A stretch of DNA of 64,000 nucleotides, from positions 1-64,000 of the forward strand of contig JALSHV010000015.1 in NCBI GenBank assembly GCA_026981975.1. Reading direction: 5' to 3'. The number at the start of each line of letters is the position of its first letter. Position 1 is the first letter of the stretch. The notes under the pieces are model-generated. The model searched no databases. It saw only the letters and a list, made by a program, of their open reading frames with translations, and was not told the origin of the DNA. The translations under genes and the position numbers were made by a program. Source of the DNA: Aquificaceae bacterium. Its GTDB lineage: Bacteria; Aquificota; Aquificia; Aquificales; Aquificaceae. Shown in pieces: positions 1 to 64,000 of the stretch.

Positions 1-16
1 GGAGGTAAAAAGAGAA

Positions 17-1234
17 ATGGCTAAGGAAAAATTTGAAAGGACTAAAGAACACGTCAATGTGGGAACAATAGGACACGTAGATCACGGCAAATCTACCCTA
101 ACCTCCGCCATAACCTGTATCCTAGCCGCAGGCTTGGTTGAAGGCGGTAAGGCTGTCTGCTACAAATACGAAGAAATTGATAAAGCCCCAGAAGAAAAAG
201 AAAGAGGTATCACCATTAACATAACCCACGTTGAATACGAAACCCCTAAGCGCCACTACGCTCACGTTGACTGCCCCGGACACGCCGACTACATCAAAAA
301 TATGATAACAGGCGCCGCTCAAATGGACGGCGCTATCCTCGTCGTATCCGCCGCAGACGGACCTATGCCCCAAACCCGTGAACATGTCCTCCTCGCAAGA
401 CAGGTTAACGTCCCCTATATCGTCGTCTATATGAATAAATGCGATATGGTTGATGATGAAGAACTCCTTGAACTGGTAGAGCTTGAAGTGAGAGAACTGC
501 TCAATAAATACGAATTCCCAGGTGACGATGTCCCGGTTATTAAAGGCTCCGCCCTCGGTGCACTCCAAGAACTGGATCAAGGACAAGAAGGTAAATGGAT
601 AGCTTCTGTTAAAGAACTCCTTGAAGCTATGGACAACTATATCCCTACTCCAAAAAGAGAAGCTGATAAGCCCTTCCTTATGCCTATTGAAGATGTCTTC
701 ACTATATCAGGTAGAGGAACTGTCGTAACCGGCAGAGTTGAAAGAGGTGTCCTAAAACCCGGTGAAGAGGTGGAAATCGTCGGACTAAGAGATGAACCTT
801 TAAAAACTGTCGCCACTTCCATTGAAATGTTCAGAAAAATCCTTGATGAGGCTCTGCCCGGTGACAATGTTGGTGTCCTGCTAAGAGGTGTGGGTAAAGA
901 TGATGTGGAAAGAGGTCAGGTTCTTGCTAAGCCCGGCACTGTAACACCCCATAAAAGGTTTAAGGCTCAGGTGTATATCCTCTCAAAAGAAGAAGGTGGA
1001 AGACATACTCCCTTCTTCGTTAACTACAGACCTCAGTTCTACTTCAGAACAGCTGATGTGACGGGAACTGTTGTGAAGCTCCCTGAAGGTGTTGAAATGG
1101 TTATGCCCGGTGATAATGTGGAGCTTGAAGTGGAACTCATCGCCCCGGTAGCTATGGAAGAAGGTCTTAGATTCGCCATAAGAGAAGGTGGTAGAACCGT
1201 CGGCGCAGGTGTGGTTACCAAAATCCTAGACTGA
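17..1234 (+). CDS. tuf: Elongation factor Tu
   Basis: Translation has [21 protein letters not shown] motifs; GGAGGT Shine-Dalgarno at window start. Confidence 0.98.
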
Positions 1235-1247
1235 GGTGCGGATCACT

Positions 1248-1562
1248 ATGGAACAGGATAGGATAAGAATAAGGCTCAGAGCTTATGACTATAAGTTGTT
1301 AGACGAATCTGTAAAAAAAATCATAGAAACCGTTAAAAGAACCGGAGGAGTTGTAAGAGGACCAATACCTATGCCTACTAAAATAAGAAAGTGGTGTGTT
1401 TTGAGATCCCCTCATAAATTTGAACAGTCTCGTGAACACTTTGAAATAAGGGAACATGCACGTATTCTTGATATAACCAGAGTAACTCCTCAAACAATAG
1501 AAGCTCTTATGGAAATAAATTTACCGGCAGGTGTTGATGTAGAAGTCAAAATGAGAGGTTAA
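1248..1562 (+). CDS. rpsJ: 30S ribosomal protein S10 (start moved from 1236 to ATG 1248)
   Basis: S10-like sequence ([20 protein letters not shown]); operon position after tuf; GAGGTG upstream of ATG 1248. Confidence 0.96.
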
Positions 1563-1565
1563 ACC

Positions 1566-2276
1566 ATGGGAATAGGACTCATAGGAAAAAAAGCAGGAAT
1601 GACGAGAGTTTTTACTGCCGATGGAATTGCGATACCCGTTACCGTAGTGGAAGTTCCTGAAAACTATATAGTTCAAATTAAAACCCTTGAGAAGGACGGA
1701 TATACAGCTCTTCAAATAGGAGCGGTAGAAGCTAAGGAAAAACACCTTACAAAACCACTCATAGGTCATTTTAAAAAACACGGTGTAAAGCTTCTGAAGT
1801 ATTTAAGAGAGTTTAAAGTTGAGAATCCTCAAGAGTTCAAAGAAGGGCAGGAAATAAAACCAGAAGATATATTTTCTTCGGGAGATTTAGTAGATGTAGT
1901 AGGAACATCAAAAGGTAGAGGTTTTGCAGGAACGATGAAGAGATGGGATTTTTCCGGCTTTCCTAAATCCCACGGACACAGATATCACAGAGCGGTAGGA
2001 GCCATAGGAAACAGATCAGACCCCGGTAGAATATGGAAAGGAAAGAAAATGCCTGGACATTACGGAGCGGAGAAGATAAGAGTTCAGTCCTTATTGGTAG
2101 TTGATATTCTGGTTGAAGAGAAAATTCTTTTGCTGAAAGGTTCTGTTCCCGGACCTAACGGTGGACTGCTTGTAATAGAAAAAAGCACAATAGGTTACAG
2201 AAAAAAACAACAACTCAAACAGAAAAAACTCAAATCTCTTGTAGAAAACCTTCTGAAGGTAGGTGAAGCGTCATGA
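1566..2276 (+). CDS. rplC: 50S ribosomal protein L3
   Basis: [13 protein letters not shown] start, [12 protein letters not shown] motif; S10 operon order. Confidence 0.97.
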
Positions 2277-2872
2277 AAATAGGTAACGTAGAAGTCAGAG
2301 ATGATGTGTTTAACGTAAAGGTGAAAAAACACGTTTTATGGGAAGTTGTAAAGTGGCAACTTGCTTGCAGAAGACAAGGAACCCACTCTACAAAAACAAG
2401 AGGAGAGGTAGCCTACAGTGGAAGGAAGATACTTCCCCAGAAAGGAACAGGACACGCCAGAAGAGGAGATAGAGGAGCCAATATACTCGTAGGCGGAGGT
2501 GTAGCTCACGGACCCAAACCCAGAGATTATTGGTATCCCCTACCCAAGAAAGTAAGGAAATTAGCCCTTAAAATGGCACTGTCTGATAAAGCGAAAAACA
2601 ATGCTATTTTCATTGTAGATTCCATAAATATTAAAGACAAACCTAAAACAAAAAAAGCCTTGGAATTTCTCAAGAATCTTAAAATTGATGATAAGAAAGT
2701 TCTTATTGTAATACCTGAGAAAGATGAAGTTATCTATAAATCCTTCAGGAATTTGCCGACAGTCAAAATGATAACAGCAGAAGGATTGAATACTTACGAT
2801 ATACTCTGGAGTGACTGTTTAGTTTTAGTCAAATCGGCTATTGAAAAGATTTACAAGAGGGTAGAAACATGA
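2273..2872 (+). CDS. rplD: 50S ribosomal protein L4
   Basis: [27 protein letters not shown] motif; 4-nt overlap with rplC. Confidence 0.97.
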
Positions 2873-3177
2873 GCCAAAGAAAGGCTTATGAGATAATAAT
2901 AAGACCCGTTATTACTGAAAAGAGTAATAGGCTTATGGAAGACTTGGGTAAATACACTTTTGAGGTTGCTCTAGACGCTTCAAAAAGTGAGATAAAGAAC
3001 GCAGTGGAAGAACTGTTCGGTGTAAAAGTTAAAAAAGTAAACACCATGATAGTAAAACCTAAGAAAAAAAGAGTTCTGGGTAGATTTAGACAATACGGTT
3101 ATACACGTAAATGGAAAAAAGCTGTAATAACCTTAGAACCGGGACAGAGTATAGATCTTTTAAATTTCAGTAGTTAA
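2869..3177 (+). CDS. rplW: 50S ribosomal protein L23
   Basis: [24 protein letters not shown] motif; operon order. Confidence 0.97.
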
Positions 3178-3187
3178 GGAGCTAAAA

Positions 3188-4051
3188 ATGGGTGTAAGAA
3201 AGCTTAAGCCTGTCACTAACGGAACAAGACACGCTATCATTTATGATTTTGCGGAAATAACAAAAACCAAACCCGAAAAATCTCTTCTTATATGGTGGCA
3301 CAGAGCAAAAGGAAGATCCCGTCAGCAAGGTAAAATAACTTCAAGACACAGAGGAGGAGGACACAAAAAACTTTACCGTATCATAGACTTCAAAAGAGAT
3401 AAAAGTCTTGTTCCCGCAAAAGTAGCCGCCATAGAATACGATCCCTTCAGAAGTGCCAGAATAGCTCTTCTTCACTACGCAGACGGTGAAAAAAGATATA
3501 TTCTCTGGCCTGAAAATTTAAAAGTGGGAGATACTGTAATATCAATAAGTTACGAAGATGCATCGGCTGGAAAGGAACTTCCCGAAATAAAACCGGGAAA
3601 TGCAATGCCTTTAAAATTTATACCAGTGGGAACTTTCATTCATAACATAGAACTAAAGCCCGGTAAAGGAGGGCAGCTGGTTAGATCCGCCGGAACTTCC
3701 GCTCAGATACTGGGAAGGACAGGGACTTACGTCCAGATCAGATTACCTTCTGGTGAAATGAGACTTGTTCATGAAAGGTGTATGGCAACCATAGGAAAGG
3801 TAGGATTGGCGGAGCACGAGCTTATAAAATTAGGTAAAGCGGGAAGAGCACGTTGGTTAGGTTGGAGACCCCACACACGGGGAACTGCAATGAATCCGGT
3901 TGATCACCCTCACGGCGGTGGAGAAGGTAAAACCCGAGGCAAACATCCAGAATCTCCGTGGGGTTGGAAGACAAAAGGTTTTAAAACCCGTAGAGGGAAA
4001 AAACATTCCGATAGATTTATAATTACACGTAGAGATGGGAGGCCATTGTAA
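3188..4051 (+). CDS. rplB: 50S ribosomal protein L2
   Basis: [33 protein letters not shown] motifs. Confidence 0.98.
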
Positions 4052-4512
4052 TGGGATTTAAAGGTGCATGGAACAAAAGAAATAAACTTATAGAGGATCT
4101 TGAAACCTTTTATAAACTCTATAAGAAGATTCACAGACTTCACAAAAAAGTCAAGGAAGCTCAGAAAAAAGGAGATCCACAACTAATAGAAAGAAGAATA
4201 AAAAAATATGAAGAAGTCTATGAAGAGTATAGAAAATTGGTAGATAAAAAGGCGTGGGTTCATCCCAAGCTTTGGAAAAAAATAAGAGAAATGAACAAGG
4301 CAGGGGAAAGGAAAGTAATAAAAACTTATTCCAGATCCACTACAATAATACCTGAGTTTGTAGGACACACTATAGCGGTTCACAACGGAAAGACCTTTGT
4401 TCCTGTCTATATAACACAGGATATGGTAGGACATAAACTGGGAGAATTCGCACCGACCAGGATTTTCAGAAGCCACCCAGAAAAGAGCGCTAAGGTAGTA
4501 AAGAGAAAGTGA
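4051..4512 (+). CDS. rpsS: 30S ribosomal protein S19 with long N-terminal extension
   Basis: C-terminal half matches S19 ([40 protein letters not shown]); extra ~60 aa helical basic N-terminus. Confidence 0.95.
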
Positions 4513-4521
4513 GGTAAAAAA

Positions 4522-4914
4522 ATGGGACAGATGAGTATAAAAAACAAAAGGGAAAGAGAAGGTTACAGAGAAGGGGAAGCTATTGCTATACTTAGGTATG
4601 CGCGCATATCACCTTTAAAAGCCCGTTTAGTTCTTAAGGAAATTCACGGAAAGGAAGTAGGAGAAGCTCTTTACATTCTTAAAGTGATACCCAAAAAAGC
4701 TGCTCGCATAGTGGAAAATCTTCTCAAGAGTGCCTTGGCAAATGCGGAAGAAAAGGGGTTGGATTTAGATAGCCTGTATATAAAAAAAGCAGTAGCGGAT
4801 AGAGGACCTGTTTTAAGAAAATGGTTTCCAAGAGCGCACGGAAGAGCCACACTTTTGCGCAAAAGGCTTTCTCATATAACTATAGTCCTTGCTGAGAAGA
4901 AAAAGGAGGACTGA
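4522..4914 (+). CDS. rplV: 50S ribosomal protein L22
   Basis: ARISPLKARLVLKEI and PRAHGRATLLRKRLSHITIVL motifs. Confidence 0.96.
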   Translation: MGQMSIKNKREREGYREGEAIAILRYARISPLKARLVLKEIHGKEVGEALYILKVIPKKAARIVENLLKSALANAEEKGLDLDSLYIKKAVADRGPVLRKWFPRAHGRATLLRKRLSHITIVLAEKKKED

Positions 4915-4917
4915 TAC

Positions 4918-5613
4918 ATGGGTCAAAAAACACATCCTGTAGGTTTCAGACTTGGCATTACTAAGGGTTGGGATTCAAGATGGTATGCTCCTAAAAAAGA
5001 ATACCATCTTATTCTTCACGAGGATTTGAAAATAAAGAATTACATAAAAGAAAGATACAAAGTAGCAGGTATTTCAAAAATAGAAATAGACAGAATAGTG
5101 GACAAGCTTAAACTCAGAATTAATGCAGCAAGGCCCGCTATAATCATTGGCAGAAAAGGACAGGAGGTTGAACTTCTCAAAAAGACCATAGAAAAAATAG
5201 CACCGGGTAAAGAAGTAACCATAAACGTAAATGAAGTTAAAGTTCCAGAATTAGATGCCCAACTTATAGCGGAGGATATAGCTCTTCAGATAGAAAGAAG
5301 GGTATCGCATCGCAGGGCGATGAAAAGAGCCATAGATAACGCTCTTAAAGCGGGAGCTAAAGGAGTAAAGGTTCAGGTAAAAGGGAGAATAGGAGGCGCA
5401 GAGTTAGCACGCAGAGAGTGGTTTTTAGTAGGTAGAATGCCTCTTCAAACGCTAAGAGCGGATATAGATTACGGCTTTGCAACAGCTTACACCAAATACG
5501 GTATTCTAAGTGTAAAAGTGTGGATATATCACGGAGACAAACTGAAAAAGAAAAAGGAAGAAATTCTTAAGAAAATAGAAGAGGACTTAGCAAAAGCAGG
5601 ACAGGAGGGTTAA
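4918..5613 (+). CDS. rpsC: 30S ribosomal protein S3
   Basis: [13 protein letters not shown] start, KH region [24 protein letters not shown]-like motif. Confidence 0.97.
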
Positions 5614-5616
5614 AAG

Positions 5617-6039
5617 ATGTTCCTTCAACCCAAGAAGACCAAATTCAGAAAACAAAGAAGAGGAAGCCTTAAAGGAAAGGCTTCAAGGGGTAACAAGGTT
5701 GCCTTTGGAGAATACGGCATACAGGCTATGGATAGAGCTTGGATCACCCAAAGACAGATAGAAGCTGTGAGAGTCGCTCTTGTAAGAGCCCTCAGAAAGG
5801 GAGCAAAAGTATGGATTAGAATATTCCCCGACAAACCCTATACAAAAAAACCTAACGAAGTTAGAATGGGTGGCGGTAAAGGAGATCCCGAAGGATTTGT
5901 CGCGGTTGTTAAACCCGGCAGGATAATGTTTGAGTTTTCCGGAGTTACCGAAGAAGCAGCTCAAGAAGCTTTTCGTTTGGCTTCCGCTAAGCTTCCCATA
6001 AAAACCAGACTTGTAAAAGCAGGAGGCTTAAGAGTATGA
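5617..6039 (+). CDS. rplP: 50S ribosomal protein L16
   Basis: [41 protein letters not shown]. Confidence 0.97.
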
Positions 6040-6236
6040 AAGCTTCTGAATTAAGACAGCTGACCAAAGAAGAACTGGAAAAAAAACTAGATGAAATGAA
6101 AAAGGAACTTCTCAAATTACGCTTTCAACAGAAAATATCGGGATTAGAAAATCCTATGGCTATAAGGAAACTGAGAAAAGATATAGCACGTGTATTAACA
6201 GTTTTAAAAGAGAAAGAGGTGGCTTCCGATGACTGA
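6036..6236 (+). CDS. rpmC: 50S ribosomal protein L29
   Basis: [31 protein letters not shown]. Confidence 0.95.
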
Positions 6237-6516
6237 GAAAAAGTGGCATGAAAAAAGAAAACATCTTGTAGGAGTTGTTGTTTCCGATAAAATGGACAAA
6301 ACCGTAGTAGTTAAAGTGGACAGAAAAGTTCCTCACCCTCTTTACGGTAAGCATATTGTTAAGAGTAAAAAATACCACGCTCATGATGAGAGAAACGAAT
6401 GCAGAATTGGAGATGTAGTTGAAATAAGAGAGACGCGCCCTCTTTCAAAAACAAAACGATGGGTTGTGGTAAAGGTTATTAAAAGAAGTGAAAAAGCAGA
6501 ACACGCCTCTGCTTAG
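6229..6516 (+). CDS. rpsQ: 30S ribosomal protein S17
   Basis: [54 protein letters not shown]. Confidence 0.96.
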
Positions 6517-6535
6517 TGAGCAGTTATCTTTTCTT
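6509..6535 (+). terminator. Possible weak intrinsic terminator after rpsQ
   Basis: CTGCT-TAGTG-AGCAG stem-loop spanning the rpsQ stop, followed by TTATCTTTTCTTTT. Confidence 0.3.
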
Positions 6536-6563
6536 TTAGCTTTCAGAGCCTATTTTAATTTTT

Positions 6564-6770
6564 ATGCTCCGTTATATTATTTACATAGTTGCCGTATTTC
6601 TAATAATTGATCATGTATATACCCATTGGGGACCTCAGATAATAAACAGTCTTGCAAGTAGTTTTATGGGAAGAAAAGTTACCGTAGTAGAGGATTCACC
6701 CTATAAAGAGAGCATTATAGATAAACTCATTAAGGAGGTAAACAATTCAGTTAATAAGTTACGGAGGTAA
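6564..6770 (+). CDS. Small membrane protein of unknown function
   Basis: 68 aa ORF with one N-terminal TM-like segment; followed closely by ribBA. Confidence 0.55.
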   Translation: MLRYIIYIVAVFLIIDHVYTHWGPQIINSLASSFMGRKVTVVEDSPYKESIIDKLIKEVNNSVNKLRR

Positions 6771-6774
6771 ACTG

Positions 6775-7986
6775 ATGGAGGAAAAAATTTTCAGCACTAT
6801 TGAAGAAGCTGTAGAGGATATTAAAAAAGGAAAAATGGTCATTGTAGTAGACGATCCAGATAGAGAAAACGAAGGTGATCTGGTAATGGCAGCGGAGAAA
6901 GTAACACCCGAACACATAAATTTTATGGCTAAATACGGTAGAGGATTGATATGTCTTTCCCTCACACCTGAAAGATGTGAAGAGCTTGATCTTTACCCTA
7001 TGGCTCACAGAAATACAGATCCCAAGGGAACTTACTTCTGCGTGTCCATAGACGCTCACCCGAAATACGGAATCACGACAGGTATTTCCGCTTACGACAG
7101 AGCGAAAACCATACAGCTCGCTATAAGTCCTTCAGCTAAACCTTCAGATTTTGTAAGACCTGGTCATGTATTCCCGCTAAGAGCAAGGGCTGGTGGAGTT
7201 CTGGAGAGAGCTGGGCATACGGAAGCTTCCGTTGATCTTGCAAAGCTTGCGGGATTGTATCCCGCAGGTGTTATCTGTGAGATCATGAAAGAAGACGGAA
7301 CTATGGCTCGCTTACCAGATCTCGTAACCTTTGCTCGTAGATACAATCTTAAGATAATAACTATTGCGGATCTTATAAGATATAGACTTCGGAAGGAACG
7401 GCTTGTGGAAAGAATCGCAAGTGCTCATCTGCCAACAGAATGGGGAGTATTTAAAATACACGCTTACAGGCACAAGTTAACCGCAGAAGAGCAAATAGCA
7501 CTGACAATGGGAGAATGGCGCGAAGAAGAACCTGTGCTTGTTAGAGTTCATTCTGAGTGTTTGACGGGTGATGTTTTTAGATCAATGCGATGTGACTGTA
7601 GATCTCAGCTTGAATCAGCTCTAAATACCATAGCAAAAGAAGGTAAAGGTGTTTTGGTTTATATTCTTGGGCATGAAGGTAGAGGTATAGGTATAGCTAA
7701 TAAAATAAAAGCTTATGAACTTCAGGAAAAGGGGTATGACACAGTAGAGGCGAACGAAAAACTCGGATATCCGCCGGATCTACGGGATTACGGTGTAGGT
7801 GTTCAGATCCTCTTGGATCTGGGAGTAAAGAAAATGAGACTTATGACAAATAATCCCCGTAAGATAGTGGCTCTTGAAGGGTTTGGTCTTGAAATAGTGG
7901 AAAGAGTTCCGCTTCAAGTCAATCCCAATCCGCACAACAAAACCTATTTAACTGCAAAAAAAGACAAACTGGGTCATCTTATATAA
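6775..7986 (+). CDS. ribBA: Bifunctional 3,4-dihydroxy-2-butanone 4-phosphate synthase / GTP cyclohydrolase II
   Basis: DDPDRENEGDLVMAAE and GHEGRGIGIANKIKAYELQ motifs, SECLTGDVFRSMRCDC zinc site. Confidence 0.97.
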   Translation: MEEKIFSTIEEAVEDIKKGKMVIVVDDPDRENEGDLVMAAEKVTPEHINFMAKYGRGLICLSLTPERCEELDLYPMAHRNTDPKGTYFCVSIDAHPKYGITTGISAYDRAKTIQLAISPSAKPSDFVRPGHVFPLRARAGGVLERAGHTEASVDLAKLAGLYPAGVICEIMKEDGTMARLPDLVTFARRYNLKIITIADLIRYRLRKERLVERIASAHLPTEWGVFKIHAYRHKLTAEEQIALTMGEWREEEPVLVRVHSECLTGDVFRSMRCDCRSQLESALNTIAKEGKGVLVYILGHEGRGIGIANKIKAYELQEKGYDTVEANEKLGYPPDLRDYGVGVQILLDLGVKKMRLMTNNPRKIVALEGFGLEIVERVPLQVNPNPHNKTYLTAKKDKLGHLI

Positions 7987-7991
7987 GAACC

Positions 7992-8294
7992 ATGAGGAAA
8001 AGTTTGGAAGATCTTTTAAAACAAATGCTCATATCCGCAAAGATAAGGTTTGAAGGTTATAAGGAAATAATAGAAGATCTTGAGATTACCGAACTCAAAC
8101 ACGATCTCGGAGAATACAAAGAGCTTTTAAAGAAGGAAATTTCACCTCTTACAAAGAAAGCTCTGTTCTCAAGGAATGAAGAACTCCTCAGCTTAGCTCA
8201 GGAGGTAGAAGATATTTACAAAAAGCTTATAAAAATGATAGAAGAGAAAATCGCTCATGAAAGGGAAAGAAAGCGGGGAGAAATATCCCCTTGA
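7992..8294 (+). CDS. Hypothetical helical protein
   Basis: 100 aa charged/helical ORF between ribBA and GGDEF gene, same strand. Confidence 0.55.
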   Translation: MRKSLEDLLKQMLISAKIRFEGYKEIIEDLEITELKHDLGEYKELLKKEISPLTKKALFSRNEELLSLAQEVEDIYKKLIKMIEEKIAHERERKRGEISP

Positions 8295-9510
8295 AGAGTT
8301 TGAACGTTTTTTTGACATATTGGCAATCAGAGATGAATCACAGATAGAACGAGAATTTAAAGGTATAAAGTTCTTAAAATTCTCTCCCATCATAGAAAAA
8401 GCTTTTTTAAGCTTTTATCTTCATAAGTTTCTATGGCAAAAAAGAATTGCTGTCTTAGCGGGTGTTTCTCTATACGCTGTATTTGGAATACTGGATACCG
8501 TTGTTATGCCAGAAGTTAAAGATGCTCTTTGGTTTATAAGATACGGTGTAGTTTGTCCACTTGGAGTTTTATTCCTTCTTATAACTTTTAAAATCCTAAA
8601 TGAAAACGTTATACAAGTCCTTCACTTGTTTCTTGTAATGATTGCAGGTCTGGGAATAATTGCCATGATATACGTAGCACCTCACACAAAATCGCATATA
8701 TACTATGCGGGTCTTATGCTTGTAGTTTTTTACGCCTATACTTTCTCCGCAATGAGATTTTACTACGCGTCAATAAGCGCTTTGAGTATCACCTTAGGAT
8801 ATGTATTCTTAGATATATACTTTGTAAAAACTCCGCAGGAGTATTTTATAGCAAATATTTTCTTCTTAGGAGCTTCTAACTTTATAGGACTACCTGTTTC
8901 CTATTTACTTGAACGTCATATAAGAAGAGATTTTCTCCTAACTATGTTGCTGGCTTTTGAGAAAAAGAAAACGGATAAACTAAACCTAAAACTGAGAAAT
9001 ATATCTTACCTTGATGGTCTTACAGGAGTAGCTAATCGTAGGCGTTTTGAAGAGTATCTAAGTAGAGAATGGGAAAGAGCAAAGAAAAATAAACAGCCTA
9101 TTTCTCTTCTGATGGCTGATATTGATTTTTTTAAACGTTACAACGATATCCTTGGACACTTAGAAGGAGATGAATGTCTAAGAAAAGTAGCTCAGACAAT
9201 AAGCAAACACGTTCGCTCGGGAATGGATTTAGTTGCCAGATACGGCGGAGAAGAATTCGCCATAATTTTACCGGAAACAGACGAAGCTCAAGCTAAGACA
9301 ATTGCTGAAAGAATTAGAAAAGACATAGAAGACTTAAAAATTCCTCATCCTCTTTCCGAAATTTCGGAATACATAACAGTAAGCCTTGGTGTAGCAACTT
9401 TAATTCCACGTAACAATCTTAACAAAGAGGTAATAATAAATATGGCAGATAAGGCTCTTTACAGTGCAAAAAGCAAAGGAAGGAACAGGGTAGAAGTATT
9501 CAACAATTAA
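8257..9510 (+). CDS. Membrane-bound diguanylate cyclase (multi-TM sensor + GGDEF)
   Basis: Several TM segments then YLDGLTGVANRRRFEEYL and RYGGEEFAIILP (GGEEF active-site form). Confidence 0.92.
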   Translation: MKGKESGEKYPLEEFERFFDILAIRDESQIEREFKGIKFLKFSPIIEKAFLSFYLHKFLWQKRIAVLAGVSLYAVFGILDTVVMPEVKDALWFIRYGVVCPLGVLFLLITFKILNENVIQVLHLFLVMIAGLGIIAMIYVAPHTKSHIYYAGLMLVVFYAYTFSAMRFYYASISALSITLGYVFLDIYFVKTPQEYFIANIFFLGASNFIGLPVSYLLERHIRRDFLLTMLLAFEKKKTDKLNLKLRNISYLDGLTGVANRRRFEEYLSREWERAKKNKQPISLLMADIDFFKRYNDILGHLEGDECLRKVAQTISKHVRSGMDLVARYGGEEFAIILPETDEAQAKTIAERIRKDIEDLKIPHPLSEISEYITVSLGVATLIPRNNLNKEVIINMADKALYSAKSKGRNRVEVFNN

Positions 9511-9537
9511 ATTAAATTACATTTTTCTCCTAACCCT

Positions 9538-9864
9538 TTAAGAAGCCTTTGCCCCTTCCTTTATATCCCTATCGGGAACAAGTAGAGAAAGTTCCTTACC
9601 ATCGGAAAGAGCCAATATCATACCTTGAGATTCTACACCGAAGATTTTCTTAGGTTGAAGATTAGCAAGGATAAGTATTTTTTTTCCTTCAAGATCCTTA
9701 GGTTCATAGTATTCCGCTATTCCCGCTACAAGGGTTCTCTCCTCCTTACCAAGGGAAACCTTAAGTTTAAGAAGCTTTTTAGAACCTTTTAACCTTTCAG
9801 CAGATAGAATTTTTGCAAGTCTTAAATCCAACTTTGCGAAATCTTCCAAGGTTATGTTTTCCAT
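9538..9864 (-). CDS. Free-standing tRNA-binding domain, methionyl-tRNA synthetase beta subunit-like
   Basis: LRLAKILSAERLKGSKKLLKLKVSLGKEERTLVAGIAEYYEPKDLEGKKILILANLQPKKIFGVESQGMILA is typical of the MetRS C-terminal OB fold. Confidence 0.88.
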   Translation of the reverse strand: MENITLEDFAKLDLRLAKILSAERLKGSKKLLKLKVSLGKEERTLVAGIAEYYEPKDLEGKKILILANLQPKKIFGVESQGMILALSDGKELSLLVPDRDIKEGAKAS

Positions 9865-9877
9865 AAAAAAACTCCTT

Positions 9878-11347
9878 TCAAGCTAAAGGCGCTTTAACAC
9901 CGTCTTTTTCCACTCTAAACCTGAAAATTGGTTTTCTGTTTGCTTCCGCTTCTTTTATCCGCTTTACAGGTGTTTTCTGGGGAGATTTTTTAAGTATTTC
10001 AGGATTATCCCGTGCTTCCTTTACTATTTTTTCCATGACAACTGCAAATGCTTTGAGGGTATCTGGATTTTCCGTTTCCGTAGGTTCTATCATAAGAGCT
10101 TCCCTTACTACTAAAGGAAAATACATTGTGGGAGCGTAAAATCCATAATCAAGAAGTCTTTTAGCAATATCCGCTGCAGTTACTTTGTATCGGAGAAGAT
10201 TAACTGCAGAAAGGACAAATTCGTGCATGCACGGAGACTGAGGATAGGGATCGCGGAAAATACCCTTAAGAAGGTATTTCAAATAACGAGCGTTCAAAAC
10301 AGCGTATTTTGCTACATTATCTATTTCATTTCCGCACATCAAAATGTAAACAAGAGCTTTAATCCACACGGAGAAATGACCGTGAAAAGCTAAAAGACGT
10401 CCTACACTTTTTGGAATGTTATAGTTTAAGTAATATTTTCTTCCGTCATACTCAACTTGAGGAGTGGGAAGATAATCTTTCAGTTTTTCCGAAACCCCAA
10501 CAGGACCGCTACCCGGTCCACCTCCCCCGTGAGGGGTTGCAAAGGTTTTATGCAGATTAAAGTGCATTACATCTACACCCCATTCGCCAGGCTTTGCTAT
10601 TCCCACAAGAGCATTAAAGTTAGCGCCGTCCATATACAGCAGAGCGTCTTTTTCGTGAAGTTTTTCCGCCATTCTTTTTATATTTCTTTCAAAGATACCC
10701 AAAGTGTTTGGATTCGTAATCATAAGGGCTGCTACCTCATCGTCAAGCTTTTTAAGAAAATCTTCCCAACTTAATTCACCGTTAGTATCACTTTTTACTG
10801 TAACAACATCAAAACCGCACAGTTTAGCAGTGGCGGGATTAGTTCCGTGAGCTGAATCCGGTATAAGTATTTTCTTTTTATCGCTATTTCCCCTGTCTTT
10901 ATGATACGCGCGAATCAGTAAGAGTCCAAGGAGTTCTCCCTGCGCCCCTGCGGCAGGTTGAAGAGAGACCTCCGCAAATCCTCCCAGCTCCTTAAGAAGT
11001 TCTTTGAGTTCGTAAGCTATTCTGAGAGTTCCTTGAACCGATTCAGAAGGACTCAAAGGATGAACGTTTTTAAATTTACTAAAGGAAGCTATTTCTTCAC
11101 CTATTCGCGGATTGTATTTCATAGTGCAAGAGCCTAAGGGAATCATAGTCGTATCCACCGCATAATTTAACTGGGAAAGCTTAGTGAAATGTCTTATTAC
11201 GTCAAGCTCCGATAGCTGAGGTATGTTCAGTTCTTCACGCACGTATTCGGACGGTATTATATCTTCCGGCTTTCGTAGTTCCACATCAATCGGGGGAAGG
11301 GAGTAACCTCTCCTGTCTTTTTGCGCTGTTTCAAATATCAGTTCCAT
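9878..11347 (-). CDS. gcvPB: Glycine dehydrogenase (decarboxylating) subunit 2
   Basis: FNLHKTFATPHGGGGPGSGPVGVSEKL PLP-lysine motif; IPLGSCTMKYNP. Confidence 0.96.
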   Translation of the reverse strand: MELIFETAQKDRRGYSLPPIDVELRKPEDIIPSEYVREELNIPQLSELDVIRHFTKLSQLNYAVDTTMIPLGSCTMKYNPRIGEEIASFSKFKNVHPLSPSESVQGTLRIAYELKELLKELGGFAEVSLQPAAGAQGELLGLLLIRAYHKDRGNSDKKKILIPDSAHGTNPATAKLCGFDVVTVKSDTNGELSWEDFLKKLDDEVAALMITNPNTLGIFERNIKRMAEKLHEKDALLYMDGANFNALVGIAKPGEWGVDVMHFNLHKTFATPHGGGGPGSGPVGVSEKLKDYLPTPQVEYDGRKYYLNYNIPKSVGRLLAFHGHFSVWIKALVYILMCGNEIDNVAKYAVLNARYLKYLLKGIFRDPYPQSPCMHEFVLSAVNLLRYKVTAADIAKRLLDYGFYAPTMYFPLVVREALMIEPTETENPDTLKAFAVVMEKIVKEARDNPEILKKSPQKTPVKRIKEAEANRKPIFRFRVEKDGVKAPLA

Positions 11348-11358
11348 AATAAAAAATT

Positions 11359-12189
11359 TTATCCTCTTATACTACCTTTCAAAAGAAAACCTACAGCAAA
11401 GGAAAGAAATAGGCAGAGAACAAATAGAACCGAAGACAGTGCGGAAGCGTAACCAAAATCCCCTACCAAATAGAACTTGTAAGCGTAAAGAGATAAAGGA
11501 GTGGTAGAACCGCCCGGACCTCCTCCTGTAAGGACAAAGACCAAATCAAAAACTCTCAGAGCATCTATACCTCTAAAGAGAACAGCTATTAAAATAAAAG
11601 GTTTTAAAAGAGGAAGAGTTACGAAAAAGAATCTTTTAAAAAGACCAGCACCGTCCACAAGTGCCTGTTTAAATACTTCTTCTGGCAAAGTTTGGAGACC
11701 TGCAAGAATAATCAGAGCAACAAAGGGAGCTGTTCGCCATGTGTCAGCTATAGCAAGAGCTAAAAGAGCGGTATGTTCTTCTCCAAACCAATTTATTCTT
11801 ACTCCAAGGAGTCCATCACTTAAGGAGTTAAGAACTCCGTAGGTATAGTTGAATACTAATTGCCACATACGTGCACTTACCACAGCGGGTATAGCCCAAG
11901 GAATAAGAATCAAACCGCGCACAAGACCTCTGTATCTGAATTTTTCGTTTACAATAAGTGCTAAAATAAGACCTAATGTAATTTCAAAGGGAACAGAAAC
12001 AAGTGCAAACTTTACGGTAAACCAAAGAGAGTCAGTAAAACGTGGATCGGATATAAGACGAGCGTAGTTTTCAAAACCTTTGGAAAAGCTTAGAAGAACA
12101 GTTCCTATAACTGCCGTCAGGACAAAAAGGGTTATAAAAAAAAATGACGGAAATCCGTAGAGAAGGAGATAAACTTTATCGCTTTTCAT
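11359..12189 (-). CDS. Sugar-type ABC transporter permease (MalF-like)
   Basis: Six TM-like segments; EAA motif EEVFKQALVDGAGLFKRFFFVTLPLLKP. Confidence 0.9.
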   Translation of the reverse strand: MKSDKVYLLLYGFPSFFFITLFVLTAVIGTVLLSFSKGFENYARLISDPRFTDSLWFTVKFALVSVPFEITLGLILALIVNEKFRYRGLVRGLILIPWAIPAVVSARMWQLVFNYTYGVLNSLSDGLLGVRINWFGEEHTALLALAIADTWRTAPFVALIILAGLQTLPEEVFKQALVDGAGLFKRFFFVTLPLLKPFILIAVLFRGIDALRVFDLVFVLTGGGPGGSTTPLSLYAYKFYLVGDFGYASALSSVLFVLCLFLSFAVGFLLKGSIRG

Positions 12190-13412
12190 CTATAAGTGCG
12201 TTCCAACAGATTAAGTTCTCTTTGAGCTTTTGTAAGAGCTTCCAAAGGATTAAGCCTTCCAGCCAATACAGCGTTGATGTAAGGTCTTATAACTTCAGAC
12301 ATCTGAATGTAATAGGATACAGAAGGGCGCGGTATAGCGTATTCGCAAGCTTCTTTTATTTTTTTGATTTGAGGGAACTTTTTAAGTAGTTCTTTATCCT
12401 CGTATACATCTCTACGGGAAGGATTCCAACCCAAGTTTAAAGCAAGTTTTTTTTGAGTTTCATAAGATACAAGAAATTTTAGAAGCTTAAGAGCTTCTTC
12501 CTTTTTATCTGAGAAAGCTGATATTCCTACATGCCAACCACCTAGACAGGAAGCTCTTTTGCCTCCCTTAAAAGCAGGAAGTGGAGCTATACCTACTTTT
12601 CCTTTCACAGGAGAGTTTTCCATGTTGTGGAGAATCCACGCATAAGACCAATTTCTCTCAAATAAAGCTTTTCCTGCCTGAAAAAATCTCCTTACTTCTT
12701 CTTCTTTCATTTCCGTATAGGTGTTTGGTGGAGAAATAGCGTATACTCGTATCAAGTCTCTCATGAAGGAAAGAGCCTTTAAATTAGCAGCTGAATCTAA
12801 GTCATCTAAGCTTCCCCCAGCGGAGGTTGAAAACTCTAAAAATACACACATAAGACCCTCATACTGAGCGCCCTGCCATACGAAAGCGTAAAATTTGGGA
12901 TCCCTTTTTCTCTCCTGTCTTTGAACCTTTAAAGAACACTCAAGGAGTTGTTCCCAAGTAGAGGGAACAGAACAGTTGTATTTTTCAAGAAGATCTTTCC
13001 TGTAATAGAGCAATCCGCAATCTACAAATAAAGGTAAGGCGTAGAGATCTTCCCCTTTCTTGTCCACAAAGAGCACCTTTTCTATAAAAGGTGAAGAGTC
13101 TATATCCCTTAATTTTTCCAACCAACCGGATTTTATGAAAAAACCTACCCAAGCTATATCCATTAAAAAAACGTCCGGATCTTTCTCCTTAGCACTTAGG
13201 GAAACCGCAAGTCCGTGTCTTCTTAAATCCGTGTCTGCGGGTTGCCTTAGAATTTTAACTTCTATCCCTTCTTTTTTTTCAAATTCCTCTATTATCTGTG
13301 ACCAGTATCTTATTTCTTCGGGTGTTCCCCCTACAGCTATGGTAAGCTGTTCTTCCTTTTTTTTACAGGAAAAGATCAAGGTAAAAAGAACAAGAAAAAG
13401 CAATACTTTCAT
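12186..13412 (-). CDS. Extracellular solute-binding protein (lipoprotein, sugar family)
   Basis: Lipobox-like LIFSCKKK; MalE-type fold signatures; 4-nt overlap with permease. Confidence 0.9.
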   Translation of the reverse strand: MKVLLFLVLFTLIFSCKKKEEQLTIAVGGTPEEIRYWSQIIEEFEKKEGIEVKILRQPADTDLRRHGLAVSLSAKEKDPDVFLMDIAWVGFFIKSGWLEKLRDIDSSPFIEKVLFVDKKGEDLYALPLFVDCGLLYYRKDLLEKYNCSVPSTWEQLLECSLKVQRQERKRDPKFYAFVWQGAQYEGLMCVFLEFSTSAGGSLDDLDSAANLKALSFMRDLIRVYAISPPNTYTEMKEEEVRRFFQAGKALFERNWSYAWILHNMENSPVKGKVGIAPLPAFKGGKRASCLGGWHVGISAFSDKKEEALKLLKFLVSYETQKKLALNLGWNPSRRDVYEDKELLKKFPQIKKIKEACEYAIPRPSVSYYIQMSEVIRPYINAVLAGRLNPLEALTKAQRELNLLERTYR

Positions 13413-13438
13413 CTATAATATAATACTCCTCTTAGGCT

Positions 13439-14497
13439 ATGATAAGGATAGTAGAACCTGTCTTTTCAGAAGAAGAAAAGGAAGCTGTTCTTGAAATCAT
13501 AGAAAGTCACCAAATAACAAGGGGAAAATGGACTAAAACTTTTCAGGAAGAATTTGCCCATTTTGTAGGAGTAAAGCACTGCTTTACAGTATGTTCCGGA
13601 ACAACTGCTCTTTTCATAGCTCTTAAAGCGTTGGGAGTTGAAAAGGGAGACAGAGTAATAGTCCCAGCAATGAGTTTTATGGCAACGATTGACGCTGTTT
13701 ACCTTGCGGAGGGAATTCCTCTTGTGATAGACGTAGATGACTTTTATACAATGGATTTGAACCAGCTGGAAGATGCTGCAAGGAAGTTTCGTCCTGCTGT
13801 TGTTATTCCTGTTCACCTTTACGGCGGAATGGCAGATATGGAAGGTATCATGTTTCTTTCGGAAAAATACGGTTTTTACGTTATTGAAGATGCCGCTCAG
13901 GCACACGGTGCTGAACTTAAAGGGAAAAAAGCAGGTGCTTGGGGTCATATAGGAGTTTTCAGCTTTTACGCTTCTAAGAACGTTCCCATGGGAGAAGGTG
14001 GAGCTTTAACAACTTCTGATGAAGATGTGGCAAGAAAGATAAAAAGGTGGATAGATTTCGGAGATCACCCCGCTTTTAATGTAAGGATAACCGAATTCCA
14101 AGCGGCTATAGGAACTATTCAGTTAAGAAAATTGGAAAACAGAAATAATCGTAGAAGAGAAATAGCAAGCAGATACAATTCCCTTCTAAATGGAGATTTT
14201 TCCCCACCCACAGAAAGGGACAACAGTTTCCATGTTTACCATCTTTACACACTTCGCCATTCAGAAAGAGACAGGATAGTTTCAGAACTCAAGAGAAAAG
14301 ACATAGATGCCCGAGTGTATTACACCTATCTACTCCATGAACTAAGAAACGCAGAACATTTACCCACACCTCAGGCGGAAAAGTTCAGAAAAGAAGTCTT
14401 TTCAATACCCGTGCATCCTTACTTAACTGATGAACAAGTAGAGTATATAGTGGAAAGTCTTTTAAGTGCTATTTCCTCTGGTAAGATAATCTCCTAG
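13439..14497 (+). CDS. DegT/DnrJ/EryC1/StrS family aminotransferase
   Basis: CSGTTALFIALKALGV, VIEDAAQAHGAELKGKKAG, SFYASKNVPMGEGGALTT. Confidence 0.92.
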   Translation: MIRIVEPVFSEEEKEAVLEIIESHQITRGKWTKTFQEEFAHFVGVKHCFTVCSGTTALFIALKALGVEKGDRVIVPAMSFMATIDAVYLAEGIPLVIDVDDFYTMDLNQLEDAARKFRPAVVIPVHLYGGMADMEGIMFLSEKYGFYVIEDAAQAHGAELKGKKAGAWGHIGVFSFYASKNVPMGEGGALTTSDEDVARKIKRWIDFGDHPAFNVRITEFQAAIGTIQLRKLENRNNRRREIASRYNSLLNGDFSPPTERDNSFHVYHLYTLRHSERDRIVSELKRKDIDARVYYTYLLHELRNAEHLPTPQAEKFRKEVFSIPVHPYLTDEQVEYIVESLLSAISSGKIIS

Positions 14498-15832
14498 ATG
14501 TTTAAGAAAATTCTTATAGCTAACAGAGGGGAAATTGCTGTAAGAGCTATACGTGCTTGCAAAGAACTCGGCGTAAAAAGTGTAGCGGTTTATTCCGAAG
14601 CAGATAAGAATTCTCTTCATGTTAAATTGGCTGATGAAGCTATATGCATAGGACCTCCTGAAGCTTCTCGTAGTTACTTAGACGTTCCCTCCATAATGTC
14701 AGCGGTAGAAATATCAAAAGCAGAAGCTCTTTATCCGGGTTACGGATTCTTGGCAGAAAATCCCAAATTTGCGGAGATAACTTCCAAAAGCGGTGTTAAA
14801 TTCATAGGTCCTTCCGCCGAAACCTTGGAACTCATAGGGGATAAGATAAAAACAAAAGAAATAGCTGCCAGAGTAGGAATCCCTCTTGTGCCGGGAAGTA
14901 GCGGAGCTACCGATCTTGAAAAAGCATTAGAAGTTGCCAGTAAAATAGGCTATCCCGTAGTCCTGAAAGCCTCCGCAGGCGGAGGAGGAAGAGGCATAAG
15001 AATAGTTATGAACGAGAAGGAACTCAGGGAAAAATTTCCCATAGCTGTTCAAGAAGCAGAGATCGCCTTCGGCGATGGAAGAATTTTTGTGGAAAAATTC
15101 TTAATAAATCCTAAGCACATAGAATTCCAGGTTCTGGCGGACAGTCAAGGCAATGTGATAGTTCTCGGAGAAAGAGAATGCAGTATTCAAAGGAGACATC
15201 AAAAACTCATAGAAGAAGCTCCAAGTCCTTCCGTTGACGAGAAAAAGAGAAAAGAAATAGAAACCGCCGTGGTGGAGTTTTGTAGAGAAATAGGTTACGA
15301 AGGGGCAGGAACAGTAGAGTTCCTTATGGACGAAGAAGGAAACTTCTACTTTATGGAAATGAACGGAAGAATTCAAGTAGAGCATCCAGTTACGGAGATG
15401 GTAACCGGTATAGATATAGTCAAATGGCAGATAAAGATAGCTTACGGACACAAACTCAAAACAGTAAAAGTTAAAAAGAAGGGATTTGCCATAGAGATGA
15501 GGATAAACGCAGAAGATCCTGATACATTCATGCCTTCTCCGGGAAGAGTAGAAGAGCTTATCCTACCCGGAGGACCCGGTATCAGAATAGATACTCACAT
15601 ATATCAAGGTTATCAAGTTCCCCCTTATTACGATTCCCTACTTGTAAAGCTAATAGTATGGGGAGAGACAAGAGAAGAAGCCATAAGAAGAGGACTCAGA
15701 GCTTTGGAAGAACTTACAATAAAAGGGCAGGGACTAAAGACAAACGCAGATTTTCACCGCAGGGTTTTGCAAAGCAGGGAATTTAAAGAAGGAAAACATC
15801 ACATAGGATTTGTGGAAGAGTTGATGGTTTAA
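14498..15832 (+). CDS. Biotin carboxylase subunit (acetyl-CoA carboxylase accC or a pyruvate/2-oxoglutarate carboxylase small subunit)
   Basis: MFKKILIANRGEIAVRAIRACKELG; ASAGGGGRGIRIV; EMNGRIQVEHPVTE. Sequence alone does not separate AccC, PycA and CfiB. Confidence 0.93.
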   Translation: MFKKILIANRGEIAVRAIRACKELGVKSVAVYSEADKNSLHVKLADEAICIGPPEASRSYLDVPSIMSAVEISKAEALYPGYGFLAENPKFAEITSKSGVKFIGPSAETLELIGDKIKTKEIAARVGIPLVPGSSGATDLEKALEVASKIGYPVVLKASAGGGGRGIRIVMNEKELREKFPIAVQEAEIAFGDGRIFVEKFLINPKHIEFQVLADSQGNVIVLGERECSIQRRHQKLIEEAPSPSVDEKKRKEIETAVVEFCREIGYEGAGTVEFLMDEEGNFYFMEMNGRIQVEHPVTEMVTGIDIVKWQIKIAYGHKLKTVKVKKKGFAIEMRINAEDPDTFMPSPGRVEELILPGGPGIRIDTHIYQGYQVPPYYDSLLVKLIVWGETREEAIRRGLRALEELTIKGQGLKTNADFHRRVLQSREFKEGKHHIGFVEELMV

Positions 15833-15833
15833 G

Positions 15834-16637
15834 ATGAATAGGATAAAAGAGACCTTTAACAGGCTTTATTTGAAAAAGCAAAAGGCGTTAGTAGTTTATT
15901 TAATGGTTGGATATCCGGACTACGAAACCTCACTGAAAGCTTTTAATACAGTTTTAGAAAACGGAGCGGATATACTTGAGATAGGATTTCCCTTTTCAGA
16001 TCCGGTTGCGGACGGACCCACAATACAGATAGCCCATGAAGTAGCTCTTAATAACGGTATAAAATCCCACCACGTTTTTGAAGCAGTAAAAACCTTAAGG
16101 AGAGATTTTCCCCATATACCTTTCCTTCTCATGACGTATTACAATCCTGTCTTCAGAATAGGACAGGAGTCCTTCTGCTGTCTTGCAAAGGAAAGCGGAC
16201 TTGACGGCTTTATAGTGCCTGATCTTCCTCCCGAAGAGTGTGTTCCACTTAAAGAAACCATGAAAAACTACGGACTTTCCCTAATACTCCTCGCATCTCC
16301 TACAAGCACAGAGAAAAGATTGCGATTAATATGCGAAAAAACAGACGATATGGTTTACTTCGTTTCCGTTACAGGAACAACAGGAGAAAGAAAAGATCTT
16401 CCTTTCAAGGAATTGAAAGATAAAGTCCATCATTACAGAAAAATCTGTTCAAAACCTGTTGTCGTAGGATTTGGAGTGTCAACAAAAGCCCACGTAAGGG
16501 AAATAAGTTGCTTTGCGGACGGAGTGGTTGTAGGTAGTTCTATAGTAAAGTTAAGCTCTCAGAAAAATATGAAAAAGTTAGCCGATAAGGTAAAGGAGCT
16601 TAAAGAAGGAACACTTAAATCAGGAGTGCTAAGTTGA
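15834..16637 (+). CDS. trpA: Tryptophan synthase alpha chain
   Basis: [30 protein letters not shown] motifs. Confidence 0.96.
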
Positions 16638-17512
16638 AAATAGGGAAACTGTTGAAAAAAGGTATATTCAGTGTTTCCTTTGAATTCTTTCCGCCCAAAA
16701 CTCCTGAAGGAGAAGACCAGCTCTTTAGAACTGTAGAAGAATTGAGAGAGTTAAATCCCTCTTTTGTTTCCGTTACTTACGGAGCGGGAGGATCTACAAG
16801 AGATAGAACACGTAGAGTTGTTGAAAAAATTCACAGAGAAACAAACCTCACTGTGATGGCTCATTTAACCTGCATAGCCCACAGCAAAGAAGAGATTGAA
16901 CAAATCCTACGGGGTTACAGAAAAATCGGAATAGAAAATATACTAGCTCTAAGAGGAGATATACCTAAGGATGTATCCGACTTTAACTTTAAAGGGTGTT
17001 CTTACGCAAAGGAACTCGTGGAGCTTATAAAAAACAAATTCGGTGATTACTTCTCCGTAGGTGTTGCCAGTTATCCAGAAGGGCATCCTGAATCTCCTAA
17101 TATGGAATGGGAGATAAAATTTTTCAAGGAAAAAGTTTACGCGGGAGCTGATTTTTCTATTACCCAAATGTTTTTTGAAAACGACTTTTATTACAGATTC
17201 TTAGAGCGCTGCAGAAAGGCACAGATAAATATACCCATAATACCGGGCATAATGCCTATAACTAACTTTAAACAGATTAAAAAATTTGCTCTGATGTGCG
17301 GTGCAACTATTCCTCAAAGATTAGTGGAAAAACTTGAAGCTGTGGAGAGTAAACCCGAAGAGGTGGAAAAAATAGGTGTTGAATTCGCTATAAAACAGTG
17401 TGAAGATCTTCTGACAAACGGAGTTCCGGGATTCCACTTTTATACTCTTAATAAGTCAAAGGCTACGCTGAAAATATACAAAGCTATCAAAAATTTAATA
17501 CCCACAAGGTAA
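16634..17512 (+). CDS. metF: 5,10-methylenetetrahydrofolate reductase
   Basis: [45 protein letters not shown]. Confidence 0.95.
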
Positions 17513-17515
17513 AAT

Positions 17516-19450
17516 ATGGAAACTATGACCGTAAAAGACAACATCAAGATCGTAATTGAAGGGAAGGAATACATCTTGAAAAAGGGAATCCCCCTGAAGG
17601 AACTTTTTCAGAAAGTAGGTATAAAAGGCGCGATCGGTGGGAAAATAGGAGATAAGATCGTTGATCTACAAACTCCCCTTTCAGAAGAAGGGGAAGTTAA
17701 ACCTCTTTTTAAAAGAGATCCTGAAAGTCTTGAAATCTTAAGACACTCCCTCGCTCACATATTAGCACAAGCCCTTAAAGAACTCTACGGCGCTGAAAGA
17801 GTTCATCTGGGAATAGGTCCTCCAACGGAGGAAGGGTTCTACTATGATGTAGAAGTAGAAGGGCATCAAATAACAGAAGAGGATTTAAAAAAAATAGAAG
17901 AAAAGATGAAAGAAATAATAAGGAGAAACTATTCTATTGAAAGGGAAACCCTTGAAAGATCAAAGGCTTTAGACGTTTTTGAAAAACTCAAAGAAAAATA
18001 CAAATTAGACATAATCAACAGAATACCTCCGGAAGAGGAAATAACAGTTTACAAACAGGGAGAATTTATAGACTTGTGCAAAGGACCACATCTTCCCTCA
18101 ACAGGAGAAGCTGGAGCTTTTAAACTAATTTCCGTCTCCGGTGCTTACTGGCAGGGAAGAGCGGATCAGCCTCAGCTTACACGTATATACGGGTTAGCAT
18201 TCTGGACGGAGAAAGAACTCAAACAAAGACTTAAATTCTACGAAGAGGCTAAAAAAAGAGATCACAGAAAAATCGGAAAAGAACTTGAATTCTTTATCAT
18301 AGAAGAAAGTGTAGGAGCGGGGTTGATTCTATGGCTTCCAAGAGGTGCAGTTTACAGAAACGTGCTTGAAGATTACTGGCGTAAAGAGCATTTCAAAAGA
18401 GGCTATAAGCTGGTTTACACTCCTCACGTAGGAAAGGCACGCCTGTGGCAAAAAAGTGGTCATCTTGAGTATTACAAGGAGAATATGTTTCCACCTATGA
18501 AGGTGGAAGGTGAAGAGTATTACGTAAAACCTATGAACTGCCCTTTTCACATAACTATATACAAAAGTAAAACCAGAAGTTATAAAGAGCTTCCCCTGAA
18601 GCTGGCGGAACTCGGAACAGTTTACAGATACGAAATGTCAGGAGTTCTTCATGGACTTATGAGAGTTCGCGGATTTACCCAAGATGATGCCCATATAATC
18701 TGTGCACCTGATCAAGTTGAAGGAGTTATAGAGGAAACCCTAAGCTTTGCTCTGAGTATGTTGAAAGATTTCGGTTTTGAAGAATTTAAAATCTACATAT
18801 CCACGAAACCAGAAGATGCTATAGGCTCCGAGGAACAGTGGAAGCTTTCTGAAGACTCTTTAAAAAAAGCAGTTGAAAAATTAAATCACGACTACGAACT
18901 GGACGAAGGAGGAGGAGCTTTCTACGGACCCAAAATAGACATTAAGATAAAAGACGCCATTGGAAGACTCTGGCAGTGTTCAACAATACAATTTGACTTT
19001 AACCTGCCTGAGAGATTTGACATGACATACATAGGACCAGATAATAAAAAGCACAGACCTTATATGATACACAGAGCCTTACTGGGATCAGTAGAAAGAT
19101 TCACAGGAATACTTTTAGAACACCATGCGGGACAACTCCCCCTCTGGCTTTCTCCTACGCAGATTAGAATAGTTCCCATAGCAGATAGGCACAAAGATTA
19201 CGGACTTAAGATACTATCAAAATTGATTGAAGAAAACTTCAGAGCTGATATGGACGAAAGAGATGAAAGAATGAACGCAAAAATAAGAGATGCGGAACTT
19301 CTTAAAATCCCATACATTCTTGTAATAGGAGACAAGGAAGTGGAAACGGGAAGAATTTCTGTTAGGAGTAAAAAGAAAGGAAACATGGGTTCTATGGAAT
19401 TAGAAGAGTTTATGAATCTCTTAAAGGAGGAAATACGTAGAAAAAAATGA
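17516..19450 (+). CDS. thrS: Threonyl-tRNA synthetase
   Basis: HSLAHILAQALKELYG, MNCPFHITIYKS, RVRGFTQDDAHIIC; TGS domain N-terminus. Confidence 0.97.
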   Translation: METMTVKDNIKIVIEGKEYILKKGIPLKELFQKVGIKGAIGGKIGDKIVDLQTPLSEEGEVKPLFKRDPESLEILRHSLAHILAQALKELYGAERVHLGIGPPTEEGFYYDVEVEGHQITEEDLKKIEEKMKEIIRRNYSIERETLERSKALDVFEKLKEKYKLDIINRIPPEEEITVYKQGEFIDLCKGPHLPSTGEAGAFKLISVSGAYWQGRADQPQLTRIYGLAFWTEKELKQRLKFYEEAKKRDHRKIGKELEFFIIEESVGAGLILWLPRGAVYRNVLEDYWRKEHFKRGYKLVYTPHVGKARLWQKSGHLEYYKENMFPPMKVEGEEYYVKPMNCPFHITIYKSKTRSYKELPLKLAELGTVYRYEMSGVLHGLMRVRGFTQDDAHIICAPDQVEGVIEETLSFALSMLKDFGFEEFKIYISTKPEDAIGSEEQWKLSEDSLKKAVEKLNHDYELDEGGGAFYGPKIDIKIKDAIGRLWQCSTIQFDFNLPERFDMTYIGPDNKKHRPYMIHRALLGSVERFTGILLEHHAGQLPLWLSPTQIRIVPIADRHKDYGLKILSKLIEENFRADMDERDERMNAKIRDAELLKIPYILVIGDKEVETGRISVRSKKKGNMGSMELEEFMNLLKEEIRRKK

Positions 19451-20097
19451 GTTCTCCCGACACAGTAGTGGGACGCTATCTTTTGAAACCCCTGTGTCCC
19501 TATATAAAACCTATTTTTAGAATTCTCCTTAGAGTAACCACCTACGGTTGTGAAAATATACCAAAAGGAAAAGCTTTTATAGTAGCTTCCAACCACAGAA
19601 GTCACCTTGATCCTCCGCTCTTGAACAGTGTATTCCCCGAACCTTTAACCTTCCTTGCAAAAGAAGAACTCTTCAAACCACCCCTCGGTTGGTTCATAAA
19701 ACACATGAGAACAATTCCCGTTAAAAGGGGAAAAGGTGACACAAGCGCTTTAGAAACAGCTCTTGAATTGCTTAGCCAAGGATATCCCGTAGCTATTTTT
19801 CCCGAAGGGACTAGAGCAGAGCCAGGAAATTTCCTTAAACCGAAAATAGGAGTAGGACTTTTAGCAATAAAGAGTAAAGCTCCTGTCATTCCCGTTTTAA
19901 TAGAAGGCACAGATAAAATACTTCCCCGTGGAAGTAAAATCCCCCGATTCTTTCACTCAGTAAAAGTATTCATAGGGTTTCCTAAAACCTATGTAAATCA
20001 AGAAGACAATCCAAGAGGTTACAAGAAAGTAGCCTTAGATATAATGGAGGAAATCAAAAAACTTCACTATGGACTTGAATCCAAAACACTTGTATAG
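19447..20097 (+). CDS. plsC: 1-acyl-sn-glycerol-3-phosphate acyltransferase
   Basis: NHRSHLDPP (NHX4D) and FPEGTRA motifs. Confidence 0.92.
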   Translation: MSSPDTVVGRYLLKPLCPYIKPIFRILLRVTTYGCENIPKGKAFIVASNHRSHLDPPLLNSVFPEPLTFLAKEELFKPPLGWFIKHMRTIPVKRGKGDTSALETALELLSQGYPVAIFPEGTRAEPGNFLKPKIGVGLLAIKSKAPVIPVLIEGTDKILPRGSKIPRFFHSVKVFIGFPKTYVNQEDNPRGYKKVALDIMEEIKKLHYGLESKTLV

Positions 20098-20126
20098 GAT
20101 AATGGTTAACGCCGGAGGAAAGAAGT

Positions 20127-20561
20127 ATGGACATAGGTGTAGTTCCGAACATTACCCTTGTAATTCAGGCAATTCTTTTTTTAATCTTTGTAGCTTTGGT
20201 AAATATCTTTTTTGTAAAACCCTATACCCGTGTAATGGAAGAGAGGGAAAGAATAGCCGAAGAGAATAGAAAAAAGGCAAAGCTCTTACAGGAAGAAGCA
20301 AAAAAACACCTTCATTCGGCAAAGGATATACTAAATTCAGCCAGATTTTCCGCCAATGAAATACTTGAAAATGCTCGTAAAGAAGCAAATAAGATAAGAG
20401 CGCAGATACTTGAAAAAGCGGAAAGAGAATCTCAAGAGGAAATTTCAAGAAAAACGGAAGAAATCAGAAAGTCTCTTGAAGAAGAGAAGAAAAAAATGCA
20501 AGAAAGAATCAGCGATTTGGCTCAAATCATAGTTAAGAAGATAATAGGAGAAGCAGCATGA
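20127..20561 (+). CDS. atpF: F-type ATP synthase subunit b (first of two b-type subunits)
   Basis: N-terminal TM then long charged coiled coil; followed by second b and delta. Confidence 0.88.
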   Translation: MDIGVVPNITLVIQAILFLIFVALVNIFFVKPYTRVMEERERIAEENRKKAKLLQEEAKKHLHSAKDILNSARFSANEILENARKEANKIRAQILEKAERESQEEISRKTEEIRKSLEEEKKKMQERISDLAQIIVKKIIGEAA

Positions 20562-21109
20562 GGCACATACTCTATTTACTTTTAAGCACCGCACCCCTTT
20601 ACGCAGGTACAGGAGAAAGCCACGGACCCCTGGAGCTTTTCTGGAAGGGATTTAATATATTGCTGTTTTTAGGAATAGTCTACTGGATTGGAAAAAAGCC
20701 CATAGGTGAGGCTTTTAATAACTTTTTCAAGTCTCTTACAGAAAAGATTGAAAATTCAGAAAAAGAGTTAGAAAAAGCAAAAACCGAACTTCAAAAGGCA
20801 AAAGAAGAACTTGAAAAAGCAAAAGTAAGAGCTGATGAATCAGTAGCACTCGCTCAGGAATCTGCAAAAGCGGAAATAGAAAAGGCAAAACAACATGCGG
20901 AAGAAATAGCTCTAAGAATTAAGGAAAAAGCAAAAGAAACTCTTGAAATAGAACTTAAAAAAGCCAAGCAAGAATTAGCTCTTTACGGAATGTTAAAGGC
21001 AGAAGAAGTAGCCCGTGAAATGTTAAAGGATACTTTCAAGAATGCGGAAATGCAGAGAAGATACATAGAAAAGCAGCTCAAGACTCTGGAGGAAAAGAAA
21101 AATGCTTAA
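20558..21109 (+). CDS. atpF: F-type ATP synthase subunit b (second, with signal-peptide-like N-terminus)
   Basis: MRHILYLLLSTAPLYAGTGESHG then TM and heptad-rich coiled coil; operon position between b and delta. Confidence 0.85.
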   Translation: MRHILYLLLSTAPLYAGTGESHGPLELFWKGFNILLFLGIVYWIGKKPIGEAFNNFFKSLTEKIENSEKELEKAKTELQKAKEELEKAKVRADESVALAQESAKAEIEKAKQHAEEIALRIKEKAKETLEIELKKAKQELALYGMLKAEEVAREMLKDTFKNAEMQRRYIEKQLKTLEEKKNA

Positions 21110-21647
21110 GAAAAAGGAAATAGCCAGAAAAGTAGTTCGTTTGTTAATTCGTAGAATTCCGAAGGATAAAAAAACACTTATATCAACAGGAGAGTTCTTA
21201 GAATTCTTAGCACAGCTTTACAGAAAAAATAAAACAGTGCGGAATTTCTTTGTAAGTCCCTTTGTGCCTAAGACTAAAAAGTTGGAAGCCTTGGAAAAAA
21301 TTATGGAAAGGTTTAGTGTTCCTTACGAAGAAATAAAAGAAGTTTTTGAATATCTGATAGATATAAACGCATTTTCTCTTTTCGGAGAAATAAAGAGACT
21401 GTATGATCACGAAGTGGAAAGAATTATGAAAATGTCTAAGGGATTCTTGTATTTAGCTGCAGAAATTGAAAAAACGGAAGAAGAAAAAATAGTAAAAACT
21501 CTTCAGAAAACCTTAGGAAGAGAAATAGAAATTACTACGGAATACGATCCTTCTCTTATAGGAGGCTTTGTTTTTAAAACTTCCGGTTTTGTTTTAGATA
21601 CTTCCGTCAAACGCCAACTTGACAGATTACTGCTGAGAGGAGGTTAA
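21102..21647 (+). CDS. atpH: F-type ATP synthase subunit delta
   Basis: YDPSLIGGFVFKTSGFVLDTSVKRQLDRL C-terminal delta motif. Confidence 0.9.
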   Translation: MLKKKEIARKVVRLLIRRIPKDKKTLISTGEFLEFLAQLYRKNKTVRNFFVSPFVPKTKKLEALEKIMERFSVPYEEIKEVFEYLIDINAFSLFGEIKRLYDHEVERIMKMSKGFLYLAAEIEKTEEEKIVKTLQKTLGREIEITTEYDPSLIGGFVFKTSGFVLDTSVKRQLDRLLLRGG

Positions 21648-21648
21648 A

Positions 21649-22071
21649 ATGGAAAGAACTCTTATAATCATCAAGCCAGATGCAGTTGAGAAGAAAGCCA
21701 CCGGTAAAATTCTGGACAGATTCCTTCAAGAAGGTTTAGAAATAAAAGCTCTTAAGAAATTTAAATTCAACAGACAGCAGGCGGAGAGATTTTATATAGT
21801 TCACAAGGACAGACCTTTTTACAAAGAACTCGTAGAGTTCATGACCTCAGGGCCTGTTGTAGCTGCTGTCCTTGAGGGAGATGACGCTATAAAAAGGGTA
21901 AGGGAGATAATAGGACCAACCGATAGCGAAGAAGCTCGCCGAACAGCACCCAATTCTATAAGAGCTTTATTCGGAACAGATAAAGGGAAAAACGCAATTC
22001 ACGCTTCAGATTCACCAGAATCCGCTAATTATGAAATTCCTTTTGTATTCTCCCAGTTGGAGATTTTCTGA
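21649..22071 (+). CDS. ndk: Nucleoside diphosphate kinase
   Basis: MERTLIIIKPDAVEKKATGKI; NAIHASDSPESANYEIPFVF catalytic motif. Confidence 0.97.
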   Translation: MERTLIIIKPDAVEKKATGKILDRFLQEGLEIKALKKFKFNRQQAERFYIVHKDRPFYKELVEFMTSGPVVAAVLEGDDAIKRVREIIGPTDSEEARRTAPNSIRALFGTDKGKNAIHASDSPESANYEIPFVFSQLEIF

Positions 22072-23242
22072 TACAAGCTTCCGCTAAACCGAACATGAAA
22101 AGAGCAACTGGAAAAGTAGCGTTTACGTAAGGGGTAAACAAAGAAGAGAAATTGTAAAATACCAAGTAAGAAGCCATAGATGAAAGCATAAGGTTCTCAC
22201 GCTTTCTAAGATCAACAGAAATGAACAACTTCAGAGATCTGATAAAAATAAGTATCATAGCAATAAGTCCCAAAATTCCTCTCTGAATCATCTCCTGAAC
22301 AAAAACCACGGATTCGTAGTAAGGCAGACCGTTAGGAGGAGGAGGAACAAGTTTATGACCACTGTAGATACCGTGTCCGATCAAAAGAGGGACAATATCT
22401 GTATTTTTAAAATCCCTTCCGATAATTACCAAACCTGCCTTTAAATTGTTCCATCTTGTTGTAGTTAATCTGTTTATAGTCTCTTCTGAAAGTTCTTTTT
22501 CACCTTTAAGTATTTCTATTACCACCCTAAACCGTGGATCTTTTTCTTTCTCCGCCATATAGTAAAAACCACCACAGCCTGTCAACAGAGCTACCGCAAG
22601 GGCAGCAAGAACTCTTTTTACATATCCGGGATTGTCCCTTAGGTAGAGAATTCCCAAAAGGAAAAGAGTCATCAACACACCCAGAATTTCAGCACGTCTT
22701 ACAGGCACAGCCATTATCAAAAAGAAAACAACGGCAAGAAACGTGTAGAAAATACTCCTTTTATAAAGAGCAAGAAAAACCGCGGAAAGTGTGAAAAGAG
22801 CGTAAATTTCGGCAACTTTCATCATATTACCCCACAGAAGCTTCATTCTATTTTCAACAAAGAAGTTATAAAGAAACACAGGAATAAGGATAAGACCTTC
22901 TAACACCAAAAGTCTGTTTATGTTGTAGAAAAGCTTTTCCCATCTGGAAGTTTCCACAAAAGGTAACAAATACCCGTATCTTAGAAAGGAAGAGCTGAAA
23001 GCTTCCCTTAGCTTTTCAGGCATATAAAGAAAAGCTGAAGCTAAGGTAGAAAAGTTGAAAAGGTGAAGTGGATTTCCCAACAGAGTAAGGGACGGATACT
23101 TCTTTTCTTTAAAGAGTTTGTAAATAAAATAAAGAACACCCACAGATATCAATCCGTGGTGCAGTGTTACAGAAAGAGGGAAAGAAATTACTACAGCTAT
23201 TAAGAAGTAGGACATCACTTCTCCTTCTCTATTATTTCCCAA
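22025..23242 (-). CDS. O-antigen ligase-like polytopic membrane protein
   Basis: Multiple TM segments, RRAEILGVLMTL and GHGIYSG region typical of the WaaL/Wzy_C family. Confidence 0.75.
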   Translation of the reverse strand: MGNNREGEVMSYFLIAVVISFPLSVTLHHGLISVGVLYFIYKLFKEKKYPSLTLLGNPLHLFNFSTLASAFLYMPEKLREAFSSSFLRYGYLLPFVETSRWEKLFYNINRLLVLEGLILIPVFLYNFFVENRMKLLWGNMMKVAEIYALFTLSAVFLALYKRSIFYTFLAVVFFLIMAVPVRRAEILGVLMTLFLLGILYLRDNPGYVKRVLAALAVALLTGCGGFYYMAEKEKDPRFRVVIEILKGEKELSEETINRLTTTRWNNLKAGLVIIGRDFKNTDIVPLLIGHGIYSGHKLVPPPPNGLPYYESVVFVQEMIQRGILGLIAMILIFIRSLKLFISVDLRKRENLMLSSMASYLVFYNFSSLFTPYVNATFPVALFMFGLAEACIRKSPTGRIQKEFHN

Positions 23243-24108
23243 TTTGAATAGGAAAAAATAGGGTTTTTAAAGATCTTCTTTTCAAGAAAGTCTATCAGCT
23301 TGTATTTAAATCTTTCATGCTTAAACAGAGGCCTGTTAGGTCTACCTTGTGCGGAGTAATTGAGTCTATCCTTCCAGCTAAAGGCTTTTATCCTCTCCTC
23401 CATTACGCGGGGGTGAGAATCCTTAAAAACAGGTATCTTACCGAGAGGACCGTAGTCAAAAATTTCGTAGTTTTTTTCACCTGCTTTTCCCGTATAATAC
23501 TGTTCTTGATCTGATTTTTTAACTAACATAACCTCTGGAGGTCTTGCCCAACCGTAATGGTATATGTATACAGGAATATGAACAACACGAAGCTTTCTAC
23601 CCCTTATTCTAAAAGACTGAGCATCACCATAGGATTCAACACCTATACCGCTTCTCACTATTCTTATCTCATTTTGATACCAGCCATGAAAGGGTAAGTA
23701 ATGCCAGTAATCACCCCAAAAGTGATAGTAGTTAAATAAAAATCCTTCAACGCGCGGATCGTTCTTGTATTTTTGGCAGTAATAAACTATCCTTTCAAGG
23801 TCTCTTTCATGAACCACTTCATCAGCTTGAAGATAAAAACACCAGTCTCCCGAACACTGACTCAGTGCAAAGTTTGTCTCTTGACGGAATATTTCACCAC
23901 CTTTAAAAAGATTTATATCCCACTTTCTCTTAAATATCTTTATCTTGGAAGAGTTTATTGATCTTATGAGTTCTTCCGTTCCATCATCACTGTCTCCCAA
24001 AGCAACTATAAATTCATCAACTATAGGGAGTATAGACAAAATGCTCTCCTTTACAGGGAAGTGAAATTTAACAGCGTTCCTGACAAAGGTAAATCCACTT
24101 ATTCGCAT
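23215..24108 (-). CDS. Glycosyltransferase family 2
   Basis: FTFVRNAVKFHFPVKESILSILPIVDEFIVALGDSDDGTEELI; LQADEVVHE. Confidence 0.88.
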   Translation of the reverse strand: MRISGFTFVRNAVKFHFPVKESILSILPIVDEFIVALGDSDDGTEELIRSINSSKIKIFKRKWDINLFKGGEIFRQETNFALSQCSGDWCFYLQADEVVHERDLERIVYYCQKYKNDPRVEGFLFNYYHFWGDYWHYLPFHGWYQNEIRIVRSGIGVESYGDAQSFRIRGRKLRVVHIPVYIYHYGWARPPEVMLVKKSDQEQYYTGKAGEKNYEIFDYGPLGKIPVFKDSHPRVMEERIKAFSWKDRLNYSAQGRPNRPLFKHERFKYKLIDFLEKKIFKNPIFSYSNWEIIEKEK

Positions 24109-24133
24109 TGAGTTAGATCTATAATTTTATCCT

Positions 24134-25264
24134 ATGTTCAGAAAGGAAAGAATCTTCACCCCCGGACCTGTAGAAATTCCCGATTCTATAAGGGAAGTTC
24201 TTAGCAGGCAGATAGTTCACCACAGAACTACTGAGTTCAAAACTACCTTCTTAGAAACAAGAGAGTTGTTCAAACAGTTAATAGATTGCACATCTGACAA
24301 CTTTGTCTTCTTTTCCTCTTCGGGAACAGGAGCTATGGAAGCTGCTGTTTTAAACTTCTTTGAAGAAGGAGATAAAGTAATAGCGGTAGTGGGTGGAAAG
24401 TTTGGAGAAAGATGGAGTGAACTGGCAAGAAAATGGAAGCTCCAAGTTGTTGAATTAACTCTTGAATGGGGTAAAAGCGTAGATCCAGAGAGAATAAAAA
24501 AACTCTTAAAAGAAAACGCAGACTGTAAAGGAGTTCTCATTCAAGCATGTGAATCTTCTACAGGTGCTTTCCACAACATAAAAGCTGTTGGAGAAATTAC
24601 AAGTTCTTACGATGTTTTACTGGTAGTTGACGCAATAACAGCTCTCGGAGTCTACAACATAAAACCTCATTCTTGGAACATTGATGTTTTAATAGGAGGT
24701 TCTCAAAAAGCTTTTATGTTACCACCAGGGCTTTCAATGTTGTGGTTCTCGGAAAAAGCTCAGAAGACTCTCACGGACAGAGCTTACTACTTCAGCGTAA
24801 AGGAGGAGTTAAAAAAACAAAAGGAGGGGCAAACCGCCTGGACACCAGCAATACAGTTGATTTTAGCTTTTAAAGAAGCTCTGTCCTTACTCCTTACCAA
24901 GGGAATAGATAAAGTTGAAAAAGAATACAGACTTATATCAACGGCTATGAACAAAGCTGTTAAAGCTCTGGGATTAAGTGTATTCCCTGAGAATCCTTCT
25001 ATATCTTTAAGTGCTGTATTGCCACCGGCAGGTTTAAACGCTGATGAAATTAGAAGGGAAATGTTAAATCTCGGAGTCCGCACTGCGGGAGGACAGGGAA
25101 AGCTCAAAGGCAAAATTTTCCGTATATCCCATATGGGTATGAACATAATGGACATGGTCATCGCTTTATCCGCCCTTGAAGTAGCTTTGTGGCGACTTGG
25201 TTATCTGAGAGAACTCGGAAAAGGTGTGCGCAGTTATTTAGAAAACGCTTACCAAAATCAATGA
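24134..25264 (+). CDS. Class V aminotransferase (alanine-glyoxylate / serine-pyruvate type)
   Basis: FTPGPVEIPDSIREVL, VDAITALGVYNIKPHSWNIDVLIGGSQKAFMLPPGLS. Confidence 0.92.
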   Translation: MFRKERIFTPGPVEIPDSIREVLSRQIVHHRTTEFKTTFLETRELFKQLIDCTSDNFVFFSSSGTGAMEAAVLNFFEEGDKVIAVVGGKFGERWSELARKWKLQVVELTLEWGKSVDPERIKKLLKENADCKGVLIQACESSTGAFHNIKAVGEITSSYDVLLVVDAITALGVYNIKPHSWNIDVLIGGSQKAFMLPPGLSMLWFSEKAQKTLTDRAYYFSVKEELKKQKEGQTAWTPAIQLILAFKEALSLLLTKGIDKVEKEYRLISTAMNKAVKALGLSVFPENPSISLSAVLPPAGLNADEIRREMLNLGVRTAGGQGKLKGKIFRISHMGMNIMDMVIALSALEVALWRLGYLRELGKGVRSYLENAYQNQ

Positions 25265-26049
25265 GCGGTAAAAGATTATCTCTTTCTGTTGCTCTGATTA
25301 CTTACAACGAAGAGGATAGGTTGAGCAGGGTCCTTGAATCTGTGAAAGATCTCGCTACGGAAATAATAGTGGTGGATTCACATTCCACCGATAAAACAAG
25401 GGAAATAGCGGAGTCTTTTGGTGCTAAGGTTTTTGTAGAAGACTGGAAAGGATTTGTAAATCAAAAAAACTCCGCTCTACAGAAATGTTCTCAGGAATGG
25501 GTTCTCTTCTTAGACGCAGACGAAGTTCTTTCAGAAGAATTGCAACAGTCTATAAAGACAGCTCTAAAAGATCCACAATACGATGGGTATATGGTCAATA
25601 GGCGAACCTATTACCTTGGGAAGTTTCTAAGATACACTTGGCAGCCCGAATGGAGGCTAAGACTTGTAAAAAGGAATGCAAACCCACGTTGGGAAGGTCG
25701 GGATCCCCACGATATTTTAAAAATAAAAGGTAGAGTAGGAAAACTAAGAGGAGATCTTTACCATTACTCGTTCCGAAGCCTTAAGGATCATCTTATTAAA
25801 TCCTTGCGTTATGCAGAGATATCTTCTGAAGAAAAATTTCTCCAAGGCTTAGAAGTCAAGCCTGCAGATCTATTCTTACGCCCTCTTTGGAATTTTACAA
25901 AACTTTACTTTATTAAAGGAGGCATTAGAGATGGACTAAGGGGATTCTTAGCTTGCAGTATATCTTCTTTTTACACCTTTATGAAATACGCCTTCCTTCT
26001 GGAAAAAAAACTCAAAAGCAGATACGGTTCTGATCTTTGGGAAAAATAA
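25261..26049 (+). CDS. Glycosyltransferase family 2 (LPS core type); start reassigned to ATG 25261
   Basis: LSVALITYNEEDRLSRVLESVKDLATEIIVVDSHSTDKT; LFLDADEVLS. Confidence 0.9.
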   Translation: MSGKRLSLSVALITYNEEDRLSRVLESVKDLATEIIVVDSHSTDKTREIAESFGAKVFVEDWKGFVNQKNSALQKCSQEWVLFLDADEVLSEELQQSIKTALKDPQYDGYMVNRRTYYLGKFLRYTWQPEWRLRLVKRNANPRWEGRDPHDILKIKGRVGKLRGDLYHYSFRSLKDHLIKSLRYAEISSEEKFLQGLEVKPADLFLRPLWNFTKLYFIKGGIRDGLRGFLACSISSFYTFMKYAFLLEKKLKSRYGSDLWEK

Positions 26050-26062
26050 AATTTCCAAGAGT

Positions 26063-26836
26063 TCATTTCATTACCATAAATCTCATAAAACTGAACATAT
26101 ACTCTCTCATATGAGAAGTTAAAACAATACCTATAACAGGCAGTGAAAGAGCAAAAACTATAAGTCCTACCATAATCTGGAGAGGAAGACCTACCATAAA
26201 TACGTTTATCTGAGGTATAAACCTGTTGACAACCGCAAGAATAATATTTGTAAGAAGGGACGCTATCAAAACAGGAAGAGCTACTTTAACTCCCAGTGCA
26301 AAACTGCTGTAGAAAAAGGAAATAATCTTTTCACCACTTAAACTGTATAAATCAAAGTATCCCGGCGGAACAGTTTCAAGACTTTTAAGAATACCAATAT
26401 ACACTGTTTCCGCTCCTCCCAAGCTCAAGAACAAAGCAGAGCCTAAAAGCACCGAAAAACCTGCAAGGACTGTGGTTTGTGGTTGTTGAGGTAAAAACAT
26501 CATTAAAAAACCTAAACCCGCGTGAACCGCTATGACCTCACCCGCCACTGTAATAGCATCAAAAATGAGCCTTAAAATAAATCCCGCTGTAAATCCAAAC
26601 AAAGCTTCCTTCAAGGCTATTTCAACTAACTGAAAACTTGAATCTACCCTTACAGGCTCTACAGTTTCCATAAGCAGAAAAGAAAAAGCAATAGCAAAGG
26701 AAAAATAAATCCGAACAACGGTGGGAAGGAAAAATGTTCCGAAAAAAGGAATCATAAAGAGAAAGAAAAACACCCGTAAGAAAATAAGGAAAACCGTTAT
26801 GAGACTTTCTACATCTGGTAGTATCATCTTATCCAA
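26063..26836 (-). CDS. fliR: Flagellar biosynthetic protein FliR
   Basis: Six TM, GFTAGFILRLIFDAITVAGEVI motif; order fliPQR. Confidence 0.93.
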   Translation of the reverse strand: MDKMILPDVESLITVFLIFLRVFFFLFMIPFFGTFFLPTVVRIYFSFAIAFSFLLMETVEPVRVDSSFQLVEIALKEALFGFTAGFILRLIFDAITVAGEVIAVHAGLGFLMMFLPQQPQTTVLAGFSVLLGSALFLSLGGAETVYIGILKSLETVPPGYFDLYSLSGEKIISFFYSSFALGVKVALPVLIASLLTNIILAVVNRFIPQINVFMVGLPLQIMVGLIVFALSLPVIGIVLTSHMREYMFSFMRFMVMK

Positions 26837-27093
26837 AGGGGTATGTTTATAAGAATCTCTTTTGTAAAGTCCACAATCTTACTCATCATCCACCCCCCTA
26901 AGAAGAAAACTGTAAGCATTGCAGCAACTATTTTCGGAATATAAGCAAGAGTCATCTCCTGTATTTGAGTAGCCGCTTGGAAAACACTTACTACAAGGCC
27001 TACAACAAATGTTGCTATAAGCACCGGCGCCGCAAGTAGTATTGTCATTTCAAGAGCTTTTTGTCCCAAGGAAACTACAAGATCCGCTTCCAT
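26824..27093 (-). CDS. fliQ: Flagellar biosynthetic protein FliQ
   Basis: 89 aa, two TM, VSVFQAATQIQEMTLAYIPKI. Confidence 0.95.
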   Translation of the reverse strand: MEADLVVSLGQKALEMTILLAAPVLIATFVVGLVVSVFQAATQIQEMTLAYIPKIVAAMLTVFFLGGWMMSKIVDFTKEILINIPLWIR

Positions 27094-27102
27094 AATATCA
27101 CC

Positions 27103-27837
27103 TCATTGATAACTTCTTACTAATGACAATACAACAAGTTCCCAACCGTTAGCTAACACAAAAAGCATTATTTTGAAAGGAAGCGAAATTATCTGGGGAG
27201 GGATCATTATTATACCCATAGAGATAAGTATGGAAGCCACCACAAGATCAACTATAAGAAAAGGTATGTAAAGGAGAAAAACTATTTCAAAGGCTGTAGT
27301 GAGTTCGCTGATAATAAAAGCAGGCAGTAAAACACTCATTGGTATATCCTTAGGGTTTTTTATTCTTTCCCTGTCCTCCGGTTTGAGTTCCGCCACTTCC
27401 AAAAATATGCTTACTGTATCTTTTCTTGTTTGCTTTACCATAAAGGACTTAATAGAGTTAAGCGTTCTTTCAAAAAACTCCTTATCTGTTATTTCCTCCT
27501 TTATATAAGGTTGAAAAGCTTGATTATTTATATCCTCAAAGACAGGCTTCATTATAAAAAACGTCAGAAAAAGTGCAAGGGATATTATGACTTGGTTAGG
27601 AGGAACCTGTGGAATTCCTATAGCCTGTCTTAAAACTGAAAGGACAACAACAATCCTTATAAAGGAAGTTGTCATTATAAGAATGGAAGGAGCCAAGGAT
27701 AATACTGTAAACAGTATAAGTAATCGGACAGCGGTATCTAAATCTCCTTCGCCTATTTTGAGTTCAATCGGGGGAATTACCGCTTCCTGTGCCAGAACCG
27801 CTTGACTTAGGAACATCAGGAAAAGAAGAATTATCAT
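27103..27837 (-). CDS. fliP: Flagellar biosynthetic protein FliP
   Basis: Signal peptide, TSFIRIVVVLSVLRQAIGIPQVPPNQVIISLALFLTFFIM. Confidence 0.96.
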   Translation of the reverse strand: MIILLFLMFLSQAVLAQEAVIPPIELKIGEGDLDTAVRLLILFTVLSLAPSILIMTTSFIRIVVVLSVLRQAIGIPQVPPNQVIISLALFLTFFIMKPVFEDINNQAFQPYIKEEITDKEFFERTLNSIKSFMVKQTRKDTVSIFLEVAELKPEDRERIKNPKDIPMSVLLPAFIISELTTAFEIVFLLYIPFLIVDLVVASILISMGIIMIPPQIISLPFKIMLFVLANGWELVVLSLVRSYQ

Positions 27838-28090
27838 CTTCCCTATATATTACATCAGCTCCGCGCTCTCCTACGCACAGTATGATTGTCTTACCTTTAA
27901 CTTCCATTTCAACTATAAATACATTTTTAGAAAGTGTTACAACTTTTTTAATCTTAAAACTCCCTTCTTTTGAAAATCCCCTTAAAGTTGATATACGTTT
28001 CAGTAAAAAAGGTAACAGTAAAAAAATAAAGATTAAAACAACACCTAAGGAGAAGAGAATCTTGAAAATGTATTCGGTAAAATCCATCAC
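27764..28090 (-). CDS. fliO: FliO-like flagellar protein
   Basis: Single N-terminal TM, VVTLSKNVFIVEMEVKGKTIILCVGERGADVI resembles the FliO core; upstream of fliP. Confidence 0.8.
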   Translation of the reverse strand: MMDFTEYIFKILFSLGVVLIFIFLLLPFLLKRISTLRGFSKEGSFKIKKVVTLSKNVFIVEMEVKGKTIILCVGERGADVIYREDDNSSFPDVPKSSGSGTGSGNSPD

Positions 28091-28590
28091 TCAGCTTGAA
28101 CTACAAATTCCGTGAAATAAACGTTTCTCACCCCTCCCTGCACTAATATAGTATTAACCCTTTTTATAATTTCCAGTTTAAGCTGTTCTCTGCCTTCAGG
28201 GGAACGGAGTTCCCTAGAAGTCTTATTGGACAGTATTTCTATGATAGCATCTCTTAGTATAGGTTCTCTTTTTTGAACTTCAAGCACAACTTCCGGAGAG
28301 GAAACTTCTAAAGTAATTGAGACTCTTGCATACATAGTCATTTCAGGATCAGCCAAATTTACTATAAAGGAAGGTTCCAACTTATACATAACACCCACAG
28401 CTTCCGGAGGAACCGCAGGCTTGGGAACTTCTTCTTTTTTTTCTTCTTTTTTTGCAAATAAAAAGAAATAAGCGGTTCCACCAGCCCCTCCTAAAAGTAT
28501 GAGGAGAAGGAGGGCGATCAGGAGGAGCTTGCCCTTGCCTCCGCCGGTCTTCTCCTCCGTCTGTTGCGCCTCCCTCTCCTCGTCAGCCAT
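28087..28590 (-). CDS. fliL: Flagellar basal body-associated protein FliL
   Basis: Single TM, C-terminal FliL domain (SPEGREQLKLEIIKRVNTILVQGGVRNVYFTEFVVQ). Confidence 0.92.
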   Translation of the reverse strand: MADEEREAQQTEEKTGGGKGKLLLIALLLLILLGGAGGTAYFFLFAKKEEKKEEVPKPAVPPEAVGVMYKLEPSFIVNLADPEMTMYARVSITLEVSSPEVVLEVQKREPILRDAIIEILSNKTSRELRSPEGREQLKLEIIKRVNTILVQGGVRNVYFTEFVVQAE

Positions 28591-28598
28591 GGCTCTTA

Positions 28599-30077
28599 TT
28601 ATCTAACAAGATTAACAGTTTCATCAAGTATAGTATTAGAAGTTGTTATAACCCTTGCGTTTGCCTGGTAAGCCCGCTGAGCTGTAATCAGGTTTATAAA
28701 TTCCTTAGCTATATCAACGTTGGACATCTCCAACATTCCCGATCTTACCTTTTCAGCACCTCCTGCTAATAATATAGTTGGTGTTGTTATAGATGTGTAG
28801 AGGTTTGCACCCTTTTTTGTGAGTTCTTCAGGATCGGTGAAAACCGCCACCGCTACTCTGTATAAAGGAAGAGATTTCCCGTTTGAATACACACCCACAA
28901 CAGAACCGTCTTCAGAAAGAACGTAAACGTCTATAAGATCTCCCTTAGCGTAACCGTCTTGCTCAAGAGTAATTACAAATTCCGCCGCATACTGATTTAC
29001 ATAAGAGTTCTGGATCAGATTAACATCAGTATCCGAAGAGGATTCATCTCCGAGAGACAGTATCATTCCCGGCACTGTTGTAAGCCCTTCTACTGTGTTG
29101 CCTAAGGTTCCACCTGAAGCTGTGCTTAAGGTATCATTGGCACCCGTTGTAACATCGGAAGGTGGATTAGCGTTATCAAACATCTGTAAAAAGAAGTAAG
29201 TTTTGCTTCCCAACGTAACAGCTTGAAAGCCCGGATTTACAGCCTGTGTATCATCTTGATCTATTTTTCCTGTAGCGGGGTCAAAAACTACGGTTTGGTA
29301 GTTGTAAGTGTTCCCTCCTGATGTTTCAAAACCAGAACGGTAAGCGTTTGATATGAGATTTTCGTAATTTCCGTCTCCGTCATAATCACTGAGTATAAAA
29401 ATACGCCATCTGTTAGAGCCTGTTTCTTTTTTGAAAAAAACGTCCGCTTGATATTCATTTCCTAAGCTATCGTATATGCTTATAGTGTATTTATAGTTGT
29501 AGGTGGTTGTGCTGTTAGGATCAAAAGGAGCTGTGGGAGCTATTGCTTCCGCATTTAAATTGGTAGGTTGTAGAAAATTAACCCTGCCTGTAGCCCTGGG
29601 GGGAAGCTGCTGTTGAACATGTATGCTTTCCAATCCTGTGCCTATAACTTCTCCTTTATCGTTGAGTTTAAAACCTTGAAGGTAAAATCCACCTGAAGTG
29701 ACCATATAACCATCTCTGCTAAGTCTGAACTGTCCGTCCCTTGTGTAAAAGCTCGCACCCGTTATAGGATCTTTGAGAATAAAAAGACCTCTGCCTTGAA
29801 TTGCAAGATCTGTATTAACACCAGTTTGTTTAAAGTTTCCTATGGTCCAGAATTTTTGAGTGCTATCCACTACCACACCAGCTCCGTAAGTGGTGGATTT
29901 TAGTGTTCCCGTAACTACATTTAAGCCTATGGTAACCTGAGATATGACATCTTGAAATAACGGTCTCTGAGCTTTAAAAGCTACAGTATTGACATTTGAA
30001 ATGTTGTCGGAAGTAACATCAATCCAAAAACGCGAAGCGTCCATTCCCGTTACAGCGTTGAAGAAACTCCTCAGCAT
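28599..30077 (-). CDS. flgE: Flagellar hook protein FlgE
   Basis: MLRSFFNAVTGMDASRFWIDVTSDNISNVNTVAFK; C-term FINLITAQRAYQANARVITTSNTILDETVNLVR. Confidence 0.95.
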   Translation of the reverse strand: MLRSFFNAVTGMDASRFWIDVTSDNISNVNTVAFKAQRPLFQDVISQVTIGLNVVTGTLKSTTYGAGVVVDSTQKFWTIGNFKQTGVNTDLAIQGRGLFILKDPITGASFYTRDGQFRLSRDGYMVTSGGFYLQGFKLNDKGEVIGTGLESIHVQQQLPPRATGRVNFLQPTNLNAEAIAPTAPFDPNSTTTYNYKYTISIYDSLGNEYQADVFFKKETGSNRWRIFILSDYDGDGNYENLISNAYRSGFETSGGNTYNYQTVVFDPATGKIDQDDTQAVNPGFQAVTLGSKTYFFLQMFDNANPPSDVTTGANDTLSTASGGTLGNTVEGLTTVPGMILSLGDESSSDTDVNLIQNSYVNQYAAEFVITLEQDGYAKGDLIDVYVLSEDGSVVGVYSNGKSLPLYRVAVAVFTDPEELTKKGANLYTSITTPTILLAGGAEKVRSGMLEMSNVDIAKEFINLITAQRAYQANARVITTSNTILDETVNLVR

Positions 30078-30079
30078 AT

Positions 30080-30712
30080 CTACACCCCCGCATAGATAAT
30101 TCTGGAAGCAGAAATCTGTCTACCAGAGAGCAGATCCAGCATAAGCTCTCCGTCTATAATGCCTGCGGATTGGACTGTATCTTTAAAGCCCAACTTCCAG
30201 TTGAGAAGTTGAGTATCCCCTTTAAAGAGTTCTACTTTAAACTGTCCCTTAGGAAGATCAGATATGTCCAGTGGGTTGAGTCCTTTTTCCAAATCCACAG
30301 TTAACTCCTTTATAACTTCTTCCCCATCGTAAATTTTTACTTTTACATCTTTGAGTTTTTCAGCAGATAGTATGTAGTATTCTCCACCTTTTACGTTGTC
30401 CAAAATATCGGTTTCAAAGATAAAGTTCTTTCCTATCATGCTTAAACTTTGCATAAAAGTCATTTGGTTCATCCAAAGGGAAAGATTTTTTAGAAAGAAT
30501 TTCATGTCAGTGTAAAAGCGTATTTGATTTAGTCTAACTACATCTTCAATGGATTTGGAAAGATCCTGCTGTCTGAAGGGATCTTGAAATTTGAGAGTTT
30601 CTAAGTAAATCTTCATAAAGTCTGTGGTAGATAGATTATCAAAGGATTGCACATAGTCCGGACCTACTACCTGCGGTTCTTTTACCTTTAAAGATTCTCC
30701 TGAATTGATCAT
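30080..30712 (-). CDS. flgD: Flagellar hook assembly protein FlgD
   Basis: FMKIYLETLKFQDPFRQQDLSKSIEDVVRLNQI motif; adjacent to flgE. Confidence 0.9.
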   Translation of the reverse strand: MINSGESLKVKEPQVVGPDYVQSFDNLSTTDFMKIYLETLKFQDPFRQQDLSKSIEDVVRLNQIRFYTDMKFFLKNLSLWMNQMTFMQSLSMIGKNFIFETDILDNVKGGEYYILSAEKLKDVKVKIYDGEEVIKELTVDLEKGLNPLDISDLPKGQFKVELFKGDTQLLNWKLGFKDTVQSAGIIDGELMLDLLSGRQISASRIIYAGV

Positions 30713-30960
30713 TTCCTTCCTCCCTGTTTCGCTCTTATTTCCTGAGCCAGTATTTCCTTAAAGGTTTTAGCTTCTGTTCTTGTTTCCCTTCCGGAAAGAA
30801 CTCCCTTCAGATCGTATATTCTCTTCTCCTTGCGCAGGATCACTTCTTTATCCTTTACTTCTACTTTGAGAATATCTCCTTCCTTTACTCCTAATCTCTT
30901 CCTGATATCACTGGGAAGAGCTATTAAGCCTCTTGCCATTACCTTTACAATATCCTCCAT
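30709..30960 (-). CDS. AbrB/SpoVT-type (VapB-like) antitoxin / transcriptional regulator
   Basis: MARGLIALPSDIRKRLGVKEGDILKVEVKDKEVILRKE swapped-hairpin AbrB signature; 4-nt ATGA overlap with flgD. Confidence 0.9.
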   Translation of the reverse strand: MEDIVKVMARGLIALPSDIRKRLGVKEGDILKVEVKDKEVILRKEKRIYDLKGVLSGRETRTEAKTFKEILAQEIRAKQGGRK

Positions 30961-31012
30961 GACTTTATATAAATATCGGATCATTGTTGAAATTTTCAAG
31001 CATCATGTAAGA

Positions 31013-31032
31013 TAAAATGTCTTGACATTTTA
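31013..31032. promoter_or_regulatory. Candidate operator: perfect inverted repeat in the AbrB/PIN divergent region
   Basis: TAAAATGTC-TT-GACATTTTA (9-bp arms, 2-bp spacer), overlapping the TTGACA -35 at 31022-31027. Confidence 0.7.
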
Positions 31033-31048
31033 GTTTGTTTGATACAAT
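31022..31048 (+). promoter_or_regulatory. Candidate sigma70-type promoter for the PIN gene
   Basis: TTGACA (31022-31027), 15-nt spacer, TACAAT (31043-31048). Confidence 0.6.
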
Positions 31049-31056
31049 TTATTATC

Positions 31057-31452
31057 GTGAAGCTACTTGACAGCACTGTTCTTTTAGAATTCTTCTGCGG
31101 TTCTGAAGAAAGAATAAATAGAATAGACAAATTGTTTAGGAATTTGGAGAGAAGGAAGGAAAAACTTTTAATAACCCAAGAAGTTATAACAGAACTGATT
31201 TACTATTTAGAAGTAGTTTACAAATGGGAACGGGAAGTTATAGCTGATATAGTTAACACAATTCTGAAAGACAGTTTGTTCAGTGTGGAGAATCGGGAAA
31301 CTATACAAAGAGCGCTCATAGTATATCTGAAAGCAGGTTTAAGTTTTATGGATTCCCTTAAAACTGCAAAGGCTGAAAGTAAGAAAGTTAAAGAGGCTGT
31401 TTCCTACAACAAAAGGTTTGAAAAAGCAAAAATTAGAGTTATTCACCCCTAA
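31057..31452 (+). CDS. PIN-domain protein (VapC-like toxin), GTG start at 31057
   Basis: VKLLDSTVLLEFF, ITQEVITELIYYLE, GLSFMDSLKTAKAES match the PIN acidic motif spacing; the fourth motif reads SYNKRFEKA. Confidence 0.82.
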   Translation: MKLLDSTVLLEFFCGSEERINRIDKLFRNLERRKEKLLITQEVITELIYYLEVVYKWEREVIADIVNTILKDSLFSVENRETIQRALIVYLKAGLSFMDSLKTAKAESKKVKEAVSYNKRFEKAKIRVIHP

Positions 31453-32725
31453 GAGCTGAATAGAGCTTTCTTAGATCCTCTACACTTTCGGAAAAAGAAA
31501 CACCTACTTTGTAATTCTGTTTAAAAAAGTTATCTATAAGATCCTTATTTTCAATAACTTTATCTACCGCTAAATTTGAACCTTTTTTATACAAACCAAG
31601 ATTTACCAAATCCTCCATTGATTCAAAAGAGTTCAACAGTTCCCTTACATACATAGCCATAGTTATATGTTCTTCAGAAACAAGACGGGGCATAAGTCTT
31701 GAAAGGCTTCTCACAGGATCAACAGCAGGAAATATACCAGCATTAGCACGTTTACGGGATAAGACTATATGTCCATCAAACATTCCCACAAGAGCATCAG
31801 CAACAGGATCTAATGTAATATCATCTCCTTCTACCAAGACGCTGAATATTCCCGTAATACTACCCCCTTTTTTAAAATTTCCACAGCTTTCCACTATATT
31901 CGCCATCATGTGGAATACGGAAGGAGTATATCCTTTAAGAGTAGGGGGTTCTCCGGCAGTTAACCCTATTTCTCTCTGAGCCATAGCAAAGCGTGTTATA
32001 GAGTCCATAACAAGCAACACGTCAGCACCTTTTTGAGCGAAATAACGGGCATGAACAATTGCACTCAACGCCCCCTTTACTTTAACAACAGGCGGTTCAT
32101 CTGCAGTAGAGACAACAACTATACTTTTTTTAAGTCCTTCTCCTAAAACGTCTTCTATAAACTCTCTTACTTCCCTTCCTCTTTCACCTATAAGTGCCAA
32201 TACAACAACGTCCGCAGCACTGTAGTTAGTTATCATTCCCAGAAGTGTGCTTTTTCCCACTCCCGCTCCTGCGAATATTCCTATTTTCTGTCCTTTGCCT
32301 AAGGTAAAAAGAGCGTTTATAGATCTTATTCCTGTATCAAATACTTCTTTTATTCTTTCTCTGTCTAAGGGATTTATAGAGAAAAGTTCTATAGGGAGTT
32401 TCTCAGCTGTGTATATGGGAGTTCCATCTAAGGGTTTGCCAAAGGGATCAACCACTTTACCCAAAAGTATTTCACCTGTGGAAGTTGAAACGTGTTCACT
32501 CCTTACAAGAACTCTGTCACCAGGTTTTATACCCGATAGTTTACCGTAAGGCATTACTATGCATCTGTCTTCGTTAAAACCTATAACTTCTCCGTATATA
32601 CTCTCTCCGAAGGAAGGAAATATCTCCACCATATCTCCCGTAGCACTGCCAGGATTGTAAGCTTCAAGGTATATACCGCTGACTTTTACAATTTTTCCGT
32701 ATATTTTAACTCCTTTTAAGGACAC
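31439..32725 (-). CDS. fliI: Flagellum-specific ATP synthase FliI
   Basis: IFAGAGVGKSTLLGMI Walker A; ALIGERGREVREFIED; FliI/rotary ATPase family. Confidence 0.95.
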   Translation of the reverse strand: MSLKGVKIYGKIVKVSGIYLEAYNPGSATGDMVEIFPSFGESIYGEVIGFNEDRCIVMPYGKLSGIKPGDRVLVRSEHVSTSTGEILLGKVVDPFGKPLDGTPIYTAEKLPIELFSINPLDRERIKEVFDTGIRSINALFTLGKGQKIGIFAGAGVGKSTLLGMITNYSAADVVVLALIGERGREVREFIEDVLGEGLKKSIVVVSTADEPPVVKVKGALSAIVHARYFAQKGADVLLVMDSITRFAMAQREIGLTAGEPPTLKGYTPSVFHMMANIVESCGNFKKGGSITGIFSVLVEGDDITLDPVADALVGMFDGHIVLSRKRANAGIFPAVDPVRSLSRLMPRLVSEEHITMAMYVRELLNSFESMEDLVNLGLYKKGSNLAVDKVIENKDLIDNFFKQNYKVGVSFSESVEDLRKLYSALRGE

Positions 32726-33386
32726 GTTTTACAACCTCTCTAAAGATTTCTTCAAGTATCTCTCCCTCTTTTCTCTCTATGATAAACTTGGGAGTTTCCA
32801 CTCTTATTTCCCCCCGTGAAAGGTTGGGATCTGAAGTTATTTCCACTTCAACCCTGTCACTTAGCTTCTCGTCAACTGTTCCTACAAATTCGTAAGCTCT
32901 GTCTATATCTGTTGGATTTAAGAATATCTTCACACTCCCTTTCAAATCTATTGATCCGCTGAATATCTCTTCAAGTATTCTGGTTATAACTTCTTCCTTA
33001 GGAAGCACATCTGTCATAAGGAATTCTTTCAGAACCGCCAGTGCTATTTGAACCATGTCATTCCTGAGTTTGTCCTTTACTTCTGTAAGTTGTGATTTCA
33101 GCTTCTTTTCAAGTTCCGCTATCATCTTGAACACTGTTTCCCTGCTTTCTAATTGTCTACTTTTATCAGTAAGTTCTTTTTCTTTTTGTTTGATAATCTC
33201 TTCCAACTCTTTTAACTTTTCACGAAGTATGCGATTCTCTTCTCTGAGCTTAGTAACTTCCTGCCGTGCAAGGGAAAGTTCCTCCTGTAGTTTTCTCTTC
33301 TCCTTTTCATCCTTCTCTGCACTATCTTGAAAAGAAGTTAACCGTTCAAGAGAAGTGCTGAATATAGGTCTAAAATCCTTAGACAT
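32706..33386 (-). CDS. fliH: Flagellar assembly protein FliH
   Basis: N-terminal coiled coil, C-terminal FliH/HrpE fold; between fliG and fliI. Confidence 0.88.
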   Translation of the reverse strand: MSKDFRPIFSTSLERLTSFQDSAEKDEKEKRKLQEELSLARQEVTKLREENRILREKLKELEEIIKQKEKELTDKSRQLESRETVFKMIAELEKKLKSQLTEVKDKLRNDMVQIALAVLKEFLMTDVLPKEEVITRILEEIFSGSIDLKGSVKIFLNPTDIDRAYEFVGTVDEKLSDRVEVEITSDPNLSRGEIRVETPKFIIERKEGEILEEIFREVVKRVLKRS

Positions 33387-34386
33387 AAGCTTCTTCTCCT
33401 CCCAGTTCTATTTTACCCTCATCTATTAGCTTCCTTATAACCGCTACAACCTGTTTCTGCGCTCTTTCCACTTCACTTTTCTTGACAGGTCCTAAAGCTT
33501 CCATATCTTCTTGCATTATCTTCGCCGCTCTTTTGGACATGTTGGAGAAAAACTTATCCTTTATATCCTCAGGCGCACCCTTAAGGGCTATTATCAACGT
33601 ATTTTTATCAACAGCCTTGAGAACTTCTATTATTGCTCTGTTGTCAAGCTTACGTATATCTTCAAAGGTAAACATCTTTTCCCTTATTCTTTCCTCAAGA
33701 GTTGGATCCTCCTCTCCTATTTTGCGAAGAAGGTTTTCCGCACTTTCTTTATCCAACATGTTCATCAATTCCGCTGCAATAGCTACTCCTTCTTGCTTCT
33801 TTATCCCTCCGCCTATACCTAAGACCTTTATCTCTTCCGTTACAGTCTCTATGAGTTCTCTTAGAAACTGAGGAGAAACGTTCTCAAGAGTTGCTATTCT
33901 TTTAACTACTTCAAAACGGAGATTTTCAGGAAGCCATTGAAGAATATCCGCCGCTTTCCGAGGAGTAAGTTGGGAAAGCAAAACAGCAAGGGTCTGGGGA
34001 TGTTCGTTTTTTATAAGTCCTGCGAGAACTCTGGTGTCTATCTTCTCAAGCTGTTCAAGTCCCTCCGCAACTCCCGCAGATCCTATAAGACTTTTTATCC
34101 TTTCATAAACCTCTGGTGGAAGAACTCCTTGAAGCTGTTCTAAAAGAGTTTCTAAATTGGAATACTGAGTAGCTACATAGCTGAAATCTTCCAAGAATTC
34201 TCTAACAGAGGTTTCTATATCTGAAGCAGTTAAATCCTTAAGACGTGCAGCTGTTAAAAATATCTTCTGAATTTCTTCTTCTGTCAGCTCCTTTAGAATT
34301 TTAGCCGCCACATCGGGAGGCATTGACATAAGGAGAATTGCAGCTTTTTCAACTTTTGATAAGTCCCTTCTGGTTGTTTCAGCCAT
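33379..34386 (-). CDS. fliG: Flagellar motor switch protein FliG
   Basis: EHPQTLAVLLSQLTPRKAADIL (EHPQ motif), MFTFEDIRKLDNRAIIEVLK. Confidence 0.96.
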   Translation of the reverse strand: MAETTRRDLSKVEKAAILLMSMPPDVAAKILKELTEEEIQKIFLTAARLKDLTASDIETSVREFLEDFSYVATQYSNLETLLEQLQGVLPPEVYERIKSLIGSAGVAEGLEQLEKIDTRVLAGLIKNEHPQTLAVLLSQLTPRKAADILQWLPENLRFEVVKRIATLENVSPQFLRELIETVTEEIKVLGIGGGIKKQEGVAIAAELMNMLDKESAENLLRKIGEEDPTLEERIREKMFTFEDIRKLDNRAIIEVLKAVDKNTLIIALKGAPEDIKDKFFSNMSKRAAKIMQEDMEALGPVKKSEVERAQKQVVAVIRKLIDEGKIELGGEEAYV

Positions 34387-34395
34387 ATTTAAATA

Positions 34396-35094
34396 TTAAA
34401 ACTCTAAAAAACCGAAATCCTGTTTTTCCTTTTGAAGAAAACCCTTCTGCTTTAATTGTGTTTCCATCAAAGTTATCCACTTTTCCGGCATACAACCCTT
34501 AGGACAAAAGAGGTTGCAGTTTCCACAATGCACACACTGCTGAATGTTGAGATCCGCAATATCCTTTAATCTTTCTTTCTTTTTATCCCGTGGATCTTTA
34601 AGTAGAGAATAGAGTTTGTTGAAAATCAAAGGTCCCCCAAAATTCTTCCCCTCTGAAATAGGAGGGCATACGCTGTTGCATATACCACATAGAATACAGT
34701 CTCTTGGTCTTTCTACTCCTGCAAGATCTGCGGCTTTCAAAGGCTGATTTTTATCAAAGGCGAATATCCAAGCTTTCGCTTTTTTAAAATCTTTAAAAAG
34801 TTCATCGTGAGATACAACTAAATCCTTAATATTTGGAAGATTATCCACAGGTTCTATTAACAATTCTTTTCCTTCCGCACGGGTAGAACAAGCTAAGCGG
34901 TGTTCCCCGTTTATCTTAACGGCACATGTTCCGCATATACTTGATCTACACATAATCCTGAAAGAAAGAGTGGGATCTTTTTCCTCTTTTATTTTGCACA
35001 GAATCTCAAGAACAGTTGCACCTTTTGAAACATGCAGTTCATACTCTTCAAGAAAGTATTTACCTTCTTTAAAGCGCTTTATCTTAACTTTCAC
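34396..35094 (-). CDS. Succinate dehydrogenase/fumarate reductase iron-sulfur subunit
   Basis: MCRSSICGTCAVKING 2Fe-2S motif; CILCGICNSVCP and CVHCGNCNLFCPKG cluster motifs. Confidence 0.92.
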   Translation of the reverse strand: MKVKIKRFKEGKYFLEEYELHVSKGATVLEILCKIKEEKDPTLSFRIMCRSSICGTCAVKINGEHRLACSTRAEGKELLIEPVDNLPNIKDLVVSHDELFKDFKKAKAWIFAFDKNQPLKAADLAGVERPRDCILCGICNSVCPPISEGKNFGGPLIFNKLYSLLKDPRDKKKERLKDIADLNIQQCVHCGNCNLFCPKGCMPEKWITLMETQLKQKGFLQKEKQDFGFLEF

Positions 35095-35818
35095 AGCCGA
35101 CTCCCTTATTATACTTTTCTCCGAGATAGGCTTTGATTACTTCCTCATTTTTAGCCATATCCTGAGGATTACCGTCAAATATAAGCTTTCCTTCACTGAG
35201 AACAACAACTCTTTCTGTAAGTTGGAAAAGAGCTTTAAGAACGTGTTCTACAAGAATAACGGTTATACCTTTTTCCGCATTCATATTTAGGATAAGCTCC
35301 ACAATTTCCTTTATTGAAACCGGATTCAAACCCGCAAAGATTTCGTCCAACAGTAAAATCTTAGGGGAAAGTGCTAAAGCACGTGCTAACTCAAGACGCT
35401 TACGCTGTGCCAAGGACAGAGAACCTGCCAACTCTTCTTTTTTATTAAAAAGTCCAACAGATTCCAGTATTGCATAGGCAACTTCCTTTTCCGCTTTTAA
35501 AGGAGAACCGTAGTAAAGAGGTATCATTACATTTTCCAAAACTGACAGATTTTCAAAAAGGCGGGTAATTTGAAAGGTTCTGCCTATGCCGATTCTTGCT
35601 CTTTTATACAAAGGTATTCGGACTAAACTTCTACCTTCAAGAAGAATATCCCCTTTATCAGGAACTACAATCCCGCTTATAACATTCAGTAGTGTCGTTT
35701 TCCCAGAACCGTTTGGACCTACTATACCGAGTATTTCCCCTTTCTCTACGGAAAAAGTTACGTTTTTTAATACTTTATTACCTCCAAAGTTTTTGGAAAT
35801 TTCTTTTACTTCTAACAT
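35084..35818 (-). CDS. ABC transporter ATP-binding protein (LivG-like)
   Basis: GPNGSGKTTLLNVISG, LSLAQRKRLELARALALSPKILLLDEIFAGL. Confidence 0.92.
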   Translation of the reverse strand: MLEVKEISKNFGGNKVLKNVTFSVEKGEILGIVGPNGSGKTTLLNVISGIVVPDKGDILLEGRSLVRIPLYKRARIGIGRTFQITRLFENLSVLENVMIPLYYGSPLKAEKEVAYAILESVGLFNKKEELAGSLSLAQRKRLELARALALSPKILLLDEIFAGLNPVSIKEIVELILNMNAEKGITVILVEHVLKALFQLTERVVVLSEGKLIFDGNPQDMAKNEEVIKAYLGEKYNKGVGCES

Positions 35819-35821
35819 AAT

Positions 35822-36622
35822 TCATACAAAAATAATACCTGCATAGGTTACCACATTGTTTGTATCTCCAGTAACCTCTCCGGAATGACTGTAATCTATA
35901 AGAATTCCTCTTTTCGCTCCCATCACCTTAGCGGCTTCAATACCTACTACTGCGGGAATAAAGCCACACATGGAAATGTTATACTGTATGCGTTTAAAGT
36001 ATAGTTCTTCTGTAAGCAACCTTTCCATGGTAGAGATAAGTATGCTATCCTTCTCCTCCGCTTGATCCGCCGGGACGTAATGGGACATATCGGAACTTAT
36101 AACTACAAGAGCAGATTTATTTTTAAGTGTATTCCCTAAGAAAGTGCCGAGAACTTCAGCTTTGTCGTAATTTATAAATTTCAATACAAGAGGGGTTATT
36201 TTAAAAGAAGTGCGAGCGTATTTGATTAAAAAGGGAAGTTGAACTTCCAAAGAATGTTCGTAAAGATGTGCGGATTCGTCCTCTTCTACAACAGGATGTC
36301 CGAGCAGCTCTTCTACGAGTTCTTTGTCCACCGGCACATCTCCAAGTGGGGTTTCCCAAAGCTCTCCCTTGTAAATTGCTACATCGGGTCCAAAACCTGT
36401 ATGGTTTGGTCCTAATAAAATAACTTTTTCGGGAATCTCTATCCTTTTATAAACAGCACAGGCAGTTCTACCAGAGTAAACTATACCAGCATGAGGAACA
36501 AGAACAGCCTTTGCACTAAACTTCTCTTCAGATTCCTCACCACACAGTTGTTGAAGGAGCTTTTTTAACTCCTCCTCTTTTGAAGGATAAAAAGTTCCAG
36601 CAACAGAAGCCTTTCTTCTCAC
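35822..36622 (-). CDS. AmmeMemoRadiSam system protein B / MEMO1 family (GTG start)
   Basis: AGTFYP start, VPHAGIVYSGRTA, LGPNHTG, SSDMSHY motifs. Confidence 0.9.
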   Translation of the reverse strand: MRRKASVAGTFYPSKEEELKKLLQQLCGEESEEKFSAKAVLVPHAGIVYSGRTACAVYKRIEIPEKVILLGPNHTGFGPDVAIYKGELWETPLGDVPVDKELVEELLGHPVVEEDESAHLYEHSLEVQLPFLIKYARTSFKITPLVLKFINYDKAEVLGTFLGNTLKNKSALVVISSDMSHYVPADQAEEKDSILISTMERLLTEELYFKRIQYNISMCGFIPAVVGIEAAKVMGAKRGILIDYSHSGEVTGDTNNVVTYAGIIFV

Positions 36623-36650
36623 CGCTAAGTTATAGAATATGCCTTTTTGC

Positions 36651-37616
36651 CTATATTTCTATATCCTTTATCCAATTCCAGTTTTTCTCAAACCATCTTA
36701 CTGTGCGTTCAATTCCTTCCCTTAGGGATACCTTCGGTTTCCAATTCAGTAAATCCGCGGCTTTTTTTATATCAGCCCAGGTAGCGGTTAAATCAGCTTT
36801 ATGAAATTCTCTATTTACAATGTGTGCTTTCCTGTTAGTAAACTCTTCTATAAGTTCTATCATTTCTAAAAGAGCAGTAGGATTGTTGTTCCCTAAATTT
36901 ACAATTTCATATCCCACTGGTTTAAGAGCTTTCACCGTTCCGTATGCTATGTCGTCTACGTAAGTAAAGTCTCTTCTTTGAGAACCATCTCCAAAGATCT
37001 CCAAGGGTTTTTCTTTCATTATCCAGTATATAAAGCGGAAAACACTCATATCAGGCCTGCCTGCGGGTCCGTAAACTGTAAAGTATCTGACAACAGTTAT
37101 ATCTAATCCGTATAGATAGTGATAAGTATAAGCCATTACCTCTGCCGCCTTTTTAGAAGCTGCATAGGGAGATATAGGTGTATTTACAGGAAGATCTTCT
37201 TTAAAGGGCATTTTTTGTCCCGCGTAAAGAGAAGAGGTAGAAGCGAGAACCATTTTTCTCACACCAAATTCTTTCATGAGTTCCAACAAGTTTAAAGTTC
37301 CGTATGCATTTGTTTTTAAATAAATCCACGGATCTTGAAGGGAATACCTTACCCCTGCACGAGCAGCTTCATTTATTACTGCATCAAACTTGTATTTCTT
37401 AAAAATTTCTTTGAGTTTTTCATAATCTTCTATATCCAGTTTATAAAATTTAAAATTTTCAAATTTCTTTAGTTGAGCTAAACGCCAATTTTTCAATCGT
37501 ATGTCGTAATAAGTGTTTAAATTGTCCAATCCTATAATTTCATGTCCTTCTTCAAGGAGTTTTTCCGCTACCTTCCAACCTATGAACCCTGCGCATCCTG
37601 TTAACAGTATTTTCAT
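36651..37616 (-). CDS. NAD-dependent epimerase/dehydratase (UDP-glucuronate 4-epimerase type)
   Basis: TGCAGFIGWKVAEKLLEEGHEIIGLDNLNTYYD; YAASKKAAE; RYFTVYGPAGRPDM. Confidence 0.92.
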   Translation of the reverse strand: MKILLTGCAGFIGWKVAEKLLEEGHEIIGLDNLNTYYDIRLKNWRLAQLKKFENFKFYKLDIEDYEKLKEIFKKYKFDAVINEAARAGVRYSLQDPWIYLKTNAYGTLNLLELMKEFGVRKMVLASTSSLYAGQKMPFKEDLPVNTPISPYAASKKAAEVMAYTYHYLYGLDITVVRYFTVYGPAGRPDMSVFRFIYWIMKEKPLEIFGDGSQRRDFTYVDDIAYGTVKALKPVGYEIVNLGNNNPTALLEMIELIEEFTNRKAHIVNREFHKADLTATWADIKKAADLLNWKPKVSLREGIERTVRWFEKNWNWIKDIEI

Positions 37617-37623
37617 AAGAGAT

Positions 37624-37639
37624 ATTATAATGTTATAAT
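37624..37639. promoter_or_regulatory. Overlapping divergent -10 elements
   Basis: Minus-strand TATAAT (37629-37624) 7 nt from epimerase ATG 37616; plus-strand TATAAT (37634-37639) 7 nt from ATG 37647. Confidence 0.65.
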
Positions 37640-37646
37640 TGTGTTT

Positions 37647-37889
37647 ATGAATATGGTAAGACTTCAGCTTATATATCCTGAAGAGCTGGTCAAAGAACCT
37701 ATTCTGTGTATGGTTTGCAAAAATTTTGATGTTGTCCTGAATATAAGAACTGCAAAAGTTACACAGGATACAGGTATACTGACAGTTGAAATAGACGGTG
37801 AATCAGAAGAGATAGAAAAAGCTATAAAGTTTATAGAAGAAAAAGGAGTAACTGTGCAGCCTATAGAAGGCCAAATTTTTATGGAGTAA
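37647..37889 (+). CDS. Stand-alone NIL-domain protein (ATG 37647)
   Basis: RLQLIYPEELVKEPILCMVCKNFDVVLNIRTAKVTQDTGILTVEIDGESEEIEKAIKFIEEKGVTVQPI. Confidence 0.8.
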   Translation: MNMVRLQLIYPEELVKEPILCMVCKNFDVVLNIRTAKVTQDTGILTVEIDGESEEIEKAIKFIEEKGVTVQPIEGQIFME

Positions 37890-37932
37890 AAATTTTACAA
37901 ATAACTCAATAAAGGAATATTCTATTCTTATA

Positions 37933-40764
37933 ATGGAAGTTGTAGATCAAATTCCAGCGGCGGTATACGTCGCCGAAGCCGTAATCACAAAAGGAAGTAT
38001 TTCTTTTAAAAAAATTAACTTCGTAAACAACTGGATAAAAAATCTAACCGGTTACAGTAAAGAAGAAATAATTCCAAACCAATGGGAGAGAAATATTCCC
38101 GAAGAAGACAGAGAAAAACCCTATACAATAGAAAACGCAACAGCTTATAAAACTTTCCGATTCAGAAGAAAAGACGGCGGATACGTAAGAATAAGGGACA
38201 CTCTCAAGATAATAGAGCGGCAGGGAAATCATGCGCATATAACCGGTATCTGGATAGAAGAAAAAAGGGAGGAAGAGGAAGAAATATTTAACGCTGTTGA
38301 TAAAGCTCCTGCTGTCGGTATTATTGTTTACAGAGAAAAGATTCTTTACGCCAACAAAACTGCAATTGAAACCTTTGGATACACAGAAGAAGAATTACTC
38401 TCCATGAGTCCTGAGCAATTAGTTGCAGAAGAATACAGAGAAGAAGTGAAAAAAGTTATTAAAAGACGCCTCAGAGGAGAAGAATTTGAAAACATATACC
38501 GGGAACTGCCTGTTCTAACACGGGACGGAGGGATTAGAGTCCTCTTTATATTCTCAAAAACTATAAAGTGGAAAGACAAACCTGCGGGATTTGTAATATT
38601 CATAGATATAACTAAGAAAAAGCGCTATGAAAAATTCTTTCACGTTTTAAGGGAGGTAAATCAGCTGATAATTTCCGCTTATGAAGAAGAAGAACTTCTG
38701 GGTAAAGTATGTGAACTTTTAGTGACAAAAGCAGGTTTTAAAATGGCATGGGTAGGAATTCCCGATCCTGAAAGCCGATACATTAAGCCTTTAAAAATCT
38801 GCGGTTTTGATGAGGGTTATGTTAAGAGTGTAAAAATCTCCACAGATGAAAGTGTTCCTGAAGGTAGAGGTCCCACTGGAACAGCCCTTAGGGAAGGAAA
38901 GATAATTGTAAACCCCGATACGCGGACAAATCCAGCTGTTCAACCTTGGAGAGAACAGATGCTCCAAAGGGGTTTTCTTTCTTCCTGTGCTATTCCTCTT
39001 AGTAGAGGAGGGAAAACCGTGGCTCTTCTTAACATATACTCTGCAATTCCCAATATGTTCAGCGAAGAAGAGTTAGAACTGCTTGAAGAAATTCAAAAGG
39101 ATCTATCCTTTGCTTTAGAAAAGATAGAAAAAGAAAGATTTATAAAGATAACAAACACCGCCATAGAGAAAGGACATGAGTGGGTTGTAATAACAGATGA
39201 AGAAGGAAACATTCTGTCTGTAAACAAAGCGGTTGAAGAAATTTCAGGTTATAAAAGAGAAGAACTTATAGGAAAGAATCCGCGGATATTTAAATCCGGT
39301 TATCATCCTCCTGAGTTTTACAGAAAAATGTGGCAGACTATAAAAGAAGGTAGATCTTTCCAAGCGGTTTTTGTAAACAGGAAAAAGAACGGAGAGATTT
39401 TCTATTTGGATCAAAGGATTGTTCCAATTCCCGTAGGTGGAAATAAGATACGATACGTTGGACTCGGTAATGACATAACCTCTGAAAGATTCCTTGAAGA
39501 GAGGATAACTTATCTTAAATACATTGACATAGTAACCGGCTTACCTAATAGAGAGGGCTTCCTTGCTTCCGTAGAGCTTGCTTTACAAAGGGATAGAGAC
39601 TTAAATCATGTTCTTTTTATCATAGATATCGTTGACTTTTCTGGAATAAATCAAATTTACGGCACAGCGGTAGCCGACAAGGTGCTAAGGTATATAGGAA
39701 ATATACTAAAGGAAACTCTTTTCAGAAGAGATATAGTGGGAAGGGTTGGCGGAGATGAGTTTGGTGTATTGGCACGGAATATAGCGGAAAGGGAAATTAC
39801 TGCTCTTTCTGCAAGGTTGTTAAACGCTCTTGGAGAAACTTTTGATGTGGAAGGAAGAAAAATAAAACTCAGTGTAAACGTAGGAGCTTCCCTTTATCCG
39901 AAGGACGGAGAAAACGCAAAGGAACTTTTGGAAAAGGCTTCCGTTGCCTTAACCTTTGCTAAAAGAGAAGGAGAAAACACCTGTAGATTCTTCAGTGAAG
40001 AGATAAACGAAAAAATAAAAGGTTACTTTAAAGTTAGAGATGAGCTTGAAAAAGCTTTACAAGAGGACAGATTTATCCTTTACTTTCAACCTTTTTATTA
40101 CGCAGATACCAGAAGCATAGCGGGGTTTGAAGCCCTTATGAGACTTAAAAAGAAAGGAGGTAAAGTGCTTACACCGAAGGACTTTATTTTCGTCCTTGAG
40201 AGAACAAGTTTAATAAAAAGAGTAGAAGATAGACTACTGGAAAAACTCAAGAGCTTTATATTCAGACACAGAAAAAAAATAACAGTTGCTATGAACATTT
40301 CCCCAAAAAGCTTCAAAGATGAAAACTTTATAAAGAAAATCAAAAGAATATCAGAAGAAGTGGGACGCTGTTTGGTGTTGGAAATTACAGAACGCCTATT
40401 AGTTGAAAATCCAGAGTACGCTCAGAATTTCCTGCAAGAGGTAAGATCCGCAGGAGTGAAAATAGCAATAGACGATTTCGGAACAGGTTATTCCTCACTT
40501 GCTTATCTTGAAAGTCTTCCTGTAGATATACTCAAAATAGATATGAGATTTGTTCACAGAATAACGGATAGTCCTAAGAGCCTTGCCATTGTTGAAACCA
40601 TTATAGAACTGGCGCGGAGATTAGGAATAAAAACTACCGCCGAAGGAGTAGAAACAGAAGAACAGTTAAGGATCTTAAACGAACTCGGAGTAGTTTACGT
40701 TCAGGGATTTTATCTTGCAAAACCAATGCCTCCGGAAGAGACAGATCTGATTTTAACATTATGA
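37933..40764 (+). CDS. Multi-domain c-di-GMP signalling protein: PAS-PAS-GAF-PAS-GGDEF-EAL
   Basis: GRVGGDEFGVLAR (GGDEF), GFEALMRLK (EAL), DDFGTGYSSLAYLESLPVDILKID. Confidence 0.94.
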   Translation: MEVVDQIPAAVYVAEAVITKGSISFKKINFVNNWIKNLTGYSKEEIIPNQWERNIPEEDREKPYTIENATAYKTFRFRRKDGGYVRIRDTLKIIERQGNHAHITGIWIEEKREEEEEIFNAVDKAPAVGIIVYREKILYANKTAIETFGYTEEELLSMSPEQLVAEEYREEVKKVIKRRLRGEEFENIYRELPVLTRDGGIRVLFIFSKTIKWKDKPAGFVIFIDITKKKRYEKFFHVLREVNQLIISAYEEEELLGKVCELLVTKAGFKMAWVGIPDPESRYIKPLKICGFDEGYVKSVKISTDESVPEGRGPTGTALREGKIIVNPDTRTNPAVQPWREQMLQRGFLSSCAIPLSRGGKTVALLNIYSAIPNMFSEEELELLEEIQKDLSFALEKIEKERFIKITNTAIEKGHEWVVITDEEGNILSVNKAVEEISGYKREELIGKNPRIFKSGYHPPEFYRKMWQTIKEGRSFQAVFVNRKKNGEIFYLDQRIVPIPVGGNKIRYVGLGNDITSERFLEERITYLKYIDIVTGLPNREGFLASVELALQRDRDLNHVLFIIDIVDFSGINQIYGTAVADKVLRYIGNILKETLFRRDIVGRVGGDEFGVLARNIAEREITALSARLLNALGETFDVEGRKIKLSVNVGASLYPKDGENAKELLEKASVALTFAKREGENTCRFFSEEINEKIKGYFKVRDELEKALQEDRFILYFQPFYYADTRSIAGFEALMRLKKKGGKVLTPKDFIFVLERTSLIKRVEDRLLEKLKSFIFRHRKKITVAMNISPKSFKDENFIKKIKRISEEVGRCLVLEITERLLVENPEYAQNFLQEVRSAGVKIAIDDFGTGYSSLAYLESLPVDILKIDMRFVHRITDSPKSLAIVETIIELARRLGIKTTAEGVETEEQLRILNELGVVYVQGFYLAKPMPPEETDLILTL

Positions 40765-41633
40765 AGAAAACACTTTACCTTATAGACGCTTCCTCTTTTA
40801 TATACAGAAGCTTCTTTGCTCTACCTTCCCTTAAATCAAAGGAAGGTTTACCCACTAACGCTGTTTACGGTTTTTTGAAAACACTTATGTCTATAATTAA
40901 GGCAGAAAATCCAAATTACATGGCTATAGTATTTGACTCTCCAGCACCTTCTAAAAGAGAAAAGATATTTAAAGATTACAAAGCAGGTAGACCTTCTATG
41001 CCAGATCCTTTGAAAATACAAATTCCCATTATAAAGAGAATTGTTCCTCTTATGGGAATTACTTCCTTTGAAAAAGAAGGTTACGAAGCAGATGATCTTA
41101 TAGCTTCCATCGCAAAGAAATTCTCCACAACAGAATTCAAGGTTAAAATATACACACCCGATAAAGATATGCTTCAGCTTGTTAATGAGAAAATACAAGT
41201 AGTGAATCCGGCAACGGGAGAAATCTTCACCTTTGAAAAGGTAAAGAGAAAGTTCGGTGTTCCCCCTGAGAAAATACCTGACTACCTTGCTCTTGTAGGA
41301 GATAAAATAGACAACATTGAAGGAATAAAAGGAGTGGGACCCAAAACGGCTCCTTTACTTATAAAGGAATTCGGGGGAGTGGAAGGAATACTCAGTCGTT
41401 GGGAGGAATTTAAAAAAAGATTTCCACAGGCTGATGCAAACCTGCTAAGGAGATCCTATACCTTAGTAAAACCTATGCTGGATACAAAGATAGAAATCAC
41501 AGAAGAGGATCTTCTACTCAAAGATCCTAATTTGTCTTATATTAAGAAAGAACTGGAAAAACTTGATATGAAAAGCTTAATAAAAGAATTAGAAAAAATC
41601 TTGAAAAGAAAAAAACAGAAATCCCTTTTCTAA
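40761..41633 (+). CDS. Stand-alone 5'-3' exonuclease / flap nuclease (Pol I N-terminal domain homolog)
   Basis: [72 protein letters not shown] ends without a polymerase domain. Confidence 0.93.
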
Positions 41634-41676
41634 TTTAAAATTTAAAAAACAAAAAACAAATATCGGGAGGTTGTTA

Positions 41677-42231
41677 ATGATAGTTCTCTTATTAATAGTT
41701 TTAATCTCAGGGCTAATAGTCTTTTACGTGATTACAATTTACAACAGATTCCAAAGTTTATACAACGGTGCTGAAGCAACCTTAAGTCAAATTCAAGTGG
41801 CGCTTAAGAAAAGGCTTGATATGTTGGAACAGTTAATAGAAAACATCAGAAGTTACGCCCGCTTTGAGAAAGAAACCTTAGAAAACATCACAAAGATGAG
41901 ATCAGCTCTTTCATCACGGGAAATAAAGGATATTAACAAAATAGGACACGAATCTTCAAAATTATTAGGGAATATAATGCTTACCGTAGAAGCCTATCCT
42001 GATCTGAAAACCTCCGAAGTTGTAAAAGATCTGACTAAAGCCATAAAAAACGTAGAAAGTGAACTGGCAAGACACAGATATACGTATAACAATATAGTTC
42101 AAGAAATCAATACAAAAGTGGATACTTTTCCCTCAAATGCAATAGCGGGTATGTTCAATTTCTCCAAACTTGACTATTTGGAATTTGAAGAAAAGGTAGA
42201 AAACAGACCAAGTATGGACTGGAAGCTTTGA
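41677..42231 (+). CDS. LemA family protein (ATG 41677)
   Basis: N-terminal [61 protein letters not shown]. Confidence 0.92.
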
Positions 42232-44039
42232 TGGGAGAAGATAGAAAACTTCTTACTGTTTTTACAGTATGCGTAGGAATCTCTTTGATTTCCTTACTCC
42301 TGTCTCAATACGATATTAGAAATCTTGTAAAACCCCTTACAGCAAATTACAGGGCGGAGATAATCTTGGAAGAAAGGATCTATCTCAAAGAAGCTATAGT
42401 ATTTGAAGTAAAAAAAGAAAAGAAGTTCAAAATGCTATACCGACTGTGGAAAGTCCCCTTGGTTTACAAAACAACACTTTCAAAGCCTTATTTGCAGGTG
42501 ATTGATTTCAGCGGAGACGGAACAGCTTACTTAAAAGACTATAAAGGAAACGTTTTTCTGAAAGAAAGCAATTCCGAACTCGGAGAACTTGCATTAAGAA
42601 AAGCTCTGAGGAATGAAGTAGGTATAATAAAACAGGAAGGTTTTGAAAAAGGTGAATTCACAGTTCTTTCCGAATACTGGATATTTCCTCCGCTGAATTA
42701 CGATGAAAATTACACACATGTAAACCTGAAGCTGGCAGATGAACATATACCCTATAACAGGGTAGAGATAGTAATTTCCGACCCAAGAAACTTGATAAAG
42801 AAAGTATATCCCCATATTCCTTTATTTAGTCTTGAAAGGAATGAAACTTTATGGATATTGGAAGGAAAAGCACCCGAAAACAAGCTTGTGGAGATAGAAC
42901 TTCTGTTAAAAAATGACAACTTAGAAGGTTTCACTTCCTATATACCTCGGGTAAAGGACCGAGTAGAAAGTGCTAATGCTACACTTTCCACCCTTTATAC
43001 TCTGTTGAACATTATTAGATATTTATTGATTCTGTTTGTGTTGAGTATGCCCTTTGTTCTTCTACTAATTTACAGAAAATACGGTGCTGAAAAGAAATAC
43101 ACAGTTCCACAATTTTTGAGTTATATACCCAACAAAGAGAGAAAACCTTGGCTTGTTAATATGCTATACTACGGCGATTCCACGGTTACAGATCAAAACG
43201 CCTTTTTCGCCACACTGCTGGACATGGAAAAAAGAGGATTTCTGGAGCTGGATACGATAGGAGGTGACATAAAAGTTAGAATTAAAGGAAAAGTTCCACA
43301 AGATCCTTACGAGAGAAAAGTTCTTACCTTCTTGATAACTTATGCTGAGGGAAATACCTTCAGTCTTGAAAAGATAGAAAACAGAATCTCCGAGCTGGAA
43401 AGATTAAAGGATACGGAATCTTTAAAACGTATAAAAGCGGATTTTGACAGTATTTTTAGTTTTTCCGATAAAACCTTAGTGGAGAAATTTCTCACCACTA
43501 AGGGACATACTCTTATAAGAATCGTAGGCTTATTGTGTATCTTTATCTTTGGTGCTTTTTTAATAGGAATACTTGTTATTTCTAAAAAATATCCTCTATA
43601 CATCTACGATCTTATACTTCTCTCCACAGCTAGTATTGTTCTTACTAATATTCCTCATCTGTTATTACCTTCTCAGATATTTGGGAGATGGAAAGGTGAT
43701 TTTTACAAGGAAAAGTTAGAATGGGAAGCTTTCAGAAATTTTCTTTCTGATATGGTTATGATGAAAAAATACTCACCAGAGGATATTGTTATTTGGGAAG
43801 AATGGCTTATCTACGCCACCACTTTGGGTGTAGCGGAAAAAGTAGAAAAAGCTATGGAAAACTTAAAGATAAACATTCCCATAAAAGAAAAATCCTACTT
43901 TGCTCGCAGGAGATTTTACAGAACCTACTATCATATCAGCAAAGTATTAACCGCTTCCAAACCAAAAGTAAGCGGACCAAAAGGAAAGAGTTTCGGAGTG
44001 GGAGGAGGATTTGGAGGAGGAGGAGCAGGAGGAAGATAG
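42228..44039 (+). CDS. DUF2207-type membrane protein with Gly-rich C-terminus
   Basis: Central TM pairs, [26 protein letters not shown]-term [12 protein letters not shown]; adjacent to lemA. Confidence 0.82.
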
Positions 44040-44044
44040 TTCAG

Positions 44045-45997
44045 CTAAATCTTTTCCACTCTAACGCAGGTATATTTAAGATCAGGTTCTTCTGAAAAAG
44101 GATCATATCTGTCCGAAGTTAGGAAGTTCACCGGTGGACCGAATTCATCAGGATATCCGAAGGGTGTAAAAAGATGTCCCTTTACTATTTTTCCGTATCT
44201 TACAAATCTTTCAGTCCAGCCGTTCTTTGAAGTGATCCTTACTCTGTCCCATTCTTCAATGCCTTTTTGCAGAGCATCTTCTGGATTCATAATAACAAAA
44301 GGCGGTAAAGCCGATTTTAAAAGAGATTTGGACTTTCCTGTTCTTGTCATAGAATGCCACTGATCCGCAACTCTTCCTGTTATGAGAATGAATTCTCCAT
44401 CAGCTTCAGAGGTGTAAAATTCCGCAGGGTAAAACTCAGCCTTTCCAGAAGGAGTTTTAAATATCAGATCTTCGTAAAGCCACCTACCACCCCACTGTAA
44501 AGGGAAGGAATTAAAGCGAGAAATATCACAAATTCTTCCTTGGGTAGTTAAGGAAAACTCCTCAAATATTTGCAGACTACTTTTATAAGGAAACAGTTTC
44601 TCTCCTCCCATTTTCCTTGCTAATTCTGTAAAAATAAGCCAATCAGGTTTTGCACACGGCGGTGCTTTCCACACTTTATGGGAAAAGCTTATCTTTCTAT
44701 CCATGGAAGTTTTGAAACCTTCCCTTTCCCCTACCTGACAAGCGGGTAGAATTAAATCCGCAAACTTCGCAGTATCATTCCAATAAGCATCTTGAACTAC
44801 GAGAAAAACTTCTCTGAGAGCCTTTCTAACCTTATTAAGATTCGGCAGAGAAATTGCTGGATTTGTGCATATTACCCACAACAGTTTAATCTTTCCTTCC
44901 AAGATAAGATCTATAGCAGATAAAATAGTAGGACCCTTACAGGGTTTTATACCTTCAATATCCCAAAATTCTTCCATAAATTTTCTATCCTCTTCAATCT
45001 CAACATTTCTAAATCCCGGAAGTCCGAAGGGAGTATAGCCCACCTCCCTACCCCCCATTGAATTGGATTGCCCTGTAAGAGAAAAAGGACAGCCTTTTTC
45101 GTTCAACTTCCCCGTTGCAAGGTGGAGGTTCAAAAGGGAAATTACTTTCATAGTCCCGTTGAACGACTGATTTAACCCCAAACACCAGAGGGATATTAAC
45201 TTGCGTTTACTGGAGAATAAATCCGCCACTAAATTTATATCTTTCTGTGTAACTCCACATATTTTTGAAGCTACAGAAGGAGGAAATTTTAAAGCTTCCG
45301 CCAGAGCTTTTTCAAAGCCTATCGTATGCTTGTTTATAAATTCCCAGTTTACTCTACCTTTTTTGTAGAGAAGATAAAGCACAGCGTTTAAAAAGACTGT
45401 ATCCGTCCCCGCTTTTATAGGTATATGAACATCACTTTTTCTTGCGGTTTCGGTTTCCAGGGGATCTACTGTAACAATAAAGGTATTCTTTGCCTTTAAT
45501 CTTCTGTTCAGAATTCTTCTAAATAACATGGGAAAGCTAACAGCAGGATTTGCTCCTATGATAAAAAACACTTCTCCGGATTCTATATCATCGTAGCAAC
45601 AGGGAGGTCCGTCGGAGCCGAAAACCATTTTATAGGCTACAGCTGACGATGAAACACACAATCTTGAATTAGAATCAACATTATTGGTTTTGAGAAATCC
45701 CTTTGCGAATTTGTTTACAACGTATATAGCTTCTGTAGTGAGTTGTCCCGAAAGGTAAAAGAAAATCTCTTCCGGAGACAATTCCGTGAGTTTTTCCTTC
45801 AAAATTGTATAAGCGGTTTCCCAATCCACGGCTTTGAAAGAATTTCCCTTCCTATAAAAGGGTGTCTCCAGTCTGCCTTTGTAAAGAGCTTCCGGTATTT
45901 TTAAAGGTTTCTTACAAAGCCTTCCCTTAAGTTTAAACCCTTCATACACTTTAATACTACAACCTACACCACAGTAAGGGCATACAAGTTCGCTCAT
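44045..45997 (-). CDS. nasA: Molybdopterin oxidoreductase, assimilatory nitrate reductase-like catalytic subunit
   Basis: CPYCGVGCSIKV 4Fe-4S motif; SRLCVSSSAVAYKMVFGSDGPPCCYDDIE; C-terminal molydop_binding domain. Confidence 0.78.
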   Translation of the reverse strand: MSELVCPYCGVGCSIKVYEGFKLKGRLCKKPLKIPEALYKGRLETPFYRKGNSFKAVDWETAYTILKEKLTELSPEEIFFYLSGQLTTEAIYVVNKFAKGFLKTNNVDSNSRLCVSSSAVAYKMVFGSDGPPCCYDDIESGEVFFIIGANPAVSFPMLFRRILNRRLKAKNTFIVTVDPLETETARKSDVHIPIKAGTDTVFLNAVLYLLYKKGRVNWEFINKHTIGFEKALAEALKFPPSVASKICGVTQKDINLVADLFSSKRKLISLWCLGLNQSFNGTMKVISLLNLHLATGKLNEKGCPFSLTGQSNSMGGREVGYTPFGLPGFRNVEIEEDRKFMEEFWDIEGIKPCKGPTILSAIDLILEGKIKLLWVICTNPAISLPNLNKVRKALREVFLVVQDAYWNDTAKFADLILPACQVGEREGFKTSMDRKISFSHKVWKAPPCAKPDWLIFTELARKMGGEKLFPYKSSLQIFEEFSLTTQGRICDISRFNSFPLQWGGRWLYEDLIFKTPSGKAEFYPAEFYTSEADGEFILITGRVADQWHSMTRTGKSKSLLKSALPPFVIMNPEDALQKGIEEWDRVRITSKNGWTERFVRYGKIVKGHLFTPFGYPDEFGPPVNFLTSDRYDPFSEEPDLKYTCVRVEKI

Positions 45998-46039
45998 AAA
46001 TCTTTTCTTGCAAGAAATATGCCAATATAAAATTTGCTT

Positions 46040-46405
46040 ATGGAGTTTAGATGTTTTAAAGACTGGTTAGAAGAACTTAAAAAAATCTCTAAGATATACC
46101 CTGTTTTGGTTGAAGGAAAAAGAGATGTAGAAGCTCTAAAACGCTTAGGTGTGACCAATACGATAGATCTTTCAGGTAAAAGGTATGCGGATATAGTTGA
46201 CATTTTAGAAAAGAAAGCACAAGGAGCAGTAATTCTTTACGACCTTGACCCTCATGGTGAAAGAATAAGTAAGAAAATATCTGAGCTTCTCAGATCCCAA
46301 GGTTTTAAGGTTTTTTTGGATTTTAGAGACTATTTAAAGGAAAAAGGTATAATTCATATTGAAGATCTATACAGGTTAAGTTATGGAAAGGATAGAAATT
46401 CTTGA
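46040..46405 (+). CDS. Small stand-alone Toprim-domain protein
   Basis: YPVLVEGKRDVEALKRLGV (Glu motif) and GAVILYDLDPHGERISKKI (DxD motif). Confidence 0.8.
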   Translation: MEFRCFKDWLEELKKISKIYPVLVEGKRDVEALKRLGVTNTIDLSGKRYADIVDILEKKAQGAVILYDLDPHGERISKKISELLRSQGFKVFLDFRDYLKEKGIIHIEDLYRLSYGKDRNS

Positions 46406-46865
46406 AAAGATTCTCATTTACGATAGACTGTTACGTTTTACCATAGACCTGCTCACAGGCATAAGAACAGAGCTTCTTGCTGATATTGAAGAGACAAAAA
46501 TCCTCAGTGAGTCTTTACTGAGCAGAGCGGAGAGAGAAGTTTTAAACGGCTTTCTGCACAAGGTAGAAAGTGAATTCATACTCAAACTGGAAGAAGTTCT
46601 GGAAAACATTTACGACGTCTACGAAATGTTCAACTTTGACATAACTTTCCTTTCAAATCTACCGCAAGAACTCGGAAGAGAAATAGAACGTTTAGATATA
46701 CTAACCAATGTTAACTCAAAACTTCAAGATCTAATGAATATTCTTTTAGAAGCTTGTAGTGTAAAAACAGATAATAAATTTACTGTTATACTTACTCCTT
46801 TCAAAATGTATTGTGAACTGATAAATCATGCTATAGACTTTAATAAAAAATTTGAAAATTTTTAA
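46383..46865 (+). CDS. Hypothetical helical protein, overlaps Toprim gene
   Basis: 160 aa ORF, co-directional, overlaps upstream gene by 23 nt. Confidence 0.6.
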   Translation: MERIEILEKILIYDRLLRFTIDLLTGIRTELLADIEETKILSESLLSRAEREVLNGFLHKVESEFILKLEEVLENIYDVYEMFNFDITFLSNLPQELGREIERLDILTNVNSKLQDLMNILLEACSVKTDNKFTVILTPFKMYCELINHAIDFNKKFENF

Positions 46866-46910
46866 TTAGTATGCTAAAATAAAAGTGTAATAGTAAAGGA
46901 GGTTAAAAAG

Positions 46911-47147
46911 ATGGCAAGAAAAGGCAGAAAAAGAGGAGGTCCAAGATATAAAAGGGTGTCCTTGTCTCTTCCAAAAAGGTTATATTTGGTGCTTAGTGGT
47001 ATTGCAATGGGAGATGAGAAAAAGCTCAACAGACTGATAAAGGGTATTTTAGAAGACAAACTTCAAGAATCTACCGTCGCTGAACTTGAACTTTATTTAA
47101 GAAAAGTAGAGGAGGAAGAAAAAGAAGAGCAGGAGGCTCAGGGATAA
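46911..47147 (+). CDS. Small basic protein, ribbon-helix-helix-like
   Basis: RYKRVSLSLPKRLYLVLSGIAMGDEKKLNRLIKGILEDKL resembles RHH; AAAGGAGGTT SD upstream. Confidence 0.55.
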   Translation: MARKGRKRGGPRYKRVSLSLPKRLYLVLSGIAMGDEKKLNRLIKGILEDKLQESTVAELELYLRKVEEEEKEEQEAQG

Positions 47148-47154
47148 AAACTTT

Positions 47155-48201
47155 ATGCTTTCTCTAAGACTGAAATCTTTAAAAGCCTACAATACGGAAA
47201 CTTCCAAAGCAAAGATAAAGTTGTCCTCTAATGAGCTTCCCTACGAATTGCCGGATTATCTTAAAACACGGATAGCGCAGGAGATTTCTAAAATTCCCCT
47301 TAATCGCTATCCAGATCCACTGTGTGCTGAACTCAAAGAAGTGCTTGCGGACTTTTTTGGAATAAAAGAGAGCAACATTTTATTAGGAAACGGTTCTGAT
47401 GAACTTATATACTACATTTCCACCGCTGTAGGTGAATTAAACGAAGCTGTTTTAATTCCTGTGCCAACTTTTCCTATGTATGAAATAATCTCCCGCACCT
47501 TAGGAAGACCACGGATTGAAGTTTTACTTAAAGAGGATTTTGATCTGGATCTTGAAAAGATTCTAGAAGTTTTCAAAGAAAGGAAACCTATCTTGGCATA
47601 CTTTTCTTTTCCTAACAATCCCACGGGAAATCTTTTTTCTAAGGAAAAGATAGAAAGAATAAGATCTGAAGGATTGTTTGCTGTCTTAGACGAGGCTTAC
47701 TATCACTATTCGGGGAACACTTTTCTAAAGGACGCTCTTGAAAGGGAAGATACTGTAGTCTTAAGAACTCTTTCCAAAATAGGACTCGCAGGGTTGAGAA
47801 TAGGTATCCTTATAGGAAAGGAAGAAATAATAAAAGAGTTAGATAAAATAAGACTTCCCTTTAATATAACTTATCCATCTCAAGTAGCTGCGGTATTAAT
47901 TCTCAGAGAAGGAAGAGAGTTTATAGAACAGTCTATTAAAAAAGTAGTTTCAGAACGCCAAAGGGTTTATTTTGAACTGCAAAATATAAAAGGAGTTGAA
48001 GTTTTTCCCAGCAAAGCAAATTTCATTCTTTTTAGAACTCCATACCCTGCCTCTTTTGTTCATGAAGAACTTCTCAAAAGAGGTGTTCTAATAAGGAATA
48101 TGTCCTATTTACCGGGATTGGAAAGATGCCTGCGTGTAAGTATAGGTAAGGAAGAAGAAAACGATGCTTTTTTAGAAGCTCTGTCAGAAGTTATAAAGTG
48201 A
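47155..48201 (+). CDS. hisC: Histidinol-phosphate aminotransferase
   Basis: LLGNGSDELI, LRTLSKIGLAGLRIGILIG. Confidence 0.93.
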   Translation: MLSLRLKSLKAYNTETSKAKIKLSSNELPYELPDYLKTRIAQEISKIPLNRYPDPLCAELKEVLADFFGIKESNILLGNGSDELIYYISTAVGELNEAVLIPVPTFPMYEIISRTLGRPRIEVLLKEDFDLDLEKILEVFKERKPILAYFSFPNNPTGNLFSKEKIERIRSEGLFAVLDEAYYHYSGNTFLKDALEREDTVVLRTLSKIGLAGLRIGILIGKEEIIKELDKIRLPFNITYPSQVAAVLILREGREFIEQSIKKVVSERQRVYFELQNIKGVEVFPSKANFILFRTPYPASFVHEELLKRGVLIRNMSYLPGLERCLRVSIGKEEENDAFLEALSEVIK

Positions 48202-48222
48202 ATTCTGATAAAATTCCTCACT

Positions 48223-48963
48223 ATGAGGCTGATAGCAGCTAACTGGAAAATGAACAAGGGAATTCATGAAGCTCAGGAGTATATTAGAAAACTTCTAAGT
48301 TTACTTAAAACAACAGAAGATAGGGAGATTTTGATATGTCCACCTTTTACCGCTTTGTGCGAGTTGAAAAATCTCCTAAAAGAAACACCAATCAAACTGG
48401 GTGCTCAGAACTGTTACTATAAAAAAAGCGGAGCTTTCACAGGAGAGATTTCCCCCCCTATGTTAAAAGAACTTAACTGCGAATACATTATTGTAGGGCA
48501 CTCAGAAAGAAGGCATATATTCGGTGAGGACGATGAGCTTATAAACAAAAAACTCATAGCCTGTCTTGAAGAAGGTTTAAGACCAATACTGTGTGTAGGA
48601 GAAAGGTTAGAAGAAAGATCCGCGGGAATGACCTTTAAAGTAATAGAAACCCAACTAAGGCTTGCTCTTTCAGGAATAGAGGACTATACAGACAGTATAG
48701 ATATAGCCTATGAACCAGTTTGGGCAATAGGAACAGGTGTTCCAGCAACACCCGAAGATGCTGTCAGTGTTCATCGCTTCATAAAGGATCTGATCAGGGA
48801 AATTAACCCTTCTTTGAAGGGTGATACCCGAATCCTCTACGGTGGAAGTGTTAAACCCTCAAACGCACCAGAGTTTATGAAATTTGAAGAAATAGAAGGT
48901 TTATTGGTAGGCGGTGCAAGTTTAGAGCCTGAATCCTTTGCGCAGATTGTTTATTCCTTTTAA
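48223..48963 (+). CDS. tpiA: Triosephosphate isomerase
   Basis: IAANWKMNKG, VGHSERRHIFGE, AYEPVWAIGTG, LYGGSVKPSNA. Confidence 0.98.
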   Translation: MRLIAANWKMNKGIHEAQEYIRKLLSLLKTTEDREILICPPFTALCELKNLLKETPIKLGAQNCYYKKSGAFTGEISPPMLKELNCEYIIVGHSERRHIFGEDDELINKKLIACLEEGLRPILCVGERLEERSAGMTFKVIETQLRLALSGIEDYTDSIDIAYEPVWAIGTGVPATPEDAVSVHRFIKDLIREINPSLKGDTRILYGGSVKPSNAPEFMKFEEIEGLLVGGASLEPESFAQIVYSF

Positions 48964-49995
48964 CAGATAAAAAGTTAAAAATACATAACCCACAAAGGCA
49001 TAGTAAGGAGGTAAGCCTGCTCTGTCCGCCAGCAGTTTAGGACTTATTACAACTATCCATCCGCCTATTAGATGCATTAGAAAGGAAAGCATACCTGTTC
49101 CAAGCTTTCTGAAACTGAACAGAGTTGATAGTAGTGGAATAAACACAATAAAAGGTAAAAAAGACATACCCGCTCTGTATAGGATTTCCGAAAGGTAACG
49201 ATCTGTATCAAAACCGAGCTTTGATCCTTTCAAGTAAAGACTAAAAAGAGAAGAAATACGCACATGTTCCATTTTTTCCGCAAATAGACTTACTTCCCTA
49301 AGTCCTACTTCAGTACCTAAGGAAAAATTCCTGAGCTCTTCAACAAAGTAACCTTCTCTGAAATTGTAAGCAGATCCTATATCAACGTGTATTTGATTTT
49401 CTTGCCACTTTCCTGAAAATCCTTCAATAATTTCAAGAACTCTACCCTCATTTGAAGTAACCAGCATGAACAAGTCTGTAAATCTACCGTTTAAAGTATC
49501 TAAGCTACCTACAAAGATGTAATATCTACCTTTATCGGTTTCTTTTACAAACCACAGTTTCTCCACTATCCTACCTATTTCCTGTTTCTTCTTATAAGTT
49601 TTTTCTATATACCATACATTCCTAAAAAGCTGAGGAATAATACTTTCATTCAACAAAAGAAAAATGAAAGAAAGAAGCAAAATACTACTCAACAGAGACA
49701 AGGAGAAACGGAGAGGAGATATGCCAAAGCTCTGAGCGGTAAGATCTATGTTGCGAACAAATATCCTTCTGAAAAGTATGAGAAGAGATATGTTTACCAG
49801 AAGAGAGGAAAGAACATAAAAACCGAGTGGTATTAAATTAAACACATAGCTTAAACCTATTTGCCAACTTATTACTTTAAATCCCAGCAGAAGATCCGTC
49901 ATACTGTATATAATCGTTAGTCCTACCGCAACAACACTAACAGTGATGAGAATTTTTAAATAATTAATCAATACGTATCGGTCAAAGATGTTCAT
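48922..49995 (-). CDS. LptF/LptG-like permease (YjgP/YjgQ family)
   Basis: Start MNIFDRYVLINYLKILITVSVVAVGLTIIYSM; six-TM layout with large periplasmic central domain. Confidence 0.85.
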   Translation of the reverse strand: MNIFDRYVLINYLKILITVSVVAVGLTIIYSMTDLLLGFKVISWQIGLSYVFNLIPLGFYVLSSLLVNISLLILFRRIFVRNIDLTAQSFGISPLRFSLSLLSSILLLSFIFLLLNESIIPQLFRNVWYIEKTYKKKQEIGRIVEKLWFVKETDKGRYYIFVGSLDTLNGRFTDLFMLVTSNEGRVLEIIEGFSGKWQENQIHVDIGSAYNFREGYFVEELRNFSLGTEVGLREVSLFAEKMEHVRISSLFSLYLKGSKLGFDTDRYLSEILYRAGMSFLPFIVFIPLLSTLFSFRKLGTGMLSFLMHLIGGWIVVISPKLLADRAGLPPYYAFVGYVFLTFYLLKGINNLRKGFRL

Positions 49996-50005
49996 AATTA
50001 ATATT

Positions 50006-50737
50006 ATGAAGATGAAGATTATAAAGGCTTTAATACTTTTCTGCGGTATTTGTTTCTCCTTTGAAATTTACCTTTCTCCACGTTACACGCAATGGGAGGA
50101 ATTTGATACGGACGGCAGAAAACTCTTAGAAGAAAAAGGCTGGATATTAGCTCTTGGTATAAGAAAAGAGGGAAAACTTTTCAGAGGAGGTGCAGAGCTT
50201 TACGGAGGAACACTTAAATACGACGGTCAAACGCAAGCAGGAACACCTGTTCAAACTGATTCAGTATACAGTGGGTTTTCCCTATACGGAGGGGTAGGGT
50301 GGTATTTTGGAAATTCTGTTCTATTCAGTCCGAAGGTTCTTTACACCTTAGAAGGGTGGGTAAGGGACATAAAGTCAACGGCTACCGCTCTGGGTTACAG
50401 GGAAATTTGGAGTTATCATACCCTTGATTTTGAAGGAGAAGTTGTTCACAAAATGAAAATTATGGAGATGTCTATGTTCGCCACGCTGAGACTGATGCTC
50501 GGCGATGCCGTAATGAAAGCAGATTTAGAAGGAGTTCCTACTCTTTACCCCAAAAGAGGTCCAGCCTACAAGTTAGGTTGCAGATTTAGAAAAAACAGAT
50601 ACGGTGTAGAAATCGCTCACTCCTACGTTAAGTTCAACCGCTCTGATCCGCAACCCACCTTCATTCCGGGCGTATACGTTCTTCAACCAGAATCCGTAAG
50701 AAGAACCATGTCCTTAACTTTCTTTCTACGCTTTTGA
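50006..50737 (+). CDS. Predicted outer-membrane beta-barrel protein with signal peptide
   Basis: Signal peptide MKIIKALILFCGICFSFEI; alternating amphipathic strands; C-terminal MSLTFFLRF. Confidence 0.65.
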   Translation: MKMKIIKALILFCGICFSFEIYLSPRYTQWEEFDTDGRKLLEEKGWILALGIRKEGKLFRGGAELYGGTLKYDGQTQAGTPVQTDSVYSGFSLYGGVGWYFGNSVLFSPKVLYTLEGWVRDIKSTATALGYREIWSYHTLDFEGEVVHKMKIMEMSMFATLRLMLGDAVMKADLEGVPTLYPKRGPAYKLGCRFRKNRYGVEIAHSYVKFNRSDPQPTFIPGVYVLQPESVRRTMSLTFFLRF

Positions 50738-50738
50738 A

Positions 50739-52655
50739 TTATCTGGAAGTTATTTCTTCCATATAGAACAAAAAACTGAAAGGAACAGCAATTCCACTCA
50801 CATAGGCTGTTCCCGGCTTTAAAAAGGGGAGTAAATTGAATATATCTTCACGGGATACTTCAAAGAAAGGAGATACCGCTTCAAGATCGTTTCTACTTAT
50901 AAGTTTAAAGACAATACGGGTATTCAGCTGAGAAAAAACAAACTTACTTATACCGGCGGGTCTTTGAGTAATCGCCACAATACCGAGTTTAAGCTTTCTG
51001 CCCTCCATGGCAATCCGTTTTGCGCTTATGTAGGCAAGATTTTCCCTACCCGCAGGAATATCCCCTGTTCCCCTTTCAGGGACAAAATTGTGAGCTTCTT
51101 CAAGAACAACGAGCTTGTCAGATGCATCTCTTTTGGAAATCTTAAGAATTTCTTTGAGAAGAAGTCCTGCAATGTTGATAGATGTCTCCGCGATATCAGT
51201 TTCTTTAAAATCGTATATAACTATTCCCTCCTTAAAGTTTAAAGACTCCTTAAGCATTCGCACCACCTTAGACTGATTTCTAAGGGCTTCTTTTCCAAAA
51301 GAGTTTTTCAAAGATTCAAGAGTTTCAAGTAATAAGTCACCAAGAGAGCTATCTTTTACCAGAAGAACAGCTTCCTTTAGAATATCTTCAAAACTTTTTG
51401 TGTTAAATACTGTTCTGTTTAAGTCCGGTCTGAGATATCTCTTAAAAAGAGAAATAACTGTTTTTTCTTCCGTGGATCTTTCAGAAAGGATTAATCCCCC
51501 TTCCCTTATAATACGCTTCATATCCTCAGAATCTAAAGGGAACAAAACATTAGGAATAGATACTTTCCTAACATTCCTATTTCTTTTTAAGTCTTCGTAA
51601 TACTCTCCGTAAAGGTCAAAGACATATACTTTTACAGGTTCTTTTAGCTCTTTAAGTATCTTTTTAACAAAAGTGGTTTTTCCTGAACCAGTAGCACCCA
51701 CTACAGCCATATGCATGGATATTACTTTTTCCATATCAAGAAAAGCTTCAGCATTTGTTCCCTGAAGTTTACCCACGGGAACCGGAAGGCGCATGGGATA
51801 ACCTGAGTGATTTTTAAGGAGAACAGCTTTAAGGTTTTCTTCTTCTTTGAGTGTTTCCACAGGAGATCCCGCTTTCAACGGCGTAAAAGGAGTTTTAAAA
51901 AGATCTTTGCTTTCTTCGTATTCTCCTAAAACTTCAACTTTTGCTTCTTTTACTTCATAACACTCTGCCATTTTTGCAAATAAAGCTGCTGCTTTCCAGC
52001 TTTCCTCTTTTTCAGTAAAAACCCTTTTTAGAAAACCTCCTTCTGAAATAGATTCCGTTCCAAAAGCAGGATTAAAACTTCTTATATCAAAAATTCTGCA
52101 AAGGAGAAAGTTTCCTTTTGAAATGGGTATTTTTACATAGCTGTGTTCATCAAGCTCTTTTAACAGTATAACTCTTCCCGTTCTGGAAGTAATAGAGTCT
52201 ATTACAAGGGCGACTGCGTCACTTAGTTTATACGATTCCTCTTTTATAAGTTCAAAAGTTTTTTCAAGAGCGGAAATTTCCTGTATATCTTCTGTATAGA
52301 CTACCGTTTCAAAATTCCCTCCTTTCTCCAAACCAGAACGGGTTATATTTGCTGAACCTACAACAGCAAATTTACTGTCAACAATCACAAACTTTGCATG
52401 AAGTCTTTTACTGATGAAGATATCTCCTCCTTTTCTGGTTATAAGACTAAAAAAGTGCGGGTCTGTTGTGTTCATATCTTCAAAAGAAGAAGATCTGATA
52501 ACAACTTCAAGCCTGACGTTGTCCTTTAAGTCATTTAGAAGATCTTTTAGAGTGTCTCCCCGTATCCAAGCGGAACAGATGTAAACGTGACGCTCGGCTT
52601 TTGATAAGATTTCTTTCAATTTTAAAGCGATCCTTTCCTCTGTAAGAATTTCCAT
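50739..52655 (-). CDS. PLD-like nuclease domain fused to HerA-type ATPase (DUF87/HAS barrel)
   Basis: N-terminal HAKFVIVDSKFAVVGSANITRSG (HxKx4D); Walker A VVGATGSGKTTF; Walker B KLVVLEEAHNFVP; AITQRPAGISKFVFSQLNTRIVFKL. Confidence 0.9.
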   Translation of the reverse strand: MEILTEERIALKLKEILSKAERHVYICSAWIRGDTLKDLLNDLKDNVRLEVVIRSSSFEDMNTTDPHFFSLITRKGGDIFISKRLHAKFVIVDSKFAVVGSANITRSGLEKGGNFETVVYTEDIQEISALEKTFELIKEESYKLSDAVALVIDSITSRTGRVILLKELDEHSYVKIPISKGNFLLCRIFDIRSFNPAFGTESISEGGFLKRVFTEKEESWKAAALFAKMAECYEVKEAKVEVLGEYEESKDLFKTPFTPLKAGSPVETLKEEENLKAVLLKNHSGYPMRLPVPVGKLQGTNAEAFLDMEKVISMHMAVVGATGSGKTTFVKKILKELKEPVKVYVFDLYGEYYEDLKRNRNVRKVSIPNVLFPLDSEDMKRIIREGGLILSERSTEEKTVISLFKRYLRPDLNRTVFNTKSFEDILKEAVLLVKDSSLGDLLLETLESLKNSFGKEALRNQSKVVRMLKESLNFKEGIVIYDFKETDIAETSINIAGLLLKEILKISKRDASDKLVVLEEAHNFVPERGTGDIPAGRENLAYISAKRIAMEGRKLKLGIVAITQRPAGISKFVFSQLNTRIVFKLISRNDLEAVSPFFEVSREDIFNLLPFLKPGTAYVSGIAVPFSFLFYMEEITSR

Positions 52656-52672
52656 GTATTTTTTAAGATACA

Positions 52673-54694
52673 ATGAGATTTCTCAGAAGGAGTTTTAAAC
52701 TTAAAGTTTCCATCGCCTTCCTTGCGGTGGGACTTATACCTTATGTAGTTTTTTCGTTATTCTCTATCGTTCAAATGGATAATACCCTTAAAGAAAGAAT
52801 AGAGTATGATCTGGAAATGAACGGCGGATTTCTCATTCATGAAGTAACCGAGCAGGTTCATTTTCTTTACAACCAACTCAGGCAACTGTCAAAGCTTCAA
52901 ATAATGGAAGACGTTCTTATAGGCGACATCAACAGAAGAATTTCCGATTTCTTGACAAAGATTCAAAAGGAAATGGGATTTCTTGGTTATATTCTATGTA
53001 TTAACGAAAAAGGGAGAATTGTAGCGTCCTCTCACGAAGAACTGATAGGAAAAGATTTCAAAGCAAAGGGAAAATTTTACAAAGGAAGGGACGGAACTTT
53101 CTTAGTATTAAGATCTTCACTACAACCCTTCCCAGGCAGTGAAGTTCCCATAGGAGAGTTAGTTATTCTGTATTCTGTAGAAAACTTTGAAAAATTTCTC
53201 ATAAATACAGATTCCGCTGTCAGTTCTCTTATAAATCCAGCAATAGACGTGTATATATCTCCTTTTTACGATTCTCTACCACCTTTATGGGCTTACGGTT
53301 TTGCAGATATAGGTAAATACATGGTTTATTACCAGCGGTTTGACGATGCACTTATGGGAAGAGAATGGGTTATGCTGGTAGGAATAGATAAGAATTTTGT
53401 ATTCGCTCCTGTAAAAAAGATAACTTTAATCTTCGGTGGCTCAGCCCTCACAGGAGGTTTAGTGATTGTTTTTATATCCCTATTTATATCTTCAAGGATT
53501 CTTGCACCGGTAATGAACGTTTCAGAAGCAACAGCTTACATAATAAAAACAGGAGATTACAGCAAGCGTGTGCCGGTAAAAGGTGAAGATGAAATAGCTT
53601 TACTATCTTCTTCTTTTAATAAAATGCTTGACGAAATTCAGGAAGTTTTGAAAAAACTAAGAGAGGAAAACCTTGAAAGGATAAAGCTTTTCCGTAAACT
53701 CGTAGAGATGTTTGCTCTTATATTAGAACAAGAAGAAGAAAGCAAATTATTGGAAGTAGCTGTAAGAGAACTGAGAGCATTTCTCGGAGTTGATGTTAGC
53801 ATATACAGAACACCTCCTACTGAAGGAAGGAGTTATGAAATAAAAGCTATGGTTTTTTCAGAAGGGGAAATGAGAGAAGAAATAATAGGTTATTTGGGGT
53901 TTAACATAAAGGAAACATCACCTGAAACGGAAGATTTCTTCAAGTCCATTGTCAGAATGCTCTCTTTTCAAATAGAAAGACTTAACATGCTTAAACTGCA
54001 AAGCCATCTTAGAGAGAAAGCAGAAGCCGCTTCAAGAGCAAAGTCTATGTTCATAGCAAATATGTCTCATGAACTAAGAACTCCACTGAACGCTATCATA
54101 GGCTTTGCTCAATATCTTCAGTCCGAACTTAAATCTACATATTCGGAAATAGCTAAAAACATAGAAGTTTCTGGCAGACACCTTTTGAACATGATAAATG
54201 ACATTCTTGATCTATCAAGGATAGAAGCTGGCAAGATGAAAATTCAAAAGGAGAAGTTCAATCTTAAAAATCTATTAAATGAAGTTGAGATAATGGTAAA
54301 ACCCTTTGCGCAGGAGAAAAAACTTACCCTTGAAATAGAAAAACCTTCTGTTGAACTGGAAACCGATCCTAAGCTTTTAAAACAGATACTTATAAATCTG
54401 CTTTCAAATGGTGTAAAATATACCGAAAAAGGTAAGGTATCCTTAAAAGTAGAACAGAAAAAATTCTATATAAAATTCAGAGTAGTAGACACAGGAATAG
54501 GAATATCCCCCGAAGTGCGAGGTAAACTCTTTGAAGCTTTTGAACAGATAGAACCCTCTAAGGGAGGAACAGGATTGGGTCTTGCTCTTTCTAAAAGATT
54601 AGTAGAGCTACTCGGAGGTAGAATAGGAGTTTTTTCCGAAGGGAAAGGAAAAGGTGCGGAATTCTGGTTTACTCTTCCTCTTCAACATCACTGA
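52673..54694 (+). CDS. Membrane sensor histidine kinase (extracytoplasmic sensor, HAMP, HisKA, HATPase)
   Basis: FIANMSHELRTPLNAIIGFAQYL H-box; LINLLSNGVKYTEKG N-box; GTGLGLALSKRLVELLGG G-box. Confidence 0.95.
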   Translation: MRFLRRSFKLKVSIAFLAVGLIPYVVFSLFSIVQMDNTLKERIEYDLEMNGGFLIHEVTEQVHFLYNQLRQLSKLQIMEDVLIGDINRRISDFLTKIQKEMGFLGYILCINEKGRIVASSHEELIGKDFKAKGKFYKGRDGTFLVLRSSLQPFPGSEVPIGELVILYSVENFEKFLINTDSAVSSLINPAIDVYISPFYDSLPPLWAYGFADIGKYMVYYQRFDDALMGREWVMLVGIDKNFVFAPVKKITLIFGGSALTGGLVIVFISLFISSRILAPVMNVSEATAYIIKTGDYSKRVPVKGEDEIALLSSSFNKMLDEIQEVLKKLREENLERIKLFRKLVEMFALILEQEEESKLLEVAVRELRAFLGVDVSIYRTPPTEGRSYEIKAMVFSEGEMREEIIGYLGFNIKETSPETEDFFKSIVRMLSFQIERLNMLKLQSHLREKAEAASRAKSMFIANMSHELRTPLNAIIGFAQYLQSELKSTYSEIAKNIEVSGRHLLNMINDILDLSRIEAGKMKIQKEKFNLKNLLNEVEIMVKPFAQEKKLTLEIEKPSVELETDPKLLKQILINLLSNGVKYTEKGKVSLKVEQKKFYIKFRVVDTGIGISPEVRGKLFEAFEQIEPSKGGTGLGLALSKRLVELLGGRIGVFSEGKGKGAEFWFTLPLQHH

Positions 54695-55736
54695 GCTCTT
54701 CGTATATTTCTTCAAAGCGCTTGTGAAGTTTCTTAAAAGCTTCAAAAACATCAGGATCAAAATGATAAGGTCTGAGCTTACTATCTCCTTCCGTCATTAT
54801 TTTGTAAGCTTCTTCATGAGGAAGCGCCGGCTTGTAAGGTCTTCTGCTTCTGAGAGCATCGTAAACGTCTGCTATACTGACTATTCGGGCGCTGAGGGGA
54901 ATCTCTTCCCCTTTTAGTTTAAAGGGATAGCCTGAACCGTCCCACCGCTCGTGATGGAAAAGAGCTATCTCCCTTGCCATTTTTATAATAGAAGCCCTGG
55001 GAGAGTTTAAGATTTCTCCACCTATGATAGTGTGGCTTTTGACCAATTCCCATTCCTTAGGAGTTAAGAAACCTTTCTTTAAAAGAATCCCTTCCGGAAT
55101 TCCTACCTTTCCGATATCGTGCATAGGAGAAGCGTAAAATATCTGTTCTACAAACCTGCTATCAAGACCAAGAAAGCGGGCAATTTCCTTAGAGTAGTAA
55201 GAAATTCTCCTTATATGATTACCCGTTTCCGGATCTTTGTATTCTGTTGCTTTTGCTAATCTGTAAAGGGTATCAAGATAAGATTTCTTTAACTCCTGAG
55301 TTCTTCTTAAAACCTCCGCTTCTAATTGGCGGTTATAGTCCCTAAGAAGATCATGATAAGCTTTTATCTTGAGATTGTTTTTAAGGCGTAATCTAAGTTC
55401 CTCCATGTCTATGGGCTTAGTGAGAAAGTCATCTGCACCCGCTTTTATTCCCTTTAATTTATCTTCCCTTGCGTCCAGGGCGGTAACCACTATTACAGGA
55501 ATCAAAGCTGTTGAGGGATTCTTTTTTATAAGTTCTGTTGCAGAAAAACCGTCCATTACAGGCATCATTATGTCCATAATAATAACGTCTGGCATTTCTT
55601 CCTTAGCCTTTTCTACAGCTTCCTTACCGTCATTTGCTTCTATAACTTTATAGTGCCACTTTTCACAAAAAAGCTTAAGCAGTAATCGGTTTTGGGGTTC
55701 ATCGTCAACAATTAAAATTTTAGGTTGTTCGGACAT
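54669..55736 (-). CDS. Response regulator with HD-GYP phosphodiesterase output
   Basis: ILIVDDEPQNRLLL; PDVIIMDIMMPVMDGF; MHDIGKVGIP; HHERWDGSGYP. Confidence 0.95.
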   Translation of the reverse strand: MSEQPKILIVDDEPQNRLLLKLFCEKWHYKVIEANDGKEAVEKAKEEMPDVIIMDIMMPVMDGFSATELIKKNPSTALIPVIVVTALDAREDKLKGIKAGADDFLTKPIDMEELRLRLKNNLKIKAYHDLLRDYNRQLEAEVLRRTQELKKSYLDTLYRLAKATEYKDPETGNHIRRISYYSKEIARFLGLDSRFVEQIFYASPMHDIGKVGIPEGILLKKGFLTPKEWELVKSHTIIGGEILNSPRASIIKMAREIALFHHERWDGSGYPFKLKGEEIPLSARIVSIADVYDALRSRRPYKPALPHEEAYKIMTEGDSKLRPYHFDPDVFEAFKKLHKRFEEIYEELSDVEEEE

Positions 55737-55745
55737 AATTAATAT

Positions 55746-56198
55746 TTAATATTTTTTGAAAAATTCCTCAACTTTTACGATTATATCTTCGGCGGATTTT
55801 ACTACTTCCACTCCCTTTACAGAATGAGTTTTCCAACCTACAACGTATTTTCCAAGTATAAGAGCGTAAGCTATCTCAGAGAGTGTTCCGTAATTTCCGC
55901 CTATAGCTACCACCATATCCCCTGTTGCTACTACTATGGGATTACGATTCCAGTTCATACCTGTTTTTATCTTTATATCCACATAAGGATTCGCCTCACT
56001 ACCATCGTAAGACGGCATTATTCCTATGGTTAACCCTCCGAACTCCTTTGCTCCTTTACATACAGCTTCCATTACTCCAGTTCGTCCGCCACAAACGATA
56101 CCTATACCTCTTCTAGCCAGCTCCTTACCTATTTTATAAGCTGTCCTATACTCTTCTTCCACAGCCTTTGAAGATCCTATTACCGAAACAAGCCTCAT
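55746..56198 (-). CDS. TIGR00725/LOG-type Rossmann protein (start at 56198)
   Basis: VIGSSKAVEEEYRTAYKIGKELARRGIGIVCGGRTGVMEAVCKGAKE; GGNYGTLSEIAYAL. Confidence 0.88.
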   Translation of the reverse strand: MRLVSVIGSSKAVEEEYRTAYKIGKELARRGIGIVCGGRTGVMEAVCKGAKEFGGLTIGIMPSYDGSEANPYVDIKIKTGMNWNRNPIVVATGDMVVAIGGNYGTLSEIAYALILGKYVVGWKTHSVKGVEVVKSAEDIIVKVEEFFKKY

Positions 56199-56216
56199 AA
56201 GAATTACTTTATAAAA

Positions 56217-58712
56217 ATGATGAGAAAAATTACAGTTCTTTGTGAAGGTGCGGATCTTGATGCCCTTTCTGCTGCTTTTGCAGTGCAAAAGCTCTATAAA
56301 GACTGTTATTTACTTCAGCCTAAATATCTTTCAAAAAGAGCAGGTATGGCTTTTAGAGAGTTCAAGCACCTGTTCAGAGTAGTTGATAGCCTTCCGAAAG
56401 AGTTTGTTCTTATTCTTGTAGATTCAAGATACTTTCCCAGTGATATTCCTAAGGAAAAAGTAAAGGATATCGTAGTCTACGATCATCACCCCTTTGGAGA
56501 TATAGAGGAATTTGAAGGTATTGTTGAAAGAGTAGGAGCTGCTACCACTCTTGTAGTTGAAGAACTTCGCAGAAAAGGGATTTCCCTTAGCCCTGAAGAA
56601 GCAACTCTTATAGCTTTAGGAATTTACGAAGATACTGGTAGCTTTACTTACGAAGGAACAACTCCCAGAGATACGGAAGCAGTTAGCTGGCTACTATCAC
56701 AAGGAGCTAACTTAAGAACTCTGAGGAAGTATATACTGGAAACCTTTACAAAGGAACAAATTGATATTGTAAGAAACATTCTGTCTTCTGTGGAAAAAAT
56801 TTATATAAACGGCAAGGAAATAGCAGTAGCTACAGCTGTCTTAGAGAAATACGATCCTGATATTAACGCTCTTTTATACGAAGTTAAAGATCTTAAGGAA
56901 GCAGATGCTTTTTTTATAATTATTGAGGCTCAAAACAAAACCTACGTTTTCGGAAGATCGCAAACTGAAGATATAGATGTTGGGGAAATACTATCCGCCT
57001 TCGGCGGTGGAGGACACAGAGCTGCCGGGGCGGTTAAACTGGAAAACGTATCCTCTTCGCGTATAAAGAGTCTCCTTATAAGTCAAATAAAAGGTTTAAG
57101 TCCTCCCAAGCTCAAAGTAGGAGAAATAATGTCCTCTCCTGCTTTTCTACTATCTGCTTACTTGAGCGTCAAAGACGCCTTAGCGGAACTTTCGGAAAGA
57201 GGATTTGCCAACGCACCGGTAATAGACAGAGAAGGTAATCTCATAGGTATAGTTTCTAAGAAAGCTCTTATAAAACTGTCAAAGCTTTATCCGGAAGAAT
57301 CCATAGGAGAATTTGTAAACAAAGACTATACGGTATTAAAACCAGATTCCCCCGTATGGGAAGCAGAGGAAATACTCACCAGATTCGGACAAAAACTCAT
57401 ACCCGTAATAGACAAAGGAATAGTAGTAGGAGTTGTAACTCGGTTAGACATACTTCAAAAGATGAAAGAAGATTTAGGGCAACTTAAAGCCTATCGTAAA
57501 AGGGTAAAAATTCCAACTTCAGTGGAGGATATAGTTCGCTGTATAGGAGAAACAGCTCAAAAGATGAATTACAGAGTTTACATAGTAGGTGGAGTTGTAA
57601 GAGATATACTCTTGGGTAAAGAAGTTTGGGATTTAGACTTTGTAGTAGAAGGAGACGCTATAGAAATAGCCCAAAGGTTATCAGATCTGTGGAAAATAGA
57701 CTTTCACCCTTTTCCAGAATTCGGAACAGTTCATATGAAAAAAGAAAAAATCAAACTTGAATTCTCCACCGCACGGCGGGAAACCTATCCTAAACCCGGA
57801 GCCTATCCGAAGGTAGAAAAAGCTTCTCTTAAGGAGGATTTAATTAGAAGAGACTTTACTATTAACGCTATGGCTATATCGGTAAATCCAGAAGACTTTG
57901 GCACTTTATTGGACTACTTCGGTGGTGTAAGGGACTTAAAGGACAAGATAATAAGAATACTGCACCCTGTAAGCTTTATAGAAGATCCTGTTAGAATTTT
58001 AAGAGCTTTGAGATTTGCGGGCAGACTCAGTTTTAAACTTTCAAAAAGCACAGAACGCTTGCTCAAACAAGCTGTAAACTTGGGATTGTTGGAAGAAGCT
58101 CCTCGCGGTAGGATACTCGCGGAAATCCGCTTAGCTCTTAGAGAAGACAGACTTATAGAAATACTCAGCTTTTACAGAAAATACCGCGTATTAGAACATG
58201 TAATAAAAGGCTTCCGATGGAACGCACATCTTGAAGATAAGCTCCTTAAATTAAAGAAAGTTACCGACTGGCATTCCTTAGAATTTCCTCAAGAAAGGGT
58301 AGACTACGGCTGGATATTCCTGATGCTCATACTTTCAACAGTTAAATACGAAGTAAGTGTTGAATTCTTGAAAGGAGTATCCGCTCCCGCATGGGTAAGG
58401 GAGAACACTGCAAGGATATACAGAGATTTGGAGTTTTTTAAAAAGGGTTTAAAATCAGCTCAAAAAAATTCCCAAGTGTATAAGCTCCTTAAAGGAGTTC
58501 ATATTTCACTTTTACTTCTGCTTATGATAGAACAGGATATAAGGGATAAAATTAAGGTTTTCTTAGAAAAACTCAGATATGTAAAAGTCCCTACGGAAAA
58601 AGTAGAGGAACTTAAATCACAGGGAATTGAAGGTAGAAAGCTCGGAATGGAAATAGAAAAAATCAAGCTGGATATGATGGATCAAGAAAAATCCTTTATA
58701 ATGGAAAAGTAA
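56217..58712 (+). CDS. DHH-DHHA1-CBS-CBS-tRNA nucleotidyltransferase fusion (A-adding/poly(A) polymerase-like); start may be 56220
   Basis: YDHHPFGD (DHH), GGGGHRAAGAVKL (DHHA1), two CBS repeats, YIVGGVVRDILLGKEVWDLDFVVEGDA nucleotidyltransferase motif, RRDFTINAMAIS. Confidence 0.95.
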   Translation: MMRKITVLCEGADLDALSAAFAVQKLYKDCYLLQPKYLSKRAGMAFREFKHLFRVVDSLPKEFVLILVDSRYFPSDIPKEKVKDIVVYDHHPFGDIEEFEGIVERVGAATTLVVEELRRKGISLSPEEATLIALGIYEDTGSFTYEGTTPRDTEAVSWLLSQGANLRTLRKYILETFTKEQIDIVRNILSSVEKIYINGKEIAVATAVLEKYDPDINALLYEVKDLKEADAFFIIIEAQNKTYVFGRSQTEDIDVGEILSAFGGGGHRAAGAVKLENVSSSRIKSLLISQIKGLSPPKLKVGEIMSSPAFLLSAYLSVKDALAELSERGFANAPVIDREGNLIGIVSKKALIKLSKLYPEESIGEFVNKDYTVLKPDSPVWEAEEILTRFGQKLIPVIDKGIVVGVVTRLDILQKMKEDLGQLKAYRKRVKIPTSVEDIVRCIGETAQKMNYRVYIVGGVVRDILLGKEVWDLDFVVEGDAIEIAQRLSDLWKIDFHPFPEFGTVHMKKEKIKLEFSTARRETYPKPGAYPKVEKASLKEDLIRRDFTINAMAISVNPEDFGTLLDYFGGVRDLKDKIIRILHPVSFIEDPVRILRALRFAGRLSFKLSKSTERLLKQAVNLGLLEEAPRGRILAEIRLALREDRLIEILSFYRKYRVLEHVIKGFRWNAHLEDKLLKLKKVTDWHSLEFPQERVDYGWIFLMLILSTVKYEVSVEFLKGVSAPAWVRENTARIYRDLEFFKKGLKSAQKNSQVYKLLKGVHISLLLLLMIEQDIRDKIKVFLEKLRYVKVPTEKVEELKSQGIEGRKLGMEIEKIKLDMMDQEKSFIMEK

Positions 58713-59926
58713 TGAAATTAGCTTTTTTCAAAACCGGAGAACTACAAGGCACTCTTAAACATATAAATGCTCTGCTTGAGTATTTAAAAGGTAAAGGGAT
58801 TGAACTAAAAGTATTAAATTTAGAACCGGAAAATGTTCAGAAAACAGTAGATGAACTTCAGGAGTTTAAACCTTCCTTTGTTCTGGATATAAACGCAACA
58901 GGTATCATAGTAGGGGAAAACGAAGGAGAGAAAAAAGCACTGTGCGATATTCTGGGTTACGTTCACCTGTCCTTGTTCACAGATGATCCACTTCTTCACT
59001 TTCCTCATATTCACGGAATATCTCCAAGAAATATGATAGGCATAGTTACCGATATAAAACACGCTGATAGTCTTAAGATGCTCGGTGTAGACAATGTAAG
59101 CTATATAACACCTTTCCTTGACTTTTCTCTTTTTCCTCAACCGCAGTCAGAAAGGGATATAGATATAGCCTTCTTAGGACCTGTTATAGATCCACAAATA
59201 GTTGTAAATGCTGTTCAGAAAAACATTCCCGAAAGTATATTCCCTATTTTTATTGAAACGGGAGAATACATGTTCAGAAATCCAGAAGTAAACGTTTTAA
59301 CTGCACTCAGCTACGTTTTGGGAATATTTAACCCTCAGTTCCAGCAAGAATTCAATAACTGGAGACAAAATGAAGAATTTGCCTTTTTTAGATTACTTAA
59401 CGATATAGCTATATACGCTACTATGAGAAAAAGATGGTATTTAATTAACTTCTTAGAAGGCGTAAATTTGAAAATAATAGGTGATTTTCAAGGAGAATTA
59501 AAAGAAGATCATGAAAACATTCCGGTAAACTCCTATGAGGACTTCTACAAAATTTACGGAAGAACTTGTATAACCGTTATGAGTTTTCCTTACACTGTTC
59601 CCACAAGCACAGGTTTTGTTCCACTTGAAGTAGCTGCTATGGGAAGTGCGGGAATGGTGGATTTTAGAGGAACTCTTACAAGTTTCTTCAAACCCGGAGA
59701 GGAAATAATTCCCTATTTACCCTTGGACAGAGCAGATATTGAAGAGAAAGTTCTTTATTATCTTGACAACCTTGAAGAAGCTAAGGAAATAGGTGAAAGA
59801 GCAAAACAGGCTGTGATAGACAGATTCAGGGTAAACGACAGAGGTGATTTTATAATAAAAATAATGGGAGAAATTCTCTCCCAATCCCAACAACAGAGTA
59901 GTTTAGAATCCCCTAAGGAAAATTAG
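58712..59926 (+). CDS. CgeB-like / group 1 glycosyltransferase-like protein
   Basis: N-term Rossmann-like region, C-term STGFVPLEVAAMGSAGMVDFRG...FFKPGEEIIPY as in CgeB/GT-B proteins. Confidence 0.6.
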   Translation: MKLAFFKTGELQGTLKHINALLEYLKGKGIELKVLNLEPENVQKTVDELQEFKPSFVLDINATGIIVGENEGEKKALCDILGYVHLSLFTDDPLLHFPHIHGISPRNMIGIVTDIKHADSLKMLGVDNVSYITPFLDFSLFPQPQSERDIDIAFLGPVIDPQIVVNAVQKNIPESIFPIFIETGEYMFRNPEVNVLTALSYVLGIFNPQFQQEFNNWRQNEEFAFFRLLNDIAIYATMRKRWYLINFLEGVNLKIIGDFQGELKEDHENIPVNSYEDFYKIYGRTCITVMSFPYTVPTSTGFVPLEVAAMGSAGMVDFRGTLTSFFKPGEEIIPYLPLDRADIEEKVLYYLDNLEEAKEIGERAKQAVIDRFRVNDRGDFIIKIMGEILSQSQQQSSLESPKEN

Positions 59927-61203
59927 GAGAAATTTTCACAACTACTGCATAATTTAACAAGCTTTGATTTGAACAGAAACTCAAAAACCTTCTCTTCAAA
60001 CCACGGAGCTATATTTCCGCTTTTTACCTTCCAAATAAAGTATTTTTCAAAAGCTGTTTTTAGGTAATGAAGCCATTTACCTTTTTTGGTTTTTACCCAC
60101 ATTCGTGGAGGTAAAACTGGGTTTGCTAAAAAGCCCACCGCTTCATCTCCCGTATCCGCTATGCAAATTGCTGCAAGTGTTGGAGTATATCTATCTGGAG
60201 AATTGTTTATATCGTTTATTATATTCAAAGCCACTGCCATAGCCATACCTTCTATCATCTGCCCCGTTTTCGGAGTTCCAGTAGGAACAGGTGTAAGCTC
60301 CACCGGCGGAAGGAAAGTAACTACGCCCACACCGTAAATATTTCCGTAAGTGGGATTCTGAAAACATTTGTTCACTATAAGCATTTTATTTTTGGAGTGA
60401 GCCAACTTATCACCTGCAAAGGCTATTGCTTCAGGACCTTCAAATCGTGGCATAAGCATAGTGAAATGTGTGGGAACTTCTTTTTCATTCCCTTCCAGAT
60501 CTTCGTAAATTACCTTATCCTTTTCTACAGCTTTAATCCTAACATTCGTTATACACTTTATATCTTTTTCCGCAAATAAATCTTCCATTAACCTACGGGA
60601 AGGTCCTATACCTCCAAGTCCCATATGTCCTTCATAGGGTTCAGAAGTTATATAAGTAAGAGGAACTTTTGTTCTTAACCCTCTTTTAACAAGTTCATAA
60701 TGTAACATAAGGACAAACTCATAAGCAGGTCCAAAACAGCTTACTCCCGGTATAGCACCCACAACAGCAGGTCCGGGATCTTCAAAAAAAACCTCAAGAC
60801 GCCTACGCGTTTCTATAGCGTGTTCCGCAGTGCAAATAGAGGAAGCGTTTTCTTCCTGACCTTCTGCAGAAAAAACTAACTTCGGACCTGTCGCTACGAC
60901 TAAATAGTCATAACCTATGCTTCTTCCGGAAATGGTTTTTACCTCTTCTTTTTCCGGTTCTATTTTTTCAACTGCTTCATTGATAAACTCTATACCGAAA
61001 CGAGGCAGTAAAGGTGCAAGAGGAACAGTAATATCTTCAAATTTACGCCAACCCATTGCAAGATGGGGATAGGAAGGTGTAAATCCAAAATAAGATCTGT
61101 CAGAGATAATAGTGATTTTTATGTTTCTGTTAAGTTTTCTCAAATAATAAGAAACCGCTATACCACCTATTCCCCCACCTATTACAACTATATGTTTACC
61201 CAT
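59923..61203 (-). CDS. sqr: Sulfide:quinone oxidoreductase (type I, Aquifex-like)
   Basis: HIVVIGGGIGGIAVSYYL; YFGFTPSYPHLAMGWRKFEDITVPLAPLLPRFGIEF; GAIPGVSCFGPAYEF; matches A. aeolicus SQR as I recall it. Confidence 0.93.
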   Translation of the reverse strand: MGKHIVVIGGGIGGIAVSYYLRKLNRNIKITIISDRSYFGFTPSYPHLAMGWRKFEDITVPLAPLLPRFGIEFINEAVEKIEPEKEEVKTISGRSIGYDYLVVATGPKLVFSAEGQEENASSICTAEHAIETRRRLEVFFEDPGPAVVGAIPGVSCFGPAYEFVLMLHYELVKRGLRTKVPLTYITSEPYEGHMGLGGIGPSRRLMEDLFAEKDIKCITNVRIKAVEKDKVIYEDLEGNEKEVPTHFTMLMPRFEGPEAIAFAGDKLAHSKNKMLIVNKCFQNPTYGNIYGVGVVTFLPPVELTPVPTGTPKTGQMIEGMAMAVALNIINDINNSPDRYTPTLAAICIADTGDEAVGFLANPVLPPRMWVKTKKGKWLHYLKTAFEKYFIWKVKSGNIAPWFEEKVFEFLFKSKLVKLCSSCENFS

Positions 61204-61290
61204 TTCGGAGAATATTAACACAGGTTTTTACAAAATTGAATAAACAAAAAAATTATCTGAAAGTCATTTTTTTCTTAGAAAAACTTGCAT

Positions 61291-61319
61291 TTGACAATAT
61301 ATTGACTTATGATTATCTC
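61291..61319 (+). promoter_or_regulatory. Candidate promoter for the cox operon
   Basis: TTGACA 61291-61296, 17-nt spacer, TATCTC 61314-61319 (weak -10). Confidence 0.4.
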
Positions 61320-61367
61320 TGTTCCCATGGGGGTTACTGATATAGCTCTTCTCAAGGAGGGACTAAA

Positions 61368-62150
61368 ATGGCACAGGGAGCAGTTCATCATGAACCTCAT
61401 CATGAAGTAAGTATTTGGCCCCTGCCAATAGGGGTTGGGGTTCTGCTGATGCCTATAAGCTTTACAATGTTTTTCCATTACGGGTGGCAACTACCCGGCT
61501 TAATCGCTGGAGGTGTGGGCTTAGCGCTTATACTCGTCGGAGCCGCAGGTTGGGCTAATGAACACTTCACCGCAGAAAAAGAAGAAGGGTTTGGGTGGGT
61601 AGGTATTCTTTCCTTCATAATTTCAGAGGTAGTCATATTCGGAACTCTCTTTGCCGCCTTTTGGACTGCAAGAGTAACTCACGCTGATGAATGGAGTGCA
61701 TGGGTTCCGGAGGGTATAAGTCTCGGTATGGCGGGTATCCTCACCCTTATACTGTGGGCTTCCAGTTTTACTATCTTTAGAGCGGAAACAGCCCTTGAAG
61801 AAGAAGGAGATTCCGGAAAAGCTCTAACATGGGTATTTTTAACCTTCGCACTGGGTTTGACTTTCGTTGTTCTGCACGTGAAGGAATGGATTCATCTGTG
61901 GGGTGAAGGATTTACTCTCAGCTCTCACATGTATGGAACAGGCTTTTACGCTCTTACAGGTTTGCACACATCTCACGTTATAGTAGGACTTATCGCCCAG
62001 ATTTACGCTATGTGGTTGTTAGCATCGGGAAGAATGAACAGAGAAAAACCCACCATGCTCAGAGCCACTTCCGCATACTGGCACTTTGTTGATGTTATGT
62101 GGATGTTGGTAGCTGGAACAGCCTATCTTGTAGGAACGGCGGCTCTGTGA
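61368..62150 (+). CDS. coxC: Cytochrome c oxidase subunit III
   Basis: FIISEVVIFGTLFAAFWTAR, TGLHTSHVIVGLI, YWHFVDVMWMLV motifs. Confidence 0.94.
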   Translation: MAQGAVHHEPHHEVSIWPLPIGVGVLLMPISFTMFFHYGWQLPGLIAGGVGLALILVGAAGWANEHFTAEKEEGFGWVGILSFIISEVVIFGTLFAAFWTARVTHADEWSAWVPEGISLGMAGILTLILWASSFTIFRAETALEEEGDSGKALTWVFLTFALGLTFVVLHVKEWIHLWGEGFTLSSHMYGTGFYALTGLHTSHVIVGLIAQIYAMWLLASGRMNREKPTMLRATSAYWHFVDVMWMLVAGTAYLVGTAAL

Positions 62151-62944
62151 TGGTTAAAGCCCTGCTCCTTCTTCTTGTTGTTTGTTTTTCCTTTTCAAAT
62201 GTAGTGGGGACGAGGGGTGCGCTCAAAGAAGACTTTTTTGATCCCTCTCTCCTGAAAATAGACGAGAGTAAATATCTCGGTAATTTCGTTGCCAAAGGGG
62301 ATATTGTTCTTGAAGACGGGAGCAGGGTTTCTCTTTATTCCCTTTTAGAGGGAAAACCGACAATTTTACTTTTCTCCTACTACACTTGTGAAGGTTCTTG
62401 TCCTTTGAGAATTGATAAACTCAACGAGCTGATTAAAAGGACAGATTCTCTTCTTAAAAGAGATTTTAGAGTCCTTGTTCTTTCTTTTGATGAAAGGGAC
62501 ACGCTTGAAGATCTAAAAAACTTTAAAACAAATCACGGACCTTTCACTTCTCATTGGATTTTTGGTATAATTCCACCTGAAGATATAGAAACAATAACTC
62601 AGAGTGTTGGTTTCCGTTTCTTCTACTCTGAAAGGGATAAAACATTTGTTCATGCAAATGTTTACATATTCTTAGCCCCGGACGGTAGAATTACAAGGTA
62701 TCTCTACGGTGTAAATCCTAAGGAAAGAGATATAAGAATAGCTCTTGCAGAGGCAGAAGGCGGAAAAATTACAGCAAGCTCCTTTGTAGATCTTGCACTA
62801 CTTGTATGCTATACTTACGATCCTTCTCGTAGCAGTTTTGTAATTAACCCTACAATTCTCTTCGGCGGAATAGGCTTTGCTGCTCTGGGAAGCGTTGTTC
62901 TTATAGCCTTTATTTCTGGAAAGCTACTAAAAAGGGAGGTGTAA
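62150..62944 (+). CDS. SCO1/SenC copper chaperone-like protein (start reassigned to ATG 62150)
   Basis: YYTCEGSCPLRIDKL CxxxC; KTFVHANVYIFLAPDGRITRYLYG; C-terminal TM; ATGA overlap with coxC. Confidence 0.92.
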   Translation: MVKALLLLLVVCFSFSNVVGTRGALKEDFFDPSLLKIDESKYLGNFVAKGDIVLEDGSRVSLYSLLEGKPTILLFSYYTCEGSCPLRIDKLNELIKRTDSLLKRDFRVLVLSFDERDTLEDLKNFKTNHGPFTSHWIFGIIPPEDIETITQSVGFRFFYSERDKTFVHANVYIFLAPDGRITRYLYGVNPKERDIRIALAEAEGGKITASSFVDLALLVCYTYDPSRSSFVINPTILFGGIGFAALGSVVLIAFISGKLLKREV

Positions 62945-62945
62945 C

Positions 62946-63662
62946 ATGGAGCAGGTATTTGCTTATCCTGCTAATTGGTGGGGTGAAGCGGTCAGAGTGT
63001 GGCTCGTAGTAGCGGTGATCATTTATTTAATAGTTGCTATCCCGGGTATGTATTTCATTATGAAATACCGATTCAAACCGGGTGAAAGGGAAGTGGGAGA
63101 TCACGAAAATCACGGGCACTGGGGATTGGAAGCACTGTGGACTATAATTCCCACAATAATAGTCTTGGTTCTGGCAACTTACTCTTTTGCGGTTTTCAAA
63201 AAGCAGAGAACAGCACCGCCGGATTCTATGGTTATAAAAGTAACAGGTTTTATGTGGGGCTGGGAAACAGAATACCTTGATGAAAAAGGGAATACCATTA
63301 AAAAGGTTCTTACCGTTTACAATCCTACAGGATACGATTTACCAGAGGATCAAAAAATAGTTGTTCCCGCAGGAAAGCCTATAAAAGCATTACTCACTTC
63401 CAAAGATGTAATCCACTCTTTCTACGTGATGCCTGCCATGGTTTTAGAAGATATGGTTCCAGGAAGAATTACCCATTTGTGGTTTCAGATTAACGAACCC
63501 GGAGAATACTGGATCTTCTGCAGAGAGTTCTGCGGAACAGGACACTCCCATATGTTTGCTAAGCTGAAGGTGGTTCCTCCTGAACAGTTTACCGCATGGC
63601 TCAAGGGAGAACCCAGCGTGGCTAACAAAGAAAATAAAGCAGAAAAAGGAGAAAACATATAA
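62946..63662 (+). CDS. coxB: Cytochrome c oxidase subunit II
   Basis: Two TM; CuA motif HSFYVMPAMVLEDMVPG...CREFCGTGHSHM. Confidence 0.95.
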   Translation: MEQVFAYPANWWGEAVRVWLVVAVIIYLIVAIPGMYFIMKYRFKPGEREVGDHENHGHWGLEALWTIIPTIIVLVLATYSFAVFKKQRTAPPDSMVIKVTGFMWGWETEYLDEKGNTIKKVLTVYNPTGYDLPEDQKIVVPAGKPIKALLTSKDVIHSFYVMPAMVLEDMVPGRITHLWFQINEPGEYWIFCREFCGTGHSHMFAKLKVVPPEQFTAWLKGEPSVANKENKAEKGENI

Positions 63663-63674
63663 GGAGGTTGTGAG

Positions 63675-64000
63675 ATGAGAGAAGCTATATCTGTTCCCTA
63701 TTTGAAGGCAGGATTAAAAGAATGGATTTTCACCACGGATCACAAGAAAATAGGAATCCTTTACTTGACTACTACTTACATATTCTTCTTAGTCGCGGGT
63801 TTATTTGGATTAGTTATAAGATTTGAACAAAACTCACCGGGTTATCAAATTGTTCCACCTGACTTTTACAACTATCTACTTACAGGTCACGGAGCTGTTC
63901 TTCTGCTATGGTGGGGAATAGCTTCTCACATAGGAGGTTTGGGTAACTTTCTTCTTCCACTTATGATAGGAGCAAAAGACGTTGCCTTTCCTAGGCTCAA
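63675..64000 (+). CDS. coxA: Cytochrome c oxidase subunit I, truncated by window end
   Basis: AAGGAGG SD; MREAISVPYLKAGLKEWIFTTDHKKIGILYL...GHGAVLLLWWGIASHIGGLGNFLLPLMIGAKDVAFPRL. Confidence 0.93.
   Translation, partial: MREAISVPYLKAGLKEWIFTTDHKKIGILYLTTTYIFFLVAGLFGLVIRFEQNSPGYQIVPPDFYNYLLTGHGAVLLLWWGIASHIGGLGNFLLPLMIGAKDVAFPRL

Follow-up and report, generated by a model that had tools for sequence, protein, structure and literature searches.

The flagellar locus described here belongs to the Aquificaceae, bacteria of hot springs and deep-sea vents, and carries a VapB-like AbrB gene and a VapC-like PIN gene transcribed divergently between fliI and flgD. Both components are of kinds already known. 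The best explanation for their presence, which we hold with moderate confidence, is that a VapBC-type module has been domesticated as a regulator of the flgDE-fliLOPQR operon. In the window (G000:C15:1-64000, the whole 64,000-nucleotide stretch of DNA that was analyzed), fliG-fliH-fliI and flgD-flgE-fliL-fliO-fliP-fliQ-fliR are all encoded on the minus strand, and the region is organized as follows:

26063..28590, minus strand: fliL-fliO-fliP-fliQ-fliR, in the same transcription direction as flgE and downstream of it
28599..30077, minus strand: flgE (hook)
30080..30712, minus strand: flgD (hook cap), weak PF03963 match (E 0.02), with homologs preceding flgE in all loci
30709..30960, minus strand: AbrB/SpoVT-domain protein, VapB-like, 83 aa (PF04014, TIGR01439, alignment of 24 orthologs)
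30961..31056, no strand: divergent intergenic region of 96 bp with both promoters (95-97 bp long in the genus, with conserved blocks)
31057..31452, plus strand: PIN-domain protein, VapC-like, 131 aa, GTG start (PF01850, alignment, tree, dN/dS)
31439..32725, minus strand: fliI export ATPase (Pfam)
32706..34386, minus strand: fliH and fliG (Pfam)

The initial annotation had described a divergent AbrB (minus) and PIN (plus) pair lying between flgD-flgE-fliLOPQR and fliI-fliH-fliG, and this is confirmed by gene order and Pfam. The PIN protein matches PF01850 (E 1.5e-8, 35.7 bits, cut-off 23.6), and the AbrB protein matches both PF04014 MazE_antitoxin (E 1.2e-8, 35.2 bits, cut-off 24.7) and TIGR01439 (E 9.6e-12). 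Alignment of 24 AbrB orthologs reveals an N-terminal DNA-binding domain followed by a conserved C-terminal tail, YDLKG...SFxEILAxE. Both genes are real, but the starts originally assigned to them, at TTG codons, had to be corrected by ortholog alignment to ATG 30960 for AbrB (83 aa rather than 96) and GTG 31057 for PIN (131 aa rather than 137). As a result of these corrections, the gap between the two genes is 96 bp in the window; it is 95-97 bp in all measured genomes of the window's genus (g1). The AbrB gene overlaps flgD by 4 bp (ATGA). At the other end of the pair, the annotated tail-to-tail overlap of the PIN stop (31452) with the fliI stop (31439) holds and amounts to 14 bp, within a range of 11-20 bp across the genus members measured. 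Elsewhere in the cluster, the listed reading frames of fliO and fliP overlap by 74 bp (window 27764-27837, minus strand), and the real fliP start is probably more downstream.

The ortholog neighbourhood search suggested by the initial annotation recovered the same divergent pair between flgD and fliI in 14/17 genomes of g1, as well as in g3 (G018, G027, G034, G087) and g8 (G023; a contig end interrupts it in G030). Contig ends also interrupt the arrangement in two g1 genomes (G014, G015), and one g1 genome of 79% completeness (G012) carries neither the pair nor FliG. The orientation is divergent in all g1, g3 and g8 genomes having both genes on one contig. Since the arrangement recurs in this way, and since dN/dS is about 0.1 for both genes, the divergent pair is not a chance arrangement.

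AbrB is more widely distributed than the PIN gene that adjoins it. In five genomes (G017, G024, G026, G031, G033), AbrB is located directly before flgD with a different gene upstream. When 84,980 species genomes were scanned with the AbrB alignment, 25 loci were found, all in Aquificota, and every one immediately precedes flgD-flgE; 18 have a divergent PIN and 7 have no PIN beside AbrB. One of these loci (L206) has an Acidobacteria title that looks wrong, as it apparently belongs to an Aquificaceae genome (G072:C20), and the title Aquifex aeolicus of L195 also looks wrong, the gene order being that of the window's genus. A scan of close-relative contigs with the PIN protein gave no match, single-protein patterns probably being too strict (the AbrB alignment worked).

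The flagellar proteins are separated by score from the ordinary VapB and VapC proteins of the phylum, at 80 bits or more versus at most 52 for AbrB and at least 95 versus at most 76 bits for PIN, the latter leaving out one contig-split PIN fragment. In a tree with small sampling, all flagellar PINs are separate from five ordinary VapCs (97/97), and the relocated PINs form one clade (100/98). An Aquifex AbrB match (G019:C1:203353) was ruled out as a flagellar AbrB, with 51 bits and a PIN fragment of its own as partner. This locus (L178, G019:C1:202000-205500, ~1354-1861) is an ordinary co-directional VapBC-like pair, the PIN frame of which ends after ~96 residues and is probably a decayed toxin. 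In G016 (L006, G016:C147:6046-9438), the AbrB before flgD has an in-frame gap of ~27 residues in the DNA-binding domain (MDEILKVEVKD...) and retains its tail; the gap could be a genuine deletion or come from an assembly error.

Co-occurrence with flagella was assessed in 64 family genomes using FliG. AbrB is present in 37/50 FliG-positive versus 0/14 FliG-negative genomes, and PIN in 43/50 FliG-positive genomes versus an intact copy in 2/14 FliG-negative ones, both of them Aquifex (which we take to be genus g4) at 89% completeness; the corresponding Fisher tests gave 4e-7 and 1e-6, values that take no account of phylogeny and are descriptive only. FliG-negative genomes are scattered over g1, g4, g5, g6, g7, g9 and g11, which makes several independent losses likely. 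In one of them (G070, g11; L171, G070:C95:16000-17994), a PIN remnant with three stops is observed. The exceptions to co-occurrence are g10, which is flagellated and has neither gene, and Aquifex, which has PIN only.

In the outgroup genomes G046 (family f3) and G037 (f2), fliI is followed by flgD on the same strand with no pair between them (the two genes overlap in G046), and in g10 flgD also follows fliI on the same strand without the pair. This adjacency indicates that the pair was inserted into the flagellar operon. The simplest history suggested by these gene orders comprises the entry of an AbrB/PIN module between fliI and flgD in Aquificaceae, a later break at that point in g2, g9 and g11 that left AbrB next to flgD, and loss of AbrB in Aquifex. 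The initial annotation had offered capture of a toxin-antitoxin module and flagellar repurposing as alternatives; judging from the sequences, both appear to have taken place, an insertion and then establishment of AbrB at the head of the flgD operon (25/25 loci), such that this reading is partly supported overall.

The fate of PIN differs among the genera in which it no longer adjoins AbrB. In g11, PIN follows fliI-proA on the same strand, and both AbrB and PIN are still in flagellar neighbourhoods. In Aquifex, flgD has no AbrB in front, and a stand-alone PIN is present in 7/7 genus genomes, two of these without FliG. Because PIN is intact there without AbrB, including in the two genomes without FliG, the Aquifex PIN appears to have its own role or persistence. 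At three Aquifex-type loci (L018, L020, L021), this PIN ortholog has D1, E2 and D3 intact and no adjoining AbrB, and a glycosyltransferase gene is nearby in L018 and L021. Partnership of AbrB with a different toxin elsewhere was considered and dropped, as no flagellar AbrB copy adjoins another toxin; in three genera, the probable partner has moved away.

The divergent intergenic region was inspected for promoters and candidate operators, and the following elements were read from it:

30973..30997, minus strand: sigma-28 (FliA)-type promoter of AbrB-flgDE, GAAA-N14-CCGATAT, predicted from its match to the flagellin promoter
31013..31032, no strand: inverted repeat TAAAATGTC-TT-GACATTTTA over the PIN -35, a weak candidate AbrB operator found in only some genus members
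31022..31048, plus strand: PIN promoter, with -35 TTGACA (31022-31027), a 15-nt spacer and extended -10 TGATACAAT (31040-31048), read from the sequence and conserved in the genus
31037..31044, minus strand: TATCAAAC box, counterpart in the genus alignment of the half-site preceding AbrB in other genera

The sigma-28 promoter type used for comparison was TAAA-N14/15-GCCGATAA. CCGATAT is found on the AbrB side in 14/14 aligned genus members, and the flagellin gene of the same genome is preceded, at a distance of 36 nt from its start, by TAAA-N14-CCGATAT, with a -10 and spacing identical to those of the AbrB promoter. FliA is encoded in the window's genome (204 bits), and FliA above the cut-off was not found in two non-flagellated genomes tested. 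Genome-wide, the sigma-28 pattern was no commoner than in a reversed control (17 versus 19), and it was therefore rejected as a regulon finder and used only for individual sites before genes; in the absence of enrichment, the assignment rests on position and spacing. A similar box is located 24 nt before a HAMP-domain sensor-like gene (L099, G000:C10 near 106157), a candidate motility/chemotaxis gene. On the PIN side, TTGACA-N15-TACAAT with an extended -10 (TGA) ends 8 nt before the start, and the AbrB and PIN transcripts are both predicted to be nearly leaderless. No terminator-like site was found between fliI and AbrB in a scan that the terminators of this phylum may not fit, so fliGHI transcription is predicted to read through antisense to PIN and into AbrB-flgDE.

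Genera other than g1 have an AbrB promoter of the TTGACA-N17-TATAAT type, the -35 of which falls within the palindrome TRTCAAAC-N2/3-YTTGACA in g2, g3, g9 and g11. The strict pattern TRTCAAACN{2,5}TTGACA occurs at only 6 sites in 8 whole genomes, five over the AbrB -35 and one inside cas1, and the genus of the window lacks it. Part of the candidate operator signal may be no more than promoter, TTGACA also being the AbrB -35. The PIN -35 of the window is covered by a perfect 9-bp inverted repeat (31013-31032), which only some genus members keep; on that ground it was rejected as an operator for the genus as a whole. One half of the repurposing proposal in the initial annotation, namely that AbrB is an operator-binding partner, is supported by the strict pattern, a candidate operator that is nearly exclusive to the AbrB promoter.

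The other half of that proposal, that PIN is an RNase, fares less well. VapC proteins are defined by four conserved acidic active-site residues (PMC3384007, PMC6118392). The first three are kept in g1, g3, g4 and g8 (in the window protein, D5, E46 and the D99-region SFMD). Throughout the flagellar PIN clade another residue stands in place of the fourth, N in the window protein and N, S, G or others elsewhere. The g2, g9 and g11 proteins have E, S or Q at the position of the third acid, lack the C-terminal region and vary at the first acid. Pairwise dN/dS medians are 0.12 (g1), 0.08 (g3), 0.11 (g11) and 0.06 (g9) for PIN and 0.04-0.08 for AbrB. The low values for PIN in g9 and g11 indicate that selection still acts on the protein even in its catalytically crippled forms. 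The catalytic function of PIN appears dispensable in some genera, although the PIN protein itself does not. A PDB search with the PIN alignment gave no sequence match, and a single-sequence AlphaFold model of PIN (pLDDT 47, all-helical) was discarded.

The AbrB tail (YDLKG ... SFAQILAEE) is retained in g2, g9 and g11. In G082, a flagellated genome of 99% completeness without PIN, AbrB precedes flgD and its tail is broken, reading YAIRG and ending early:

L169 (G082:C3:77000-81000), ~1608-1860, minus strand: AbrB with a shortened tail, in the only flagellated genome with AbrB and without PIN

In the VapBC system of Shigella, the AbrB-type VapB uses its C-terminal tail to bind VapC, forming a complex that binds to operators over the promoter (PMC3384007). 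Since the AbrB tail decays where PIN is absent and the Shigella VapB tail binds VapC, we infer that AbrB and PIN are partners; by this analogy, the co-decay of tail and PIN offers the best indirect evidence for the partnership.

These observations are consistent with a mechanism in which an ancestral fliGHI-flgDE operon of Aquificaceae received a VapBC-type AbrB/PIN module at the fliI-flgD junction, and the module was then domesticated. AbrB would head the flgD-flgE(-fliLOPQR) operon as a translationally coupled gene and act as its negative autoregulator. AbrB dimers would bind TTTGACA/TGTCAAA half-sites in the intergenic region, shutting the promoter of AbrB-flgDE and, where the pair is divergent, probably that of PIN as well. 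PIN, presumably bound to the AbrB C-terminal tail, would serve mainly as a co-repressor, a titrating partner or a sensor of AbrB level and not as a killer, with or without residual RNase activity in the window's genus. In that genus, sigma-28 would read the operon promoter, so that expression of the hook and export genes would come late and afterwards be dampened by AbrB, the first product of their own operon, and motility might be affected. A stricter version, which we advance only tentatively, is that the toxin half is a catalytically dead pseudo-nuclease with the sole job of tuning the DNA binding of the antitoxin, making the pair a dedicated feedback regulator of hook and export genes.

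A counterpoint to the domesticated-regulator reading is that three of the four catalytic acids are intact in the window's genus, and because of this RNase activity or toxicity may be possible there, up to an active toxin-antitoxin system. A working VapBC module captured by the flagellar locus would consist of a toxic RNase and its antitoxin, used for addiction or stress response, and the coupling to flgD would mean that loss of the operon frees the toxin. Such a module would account for the invariance of D1, E2 and D3 in g1, g3, g8 and Aquifex and for the conserved AbrB tail, and the antitoxin-flgD coupling would enforce retention of the operon. We nevertheless find it rather unlikely, given the replacement of the fourth acid in the whole clade, the catalytic loss with continued selection in g2, g9 and g11, and the stand-alone PIN of Aquifex-type genomes with no adjoining antitoxin. 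Moreover, flagella and the pair were lost together in several lineages with no sign of addiction, and the long vertical retention is not the mobility typical of toxin-antitoxin genes.

It is distinctly unlikely that AbrB and PIN are no longer partners, with AbrB alone regulating the flgDE operon and PIN being an independent RNase or RNA-binding protein that is a neighbour by chance. AbrB does remain with flgD where PIN has moved, and PIN remains in Aquifex without AbrB. However, both genes are present in 36 genomes and AbrB alone in 1, the AbrB tail decays exactly in that genome (G082), and the 95-97 bp divergent promoter region is kept throughout the genus. A chance neighbourhood without any functional flagellar link has nothing to recommend it beyond the general mobility of toxin-antitoxin genes; it is very improbable and already contradicted by the order conserved in three genera, the AbrB-flgD association at 25/25 loci and the co-loss with flagella.

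Under the preferred reading of domestication as an operon regulator, the pair bears on the old dispute over why chromosomal toxin-antitoxin modules are kept. One module can be traced from insertion into a flagellar operon, through capture of the antitoxin by the operon, to loss of the toxin active site under continued selection. With these stages traceable, domestication becomes a hypothesis open to direct test in a flagellar system. Flagellar control is little known in Aquificota, and the pair also provides a candidate local regulator there. If the stricter version with a dead pseudo-nuclease is true, living Aquificaceae would show how a selfish module turned into a regulator of an organelle, with its active, intermediate and dead stages all visible. 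A literature search, with subscription journals largely outside its scope, found no description of a flagellar AbrB/PIN pair.

Compared with known systems, the pair has the PIN domain of VapBC and an AbrB-type antitoxin with a DNA-binding N-domain and a predicted toxin-binding C-tail, and its SpoVT/AbrB DNA-binding domain also places AbrB among the AbrB-family regulators. Autoregulation through inverted repeats may occur, with a palindrome over the AbrB -35 in g2, g3, g9 and g11 and a weaker candidate operator in g1. The full set of four VapC acids, the co-directional bicistronic operon and the mobile, patchy distribution are all lacking, and the pair is therefore classed as a domesticated derivative and not as VapBC, although it may still work partly like one. 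The closest likeness is to VapBC with an AbrB-type VapB in Shigella flexneri (PMC3384007), which also combines an AbrB-fold DNA-binding protein bearing a C-terminal tail with a PIN protein and has inverted repeats over the promoter. Whereas VapBC genes are co-directional, the Aquificaceae pair is divergent and AbrB is coupled to flgD instead of vapC; the fourth PIN acid is replaced, with the active site lost in three genera, and the pair is family-confined, fixed in position and vertically kept with flagella (except PIN in Aquifex). MqsRA of Escherichia coli is another case of an antitoxin reaching beyond its own operon and touching motility, MqsA affecting flhD and motility (reviewed in PMC4803016), but it involves other protein families and acts remotely and indirectly via rpoS/csgD, not within a flagellar operon. 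The AbrB/SpoVT transition-state regulators of Bacillus share the DNA-binding fold (PDB matches 5itm, 2l66, 1z0r, 2w1t) but are global regulators with neither a PIN partner nor an antitoxin tail. The FlgM/FliA checkpoint is, like the role proposed here for AbrB, a control layer on sigma-28-dependent flagellar transcription; the checkpoint acts on the sigma factor, whereas AbrB would act on the DNA of one operon.
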